From a virus: a stretch of DNA of 32,633 bases. A program made the position numbers and the translations under genes. Of this stretch, positions 1 to 32,633 are shown in pieces (the first letter of the stretch is position 1; the number at the start of each line of letters is the position of its first letter). The stretch spans positions 1-32,633 of IMG/VR virus record IMGVR_UViG_3300035698_016704; one strand, written 5' to 3'. The notes beneath the pieces are model-generated. The model searched no databases. It saw only the letters and a program-made list of their open reading frames with translations, and had not been told where the DNA came from.

Positions 1-89
1 CCCGATGTACCGATAAAATGTCCATACTTTATTACATCGAACCGTTCTAGTAATTGTATAAAGAACTCTTGATTTTCCCTATAGTTCAT
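1..89 (-). CDS. pyrE: Orotate phosphoribosyltransferase, N-terminal part (runs off window)
   Basis: Only the first 29 codons are present and the gene continues past the window edge. The peptide opens MNYRENQEFFIQLLERFDVI and continues with KYGHFIGTSG. This matches the start of orotate phosphoribosyltransferase, in which a helix ending in a Leu/Ile-rich turn leads into a conserved (A/V)-(I/L)-K-(F/Y)-G-x-F-x-x-x-S-G segment. The enzyme joins orotate to PRPP to make OMP. Its ATG overlaps the end of the upstream gene, OMP decarboxylase, which performs the next step, so the two are very likely translated together. The catalytic and PRPP-binding regions lie outside the window, so the call rests on the N-terminal motif plus the neighbour. 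Confidence 0.75.
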   Translation of the reverse strand, partial: MNYRENQEFFIQLLERFDVIKYGHFIGTS

Positions 90-762
90 TTTTCAATGCC
101 TCCTCTATTTCTTTATTTGTTTTATCCAAAGCTTCTAACATATTTGGTGCTGTTAAAATGGGACGACCTATAACTAACAAATCTGCTCCATTCTTAACAG
201 CTTGTGTTGGGGTGGTGATTCTTTTCTGATCATCATCTGCCACCATAGACCATTGTGGTCGGATACCAGGACATATTTTTTTAATTTTAGAGTTAAATAC
301 ATTGTCAATGAGATCTTCTCCGGAGCATACCACATAGCCATAATTCAGTCTAATTGCATCTTCTATAAACTCTTCTACCATTTCAAATGTAACTCCATGA
401 TACACATCATTAACTCTTTTTTTACTCATACTTGTTAAAATGGTAACTCCTGCAATTTTATCTGCTTGAATTTTATCTACTGGAACATATCCTGGTTCCA
501 TGTGGACAGTTATTATATCTGCTTTTGCTAACAGTATCTTATTCAGAGTATTGTTCATTGTGTTTGGTATATCATACAGTTTTGCGTCTGCCATAACTCT
601 CCCGCCAAATCGCTTTATGGCGGTTATTATTGAAGTTCCATATTCGAAAAACAAATCGTTAACTTTCCATCCCCAAACTTTATCTTTGGTCTTATATACA
701 ATCACCATAGCTTCTTCTAACGTCATTCCATCTAGCGGCAATATAATTCTTTCAGTGTTCAT
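79..762 (-). CDS. pyrF: Orotidine 5'-phosphate decarboxylase
   Basis: This 227-residue protein is the usual length for OMP decarboxylase, which converts OMP to UMP in the last step of de novo pyrimidine synthesis. The family landmarks are present in order: a PLDG strand at 9-12, a Lys at 33 (GWKVND), the catalytic D-x-K-x-x-D array at D59, K61 and D64 in ADAKLYDIPNT, and the phosphate-binding C-terminal block CPGIRPQWS, then DDQKRITTPTQAVKNGADLL and VIGRPI. Nothing looks degraded. The start overlaps the preceding HD gene by 4 bp and the stop overlaps the start of PyrE. OMP decarboxylase and its PyrE partner are uncommon cargo for a phage; the likely role is boosting UMP supply for nucleotide synthesis. 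Confidence 0.95.
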   Translation of the reverse strand: MNTERIILPLDGMTLEEAMVIVYKTKDKVWGWKVNDLFFEYGTSIITAIKRFGGRVMADAKLYDIPNTMNNTLNKILLAKADIITVHMEPGYVPVDKIQADKIAGVTILTSMSKKRVNDVYHGVTFEMVEEFIEDAIRLNYGYVVCSGEDLIDNVFNSKIKKICPGIRPQWSMVADDDQKRITTPTQAVKNGADLLVIGRPILTAPNMLEALDKTNKEIEEALKNEL

Positions 763-1283
763 TTTAACCCTCCTAGTTTTTTTCTGCTATTTTGAAAAAG
801 TTCGTGAGTATTAAAAGGTTTCATTGTGTTTAAGTTTTTTCTTAATAATTTTTTCCATTCAATAGGAGTCAACCCTCCTGTTTTTTTTATCTCAAACCAA
901 TACTCAGGCCACATCATCCAGGTAGGCATTAATACTCGTGAACGTTTATCGGCACGAAATAATTTACTCTCAATAAAACTTGATTCTTTAGGACAATGAC
1001 CAGCGCATAATAGGTATGCTCCAACTGAAGGCCACATAAATTTGGAAAACTTCCCTACAATAAAAGAAGATAATTTTGCTCCACTTTCCCAATGGCCTAT
1101 CTTCGCCTTATCGTCTGACAAATATTGTCTTCCACAAATCCCTATATCATGAAGAATTATACAAATTAATTCCCACCATTTAGGCCATGATTTATATTCC
1201 AATCTCCATGCTAATACGACCCATAAAGGATGTAAAAGAAATTGGTGACAACCTATTAAATATGATTTAGTTCCTTCAGTCAT
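759..1283 (-). CDS. HD-domain protein, probable metal-dependent phosphohydrolase
   Basis: The 174-residue protein contains an HD doublet in the segment ELICIILHDIGICGR (about residues 38-52). Further His and Asp residues lie at the expected spacing: GHWESGAK near 63-70, and GHC followed by KLFRADKRS near 95-115. This His...His-Asp...Asp layout is typical of HD-superfamily phosphohydrolases, which act on nucleotides or phosphate esters. The substrate cannot be read from the sequence. The gene overlaps both neighbours by 4 bp (ATGA junctions), upstream with the unknown 204-residue protein and downstream with PyrF, so it is probably part of a nucleotide-metabolism operon. The C-terminal 50 residues are basic and show no motif. 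Confidence 0.6.
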   Translation of the reverse strand: MTEGTKSYLIGCHQFLLHPLWVVLAWRLEYKSWPKWWELICIILHDIGICGRQYLSDDKAKIGHWESGAKLSSFIVGKFSKFMWPSVGAYLLCAGHCPKESSFIESKLFRADKRSRVLMPTWMMWPEYWFEIKKTGGLTPIEWKKLLRKNLNTMKPFNTHELFQNSRKKLGGLK

Positions 1284-1894
1284 TGGTATTTCCTATATTC
1301 CCACCAAACAATAGGTTCGTTCATCACGCCAGTTGATTCGCAGAAATAGGTCCATTCCAGAATGACATCTTTTTTGGGAAATTTCATAGCTCCAGCGATA
1401 ACATTCTCTAAGGGATAAGTTAAAATTCTTTTTTCAGATAAGAGGGCTGAGGTCGACATGTCGTGATCTCTTACCATTGCCCTTATTTCTTTTTTGCACC
1501 ATTCTAGATCAAATCTGTATGGCTTATCTGCCCCCTCATCATGTATAATTATATTTCCTGCAAACCTTCCGTTGTCTGGCGTTTCTGCATCTATCATACA
1601 ATTAAATTGCATTAATGCATTATCTAATGTACTGAATAGGTCGATATGCTTTATGTCTGTGTAATGAACTGTTTTGTTGCTTTCTGTAAATTTAGTCCTT
1701 TTATATGTTCTTATATTAAATATCTGTTCGGGATTTTCTTTGTGAATTTTATCAGCCCAATCCATAGCAATTTTTAAATGTTCTTTGTCATGTTGATAAG
1801 GAACAAAAATCATCTTAGGAGTATTTAATCCAGCATCAGATAATTCTTTTATGCGATCTATTTTAGCTATAATTTCTTCTGTGTTCCAAGTCAT
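1280..1894 (-). CDS. Hypothetical protein, pyrimidine-operon neighbour
   Basis: I do not recognise this 204-residue soluble protein. The start is well supported by AAAGGAGG eight bases before the ATG. It has no signal peptide or membrane segment. Notable parts are a helical N terminus with the phrase DAGLNTPKMIFV, a middle strand FNIRTYK, an acidic stretch CMIDAETPDNGRFAGNIIIH with DEGADKPYRFDLEW following, and an aromatic C terminus (EPIVWWEYRKYQ). The order 'aGlntPk', then 'fniRty', then a Glu/Asp-rich strand recalls very degenerate ATP-grasp folds, but no catalytic signature can be defended. It overlaps the HD gene by 4 bp and so is co-translated with the PyrF/PyrE block. Confidence 0.55.
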   Translation of the reverse strand: MTWNTEEIIAKIDRIKELSDAGLNTPKMIFVPYQHDKEHLKIAMDWADKIHKENPEQIFNIRTYKRTKFTESNKTVHYTDIKHIDLFSTLDNALMQFNCMIDAETPDNGRFAGNIIIHDEGADKPYRFDLEWCKKEIRAMVRDHDMSTSALLSEKRILTYPLENVIAGAMKFPKKDVILEWTYFCESTGVMNEPIVWWEYRKYQ

Positions 1895-1908
1895 ATTTTT
1901 TTCCTCCT

Positions 1909-2421
1909 TTAATTTAACTTTCTTTCAATTATTCCAATTGTATCATGTATTGCACCACCATGAGACATTAACAATATATGTTCTTGTTCGAAACGTCTTA
2001 CTTTACCCATTGATACAGAATGATAACCAAACGTAATAACTGATCCTTTTGTATCAACAATTTTTACAATCATATCTTTAAGATAATTGAATCTACTAGA
2101 AACTTTACCCTTATACATTTCCATTGATTTTCTATAACTATAAGGGGGATCTAAAATTATTGTGTTGAATTTTTTGCCTTTCCAATTTTTAACAAATTCT
2201 AATGCATCTAGGTGGTGATCTGCGTTCATGTCGGAATTTGAATCATTTCTAATTTCATTACAATTTAATTTTGTTTTACCAGCAAATAAATTCAATACTC
2301 TACCTTTAGAATTATCTTCAACCCACTTTCTTATTCTAGAATTTTTAAATGTGTATCTGTATAGAGGTGTTTTCATGTATGTAATTTTTAGTTCTTTCTT
2401 TTTTGTTGGAATTCTTTTCAA
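1909..2421 (-). CDS. DPPY-type SAM-dependent DNA methyltransferase-like protein
   Basis: This protein of up to 170 residues carries the two signatures of amino-methyltransferases: a motif I-like SAM-binding strand-loop (RVLNLFAGKTKL, about 41-52) and a catalytic motif IV (FNTIILDPPYSYRKS, about 85-99). DPPY is typical of N6-adenine DNA or RNA methyltransferases. The order is motif I then IV. The protein is short and lacks a recognisable separate target-recognition domain, so it may modify phage DNA with relaxed specificity or act on another substrate. The frame opens with a TTG overlapping the stop of the Rad50-like gene (TTGA). The first ATG, MKTPLYRYTF, lies 15 codons in and has no obvious ribosome site, so coupled initiation at the TTG is favoured but unproven. 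Confidence 0.72.
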   Translation of the reverse strand: MKRIPTKKKELKITYMKTPLYRYTFKNSRIRKWVEDNSKGRVLNLFAGKTKLNCNEIRNDSNSDMNADHHLDALEFVKNWKGKKFNTIILDPPYSYRKSMEMYKGKVSSRFNYLKDMIVKIVDTKGSVITFGYHSVSMGKVRRFEQEHILLMSHGGAIHDTIGIIERKLN

Positions 2422-4346
2422 TATATTAACCTACTCTTTCCATTTTCCAGCTTAACATATGCCTTGTTGGTAAATAGTTGTTTAATTGATTTCGAATGAG
2501 AAAAGATTATAAATCTTTTATTACTATCTTCATCTTCTAACATTTCTTTAATTTTAATTATGCCTGTTTCATCAATTCCGTCGAATAACTCATCAAGGAA
2601 AATTTCGTTTATTAGGTTGTCTTCAATGTTCATTAGTGCGAAGCTGACAATAATTTCTATTCTTTTTTTCTGTCCCTTAGACCATTCTTTAAAAGGTAAA
2701 TTCTTTTTGTTTAAATCACTTATTTCAAATTCAAATATATTTCTAACTTTTTTATTGCCTTGTAGTTTTTCAGTTAATAACTTTATATCTACAGTTCCGT
2801 CTGTTAATTTTTCTGATATTCTTTTTATTTGTCTGTTAAGTTCATAAACTGTTGATTTTAAAGCATGTGTTTGTATTTCCTCCTTTCCAAACCCACTGTG
2901 CCATGCATCTTTATATTTGAAATCATCTCTTAATGCATACAATATTTTTCTTAAGTCAAGTTTCTTATTTTTAATTTTTAATAATTCTTTTCTTAACTTT
3001 AAGACTTGTTCTTTATGGGTGTTTGTTTCATTTTCAATTGCGATAATTCGTCTTTCAATATCTGTGTTGAAACTCTTTTGGTCTTTTTCTAACTTAGAGA
3101 TCCATTTTCTTGTATTGGACAATATCTTTTTTGAATGAGATATTTGTGATTCTATTCTTTCGTTATCAATTTGGACTTGTTCTAATTCTATTAACTTGGC
3201 TTTGATTTCTTGCTTTGATTTCTTTGCTTTTTCTAACTTCTCCTTTTCAAAGAAAAGATTCCACTTGTTTAAACTTAAACTACTTTTATATTTTTCTATA
3301 TGCTTTTTGAGATTTCTCTTAGTAATTAAATTTCCACAGTGAATGCATACCAATCCCGCTTTTTTGTCATTGATTTTGGCTTCTTCTATAATACTTCTTT
3401 CAGAATTGACTACAGATCTGGTTACAGCAATTTGCTTTTCAAGACTAACTATATATTCATTCCGTTCATTAATCTTGTCTCTTTTATCTTCCATACTAAA
3501 TTTTGAAACTTTTTTAATAGAAAGCTTTAGTTTTCTTATGCGTATGGTATCCTCTTTTAATTCTTTCTCTTTCTTTTTCTTTTCTATGAGAAACTTTTTC
3601 TTTGTCTTGCTCTTCTTTCTGATAAGAATCTTGAGTCGTTCCTTTATGTTTTGATTAAATTCTTTGCCCAAGGTTTCATTTTCTTTTCTTTCTTCGGAGA
3701 TCCTTTTGGACAATGTTATTAACTTTTCTATTTCGTTCTTTATTGCAGCTAACTCTTTAGTAATTTCTTTCATTTCTTCTTTAACAACTTCTTCACACTT
3801 TAAAAATATTTCTAATCCTTTCATTTGTGAGAGAAGTTGTTTGCCTTCTTTATCACCTAAGTAAACAAATCTTGATCTTTCATCGTTACTTTCAAATACA
3901 GATGTATTCATTATTCTTTTGTATGAGAAGCCAAGAATATCCAGCATATGTTTAGATAAGTCTGTTGCCGTGCTTTTCTTTTTTTCTTTGCCATTTATTT
4001 TTAGTCTTATATCATTTGAATATATCTTATCCTTACGGTATCTTTTTATCCAAAAGTGATTATTCGATGAGTCAGTAAACGTTCCCTCCACATTCATTGA
4101 CTTTTTAAATACACCAATTAAGGAATTTTTATTAGAATTCTTGGTGGTTCTGTTGCAAAGTAGAAACAATAATGCTTCATAGATTATAGACTTACCCGCA
4201 CCATTATTATCGGCAAAAGACATATCGTCTATATTTTTTCCATAGATCAATAATATATTTTCCTTATCAAATAACTCATTAAAATCAAAAATTTGATCTT
4301 CATAAGTTATAAAATTTGATAACTTTAATGTATCCAAAGAAAGCAT
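2418..4346 (-). CDS. Rad50/SbcC/gp46-type recombination ATPase
   Basis: This 642-residue SMC-like ATPase is the partner of the Mre11/gp47-like nuclease encoded just upstream. The N-terminal nucleotide-binding half opens with LKLSNFITYEDQIFDF. It has a Walker A ending DNNGAGKS at 46-53, with extra residues after GKN at 36-38. Long Lys/Glu-rich coiled coils follow, with a CIHC zinc hook at 334-337 midway. The C-terminal half has a signature motif SKGQKKR (556-562), a Walker B IFLDELFD (583-590) and an H-loop FSHS. The complex resects DNA ends for recombination-dependent replication. The signature SKGQ differs from the common LSGGQ but keeps Ser, Gly and Gln. The ATG is preceded by AAGGAAAAC. 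Confidence 0.93.
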   Translation of the reverse strand: MLSLDTLKLSNFITYEDQIFDFNELFDKENILLIYGKNIDDMSFADNNGAGKSIIYEALLFLLCNRTTKNSNKNSLIGVFKKSMNVEGTFTDSSNNHFWIKRYRKDKIYSNDIRLKINGKEKKKSTATDLSKHMLDILGFSYKRIMNTSVFESNDERSRFVYLGDKEGKQLLSQMKGLEIFLKCEEVVKEEMKEITKELAAIKNEIEKLITLSKRISEERKENETLGKEFNQNIKERLKILIRKKSKTKKKFLIEKKKKEKELKEDTIRIRKLKLSIKKVSKFSMEDKRDKINERNEYIVSLEKQIAVTRSVVNSERSIIEEAKINDKKAGLVCIHCGNLITKRNLKKHIEKYKSSLSLNKWNLFFEKEKLEKAKKSKQEIKAKLIELEQVQIDNERIESQISHSKKILSNTRKWISKLEKDQKSFNTDIERRIIAIENETNTHKEQVLKLRKELLKIKNKKLDLRKILYALRDDFKYKDAWHSGFGKEEIQTHALKSTVYELNRQIKRISEKLTDGTVDIKLLTEKLQGNKKVRNIFEFEISDLNKKNLPFKEWSKGQKKRIEIIVSFALMNIEDNLINEIFLDELFDGIDETGIIKIKEMLEDEDSNKRFIIFSHSKSIKQLFTNKAYVKLENGKSRLIY

Positions 4347-4355
4347 ATGTTTTCC

Positions 4356-4529
4356 TTAATAATGACAATCGTCTATGACAAATCCCGTTGGTTCTGGATT
4401 ATCTAGTCCGTAAACTTCATGTATATCCAGATCAAGGTCTTCGTCATGGTGTACTGAAATGTAACGAATAATACTTTCATCTTTTATGCCTTCAGCTTCT
4501 ACAGCATCTTTGAATTCTTTCCAGGTCAT
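4356..4529 (-). CDS. Small hypothetical protein (57 aa)
   Basis: A short gene between the Mre11-like and Rad50-like genes begins MTWKEFKDAVEAEGIKDESI and ends VIDDCHY. A GGAGG lies 8 bases before the ATG, and the ATG overlaps the TGA of the preceding small gene (ATGA). The protein is strongly acidic, with the centre VHHDEDLDLDIHEV. I know of no family assignment. Short MTWKEF-type proteins that begin with an amphipathic helix occur widely in phages and bacteria, but their role is unknown. The position inside the gp46/gp47 block suggests an accessory role or simple carriage. Confidence 0.65.
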   Translation of the reverse strand: MTWKEFKDAVEAEGIKDESIIRYISVHHDEDLDLDIHEVYGLDNPEPTGFVIDDCHY

Positions 4530-4726
4530 AGTTCATTCCTCCGATGCCATGGAAAAATTGTCATGTCGCCACTGCGAATTCTCACGGGCATTCCTATTGT
4601 TCCGAAGTTTTCAAATAATTTTAAGAATAATCTAAAGATCATTGAAAAAACTTGTTTTTTGTTTTCAAAAATAAGTGTAACTGCTAATTTGCTTCTTAAT
4701 ACATTTATCTTTGTACAATCAACCAT
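4526..4726 (-). CDS. Small hypothetical protein (66 aa)
   Basis: The start MVDCTKINVLRSKLAVTLIF is chosen because GGGAGG lies at a normal distance upstream. An in-frame start ten codons earlier would sit inside the upstream gene without a ribosome site. The centre (QVFSMIFRLFLKLFENFGTIG) is hydrophobic and amphipathic and could be a membrane-associated helix, but not a clear transmembrane span. The C terminus reads MTIFPWHRRNEL. It follows the Mre11-like gene by a few bases and overlaps the next small gene by 4 bp, so it belongs to the same operon. No family recognised. Confidence 0.55.
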   Translation of the reverse strand: MVDCTKINVLRSKLAVTLIFENKKQVFSMIFRLFLKLFENFGTIGMPVRIRSGDMTIFPWHRRNEL

Positions 4727-4730
4727 GATA

Positions 4731-5894
4731 CTATCCTCCCTTTCTGCTCTTCTCAATTGATATTTCTTTTTCAGCTTTATTGAGAATTCTCAATCCTTCT
4801 GTCTCAACCTCCTTTCTGTCTATTTTATATTTTTCTGATATTATTTTTGAATATTTAATTACTATTGATTTTTTATTAGTGCCTATGTTTTCCATAATAG
4901 TGTCTTGTTTTTTATTTTTTTTCACATCTTTAAAGGTTGTAAATAATGCTCCTTGTTTTGTTAGCCGCTTACGTATCTCGGCTTTGTCTGACATGTCTTG
5001 TATAACGTCATTTTTAATACATATAATATGCCCTTTAACTTTTTTTGTGACCACTTTATTGTTTAATGTCTTTAACTTTGAGTAATTAATATACTTAAAT
5101 CTTGGTGATTTTGGTATTACAAAAAATCTTACTTTTTTATCAAGGTCTATTATATGAAATCCATGCTCTTTATTTTTTTCTCCAAAGTTTAATGGTATCA
5201 AAGAAGAAGTATAGAACCCCTTACCATTGCAGATAGTTTGATATTTGTGGATATGGCTTGCTACAATTAAGTCAAATATTGACAGATTTTTTAAGTCCTG
5301 ATTAAGTCCTGATTTTATTTTTCTTTCATTTGGAAACATAGCTCCTGAAAAGCTGTTATGTATAATCAGTATATTATATGTTTCTTTTTCCACTTTAAGT
5401 TTCATTATAATTTTTTTTAATTTAATAAGTGTCTTCACATTCGACATATAAGGTATAACATAAAAGTTAATGTTATTTATATTATAAATTTTTGGTTTTG
5501 TAAATACAAAATGGTTTACATTCTTGCTTACATTTATGAGTGGTTCCAGTACAGAACTATCTCCATCTAAGTCATGATTTCCTAAGTTTATTAGTATGCG
5601 ATTGTGTCTAAACTTGAGAAGAAATTCTGTTAAAACAAATTCTACTGGATAATCAAAGATTCCTGAATGGATAATGTCGCCATTCAATACAAGGGGCAGG
5701 TTTAACTTTTCGCTAATCTCTCCTATATTGTTTAGAACTAATGATAAGTGTTTTAATCTTGAAGAAATTTCCTCTGTATGATCTGAATATGGATAGTGAT
5801 TATATAGATGTATGTCTCCGGCCACTACGAAACCTCTTTTAATTCTCAGACAGTAGGCTTCTTTTTCTTTAATGACTTTAACTTTGAATTTCAT
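4731..5894 (-). CDS. Mre11/SbcD/gp47-type nuclease
   Basis: This metallophosphoesterase of about 387 residues is the nuclease partner of the Rad50-like ATPase. The phosphodiesterase motifs appear in order: GDIH (D27, H29), NGD (D73), GNHD (N106-D108), an IIHNSFSG histidine motif near 185 and ASHIHK near 217, together forming the two-metal site. The C-terminal third is Lys-rich and probably contacts the ATPase coiled coil. I chose the ATG of MKFKVKVIKE because GTGGAG lies eight bases upstream; an in-frame extension of 12 codons runs into the radical SAM gene. The start overlaps that gene's end by 17 bp. Its activity depends on the gp46-like gene two small ORFs downstream. Confidence 0.92.
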   Translation of the reverse strand: MKFKVKVIKEKEAYCLRIKRGFVVAGDIHLYNHYPYSDHTEEISSRLKHLSLVLNNIGEISEKLNLPLVLNGDIIHSGIFDYPVEFVLTEFLLKFRHNRILINLGNHDLDGDSSVLEPLINVSKNVNHFVFTKPKIYNINNINFYVIPYMSNVKTLIKLKKIIMKLKVEKETYNILIIHNSFSGAMFPNERKIKSGLNQDLKNLSIFDLIVASHIHKYQTICNGKGFYTSSLIPLNFGEKNKEHGFHIIDLDKKVRFFVIPKSPRFKYINYSKLKTLNNKVVTKKVKGHIICIKNDVIQDMSDKAEIRKRLTKQGALFTTFKDVKKNKKQDTIMENIGTNKKSIVIKYSKIISEKYKIDRKEVETEGLRILNKAEKEISIEKSRKGG

Positions 5895-6666
5895 TATTTC
5901 TCCACTTGTGAAACTCGTAAGCACTCTCAATTATGAGATCCCAGTTGCCAAAAGTAGCAGGAATAGGACATAGTTGAGGACACGCATTGGCATGTCCTGA
6001 AGGAAAGACCCATAGTGCCTTAAGAGTGACGCATTTCCGTTTACATCCCTTGCAGCCATCTCCTCGGTTCTCTTGAATTCCTGTAAAGCGTGTAAAGACA
6101 TGATCTGGATAAGCATTTATCATTTCTGTAATATGTCTTTTTGGCAATTCTGTAACTGCGTAGAAATCTTCAAATAATTTTATCTTAAATCCAAAGTTGG
6201 CGTGATAATTTACAATTCGTTCTAAATCTTCACGAGCCATATAATCTGTTACAACTATCTGTACTTGGGCTTTATATCGATAAGCAGTTGACAACATTCC
6301 GCCAAGGACAGAAACATGCCACTTGTCAACGAATTGGTCAATACCTCTACTAAGAGCCCTTCCGTTAGTCACAACCTTTACAGTGGCTCCGAGACCTTTT
6401 GCAACTTCAGTTAAGATTGACAGATGTTGGTACAATCCAGGTTCTCCGCCAGAGAAAGTAACTATTGTTTCTTCCTTTTTCTTTTTCATGAAATTTGTAT
6501 AGGCTACAATGGCTCCTAGTCCGTCAGACAATGGTAGAAATAGGATAGGATCATTCTTTGGCATAAAGTCATTTAAACAAAAACTACAATTCCTATCGCA
6601 TTTATTAGTTACTAAAATCCTTAACCTAAACTCATCTCTATGAATTTGTTTATCCCAGGCTTCCAT
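5878..6666 (-). CDS. Radical SAM enzyme with extra C-terminal cysteines
   Basis: This 262-residue protein has the radical SAM cluster motif C-x3-C-x2-C at C23, C27 and C30 (NKCDRNCSFC). A GGEP-type SAM motif, TFSGGEPGLYQHL, lies near residues 69-81, with VVTNGR further on. The C-terminal part carries more cysteines (GCKGCKRKC, then a separate NACPQLC), suggesting a second iron-sulphur cluster as in SPASM/twitch-type enzymes. Such enzymes modify peptides, cofactors, tRNA or nucleobases; the substrate is not evident here. It lies between RecA (1 bp before the start) and the Mre11-like gene (17 bp overlap), so it is transcribed with the recombination genes. A role in modifying phage DNA or a nucleotide is possible but unproven. 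Confidence 0.85.
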   Translation of the reverse strand: MEAWDKQIHRDEFRLRILVTNKCDRNCSFCLNDFMPKNDPILFLPLSDGLGAIVAYTNFMKKKKEETIVTFSGGEPGLYQHLSILTEVAKGLGATVKVVTNGRALSRGIDQFVDKWHVSVLGGMLSTAYRYKAQVQIVVTDYMAREDLERIVNYHANFGFKIKLFEDFYAVTELPKRHITEMINAYPDHVFTRFTGIQENRGDGCKGCKRKCVTLKALWVFPSGHANACPQLCPIPATFGNWDLIIESAYEFHKWRNNEIQS

Positions 6667-6667
6667 A

Positions 6668-7774
6668 TCATTCTTCCTTATCTAATTTTCTCTCTAATCT
6701 TCTCTTTATTTTCGGGGATTTTTCTACCAATTCTTTAAGAGCTTCTATGAACTTTTTAACCGTAGCGACTCTTAGTGTGTGTTTCTTCTTTTTGTATTTA
6801 TATTCCAAAATGTAAGTGTTCTTTTCCCTTTCTATAACACCCTTTTCTAAAAGAATATTAAAAAGAGATCTGGAATAGTCTACACCCTCTCCAAAAATAA
6901 TAGGCATAGTTATTGATCTAAAAGGAACCATAACTTTATTCTTAACAGTTTTAGCCAAGACTTCTATACCAATCGGATCACCTTCTTTTGTTAGTCGTAT
7001 TAGTCCAGATTGTCTTAAATCAAGGCGTAGTGAAGCGTGAAATTTTAAAGCTTTGCCTCCTATTTCTGTGTCTTTGTTTCCATATTTAACACTAGTATCT
7101 GTCTTTAATTGATTTGTGCATACAAAACAAATTTGTTCTTTAGATATGGCTCCAGTTATTTTTCTAAAAAATTTAGAAAGCCTTCTGGCATGTAATCCGA
7201 GAGCTTGTTCGTCAGCAAACGATCCAGCTTCCCATTCTGCTTTGGGTGGAACTCCAGCAATACTATCAAATCCTATAAACATAGGAACATCCCACTCTTC
7301 GCCAGTTTCTTCCAAATGTTCTTCTTTAGCTGTTTTAAACATATCTATATAGAATTTAATTAAATCCAATCCCTCTTCTAAATAACGTGGTTGGGATATT
7401 AAAAGTTCTTCCAAATCTAATCCCAATTTTTTAGCATAGATAGGATCAAAGGCATGTTCCGTCTCTACAAGTAGAGATAGCCCACCCATTACTTGAACAT
7501 TTTTCATAAGCGAAGTTATTAATGTAGTTTTTCCACTAGCTTCCTTACCGCTCACTCCAATAATCCTACCAACTGGCATCCCAAAATTGCCAGACATATC
7601 TCTGGCTAATATTCTGTCTAAATCAGGTGAATCAGTGCTTATAACAGTCCTGACTGTGGATCCAAGATTATCCGACGATAATATTTGAGTAGGACTTTCA
7701 CTATATACTTTTAAACTTTTATCAATAATGCTATTGATAAGTTTAGCTCGACGTTTGGCTGTCTTTTTGTTCAC
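6668..7774 (-). CDS. recA: RecA/UvsX-type recombinase
   Basis: A 368-residue strand-exchange protein. The P-loop GKEASGKTT is at 76-84, the Walker B strand MFIGFDS ends at D170, and the bacterial RecA-type block FFRKITGAI...ICFVCTNQLK is followed by a loop region with TEIGGKALKFHASLRLDLR. It therefore resembles bacterial RecA more closely than T4 UvsX. The basic C terminus (KIKRRLERKLDKEE) replaces the acidic tail of host RecA. Translation begins at GTG (MNKKTAKRRAKL), with GAGGAG seven bases upstream, inside the end of the dCMP deaminase gene (32 bp overlap). It should drive recombination-dependent replication with the SSB and Mre11/Rad50 partners nearby. Confidence 0.95.
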   Translation of the reverse strand: MNKKTAKRRAKLINSIIDKSLKVYSESPTQILSSDNLGSTVRTVISTDSPDLDRILARDMSGNFGMPVGRIIGVSGKEASGKTTLITSLMKNVQVMGGLSLLVETEHAFDPIYAKKLGLDLEELLISQPRYLEEGLDLIKFYIDMFKTAKEEHLEETGEEWDVPMFIGFDSIAGVPPKAEWEAGSFADEQALGLHARRLSKFFRKITGAISKEQICFVCTNQLKTDTSVKYGNKDTEIGGKALKFHASLRLDLRQSGLIRLTKEGDPIGIEVLAKTVKNKVMVPFRSITMPIIFGEGVDYSRSLFNILLEKGVIEREKNTYILEYKYKKKKHTLRVATVKKFIEALKELVEKSPKIKRRLERKLDKEE

Positions 7775-14478: not shown

Positions 14479-17164
14479 TTTTATGTCCCCATTTTTTTAC
14501 TGCCATTGAAATAAATTTATCTTTAAAGGATTTGAAATCTTCAGGACTTTTTGACTTAATAATTTTTCTCATCGTTTCTGAATCAATCGGGTTCATGCCA
14601 GCGAATTCAGTGGAACTTCGCATCACGTGTTCGGAATAAGTAAGAACACCTCGTGTGTCTGCGAGGACTTTTTTAAGTGATGGATGTAAGACTTTTTCTT
14701 TTTTTCTGCCGTATTTTCGGTCAATGAAATTTGGGAACGCACCGGATGCCATAGGACCAGGACGATCTGCCGCTACCATAAAAATTATTTCTTCTATATT
14801 TTCAGGTTTTAATTGTTTTAAAATTGGTTTTAAGAAGTTTTTATTGAGTTGAAATATACCTAAGTTCTCCCCTTCCGACAGGGATTTATAAACTTTTTTA
14901 TTATTCAAAGGAATCGTTTCTATTTTTAATTCCTTACCTTTTCTCTTTTTTATTAATTTAAATGCATCGTTTATAATAGTGAGAGTGCGGACTCCGAGAA
15001 GATCCATCACCATTACTCCACGTTCATTAAGATGTTCTACGCTTGTATGCGAGTTTTCCCATTGCGTAGCAAATACTCTTTCACCACCTTTTTCTTTAGA
15101 CAATTTGTTTGTTCTTACAGGAAGCCATTTATAATATGGTTCTGGTGAAATAACTATTCCAGCGGGATGTAATGATTCTCCATATGCGTTACCAATTATA
15201 GGACGAATATAGGTTTCGAACCATTCTTTATTGTCTTCAAACCATTCAGCTACAGATGATCCTGGTATCTCATCTATATTATCAGGCATTATTTTTGTTA
15301 TCTTGTTAATTGCTTGATATTCAAATGGTTCTAGTTTCTTTTTTAATTTTTCAATCTTCACTTCCGAAGTGGCTTGATCTATCTTATTCTTTATATCTTT
15401 TGCATCAACCCTTGCTATATTTTTTATTGCCATTTTCAATTGATTTCTACCAAAACTTCCTACAATACATATATGATCTTCTCCATACGTTTTCTTTAAA
15501 TAACTAATAGCCATATCCCTGTATGTGTGTGATATGTCAAGATCAATATCGATATCTGCCATTTGTGCTTCTATTCTTGCGGGGCTAATGAATCTTTCGA
15601 ATAATATATCAAACTCAATAGGATTAACAATTGACATTCCAATTAGCCATAGAATAATGCTACCGTTAGCAGATCCTCTTAAAGAACAAATACATCCTTG
15701 TTTCTTTAAAAAGCGTATGAGATCATCGTATATGAGAATGTAGCCAATTACATCCATCTTAATAAACGCATCTAATTCCAAACTAATTCTATGTGCATAT
15801 TCAGTAGACAGTTTTTTCTTTCTTTGTTTAACAATTTTTTTAATACTTTTTTCAATCCTATATTTAAGGTAGTCTTCTTTATCCATCCAATTTTTATATC
15901 CAGGAAATCCACTGATATCTATCTTGGGAATTTTTAATCCACCAGTCGGTATTATATAATTACATTTATCAGCAATTTTTAGTGTATTTCCTGTTGCTTT
16001 CTCAAATATATCTTGTGAAAGATAGTTGAAATTCTTTTTTGTCTTCTGAAGACTTTTATAATCTTTAAACCATAAAGATTTACAATATGCGCTAAAGATA
16101 TCTGAGTCAGTTTTTACTCTTATTAGTTTATTCTGGATTTTATGCATTCCTTTATCTAAGTAATGTACATCATTTGTTAATACTAATTCAATGTCTAATT
16201 TTTTAGACATTTTTATAAGTTCTTTGTTATAAACTTTTTGGATATCTTTGTCATTGTCGTCTATGATTTTATGCATTTGTATTTCTAAATATAGATCTTT
16301 ACCAAATACTTTATGGAGCCTTTTAACTTTTTTATATGCCGTTTTTAGCTCTCCATTTAGTATGTCTTGAGCGATCAAACCTTTAAGGCAAGCTGTTAAT
16401 ACTATTAAACCATCGTGATGTTTTAAGAGCATGTCGTAACCGATTCTTGGTCTATAATAAAAGTTTTCAGGAGACCATGATAACATTTGAAGCTTTAATA
16501 GATTTTGATAGCCTTGTTTATTTTTGACCAACAACACAATGTGATTGCTTGTCCTATGATCTCCGTCGTGGACTGCTGGTTCATCAACTATATATGTCTC
16601 GGTTCCAAATATTGGTTTTATACCTAACTTCTTAGCTTCTAATTGTAAATATAAATGAGAAGATACATTGCCGTGATTAGTAATTGCAAGAGCGTTCATT
16701 CCAAATTCTTTTGCACGTTGAAGATATGATTTACAAGTGCTAACTCCATCAAGAAGTGAGTAGTCATCATGGACATGTAGGTGTATAAATTTGGATTTGT
16801 TTTTACTGGATACTTTTTTTGTGATCGGAACAAGAGAGGATAGTGGTATGGGATAAACAGCGAGTTGTCTCTTCTTTAGAATTCTTTGTTTTTTTATTAT
16901 GTTTTCGAGATCTAAATAAAACGGTTTGTTTTTAAAGATAATTACTATCTTATTAATGATGTTAGCTGTGATATCAGAATACACATGGATGGGAATATTC
17001 GTTTCTTTTCCTTCCTTAAACAAATACATTGCTTCATATATAAATAACTTTCCTACATCTGATTTAACTATCAAGTAGTTATCATTAGCTAACCTTTTAA
17101 CTAAGATCTTTGAAATCTTTATTCCGTGGTCATTCAGTAGCTTTATAATTTCTTTTGTTTTCAT
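14432..17164 (-). CDS. dnaE: DNA polymerase III alpha, N-terminal part (PHP plus palm)
   Basis: This 910-residue part of a bacterial C-family replicative polymerase starts MKTKEIIKLLNDHGIKISKI, preceded by AAGGAGATTA. The PHP domain begins HLHVHDDYSLLDG at 128-140 and keeps ITNHG and LTNDVHYL, so its metal site looks intact. The palm has SLRGSANGS (494-502) and the catalytic ADIDIDLD with Asp at 537, 539 and 541. Later come ESLHPAGIVISPEPY and the RPGPMASGAFPNFIDRKYGR fingers block. It is collinear with DnaE up to FISMAVKKWG, then changes to HKNANKNTKIPHDETKV, which is the endonuclease sequence read in another frame. The remaining enzyme is encoded at 12541-13497, so the two would have to associate as subunits. 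Confidence 0.93.
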   Translation of the reverse strand: MKTKEIIKLLNDHGIKISKILVKRLANDNYLIVKSDVGKLFIYEAMYLFKEGKETNIPIHVYSDITANIINKIVIIFKNKPFYLDLENIIKKQRILKKRQLAVYPIPLSSLVPITKKVSSKNKSKFIHLHVHDDYSLLDGVSTCKSYLQRAKEFGMNALAITNHGNVSSHLYLQLEAKKLGIKPIFGTETYIVDEPAVHDGDHRTSNHIVLLVKNKQGYQNLLKLQMLSWSPENFYYRPRIGYDMLLKHHDGLIVLTACLKGLIAQDILNGELKTAYKKVKRLHKVFGKDLYLEIQMHKIIDDNDKDIQKVYNKELIKMSKKLDIELVLTNDVHYLDKGMHKIQNKLIRVKTDSDIFSAYCKSLWFKDYKSLQKTKKNFNYLSQDIFEKATGNTLKIADKCNYIIPTGGLKIPKIDISGFPGYKNWMDKEDYLKYRIEKSIKKIVKQRKKKLSTEYAHRISLELDAFIKMDVIGYILIYDDLIRFLKKQGCICSLRGSANGSIILWLIGMSIVNPIEFDILFERFISPARIEAQMADIDIDLDISHTYRDMAISYLKKTYGEDHICIVGSFGRNQLKMAIKNIARVDAKDIKNKIDQATSEVKIEKLKKKLEPFEYQAINKITKIMPDNIDEIPGSSVAEWFEDNKEWFETYIRPIIGNAYGESLHPAGIVISPEPYYKWLPVRTNKLSKEKGGERVFATQWENSHTSVEHLNERGVMVMDLLGVRTLTIINDAFKLIKKRKGKELKIETIPLNNKKVYKSLSEGENLGIFQLNKNFLKPILKQLKPENIEEIIFMVAADRPGPMASGAFPNFIDRKYGRKKEKVLHPSLKKVLADTRGVLTYSEHVMRSSTEFAGMNPIDSETMRKIIKSKSPEDFKSFKDKFISMAVKKWGHKNANKNTKIPHDETKV

Positions 17165-17423
17165 TAATCTCCTTCTTTTGAGATATTTGTCTTTCAAAAA
17201 TATCACCAATGCTTTTAAGATTTAAAATCATATCTTCTCTCGTGTCATTGGTATACCCTATGCCGACATTTATCCCGGAATATAATCCAGCTCTAACTAG
17301 AAGTTTGCGAATACTACTAATGAAATCTTTATCAGAAATATTTAAATCTTTATGAGCTCCTGTTTTAAGTATTTCATCAATAATAGTATTACTCCATCCA
17401 TTCTCGGTTAATAAGCATTCCAT
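17130..17423 (-). CDS. Hypothetical protein (97 aa)
   Basis: A helical protein starting MECLLTENGWSNTIIDEILK and ending KKEINENKRNYKATE. Its ATG lies one codon after the stop of the ThyA-family gene, without a strong ribosome site, so initiation is probably coupled. The 3' end overlaps the polymerase gene by 35 bp and contains that gene's ribosome site. I see no known domain. Its position suggests tight co-expression with the polymerase. Confidence 0.65.
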   Translation of the reverse strand: MECLLTENGWSNTIIDEILKTGAHKDLNISDKDFISSIRKLLVRAGLYSGINVGIGYTNDTREDMILNLKSIGDIFERQISQKKEINENKRNYKATE

Positions 17424-17426
17424 ATT

Positions 17427-18638
17427 CTAATAACCCCAATTTCCTAATATGAAATTGTTAGTTTTTTCTGAAAAGTTAAAACTCATAATGCGTTCTTTAA
17501 AGCTTTGACCAAGCTTATTATCCATTTTCACTAAATATCTCATAAAATATTCTAGTCCTGCTATTTTAATGTCTTTATTAACATCAGATATATGTTCTAA
17601 CAACTCGTATGCTTTGCTATACTCACTATGTTTTATACATACAAAAGATAATATTAAAACTAAATAGTCTACAAGAAATGCTGATCCAGGTGTTAAGAAG
17701 TCATTATAAAAGTCCTTTTCGTAATACATAAATTGTGGGTCTTTAATTGCTTCTTCTATTATTTTCATTGTTTCGGAAATGGCTGTATAAAATGAATTAA
17801 GATTTTTAAATTTCATTCCTCTTGTAGATGGTATTAATTCAGATTTATATACATTATATTCGAAGTTAATTTGGTTATTTAGAATTTTGTGGATGCGTAT
17901 GTCCATATCGTGGTAATAATGGAATGAAACTGCATTATGAAAATAAGTCCCTATCCTTCTGTTTAAAATGCCTGCAATTATTTCCTGTAGGAATGTCCAT
18001 TCAAATACATTTATATTATAACATCCCCACAGTATGTCATTACTTCTCATTTTGACATAACAATCCAATTGGTTGTTTCTTATTAGAAATTGAACAGAAA
18101 TTGTGCAAGGTCTGTCTTTTGTTTCTTCCAATGGATCATAGTCAATAAGTTGTTGAGGAATAATAATAATAGCTTGTAGTGAAAATGGATCTTTTTCCAA
18201 AGTTTCAATAGCCCACCTTATTTGATCATTAAAAAATTTAGGAAACTGAATCGAGAAAGAAAGTTTCTCATTAGCCATTTTTCCAACTGTGTCAATTCTG
18301 TTATTAGTGTTTATCCATCTTAATCTAGGACCATATGCTCCCCCCCATGTTCTGCCATCGTTATCACTATAGTCAACGCAATTTGGCAAGAAGAATTTTA
18401 AGAAATCTAAGTCATTTCTTCCAGACATAACCCAAAAGGTTTCTGCAACGGTTGCCATAATATTATTGTATCTAAAGGGACAGGTTAAGAATCTTTTAGT
18501 TGGATCTGATATGCCGAAAGAGAAGTCTGTTATTTCTCTAATTTTGCTTCCTCTCTTTATAATATCATCACCTTTTTTAACTAAATATCCTAATGCACTT
18601 ATAAATGATGTATTTATATTGTCGTGTAACATGTACAT
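17427..18638 (-). CDS. Thymidylate synthase family protein (TS or dUMP hydroxymethylase)
   Basis: A 403-residue protein; the start MYMLHDNINT follows GGAGGAGGAAT. ThyA landmarks: DPTKRFLTCPFRYN (45-58, phosphate-binding Arg region), GRTWGGAYGPRLRW (95-108), RPCTISVQF with the nucleophilic Cys at 178, MRSNDILWGCYNINVFEW (197-214, nucleotide-binding), and GTYFHNAVSFHYY (230-242, the His/Tyr pair). The Asn in CYNIN argues for dUMP rather than dCMP. It is longer than bacterial ThyA (about 264), with an extra C-terminal helical region of about 120 residues, and lacks the usual short Val/Ile-Ala-Val end. It could make dTMP or 5-hydroxymethyl-dUMP; sequence inspection cannot separate these. Confidence 0.82.
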   Translation of the reverse strand: MYMLHDNINTSFISALGYLVKKGDDIIKRGSKIREITDFSFGISDPTKRFLTCPFRYNNIMATVAETFWVMSGRNDLDFLKFFLPNCVDYSDNDGRTWGGAYGPRLRWINTNNRIDTVGKMANEKLSFSIQFPKFFNDQIRWAIETLEKDPFSLQAIIIIPQQLIDYDPLEETKDRPCTISVQFLIRNNQLDCYVKMRSNDILWGCYNINVFEWTFLQEIIAGILNRRIGTYFHNAVSFHYYHDMDIRIHKILNNQINFEYNVYKSELIPSTRGMKFKNLNSFYTAISETMKIIEEAIKDPQFMYYEKDFYNDFLTPGSAFLVDYLVLILSFVCIKHSEYSKAYELLEHISDVNKDIKIAGLEYFMRYLVKMDNKLGQSFKERIMSFNFSEKTNNFILGNWGY

Positions 18639-18675
18639 ATATTCCTCCTCCTTTTTTAGGTTAGGTTGCAAGTTA

Positions 18676-19092
18676 TTATCTTATCCTTTCCTTTCTTCTT
18701 GGTTTCGCCAGACAATTCTCATCTTCGTCTTCATCATCTTCGTCTTCATCATCTTCGTCTTCATCATTGATATTTTCAGTTTTAATTTTTTCTAATATAT
18801 CTTTAATTTTATTTTTAAAGATGCCTAATAATTCTTCGTCGCTCAAAATTACTTCTCTGGCTAACGATCTTATTGTTCTTTCAATTTGGTTTTTAATTCT
18901 AAATGTTGATTTTGATTTTATCATATTCCGTGCTACTTCTTCTATTGATTCTCTAAGAATTCGTTGTGTGATTTCGAAAAATATATCATTACCTTTAATT
19001 TTTTCTGTCATTTTCATACCCCCTTTATGGAAAGACCGTGTGATTTCGGAATTCATATAATTTTGAAACTTTGGAAAAGTTATCTCGGGCAT
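18676..19092 (-). CDS. Hypothetical protein with acidic tail
   Basis: The protein has 138 residues from MPEITFPKFQNYMNSEITRS (AAGGAT upstream) or 113 from the internal MKMTEKIKGND, which has a stronger GGGGG site. The core is helical (DIFFEITQRILRESIEEVAR, then NMIKSKSTFRIKNQIERTIR), followed by a nearly pure Asp/Glu stretch near residues 109-124 and a basic end KPRRKERIR. No family is recognised. The acidic stretch is encoded by perfect 15-base repeats. It lies 37 bases before the ThyA-family start and is probably in the same transcript. Confidence 0.65.
   Translation of the reverse strand: MPEITFPKFQNYMNSEITRSFHKGGMKMTEKIKGNDIFFEITQRILRESIEEVARNMIKSKSTFRIKNQIERTIRSLAREVILSDEELLGIFKNKIKDILEKIKTENINDEDEDDEDEDDEDEDENCLAKPRRKERIR
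18721..18765 (-). repeat. Three perfect 15-bp tandem repeats
   Basis: The plus-strand unit ATCTTCGTCTTCATC occurs three times end to end without a mismatch and encodes the Asp/Glu-rich tail of the overlapping gene. The copies are recent or prone to slippage, since synonymous drift has not yet separated them. Confidence 0.9.
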
Positions 19093-19103
19093 TTTTTATC
19101 CTT

Positions 19104-19466
19104 TTAGACTAAATGTAGATTTTTTCTTCCATGAAACTTTACAAATTTCCTAACGGTATCTTCTGTTCCTCCTGTTCTATCTTTAGCGACGCAAGCAATA
19201 AGGACATCACTATGCTCAGCTATCGGTGTGTTCCTTATAAACCCTGCTATGTTTCCATATAGATCCCATCTAGCCCGAAACCATTTCTTTTTAGTCCTGT
19301 ATTTCTTTTGAAAGATAACAGCAAATTTGTCCCCTCCTTTTGGACATTTTCCAGAACAGATTGTATCTCCTTTTTCATACAAAAAGAGGAACTTCCTCTT
19401 TACTTTCTTATAATCTTTAAGAGAATTTCTCCTTCTTGTTCCAACAATTCCTATAGTTTTTGACAT
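19104..19466 (-). CDS. SLOG-family (YspA/DUF2493-like) protein
   Basis: A 120-residue Rossmann-like protein beginning MSKTIGIVGTRRRNSLKDYK. The nucleotide-binding phrases are IGIVGTRRR at the start, CSGKCPKGGDKFA (41-53) in place of the usual 'SGGA-GAD', and GNIAGFIRNTPIAEHSDVLI with GGTEDTV afterwards. That order is characteristic of the YspA/DUF2493 branch of the SLOG superfamily, whose members bind nucleotide-related ligands such as ADP-ribose derivatives. Its role in phage is not established. The start sits one base after the preceding stop. Confidence 0.75.
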   Translation of the reverse strand: MSKTIGIVGTRRRNSLKDYKKVKRKFLFLYEKGDTICSGKCPKGGDKFAVIFQKKYRTKKKWFRARWDLYGNIAGFIRNTPIAEHSDVLIACVAKDRTGGTEDTVRKFVKFHGRKNLHLV

Positions 19467-19467
19467 A

Positions 19468-19653
19468 TTAAACTTTTATAATTATTGGATATTCATTATA
19501 TTGCTCTATTAGTTCTTCATCGTCGAATAACTTGGGAACAGGTTTGGGCGGAATCATGGATGAACTTGGTCCTAGGCTATCTATTTCATAATGGTCTATC
19601 TTTCTCGCTGCAACCAATCCGTCGATAATTACCAACATTTCATTATCTTTCAT
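19468..19653 (-). CDS. Small acidic hypothetical protein (61 aa)
   Basis: Begins MKDNEMLVIIDGLVAARKID with GGTGGAG before the ATG, and ends QYNEYPIIIKV. A central Pro/Ser stretch (GPSSSMIPPKPVPKLF) separates a short hydrophobic N-terminal strand from an acidic helix. No family recognised. It lies between the lipoprotein gene and the SLOG gene with very short gaps on both sides. Confidence 0.65.
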   Translation of the reverse strand: MKDNEMLVIIDGLVAARKIDHYEIDSLGPSSSMIPPKPVPKLFDDEELIEQYNEYPIIIKV

Positions 19654-19676
19654 TTAGCTCCACCCTTTAAAGTATT

Positions 19677-20213
19677 TTAGACATTATCTTCATGTAATTG
19701 AAATGGCGATACCACAATTTCAGGTTCAATATAAACTGGTCTTGGCTTGTTCGTTTTTGGATCTATCATCATAAGCCATGTGGCTGACGAAGATGTTGGC
19801 ATGAATAGGCCGTTGGGGTCTGCTTGCGGAAGAGTTCCAAAGCTCCCTCCGCTGGTACTATTTTCATGAACTACTTTTTCAGGGTTTGTAAATTGTGCTG
19901 AGAATGGAACTCCGAAACCAATAGCTTTTCCTATAAACATAAGTTTTCCTTGATAATCACTCTTGATATAAGCATAAGTGATAAGGTTCTCTTTATCGCA
20001 AAGTTCATAAATTGCTTTCATGAGTTTACGTTGTTGAAAACTAATGATATTTGGCATACCAACTTGACGTTGCGCTTCTTTCATAGCTAAAGCTGTTTGT
20101 TTGGCTTGGATATTATCTGCTACATTATTTACTTCTTTGTCACATCCGCCAACACCCATGAAAGCAAAACAGAAAACAAATAACAAAATAACAAGCATAA
20201 TTTTTTTCTTCAT
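19677..20213 (-). CDS. Phage lipoprotein
   Basis: A 178-residue protein with a classical lipoprotein signal: MKKK, a hydrophobic stretch to residue 22, and a VGGC lipobox with the lipidated Cys at 24. The mature part has the phrases QVGMPNIISFQQRKLMKAIY, LITYAYIKSDYQGKLMFIGK, AIGFGVPFSAQFTNPEK and QADPNGLFMP, then ATWLMMIDPKT and PVYIEPEIVVSPFQL. I recall this set from lipoproteins of unknown function in several large phages. It would be anchored on the outside of the inner or outer membrane, perhaps to block superinfection or alter the envelope. A GGGGG ribosome site precedes it, directly after the single-span membrane protein. Confidence 0.82.
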   Translation of the reverse strand: MKKKIMLVILLFVFCFAFMGVGGCDKEVNNVADNIQAKQTALAMKEAQRQVGMPNIISFQQRKLMKAIYELCDKENLITYAYIKSDYQGKLMFIGKAIGFGVPFSAQFTNPEKVVHENSTSGGSFGTLPQADPNGLFMPTSSSATWLMMIDPKTNKPRPVYIEPEIVVSPFQLHEDNV

Positions 20214-20214
20214 C

Positions 20215-20538
20215 TTAATACCCCCTCATAGTTTTTAAGAAATTTTTAAGACCTTGCGACTGAATTTTTTCTTCATCGAACTCCGCAAACCTTAAAATGA
20301 TTAATTGTCTTACACTCTCTTTACCATTTTCATCTGTCTTGTTGTATTCATCCTGATATTTGGCAAGATCCTGAATTTTCCCATGAACATAAGATTGAGT
20401 ATTTTCAAAAATCTCTCTCCGTATGTTCTCCTCTTTAGGTCCAAAGAATTTCATCCAGCCCAATCCGTAAAGACCAAGAATGAAAAAGATTACTAATATT
20501 CCTACAAAGATACCTATTCTCTTAATCCAAGTTTTCAT
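20215..20538 (-). CDS. Single-span membrane protein, partner of the phage lipoprotein
   Basis: A protein of 107 residues with one N-terminal membrane helix (IGIFVGILVIFFILGLYGLG, about 8-27) and a helical outer domain starting EENIRREIFENTQSYVHGKI and ending NFLKTMRGY. The TM-then-helix design and the 'ENTQSYVHGKIQDLAKYQDEY' phrase resemble small phage membrane proteins often found directly before a lipoprotein gene, as here (1 bp spacing). The pair probably works together at the host envelope. A spanin pair was considered and set aside. AGGAGGGAGAT precedes the ATG. Confidence 0.75.
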   Translation of the reverse strand: MKTWIKRIGIFVGILVIFFILGLYGLGWMKFFGPKEENIRREIFENTQSYVHGKIQDLAKYQDEYNKTDENGKESVRQLIILRFAEFDEEKIQSQGLKNFLKTMRGY

Positions 20539-20547
20539 ATCTCCCTC

Positions 20548-21582
20548 CTAATTTAATAAACTATCTGCAGACAAAAGGACTAGACCTCCAGCCAAGCTTT
20601 CAATTCTTCTTCTATTCAAATAGTCATAGCCCTTTGCCATTCTAGTAGTTATATCTAATAAACTATATAACTCCAAGTCTAAATTAATGGCATGTTCTTC
20701 CTTTTCATCTATCATTACTTTTTTGGTTAGTCTTTCATGATCATCAAATTTATCTATTCCTATGGCTGAACGTATTTTTCTGGCATGGGCTTCTCCCATT
20801 GGTAATGCTTTGATGGAGTTATCTTTCATGGCTCTGAATGTGTTCTTAAGAATTCCACTATCAGCTTCCACTATTTTAATGTTTCCGTTAAGGTGTGAAA
20901 GAAAATTTTGCTCAGTCATATTTGTTCCAAACGACATAGAAAAACTTGTTAACAAAGGATTCTTTTCTTTAATAACTAATCCATTTGTACATATAAGTCG
21001 ATTCAAAAAAGGAGCTCCTGAAGTTGGGAAAAATCCTACATCGCTATACATTAATTCAATTCCCATATTAATTATATCACCTTTTGCTACCTTAATCGGT
21101 TTGGCTTCATCTGAAGTGGTGATTCTTAATCCATAATCACTATAGGATCCTCTTTGAAAAATGTTTTTATTCAACTCACAATTATCTAAAAGTGTTGCGT
21201 GAGTGGCAACATGCTTGATATTTGGTCTTGTAACTGCACGAACTTCTTTATTTTGAATAAAGACAAGCATTTCACTATCAGGAGAAAATTCATCTCTCAT
21301 GCGATTAATATCTCTTACTAACATATCTGTCGGTGATTTTTTATAATAAAATTTTACTGGCATTTGAAAAGTCTTGAGAAGTGTTTTCATTCCTGAATCG
21401 CGCATGGGGTATGTTTTAAACTTTCCTTTTTTGTTTTTAATTCCCAATCCTTCTTCACCCATTTCCCAGTTTGCAAATTCTACAAGTCTTTCTTTTTTGT
21501 CAGAGTCTTCTTCTTTTAAAAAAGATCTTAATCCTTTTAACGTTTTAAAATTTCTTGTTTCATTTTCAACTAAATCTATCAT
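20548..21582 (-). CDS. DUF932-like phage/plasmid protein
   Basis: A 344-residue soluble protein with AGGAGGT eight bases before the ATG. It carries the DUF932-like sequence features: an N-terminal domain with EFANWEMGEEGLGIK, a beta-rich middle with AVTRPNIKHVATHATLLDNC, the phrase APFLNRLICTNGLVIKEKN (family: 'R-x-x-C-x-N-G-x-x'), and a helical C terminus. DUF932 proteins occur in phages and plasmids; their activity is not settled, although one plasmid group is linked to DNA protection. The assignment rests mainly on the RLICTNGL motif and length. Confidence 0.6.
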   Translation of the reverse strand: MIDLVENETRNFKTLKGLRSFLKEEDSDKKERLVEFANWEMGEEGLGIKNKKGKFKTYPMRDSGMKTLLKTFQMPVKFYYKKSPTDMLVRDINRMRDEFSPDSEMLVFIQNKEVRAVTRPNIKHVATHATLLDNCELNKNIFQRGSYSDYGLRITTSDEAKPIKVAKGDIINMGIELMYSDVGFFPTSGAPFLNRLICTNGLVIKEKNPLLTSFSMSFGTNMTEQNFLSHLNGNIKIVEADSGILKNTFRAMKDNSIKALPMGEAHARKIRSAIGIDKFDDHERLTKKVMIDEKEEHAINLDLELYSLLDITTRMAKGYDYLNRRRIESLAGGLVLLSADSLLN

Positions 21583-21625
21583 CTTAGTTTACCTCCTCTT
21601 TATTTAATGTTTGAAAGTTTTCTTC

Positions 21626-22159
21626 TTATCCTCTCCTCTTATACAATATAGCTACAGCATTGGGACTAAAATTTGCAAAGTTAAAATTACCAAATTCTAA
21701 TCCCAAAAGTCTCATGCTGCGTGGTTTATTCCTTGCACTTTCTGGTATGGCACAAAGTCCTTCTCTTCCCTCAGCAACTGGATTTATACAATATTGACAT
21801 TCCTTTTTCATTAGAAAAGATAAAGCATCATAATTACCATTACGAACATAGTCAAGTAATAACCTATATAATTGATTTGAAAGTTTAATAGTATTCATGC
21901 TGTCCTCATTTCGATCACCAAAAGCCATACAGATACAAATTCCGTCATCGTTTAATGGTTCTTTGCACCAAGGACAAACTCTGCTTTGTCCAAATCTTCC
22001 TGTGAATTCGTATACATCCAATAGCTTACCATCTAACCATTTCGTGAATTGCTTTAAAGAGAAACCACCTCCCTTGAAATCATATAGGAAACATCTTGTT
22101 TCTTGGATATCAATGTTGGGATTTTTAATTACAAGTCTATCTACGAGTTTAAAATTCAT
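21626..22159 (-). CDS. Cys-rich hypothetical protein (177 aa)
   Basis: A soluble protein starting MNFKLVDRLVIKNPNIDIQE with AGGAG upstream. It has two probable zinc sites: CPWCKEPLNDDGICIC (about 62-77) and CQYC near 120, with a later Cys. The C terminus (RLLGLEFGNFNFANFSPNAV onward) is aromatic. No family known. The start overlaps the TGA of the Tat-signal gene, so the two are co-translated although one product is cytoplasmic and one exported. Confidence 0.65.
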   Translation of the reverse strand: MNFKLVDRLVIKNPNIDIQETRCFLYDFKGGGFSLKQFTKWLDGKLLDVYEFTGRFGQSRVCPWCKEPLNDDGICICMAFGDRNEDSMNTIKLSNQLYRLLLDYVRNGNYDALSFLMKKECQYCINPVAEGREGLCAIPESARNKPRSMRLLGLEFGNFNFANFSPNAVAILYKRRG

Positions 22160-22485
22160 TATGTCTCCTCTGTTATTGTTGTAATTCTGTATTGTTTTTC
22201 AGGGTAAGGGTTAGTTGACATGTTGAAAATATTTCCTACTTTTAAAGGTGGTACTGTATCTTTAAATGCTATATAATCAATTTTTGCTAAAGGAGTTTCC
22301 AACCTTTGTTTAGAAGTTTTTTCCCAATCGGCTCTTACTTCTATTGCCGTAACGTTAATTGTTTTTCTGTTGAAAGGTACAGGATTTTTCACATATGCTT
22401 CGGCTGGGAATCTAACACCGAGCAACGTGGTTCCAGCAACTAAAAATACAGCTTGCTTAAAGAATTCTCTTCTGTCAATCTCCAT
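22159..22485 (-). CDS. Exported protein with twin-arginine (Tat) signal
   Basis: A protein of 108 residues. The N terminus MEIDRREFFKQAVFLVAGTT matches the Tat pattern (S/T/D)-R-R-x-F-(L/F)-K with Arg at 5 and 6, a mild hydrophobic stretch and an AEA cleavage site near 28-30. The mature part of about 78 residues (YVKNPVPFNRKTINVTAIEV onward) is beta-rich and has no known motif. Tat exports proteins already folded, often with a cofactor, so a phage Tat substrate is unusual. GGAGG lies 4 bases before the ATG. It overlaps both neighbours. Confidence 0.72.
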   Translation of the reverse strand: MEIDRREFFKQAVFLVAGTTLLGVRFPAEAYVKNPVPFNRKTINVTAIEVRADWEKTSKQRLETPLAKIDYIAFKDTVPPLKVGNIFNMSTNPYPEKQYRITTITEET

Positions 22486-22681
22486 CAGGCCTCCTCTGAA
22501 ACATGTCTTTTTTTCTTAAGACATCTCTTATATCAATAAGAACTTCCAAATAGAAAGAATTAATAATATTGTTAACAGCAAAAATAGCTTCTAATACGTC
22601 CACATTCTTTTCTTTAAACATTTTGTTAACTTTTTTAACTTTCTTTTTTAAATCTTTTTGTAAATTCTTTTTAGTTTCCAT
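22475..22681 (-). CDS. Small helical hypothetical protein (68 aa)
   Basis: Begins METKKNLQKDLKKKVKKVNK and ends DMFQRRPDGD. The first third is strongly basic and helical; the middle LEAIFAVNNIINSFYLEVLI is a hydrophobic helix. GAGGAAAATTATC precedes the ATG. The ends overlap both flanking genes by about 10 bp, so it is an integral part of this operon. No family recognised. Confidence 0.65.
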   Translation of the reverse strand: METKKNLQKDLKKKVKKVNKMFKEKNVDVLEAIFAVNNIINSFYLEVLIDIRDVLRKKDMFQRRPDGD

Positions 22682-23135
22682 GATAATTTTCCTCTATTAA
22701 TTCCTCATGCAGGAAACCCTTATAGCTTTCTTCTAACTTTCTATTATTTAAAAATAAATCGTGTATGAATTTTTGTAATTCATTATTAGAATTTCGCAAT
22801 CTTTCAATCCGTTCTATCAGTTGGATCTTGGTTGGTCTTTTCTTACTACGACTTTCTTCAACAAGATCCTTATAAGGTTTAAGCTCATGCACCCGCGATT
22901 CTAGATGGGATATTCTTCCATTAACTACGTCTTCAATATCATCTCTCATTCCCTGAGGTTCACCATCAATTGGGTTCCCAGGACACTTCCCGAACGGGTC
23001 AATTCCTAATGGTCCTCCTGATCTTGCCTCTCCCATCCAACATCCGCATCCATATTTACAATCGGATGTTCCTTCCGATGCATACTTGTGTTTTCCGTAA
23101 TCCTCATATTTCTTATGACTTCTTCCGTTTGGCAT
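22671..23135 (-). CDS. Cys-rich N terminus with coiled-coil protein
   Basis: A 154-residue protein beginning MPNGRSHKKYEDYGKHKYAS. Residues 25-55 hold a compact cysteine block (CKYGCGCWMGEARSGGPLGI then DPFGKCPGNP), a phrase I recall from phage proteins of unknown role and likely to bind zinc. After residue 70 a coiled coil follows (ISHLESRVHELKPYKDLVEE and ERIERLRNSNNELQKFIHDL). AAAAGGAGAAAA precedes the start. It overlaps the upstream membrane protein by 23 bp. Confidence 0.65.
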   Translation of the reverse strand: MPNGRSHKKYEDYGKHKYASEGTSDCKYGCGCWMGEARSGGPLGIDPFGKCPGNPIDGEPQGMRDDIEDVVNGRISHLESRVHELKPYKDLVEESRSKKRPTKIQLIERIERLRNSNNELQKFIHDLFLNNRKLEESYKGFLHEELIEENYHGN

Positions 23136-23490
23136 TACTTTTCTCCTTTTTTATTTCAAACTCTGGAACACTCTCTGCTGAAGCTTTAACTGCACTTCTA
23201 AATGAAGGCCATAAAATTCTAACAAAGACTATTTTTATGCAGAACATTACGACCTTGAAAATAATAATAATAGGTGAAAATATCATAATTAATATTGCAG
23301 TTATAATGTAGTCTTGTGGTGTAGAATATCTGTCAGTGTCCCAAGAACCCAACTGACAGTTACCTGTTAGAATATATTTGTATGTCTTTGGTGCAACGTA
23401 TTTCATAATCACACTACCAATAAAGAACTCAATTATAAAAAATATTATCCAGAAAACTACTGATCCCAAAACGCCAATTAAAAAAGACAT
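23113..23490 (-). CDS. Membrane protein with 3 predicted spans
   Basis: This 125-residue protein has hydrophobic segments at about 2-25 (SFLIGVLGSVVFWIIFFIIE), 62-80 (DYIITAILIMIFSPIIIIF) and 80-95. A probable loop containing YILTGNCQLGSWDTDRYSTP lies between the first two, and the tail is basic (KKEKSNAKRKKS). It starts after AAGGAGGAATAAAAT. No family is evident; it could be holin-like or a host-membrane modifier, but no lysis genes are near. Confidence 0.65.
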   Translation of the reverse strand: MSFLIGVLGSVVFWIIFFIIEFFIGSVIMKYVAPKTYKYILTGNCQLGSWDTDRYSTPQDYIITAILIMIFSPIIIIFKVVMFCIKIVFVRILWPSFRSAVKASAESVPEFEIKKEKSNAKRKKS

Positions 23491-23493
23491 ATT

Positions 23494-23787
23494 TTATTCC
23501 TCCTTTTTATAAATATTCACTTTGCCATTATGGTATTTATAATGCCAGTGGTTTGTCAAACTACATCCATCATTATCAGGAGAGTCTGATATCACTATCC
23601 TCATTGTGTTTAAATTAAAATTCCCATCGTAAACTGGATTGTTTATTAAATAAATCATTGAATTTCTAAAATCGTATTTAGTACCTACTCCATATCGTAA
23701 ATGGCAGTAGTTTTTCTTTGCCCATTTTTTAAATATAAATCGTAATTTAAAGCTTCTTATTAAATTATAAATTCTGTAAATTATCAT
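23494..23787 (-). CDS. Hypothetical protein (97 aa)
   Basis: A basic protein beginning MIIYRIYNLIRSFKLRFIFK and ending YHNGKVNIYKKEE, with a aromatic-rich middle (YLINNPVYDGNFNLNTMRIV) that is probably beta-structured. The start follows the previous stop by a few bases with only a weak ribosome site, so coupling is likely. No motif or family recognised. Confidence 0.55.
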   Translation of the reverse strand: MIIYRIYNLIRSFKLRFIFKKWAKKNYCHLRYGVGTKYDFRNSMIYLINNPVYDGNFNLNTMRIVISDSPDNDGCSLTNHWHYKYHNGKVNIYKKEE

Positions 23788-23790
23788 TTT

Positions 23791-23967
23791 TTATTCTTCA
23801 ACCATTTTTTTAGGTGGTAATTTTTTCTTAGGATCCTTTATTCCCTTTTTGCCACCTGTCATTGGACCAGTTCCTTTTTCATCTACATGTCTTCCCTCTC
23901 CTCCACCTCTACCATCTTTTGGTCCTGTTGAATTTCCTGGAGGACCTGTTTGATCTTTCTTAGGCAT
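23791..23967 (-). CDS. Gly/Pro-rich small protein (58 aa)
   Basis: The sequence MPKKDQTGPPGNSTGPKDGR continues with GGGEGRHVDEKGTGPMTGGK and ends PKKKLPPKKMVEE. AAGGAGATTTATT precedes the ATG. Phrases like 'GTGPMTGGKKG' and 'KDGRGGGEGR' resemble DUF5320-like small Gly-rich proteins, but the Met/Cys content typical of those is lacking. It is likely disordered and basic. Function unknown. Confidence 0.6.
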   Translation of the reverse strand: MPKKDQTGPPGNSTGPKDGRGGGEGRHVDEKGTGPMTGGKKGIKDPKKKLPPKKMVEE

Positions 23968-23996
23968 AATAAATCTCCTTTCTTTTTATTTTTTTA

Positions 23997-24050
23997 TCAA
24001 TAATTATATCTATAAAATACTTCACCATTACCTTCTAATCTGGGCTCCAT
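23997..24050 (-). CDS. Candidate micro-peptide (17 aa)
   Basis: The frame MEPRLEGNGEVFYRYNY begins with an ATG preceded by GGAGGAGGTGT, inside the end of the previous gene, and ends before the Gly/Pro-rich gene. The excellent ribosome site is the main support. The same purine run also encodes the YGGG residues of the overlapping gene, so it may be coincidental. Confidence 0.3.
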   Translation of the reverse strand: MEPRLEGNGEVFYRYNY

Positions 24051-24214
24051 ACACCTCCTCCATATTTCGGAGGATTATAATAGCGAAAGCCCTTTTTGTT
24101 TTTAAAATCCTTTACATCATTTTTTATTACTCTTTCTTTTAGATCATGGATTAATCGGAGAGCATCTTCCCATCCTTTTCTATAAGAATCTTCGGCAATT
24201 TGATTTATAGACAT
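24035..24214 (-). CDS. Small hypothetical protein (59 aa)
   Basis: Begins MSINQIAEDSYRKGWEDALR after a perfect AAGGAGG at 5 bases spacing and ends YNPPKYGGGVWSPD. The front half is an amphipathic helix with a typical phage phrase 'Y-x-K-G-W-x-D-A'. The tail is aromatic and Pro/Gly-rich. No family assigned. It follows the DUF2284-like gene by 2 bp. Confidence 0.65.
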   Translation of the reverse strand: MSINQIAEDSYRKGWEDALRLIHDLKERVIKNDVKDFKNKKGFRYYNPPKYGGGVWSPD

Positions 24215-24216
24215 CT

Positions 24217-24847
24217 TTACCTCCTTATCAATAATGCTGTTACGCTTGTGATATAATTCATTACTGGATATTCATACGGCTCTTTAATCTTTTCCAATAA
24301 TTTATAGACATCAATACCAATGGCTTCCATACTTGGCATTCCTTTTCTACGACAAGGAGGATTACCCCTATTAGGGCAACGACCACCGCATAAATCACAA
24401 TGCCCAGGAATGAGTGCGAAACAATTAAATCCATGCTTGCTAACCTCTCTTCTATAATTATTCATAAGTGTAGTAATGATTCTGCTTTGTGCTGCTTCTG
24501 TTCCTTTTAACTGTTTACCAATTTTCTTTTTAAACTCTATATGAGAAAGTTCAGTTTTGTCAATTTTCCAACTTTTTGTTCCGTCATTTTTCCAAACAAA
24601 AACTGCTACAAAATCAAAGGATTTGAGAAAATTTCTGGTAGATTTAAAAGTTTTGAATTGTGGATAGGTTTGCCATAGATAAGGCGGACATAGAACTGCT
24701 CTATGGTACTCAATACAAACCACAGTTCATACACTTAATCCTCGCTATCAAGTCTAATGGAATTTGTTTGGGTTTAATATAATGGATCTTATGTATATTT
24801 TCTGGATAGTTTAAATTATTAATAGTGTTCAACAGTAGTTTGTTCAT
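24217..24847 (-). CDS. DUF2284-like metal-binding protein, in frame only after +1 shift at UGA
   Basis: An ideal GGAGGTGAT starts MNKLLLNTINNLNYPENIHK, which ends after 45 codons in KCMNCGLY followed by TGA (24710-24712). Moving +1 at that point joins it to EYHRAVLCPPYLW and the rest of a DUF2284 protein (total about 209 residues). The joined product restores the family's N-terminal 'C-x2-C...CPPY' cysteine set. The C-terminal block PGHCDLCGGRCPNRGNPPC and MPSMEAIGIDV is canonical. The downstream frame alone opens only at a GTG without a ribosome site. DUF2284 proteins are predicted Fe-S or metal binders, common in anaerobes. Programmed frameshift, mutation and sequence error are all possible. 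Confidence 0.8.
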
Positions 24848-24851
24848 AGCA

Positions 24852-25475
24852 TCACCTCCTTTTTATTATTTGTGACTTCCATTTTAATCTTTCTGCTTCT
24901 CCTTTTTGGCGTCTTAGGTTTAATCTTTTCATAATACTTAACACTCTATTCCTTCCGATACCAATTTCTTTAGAAATTTGTCTTGTTGATAAATTATTAT
25001 TAAATAAGATACATACCTTTCTGAAATATTTATTAAAAGTTAATTTAAATCTAGTATCATCATCTTTATGTAAAAATAAGTTGTTTGATGTTTCGTCTAA
25101 TAGTTTTTTCCGCTTAATGAATTCTTTATATCTTTCTCCTCTATTCCATGGAATTTTTCCCTTGTGTGAAGTTTTCATTCTTTCTATTGCTTCTTTAGAA
25201 TGTTTCTTATTATACATTGGATGTTTTTTGCCAGAAACATGGTGACTTGTGTGTGCTCCCCATTTTAAAATTTCTAGATTATCTAGTGAATCATTCATGG
25301 TGTCTTCATCTTTATGATGAACGATTTCTTTAGAATTAACAGGTAGAAAAGGACGTATAAATTTGTTTGCTAAATATCTTGATAATTGCATGTAGCCTTT
25401 TTTAGTCTTTATAGATTTTCTAGAAAATGTCTTTCCTCTTCTTGTTCTAGTTTTTACAATTATCCTATCCAGCAT
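24852..25475 (-). CDS. HNH homing endonuclease with NUMOD3-like and HTH parts
   Basis: A 207-residue protein; the start MLDRIIVKTRTRRGKTFSRK is chosen because GGGAG lies seven bases upstream. The HNH centre is EIVHHKDEDTMNDSLDNLEI with LKWGAHTSHH after it. A NUMOD3-type DNA-binding phrase follows (HPMYNKKHSKEAIERMKTSH, then KGKIPWN). The C terminus carries a helix-turn-helix, LSTRQISKEIGIGRNRVLSI. This is the classical order of free-standing phage homing endonucleases. It ends four bases before the start of the frameshifted DUF2284 gene. Confidence 0.88.
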   Translation of the reverse strand: MLDRIIVKTRTRRGKTFSRKSIKTKKGYMQLSRYLANKFIRPFLPVNSKEIVHHKDEDTMNDSLDNLEILKWGAHTSHHVSGKKHPMYNKKHSKEAIERMKTSHKGKIPWNRGERYKEFIKRKKLLDETSNNLFLHKDDDTRFKLTFNKYFRKVCILFNNNLSTRQISKEIGIGRNRVLSIMKRLNLRRQKGEAERLKWKSQIIKRR

Positions 25476-25489
25476 TTTATGACTCCCAT

Positions 25490-25678
25490 TTACCAATTCT
25501 TGTTTGGTGATTCATCTTTTCTACTCCTAATTCTAGTTTTTAAGTTTTCTTCTAAAATTATTATTAAACCTTCTAAAAAATTTATAGCTGTATTGTTTTG
25601 ATAAAATAAATTAACCATTCCTAAAGTAGATCTTCCCATTTCCTTACCCATTCTTCCTGCTTTTGAATTTATAGTCAT
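25490..25678 (-). CDS. Small hypothetical protein (62 aa)
   Basis: Begins MTINSKAGRMGKEMGRSTLG after AGGAGGAAATAAT and ends RKDESPNKNW. It contains a hydrophobic helix (INFLEGLIIILEENLKTR). No family recognised. Lying between a GIY-YIG nuclease and an HNH nuclease, it may be a resident gene flanked by mobile endonucleases. Confidence 0.55.
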   Translation of the reverse strand: MTINSKAGRMGKEMGRSTLGMVNLFYQNNTAINFLEGLIIILEENLKTRIRSRKDESPNKNW

Positions 25679-25679
25679 A

Positions 25680-25964
25680 TTATTTCCTCCTTTTCATATC
25701 TAATGCGATTTCTAATAAGGCTACAACCTTATTGCTTCTTTTAAGAGATTTAATCATCGCTTCAATTCTAAGAGCATGACTTTTAGTTACAAATCCTGTA
25801 ATCGCAAGCACTTTAAATGGTCCTCTTCCTCTTGTGTATTTAGCTCCCTTACTTCCAATATGATCTGTTAATCTTTTGACAAATCGATTAGATATTCCGC
25901 AGTAGTAAGTTCTATCACTACATTCTAATAAATAAACCTGCCATTTTTTTGAAATGTCTTGCAT
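25680..25964 (-). CDS. GIY-YIG nuclease domain protein
   Basis: A protein of 94 residues. WQVYLLECSDRTYYCGISN (8-26) is the GIY...YIG pair of strands. RFVKRLTDHIGSKGAKYTRG (then RGP) supplies the conserved Arg, His and the KGAKYT-x-GR phrase typical of the UPF0213/YhbQ-like branch, and ALRIEAMIKSLKR has the catalytic Glu. It is a single-domain enzyme without a separate DNA-binding part, so it may be a repair nuclease or a minimal mobile endonuclease. Confidence 0.87.
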   Translation of the reverse strand: MQDISKKWQVYLLECSDRTYYCGISNRFVKRLTDHIGSKGAKYTRGRGPFKVLAITGFVTKSHALRIEAMIKSLKRSNKVVALLEIALDMKRRK

Positions 25965-25966
25965 TG

Positions 25967-26143
25967 TTATATTTCATCCACTGTAACTTTGAATTGTGAA
26001 TTGTCGTCTAATATTACAATTTTTTCGTTTTGCTTTTCAGAATCTTCAATTTTCTTTACGTTGACTTTCTTTTCTTCTTCATCAAAATACATAACGCCAT
26101 ATAAGTTTTGAAATAGTTGATCTGAAAATGTTTTTAAGTTCAT
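25967..26143 (-). CDS. Small acidic hypothetical protein (58 aa)
   Basis: Begins MNLKTFSDQLFQNLYGVMYF and ends QFKVTVDEI. AGGAGAGAATC precedes the ATG, which overlaps the stop of the glycosyltransferase gene by 4 bp. It is a mixed helix/strand acidic protein without recognisable domains. The GIY-YIG gene begins two bases after its stop. Confidence 0.65.
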   Translation of the reverse strand: MNLKTFSDQLFQNLYGVMYFDEEEKKVNVKKIEDSEKQNEKIVILDDNSQFKVTVDEI

Positions 26144-27360
26144 GATTCTCTCCTATAGATTTTCATTAAATATTTCAACATATGATTTCCGTCGTATTTT
26201 TTTATCTTTTCAAATTGACTTTCCCAAATTCTTTTCTGTGTCTTGTATGACATATTAAGGATGTCCCCAACCATGTGTTTCAGTTCCTTTCTATTTGACA
26301 TTTGGAAGTCGTTGTCAAGATAGTCATCTATCCCTTCTACACCTTCAATGCCTAATAAAATACATCCTGAATGAATAGTTTCCAAAGTCCTGTGAGTTAC
26401 CCATCCGCATTCCTGAAGCTTTTTAGATATTAGTCCAAAAGATAAATTGGCTTGCCAATATACATCTGTACACATAACTTGAGCAGGTAAGAACGGACGA
26501 ACACTTGTGCCATGTTCACTTGCTTCTTGGTTGAATGCTAAATTAGCTTTCTTATGCCACGGACCCCATGAGTCCACTTTAAATGGCTGGTCAAATAACC
26601 AATACCTATAATCTTTTTCTCTATATCTAGGATATCCTAAATAAACGAACTGTAACTTGTATCCTTCCTTAAATGGATCATCTCTTATATATTCAGGAAG
26701 CAACCATCGGCCATACAGTATAGGAAGTCTTTCAAACTTTACATTGTGTTTCCGATAGCCTTGTCGTTTTCTGTCAAAATTATCTAAATATTTTTCTTGA
26801 TTATATGCTTGATTGAAAAAGATAAGTTTTTTATCCAAACATATCTCTTCGTAAGAAGCCCAACTGTGATCAGGATCGCTACCAGTCCCTTTGCGGTAGC
26901 AGTTTAATTTATTGTGATAGGGAACATCGCAGTATGCAAGTTTATCTAAAGGAAATGGGACATCTGGATGTATTCCAAGAATAAAAACCAATCCTGAATA
27001 AGACCCCATAGCTTCTGCGCATCTTCTAATAAAAGGTTGCTTACCATATCTTGTTCTAAACATCCAGTTATCCGGACCATTTTCTACCATTAATAAGTCC
27101 GTGTCTGTGTCAATCATTTTGTCAGGTTTATAATGAATAGAGCGGATCCAACGATTATCTATACCATAATTATTAGCTATATCTTTTTGTCCTGATAATA
27201 GCTGTTCATCGTGTTGCGTTACTTGGGAATACAGTGTTAGATCCCATCCTGCGTCGATTATAGCTTTAAAGAGAGTCGCTCGTCCTTCTATATTCCCAAC
27301 TCTAGCGTTCGTAAAATCCAACTCCATCTGCATACAAAATTTTAAATATCCTATCTTCAT
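26140..27360 (-). CDS. Probable glycosyltransferase (GT-B type)
   Basis: A 406-residue soluble protein with GGAG six bases before the ATG. The N terminus (KIGYLKFCMQMELDFTNARV, GNIEGRATLFKAII) suggests a first Rossmann domain. The C-terminal block GLISKKLQECGWVTHRTLET and IHSGCILLGIEG matches the donor-binding pattern of GT-B enzymes (an 'R-x-x-E...G-x-x-x-L' stretch). The middle is rich in aromatic residues and has LYGRWLLPEYI. It could glucosylate modified phage DNA or alter a cell-surface sugar. Two glycosyltransferase-like genes in this window make sugar transfer a theme, but the acceptor is unknown. Confidence 0.6.
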   Translation of the reverse strand: MKIGYLKFCMQMELDFTNARVGNIEGRATLFKAIIDAGWDLTLYSQVTQHDEQLLSGQKDIANNYGIDNRWIRSIHYKPDKMIDTDTDLLMVENGPDNWMFRTRYGKQPFIRRCAEAMGSYSGLVFILGIHPDVPFPLDKLAYCDVPYHNKLNCYRKGTGSDPDHSWASYEEICLDKKLIFFNQAYNQEKYLDNFDRKRQGYRKHNVKFERLPILYGRWLLPEYIRDDPFKEGYKLQFVYLGYPRYREKDYRYWLFDQPFKVDSWGPWHKKANLAFNQEASEHGTSVRPFLPAQVMCTDVYWQANLSFGLISKKLQECGWVTHRTLETIHSGCILLGIEGVEGIDDYLDNDFQMSNRKELKHMVGDILNMSYKTQKRIWESQFEKIKKYDGNHMLKYLMKIYRRES

Positions 27361-27374
27361 ATGTGACTCCAGCT

Positions 27375-27620
27375 TTAAAAAATGAATTTTATTTTATTAC
27401 TCGTACAGAGTAATTGTTTTATATCTATTGCAGTAAGCACTTCTTTTTCTGCTAATATTTCAACAAGTCTTCCAAACGCCTGGTTAACTTCCCAAATATT
27501 AGATTCTAAAGCTTCTATCTGGCCTTGTCCGTAGCATTGATTTCGAAAGTGATCTGCTATGTATCTCCATATTTCTATTTCCTTATAATCATCCATAAGC
27601 TCTTTAACTTTTATTCTCAT
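27375..27620 (-). CDS. Small hypothetical protein (81 aa)
   Basis: The start MRIKVKELMDDYKEIEIWRY is chosen because TGGAG lies upstream at normal spacing. The protein is mostly helical, with a middle NQCYGQGQIEALESNIWEVN and a C terminus ending CTSNKIKFIF. No domain known. It is the first gene after the terminator at 27640-27674, so it either relies on read-through or has a promoter that I did not detect. Confidence 0.6.
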   Translation of the reverse strand: MRIKVKELMDDYKEIEIWRYIADHFRNQCYGQGQIEALESNIWEVNQAFGRLVEILAEKEVLTAIDIKQLLCTSNKIKFIF

Positions 27621-27639
27621 AATTAATCTCCACACCTAA

Positions 27640-27674
27640 AAAAAGCAGGGCTAATTAGATCAACCCTGCTTTTT
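27640..27674 (-). terminator. Intrinsic terminator
   Basis: An 11-bp perfect stem (AAAAAGCAGGG / CCCTGCTTTTT) with a 13-base loop. In the minus-strand transcript the CCCTGC arm runs into seven U, a canonical Rho-independent terminator for the poly-Asp/Lys gene. Because the stem is A/T-ended, weaker termination is possible in the other direction. Confidence 0.88.
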
Positions 27675-27693
27675 CCTGAGTCGTTAAGGATTG

Positions 27694-28779
27694 TTACCTT
27701 TTACTTTTTTTCTTGTTCTTTTTGTCTTTCTTGCTCTTTTTGTCCTTCTTGTCAGACTTTTTGTCTTTCTTGTCCTTCTTGTCAGACTTTTTGTCTTTCT
27801 TGTCCTTCTTGTCAGACTTTTTGTCTTTCTTGTCCTTCTTGTCAGACTTTTTGTTCTTTTTGTCCTTTTTGTCCTTATTGCTAGACTTTTTGGCCTTTTC
27901 TGCTAAAGCCTTTCCCTTTTCCTTTCTTTCACTAGCAGTTTCGCCAGCTTTTTTAATAGCAATTTTTACAGCCTTCTTAAAATCGCCAGGGAGTTTTTCA
28001 GTAAGGGGCAGAGTTGCCATGTCCGCATAAGATTCTTTTACCTTATGGAGTTTCTTATATGGAACAATTTTCTTAAGATCTTTGAGATTTTTCGGAGAGA
28101 GACGGTTGAACAAAAATGCAAGGCCACTATCAGCATTTTTGACCTTAACGACAGATATTACATTTACGTTACCGATTCTAAAAACCGAAATTGAAGATTT
28201 ATGAACACATTCCAATTCATAGTCTTCAGTAATGCTTTCTATCAGGTCCTTAAATTTAATTGGAATAATGCCATTATCAATGACGGCGACATTTTTCTTT
28301 TTCAAACTTTTCATCTCCTTCTTTTTTTCTTCTTTCTTTATTTTGGACATTTTTTCTCCTTTCTTCTTTTTGGACTTTTTGTCATCACTATCTTCATCGT
28401 CATCGTCGTCATCATCATCGTCATCATCATCGTCATCATCATCGTCATCATCGTCGTCGTCATCGTCGTCATCATCACTATCGTCATCATCGTCATCATC
28501 ATCACTATCGTCATCATCGTCGTCATCATCACTATCGTCATCGTCGTCGTCATCGTCATCATCGTCGTCATCACTCTTGTCTTCACCTTTCTCTTCGTCC
28601 TCGTCTTCATCCTCGTCCTCGTCTTTCTCCTTTTCGGTGGTAGCTACCGCACATCCACTTTCCTCATCTCCACCGAAATCACATTCCTCCGTACAATCCG
28701 TTTCATCTGCATCATACATCCCGAAACACTTAGGTTTCTTTAATTCTTCTTCCTTTTTCTTCTTTTTCTTCTTTGCCAT
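27694..28779 (-). CDS. Charge-block protein: CFG-Cys motif, poly-Asp, unknown domain, Lys repeats
   Basis: A protein of 361 residues in five parts. A poly-Lys start (MAK7-EEEL) leads into a Cys motif KPKCFGMYDADETDC with TEEC and GC behind it. A stretch of about 80 residues, nearly all Asp with Ser and Glu, follows, then a short basic linker. A globular domain of about 120 residues (AVIDNGIIPIKFKDLIESIT to PYKKLHKVKES) matches nothing I know. The tail has about 75 residues of Lys/Asp/Ser repeats (unit KKDKKSDKKD). The CFG-Cys motif plus poly-Asp is shared with the SSB at 8516-9838. Gene-specific promoter, 5' hairpin and terminator suggest independent, strong expression. Such a polyampholyte may bind DNA or proteins by charge. 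Confidence 0.8.
   Translation of the reverse strand: MAKKKKKKKEEELKKPKCFGMYDADETDCTEECDFGGDEESGCAVATTEKEKDEDEDEDEDEEKGEDKSDDDDDDDDDDDDDSDDDDDDDDSDDDDDDDDSDDDDDDDDDDDDDDDDDDDDDDDDDDDEDSDDKKSKKKKGEKMSKIKKEEKKKEMKSLKKKNVAVIDNGIIPIKFKDLIESITEDYELECVHKSSISVFRIGNVNVISVVKVKNADSGLAFLFNRLSPKNLKDLKKIVPYKKLHKVKESYADMATLPLTEKLPGDFKKAVKIAIKKAGETASERKEKGKALAEKAKKSSNKDKKDKKNKKSDKKDKKDKKSDKKDKKDKKSDKKDKKDKKSDKKDKKSKKDKKNKKKSKR
27751..27851 (-). repeat. 30-bp tandem repeats encoding Lys-rich decapeptides
   Basis: Three identical 30-base units run end to end at 27751-27780, 27781-27810 and 27811-27840, with partial copies on both sides. Each begins GTCAGACTTTTTGTC on the plus strand and encodes ten residues of the K-K-D-K-K-S-D pattern. 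Perfect identity, including third codon positions, indicates recent amplification. Confidence 0.93.
28385..28627 (-). repeat. Asp-codon (GAT/GAC) low-complexity tract
   Basis: GAY codons broken by AGT codons give DDDDDDSDDDDDDDD-like runs, then a GAC-GAG alternation at the upstream end. It resembles the tract in the SSB gene near 8716-8912 at both DNA and protein level. Confidence 0.9.
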
Positions 28780-28813
28780 AACTTTTGCCCTCCCAAATTA
28801 GAATTTTTATTTT

Positions 28814-28831
28814 GAGCCTTTTGTTTGGCTC
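28814..28831 (-). other. 5' UTR hairpin of the poly-Asp gene
   Basis: GAGCC and GGCTC pair around an 8-base loop. If RNA starts about seven bases after the -10 box at 28838-28843, this stem lies at the extreme 5' end of the mRNA, where such hairpins can protect phage messages from decay. No U-run follows it on either strand, so it is not a terminator. Confidence 0.5.
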
Positions 28832-28837
28832 GACATT

Positions 28838-28866
28838 GTTATACATTTTTTAAAAAAAAAATGCAA
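28838..28866 (-). promoter_or_regulatory. Candidate promoter with T/A tract spacer
   Basis: TTGCAT (28861-28866) and TATAAC (28838-28843) are 17 bases apart on the minus strand. The spacer contains ten T then six A. The -10 matches 5/6 and the -35 only 3/6. It lies in the largest intergenic gap (28780-28906), between primase and the poly-Asp gene, and pairs with a terminator after that gene. Confidence 0.45.
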
Positions 28867-28906
28867 CAAAAAAATGTCATAGTTCTTAATTAATTTTTCA
28901 TTGTAA

Positions 28907-29965
28907 TTACAATAACTTACTGTTATCAAATAGGTATGGAATAAGTTTGCGATTATTTATAATATTTTCAAATTTTGTTTTCGATTTTATGTCATCTGGA
29001 TCTCCTTTCTTTAGTTGCACACATGATATTGTGCTATCGCATGTGTTTTTTAATAGTTTTAATGCTTTGGACAATTTTTTAAAAGAAACATCACTGTCCA
29101 ACATAAGGCATATTTCTTTAATATCTTTTTCGGCAAGCAATAGAGCTTGGTATTCTGAAAGATAACTACTAAAAATACCTACCGGAGGGAATCCATTAAG
29201 AATAGTTCTTATGCAGTCCAAAACTCCTTCATTAATGAATACTAATTCAGCATTCTTTTTTATATTATTGTAGTTATAAAGAAGAATGCTTTGTAGTGAT
29301 TCAAATGGATAAAGAACCTTCCTACTTTTTATCTTTATCTTACGGTCATCAGGATATTTTTTTCTTAAACGTTTATATCGTATTATGGTTGTTTTTTTGT
29401 ATTGACTATATGCTAAGAAACTTCTGTTATTCTTAGTTTGTATTGGAAAAATTAGACGATTATCATAAAATCCTCCTTTACATATACCTACATTAAATTT
29501 TCTTATCATAGATATTGGCAGGAAGCGTCGTTTGCAGAATTTAGTTTGATGTGTCAGAGTTCTATATTCTCTTGGGGTATCAATAATAAGTCCTTCTTCT
29601 GTTTCTTTATCATCTAATCCTAAAATACCTTCTGCAGAAATAGTTTTTAGACTAGAAGTTGCTTCTGTAAAATGATCTGTATCACCACCATATAAATCTT
29701 GGTAATTTTTAACTACTTCATCATAAGGTAGTGCATAATATATGGTTAAAAATGCTTTGTGATTACCACTTACGCCACATCTATGACATATAAATCTTTT
29801 ATCATGTTTTGGATTATCTGAACCCATGTTAACAAACATGTGATCTTTTGGACTAGGACAATCAGGAGAAATACAATCAATATTTAATTCCTTACCATGT
29901 TTACCATGAATAATTTCTCCTTTTGGAAACTCTTGTAATAAAAATTCTTTCCATTTTATTTCCAC
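28907..29965 (-). CDS. DnaG-like DNA primase
   Basis: A protein of 352 residues. A zinc-binding N terminus has C31, C36, C60 and C63 (DCISPDC ... ICHRCGVSG). A middle region contains GGFYDNRLIFPIQTKNN, typical of the RNA polymerase core of DnaG/gp61 primases. The TOPRIM fold has Glu246 (VFINEGVLDCIR) and the D-x-D pair D290/D292 (CLMLDSDVS). It is shorter than bacterial DnaG (about 580) because the helicase-binding C terminus is missing, as in T4 gp61. Translation begins at GTG with AGAGG upstream and overlaps the GT9-like gene by 10 bp. It works with the DnaB-like helicase upstream. Confidence 0.9.
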   Translation of the reverse strand: MEIKWKEFLLQEFPKGEIIHGKHGKELNIDCISPDCPSPKDHMFVNMGSDNPKHDKRFICHRCGVSGNHKAFLTIYYALPYDEVVKNYQDLYGGDTDHFTEATSSLKTISAEGILGLDDKETEEGLIIDTPREYRTLTHQTKFCKRRFLPISMIRKFNVGICKGGFYDNRLIFPIQTKNNRSFLAYSQYKKTTIIRYKRLRKKYPDDRKIKIKSRKVLYPFESLQSILLYNYNNIKKNAELVFINEGVLDCIRTILNGFPPVGIFSSYLSEYQALLLAEKDIKEICLMLDSDVSFKKLSKALKLLKNTCDSTISCVQLKKGDPDDIKSKTKFENIINNRKLIPYLFDNSKLL

Positions 29966-30885
29966 CGTAATAGCCTCTTTTTAACAACATCAACAATTTC
30001 TCTTACAGAAACTTCCATAAAGCAATTTGTTAATTTATCTGATTGTTCTAAAGTTTTACAAAAATCTTTGTTGCATGGGCAACATTCTCCTTTGAACCTA
30101 GTGAATATTGATTTTAAATGTAATTGATCTTTTGTGTCTTCTCTAGATGTGTTTGCGAAGATACCAATTGTTTGTTCCTTTATAGCTAACGACAAATGCA
30201 TTAAAAAACTATCAAAGCTAATGAATGAATCGCATAAACTAATTGCTTGAGCCATGTAGGGTGCTTCATAGTTTCCAACCATAGAAGATAAGTCTTGCGA
30301 CAGTGAATTTGTTATATTTATTATCATTTGTTCTCTTAATTTATTTTCTTCTGTTCCGAATAAAATTATTTTACAATTTATAGATGTTTGCAATTGTTTA
30401 ATTAATTCAACTAAGAAATCAACAGTAGGTTTTGCTGTGGGATGTTCTTCTTCTCCTATATTAATTCCGATTAGATATTTTCTGTTTCCTCTAGAAACAA
30501 TGGAATGAATCCAATCAACGGGATAACCTAGTTTTTCAAAGTAGTAATCATGAGGTATTGTTGGAATTGGTTCATCATATATATCTAATAAAGAACATGA
30601 AATCCCCGTAACTGATCTAAACCTATCACAAAAAGCTTTGGATAGGCCAGTGAATGGTGATAATAGAAGAACATTCCAAATATGTTTATCCATTAATGTT
30701 AAAAACGTTTCCGAATTCATTGAATAAAGTTTTATTTTGTACTTCTTTATAGAAGAAAAGATGTCTAAGTTGAATTGGTCTGTAATTATTGTTAGTTCTA
30801 CATCTTTTCTGATAGTCCCTATCACTCCTGTTCTTTTTAAAACATTTTTTCTTAAGCCAGTATTAACTATTAGAGCTTTCTTCAT
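29956..30885 (-). CDS. GT9-like (heptosyltransferase-type) glycosyltransferase
   Basis: A protein of 309 residues starting MKKALIVNTGLRKNVLKRTG; GAGGAG precedes this ATG. The N-terminal strand, the central linker with YLIGINIGEEEHPTAKPTVD, and the C-terminal block IILFGTEENKLREQ / YMAQAISLCDSFISFDSFLM / HLSLAIKEQTIGIFA follow the GT9 pattern 'G-x-x-E...l-x-x-a-d-l-x-i-x-x-D-s-x-x-x-H-l-a-x-a-x-g-x-p-x-i-x-l-f-g'. A late CCPCNKDFC cluster is unusual. GT9 enzymes add heptose to lipopolysaccharide cores, so it may alter the host surface or another acceptor. Its start overlaps the SemiSWEET-like gene by 23 bp. Confidence 0.65.
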   Translation of the reverse strand: MKKALIVNTGLRKNVLKRTGVIGTIRKDVELTIITDQFNLDIFSSIKKYKIKLYSMNSETFLTLMDKHIWNVLLLSPFTGLSKAFCDRFRSVTGISCSLLDIYDEPIPTIPHDYYFEKLGYPVDWIHSIVSRGNRKYLIGINIGEEEHPTAKPTVDFLVELIKQLQTSINCKIILFGTEENKLREQMIINITNSLSQDLSSMVGNYEAPYMAQAISLCDSFISFDSFLMHLSLAIKEQTIGIFANTSREDTKDQLHLKSIFTRFKGECCPCNKDFCKTLEQSDKLTNCFMEVSVREIVDVVKKRLLRWK

Positions 30886-31183
30886 TTTCTTTCTCCTCAT
30901 TAAAGAAATGATTTTTCCAGATTTTTTCATCTTGTCTATATACTATGATCATAATAAGTACACCAATATCTATAATTAGACCTATTCCATTGGTAATTAT
31001 TAAACAGATGCTCCCTTTTATAATTCCATAATATAGCCACCAAGCAAGACCATGAATTACAAGTATCCAAAAAGGGATTGAGAGGTCATTACTTTTCTCT
31101 CTTTTCCACATTCGATATGCTTGTGGCAATACTCCGAAAACCATAGAGATACCAACGATACTCATCCATATTTCAATTGTCAT
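30863..31183 (-). CDS. SemiSWEET/PQ-loop-like membrane transporter
   Basis: A protein of 106 residues with three predicted membrane helices, starting MTIEIWMSIVGISMVFGVLP after GGAGGATAGTA. Helix 1 ends with the PQ motif (GVLPQAYRMWKREKSNDLSI). Helix 2 has the conserved Trp region (FWILVIHGLAWWLYYGIIKG), and helix 3 the conserved Asn (CLIITNGIGLIIDIGVL). The 'PQ, then K-x-x-K-S-x-D-L-S, then W-x-x-Y-G, then N' order is the bacterial SemiSWEET signature; these dimers move sugars across the membrane. The gene sits between the replicative helicase (11 bp overlap) and a glycosyltransferase. Confidence 0.72.
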   Translation of the reverse strand: MTIEIWMSIVGISMVFGVLPQAYRMWKREKSNDLSIPFWILVIHGLAWWLYYGIIKGSICLIITNGIGLIIDIGVLIMIIVYRQDEKIWKNHFFNEEKENEESSNS

Positions 31184-32513
31184 TACTATCCTCCGCTCTT
31201 TCTTCTTGCCCAATTTGTTCAACAAACTCTATTGTCATAACTTTAAATAAAAGGTCTACCAATATCCCTATATGTCCTTCTCCATCTCTAAATTTATCAA
31301 CCCACAACTCTGCCTGTCTGTCATCCTCTTGTTCTTGTGTTTGGCTGATAGTTAATACAACATCGGCTAATCTCGCTTTGTCATAAGCTTCGCTAAACGA
31401 TTCTTGTCCGAGTCTTGTTCCTCTGGCTGATGCTTTGGCGTGTGTTGTTACCCATATTGGTATTTCTCTTATTTCTGACTGCCTCATTATATCTGTGTAA
31501 GCCTTCTTAACGCTAAGACGATACGATTCTTGTTTTCTAGAAGGTAATAGATGATCACCAGAATCATAAATTATCATATCTGGAACCCATCCTTTGGTTA
31601 TTTCTAATTCTTTTAACAATCCTTCAACATCCATTACGTTTACACTTTCTATTGGTGCATGAATTACTTTCAATGCCTCCTTTCTCCTTCTTCTTAATCC
31701 TCTCATGATTTTATTTGCATTTGCTAAATCTTTTTTAGTCCATGCAAAGTTTTGTAAGTAAGAATAAGGATATTTAACTAGTCTACTATCATATCTGGAT
31801 AAGGTTTGCTTTGCTGTATTTTCAAATACAAAGTGTGCAACATTACATCCTGCAAATATTCCAAATATACCTACATTTATGGATATAATACTTTTACCAA
31901 CACCGGATGTCCCCATTATTAATCCGAGCATGTTATGATATTTCTTTACAATTAAATAATCATCTAATGGTCCTAGTTTTGTTTTTATTTGTAAAGATTT
32001 AAGTCTCTTTGATTCATCTTTCCTTTCCCTTTGTCGTTTTTTCCATTCTTCAAAAACAGAATATATTTTAAAAGTTTTATCAGTGGTATCAAAAAGAAAG
32101 GAAGATTTAATAATGTCTTTTGCAGAACTAATATCACCTTCAGAGCCTTTTCTAGCAGCATCTTCTAATACTATACCAAATTTTTGTTTTTCTGCCCAAC
32201 CATAAATTTCATTTGCAATTCCTTTTGGTGATTTTACTTTTCTCCTAAATAAGGGTAATATTCTTTTTCTATATTCTTTTCTTTTATCTTGATCTTTAAT
32301 TGTTTTTTTAATAACAATTAACATTGATTTTTCTGAAGGTAGTTCTCCTTTATATTTTTCTACATGTTCGAAGATTGCTTTGCAAAAGAACCTAAATGCT
32401 CTTATTGAAAAATAATTAGGTTCAATAACTCTTTTAAATTTTATTACATTAACGGGATCTGTTAACATGATAGCTAAGAGATCCTTTTGAAGGACTTTAT
32501 CAAGTTTGGGCAT
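31173..32513 (-). CDS. DnaB-like replicative helicase
   Basis: A protein of 446 residues. The N-terminal helical domain is DnaB-like (LLAIMLTDPVNVIKFKRVIE ... YFSIRAFRFFCKAIF). The RecA-type motor has Walker A GTSGVGKS at 201-208 after the LGPLDDYL entry, Walker B strand DMIIYDSGD near 312-320, and IPIWVTTHAKASARG followed by SEAYDKARLADVVLTI for the later motifs. It should unwind DNA ahead of the split polymerase and recruit the primase. TGGTGGAA precedes the ATG. The C terminus EERAEDSNDN is acidic. Confidence 0.92.
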   Translation of the reverse strand: MPKLDKVLQKDLLAIMLTDPVNVIKFKRVIEPNYFSIRAFRFFCKAIFEHVEKYKGELPSEKSMLIVIKKTIKDQDKRKEYRKRILPLFRRKVKSPKGIANEIYGWAEKQKFGIVLEDAARKGSEGDISSAKDIIKSSFLFDTTDKTFKIYSVFEEWKKRQRERKDESKRLKSLQIKTKLGPLDDYLIVKKYHNMLGLIMGTSGVGKSIISINVGIFGIFAGCNVAHFVFENTAKQTLSRYDSRLVKYPYSYLQNFAWTKKDLANANKIMRGLRRRRKEALKVIHAPIESVNVMDVEGLLKELEITKGWVPDMIIYDSGDHLLPSRKQESYRLSVKKAYTDIMRQSEIREIPIWVTTHAKASARGTRLGQESFSEAYDKARLADVVLTISQTQEQEDDRQAELWVDKFRDGEGHIGILVDLLFKVMTIEFVEQIGQEERAEDSNDN

Positions 32514-32558
32514 GTTTATTCCACCATTTTATTTTGATAAACCAATATTTAATAAAGT

Positions 32559-32622
32559 AGTGAGGAGTTTTTTTTGAACAAACTGTTCATTCTCTGGTGA
32601 GAGCTATATATTCCTCCTCACT
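32559..32622. repeat. Nested inverted repeats before the helicase gene
   Basis: AGTGAGGAG at 32559-32567 is matched by its exact complement CTCCTCACT at 32614-32622. Between them lies a second inverted repeat GAACAAACTGTTC (32576-32588) beside a run of eight T. The outer arms could form a long stem. It may be an operator or an RNA element upstream of the helicase gene; no transcription terminator geometry is seen. Confidence 0.5.
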
Positions 32623-32633
32623 GTATGATTTCC
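32587..32633 (-). CDS. C-terminal end of an unidentified gene (partial)
   Basis: From the window edge one minus-strand frame reads KSYSEEEYIALTRE and then TGA. The composition looks coding and the stop lies 73 bases before the helicase start. Another frame is also open for a few codons (GNHTVRRNI), so the assignment is tentative. No function can be given. Confidence 0.35.
   Translation of the reverse strand, partial: KSYSEEEYIALTRE

Follow-up and report, generated by a model that had tools for sequence, protein, structure and literature searches.

An overlapping pyrF–pyrE gene pair in an uncultured phage genome, predicted to take host orotate to UMP

The left end of an uncultured viral contig carries the gene for OMP decarboxylase (pyrF) and, overlapping it, the start of the gene for orotate phosphoribosyltransferase (pyrE), and the two very probably form a co-translated phage unit that would convert host orotate and PRPP to UMP. 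The stretch of DNA analysed (the window) is 32,633 bases long and corresponds to the entire viral record IMGVR_UViG_3300035698_016704 of IMG/VR. If the overlapping PyrF–PyrE pair, and the contigs with PyrD described below, are what they appear to be, some phages take over the orotate to UMP step itself. The pair, two small enzymes, could show cleanly whether phages get round a host's shutdown of its pyrimidine synthesis.

The pyrF gene (79–762, minus strand) is complete, encodes 227 aa and is preceded by an AGGAGG ribosome-binding-like site (769–774, minus strand). Its product passed the cut-offs of Pfam PF00215 (E 7.8e-34, 117.9 bits against 27) and NCBIfam TIGR01740 pyrF (95.3 bits against 92.3) and fell under that of the stricter NCBIfam equivalog NF001273 (141.9 bits against 193); solved OMP decarboxylases match it at E about 1e-17. 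The D-x-K-x-x-D set consists of D59, K61 and D64. These residues, together with D11, K33 and R200, do not vary across the 16 sequences aligned, and K33, D59, K61 and D64 are conserved in all 31 viral PyrF rows; we take K33 and the D-x-K-x-x-D set to be catalytic and R200 to be the phosphate-binding residue. The structure predicted with AlphaFold2 (pLDDT 92.6) found as its top PDB match in Foldseek 1dbt, the B. subtilis OMP decarboxylase with UMP (TM 0.83, E 8.3e-18). Model score, catalytic residues and fold prediction place the protein in the OMP decarboxylase family, as the first-pass annotation had it when it described a complete enzyme with this motif. A search of PHROGs with the window PyrF returned zero families at E 1e-3, which exposes a gap in phage gene catalogues.

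The ATG of pyrE lies at 89–87 and the stop codon of pyrF at 81–79, the genes, both on the minus strand, overlapping by 11 bases. Only the first 29 residues of PyrE are present (1–89, minus strand), the rest being cut off by the contig end, and as the window is the entire record there is no sequence past position 1. An AGGAGG ribosome-binding-like site lies within the 3′ end of pyrF (99–104, minus strand), 9 bases upstream of the pyrE ATG, and the same motif stands ahead of pyrE in a related contig, IMGVR_UViG_3300009128_001633 (95,856 bases; loci L002 and L029–L033), whose PyrF is 62% identical to that of the window. In this relative PyrE is complete (207 aa) and overlaps PyrF by 4 bases, so that gene order and overlap are conserved between two phages at this distance. 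The window fragment matches the N-terminus of the complete protein at 64% across 25 aa (E 7.6e-7), with a BLOSUM62 score of 92 where 2000 shuffles reached no more than 38, in keeping with the earlier proposal that PyrE begins in the frame overlapping PyrF. The best of 17 NCBIfam models for the relative's PyrE is TIGR01367 pyrE_Therm (E 4.6e-32), at 111.2 bits under an equivalog cut-off of 150.25, and PF00156 is passed (42.5 bits; cut-off 26.3). A PRPP loop (VEDVATTGGS) is present, and this loop and a C-terminal CPxC are shared with the solved relative 4paw; the predicted model (pLDDT 52, from a 4-row alignment only) was too poor for fold comparison. The full-length PyrE with its PRPP loop, which had been sought beyond position 1 of the window, is therefore seen in the relative. 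The overlap and the ribosome-binding site of pyrE inside pyrF suggest coupled translation.

The pair sits in a real phage genome. Over about 28 kb, between PyrF and the ORF that ends at 28,779, the window is collinear with the initial 25 kb of the relative's contig; 30 window ORFs were matched at roughly 40–78% protein identity, a count that includes some shadow frames, with ORF 19468–19653 matched elsewhere, at 93.5 kb. As the remainder of the relative's contig encodes portal, terminase, head protease, major head protein and tape measure proteins, the relative is a tailed phage, and past its PyrE there are more ORFs and then this structural block, with phage DNA either side of the pair. A tRNA search of the same contig gave zero. 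The window also encodes a family-C DNA polymerase, a RecA/UvsX-like recombinase, SbcC- and SbcD-like proteins, a primase, a DnaB-like helicase and two enzymes of the related pathway, a dCMP deaminase (7743–8258, minus strand; PF00383 E 5e-21, phrog_174) and a protein of the thymidylate synthase family (17427–18671, minus strand; PF00303 E 3.1e-15, phrog_3676). Near pyrF, a protein for which Pfam, PHROGs and NCBIfam gave no family (1280–1894, minus strand) is 47% identical to its positional counterpart in the relative. A bacterial chromosome misassembled onto a phage contig, or a prophage flank, might be suspected at this left end, for the window breaks off inside PyrE and every deposited ‘phage’ PyrF with an annotated neighbourhood is such a case. 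Against this stand the independent contig with the same order running through PyrF into PyrE and phage genes on both sides, and the related PyrFs in other viral contigs. As the collinear phage contig holds PyrF, a complete PyrE and further phage genes, neither truncation nor a bacterial joint can account for the pair; misassembly and host contamination are ruled out unless one error is common to both assemblies, and we regard this explanation as extremely improbable. The two doubts raised in the first-pass annotation, a truncated PyrE and bacterial flanking sequence, have thus been answered by a PyrE that is complete in the relative and by DNA that is phage on both sides.

Some other features of this region were recorded in passing. 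Two ORFs, 14432–17209 and 12541–13302 (minus strand; 925 and 253 aa), each encode a part of the family-C DNA polymerase, and between them lie an HNH-like ORF named by eye (13897–14478) and others; the relative's polymerase is divided likewise, with other ORFs in the gap, and zero Rfam matches to a group I intron or other RNA were obtained for the split region. A radical SAM protein (5878–6666, minus strand) has the prokaryotic viperin model as its best NCBIfam match (E 1.9e-12, 46.9 bits, far under the cut-off of 180). Two conserved phage proteins (8516–9838 and 27694–28779, minus strand) contain very long runs of aspartate, which in the relative are far shorter or missing, and a DUF2284 predicted metal-binding protein (24217–24723, minus strand; PF10050 E 1e-18) is 71% identical there.

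Phage PyrF recurs in uncultured viral contigs and is hardly seen in deposited phage genomes. Among 50,697 deposited phage records, four PyrF queries each brought up much the same few (10, 9, 10 and 10 records), and two PyrE queries returned six records and none, one of the six being also a PyrF record. Six of the 10 PyrF records were examined (OR848291, OR848274, OR846840 and OR850243 being the remainder) and all six have a bacterial look: the two with annotation are bacterial neighbourhoods, CAKLQF020000009 has the same pyrF–ybjE pair under the match as a bacterial-neighbourhood record, and the unannotated OR847059, OR846607 and OR846851 are placed among Firmicute PyrFs in trees. No clear phage PyrF was found among the deposited records on this basis. 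In contrast, a pattern scan of IMG/VR with five viral PyrFs, of a kind that misses distant members, gave 40 contigs encoding PyrF, belonging to at least two viral groups; nine of the 34 new full-length viral PyrFs were identical to another after trimming. The first-pass statement that phages rarely carry de novo UMP enzymes therefore holds for deposited phage genomes but not for uncultured viral contigs.

The ancestry of the viral PyrFs is probably not single. In a first tree of 57 rows the five viral rows formed one clade (97/96), but this broke up in an 80-row tree with 31 viral rows, and a single origin of all viral PyrF was set aside. The larger tree contains a group A (the window, L002, L088, L004 and L020; 100/95), in which the contigs beside the window are of 96, 59, 48 and 244 kb, a group B of 23 rows (97/89), at the base of which sits a SAR324 row, and three viral rows that stand alone. 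Holding A and B together was not rejected (p-AU 0.2), whereas holding A, B, L122 and L123 together was (p 0.014), in tests on groups that were defined with a tree already in view and for which 12 rows (long branches, near-copies) had been removed beforehand. The viral PyrFs appear on these trees to comprise at least two supported groups and single rows. The closest cellular PyrFs, from Patescibacteria, SAR324 and other bacteria, are 34–46% identical, and the nearest by tree path is the bacterial row L005. At E 1e-3, PyrF was matched in 29 of the 286 genomes that share a phylum with a Paceibacterota genome and in 11 of the 52 that share one with SAR324-type genomes; as phyla beyond these two were represented by a few rows, we name no donor. 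Trees proposed as a way to the donor lineage have thus delivered the viral groups A and B but have singled out no donor among cellular rows of at most 46% identity.

The possibility that the genes are passengers, derived from a host, awaiting loss and without function in infection, has in its favour their patchy distribution and the truncation of the window PyrE by the contig end. The open frames, ribosome-binding sites and gene order kept at 62% identity, the catalytic residues conserved in every one of the 31 viral rows and the depth of the viral PyrF groups speak for maintained genes instead, and we consider passengers very unlikely.

Other genes of the pathway were found in further viral contigs. 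PyrD-like proteins (PF01180) occur in four of the 19 viral records tested (1/6 and 3/13); they are short (about 230–238 aa) and conserve a CPN motif, the site of the catalytic cysteine in class 1 enzymes. A viral contig of 51 kb (IMGVR_UViG_3300020411_002386, L143) has pyrF overlapping a pyrD-like gene (1471–2178 and 2166–2768, minus strand), and a 244,552-base contig with a terminase (L020) has PyrE, a PyrD-like protein (29.2 bits; cut-off 27) and PyrF within 8.4 kb. On the 244-kb contig, 17 kb ahead of PyrE, one region (L038, 1344–3682, plus strand) encodes a nicotinate/nicotinamide phosphoribosyltransferase, over cut-off, and a bifunctional NMN adenylyltransferase/Nudix-like protein, under cut-off. 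A nucleotide cluster of Prs, PurB, PyrF, a PurC-like protein and RpiB (L021, 2749–13108, plus strand; Prs, PurB and RpiB over a cut-off, PurC-like under it at 77.2 against 189.9 bits) recurs in L090 and L096. A highly divergent PyrF overlaps a PyrE in a viral contig of 116 kb (IMGVR_UViG_3300020578_000017, L127) in what looks like an independent pair, with a GroEL-like ORF, named by eye, nearby (12866–14464, minus strand). The genes do not always travel together: a PyrE in a 67-kb viral contig (L126, 7974–9427, plus strand) adjoins a dCMP deaminase-like gene and that contig gave zero PyrF matches, and several viral records have PyrF without PyrE or PyrD within the part available. These PyrF-only records and the PyrE-only L126 argue against a fixed module.

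The proteins could be real and phage-borne and still have another chemistry or a regulatory job. PF00215 covers HUMPS enzymes too, and PyrE-like proteins include salvage transferases and regulators; the relative's PyrE is under its equivalog cut-off and PyrF stands alone in some viral contigs. However, every catalytic residue of OMP decarboxylase is conserved, PyrF models score above HUMPS models, the top model for PyrE is of the OMP pathway and above adenine phosphoribosyltransferases, and the neighbours seen are PyrD, PyrE and Prs. Another role is improbable, if less so than a passenger one, and we retain conversion of orotate to UMP as the predicted function.

The natural reading of two enzymes with intact motifs is that the pair would pull host orotate to UMP. 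In the mechanism we propose, the two-gene unit, pyrF then pyrE, would close the replication and nucleotide block of a tailed phage; PyrE would combine host-made orotate with PRPP to give OMP, PyrF would decarboxylate this to UMP, and host kinases and reductase, with the phage dCMP deaminase and thymidylate synthase, would carry the pyrimidine towards dTTP, placing phage enzymes at both ends of the route. As zero matches to dihydroorotate dehydrogenase were found in the relative's contig, orotate would come from the host. The benefit might be more pyrimidine, or a supply maintained while the host turns down its own pyr genes. Unlike the genes, their order, motifs, predicted PyrF fold and phage context, it is expression, activity and benefit that we infer. 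Infection of Lactococcus by sk1 is reported to be accompanied by early repression of host UMP genes (PMC10986495), and by analogy such repression would be one setting in which pyrF–pyrE would pay. A broader idea, which we offer tentatively and think rather doubtful, is that unrelated phages repeatedly assemble the terminal UMP branch (PyrD, PyrE, PyrF and at times Prs) in the form of tight, overlapping gene pairs. Such phages would have PyrF lineages of their own and a viral PyrD of reduced length, and could go on making pyrimidine out of host dihydroorotate or orotate once the host had repressed its pyr genes as an antiviral response.

Phages rework nucleotides and carry single de novo genes. 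In the literature searched (mostly open papers, preprints excluded) we found no report of a phage PyrF–PyrE pair. As far as the available parts of the papers go, cyanophages carry pyrE (PMC5083919, PMC2784084, PMC9146016), likewise a phage-borne de novo pyrimidine gene but pyrE alone, without pyrF. Neither phage PyrE query retrieved a cyanophage record among the 50,697 deposited, so the cyanophage gene is of a distant or different PyrE type. The portions seen of other reports describe pyrE as enriched in a marine virome (PMC4022391), an orotate phosphoribosyltransferase in Borg elements of archaea (PMC11208441) and roseophages credited with de novo pyrimidine synthesis genes, those listed being deaminases, thymidylate synthase and ribonucleotide reductase (PMC11981692). 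An estuary list of viral auxiliary metabolic genes contains pyrDI and pyrF (PMC13288924) and so shares with our contigs a viral pyrF and a viral dihydroorotate dehydrogenase, but in the part available it is a pathway annotation without the gene pair, pyrE or a phylogeny. Among bacteria, Paenibacillus cellulosilyticus (NZ_CP054609) has pyrF then pyrE with a 4-base overlap like that of the relative. Its pair lies within the pyr operon after carB, whereas the phage pair is alone in a replication block; PyrFs of bacterial pairs are about a third identical to the phage PyrF, and the phage PyrE is nearest the Thermus-type model. As read from its predicted enzymes, the PyrF–PyrE pair extends the known nucleotide genes of phages to a paired terminal UMP branch.
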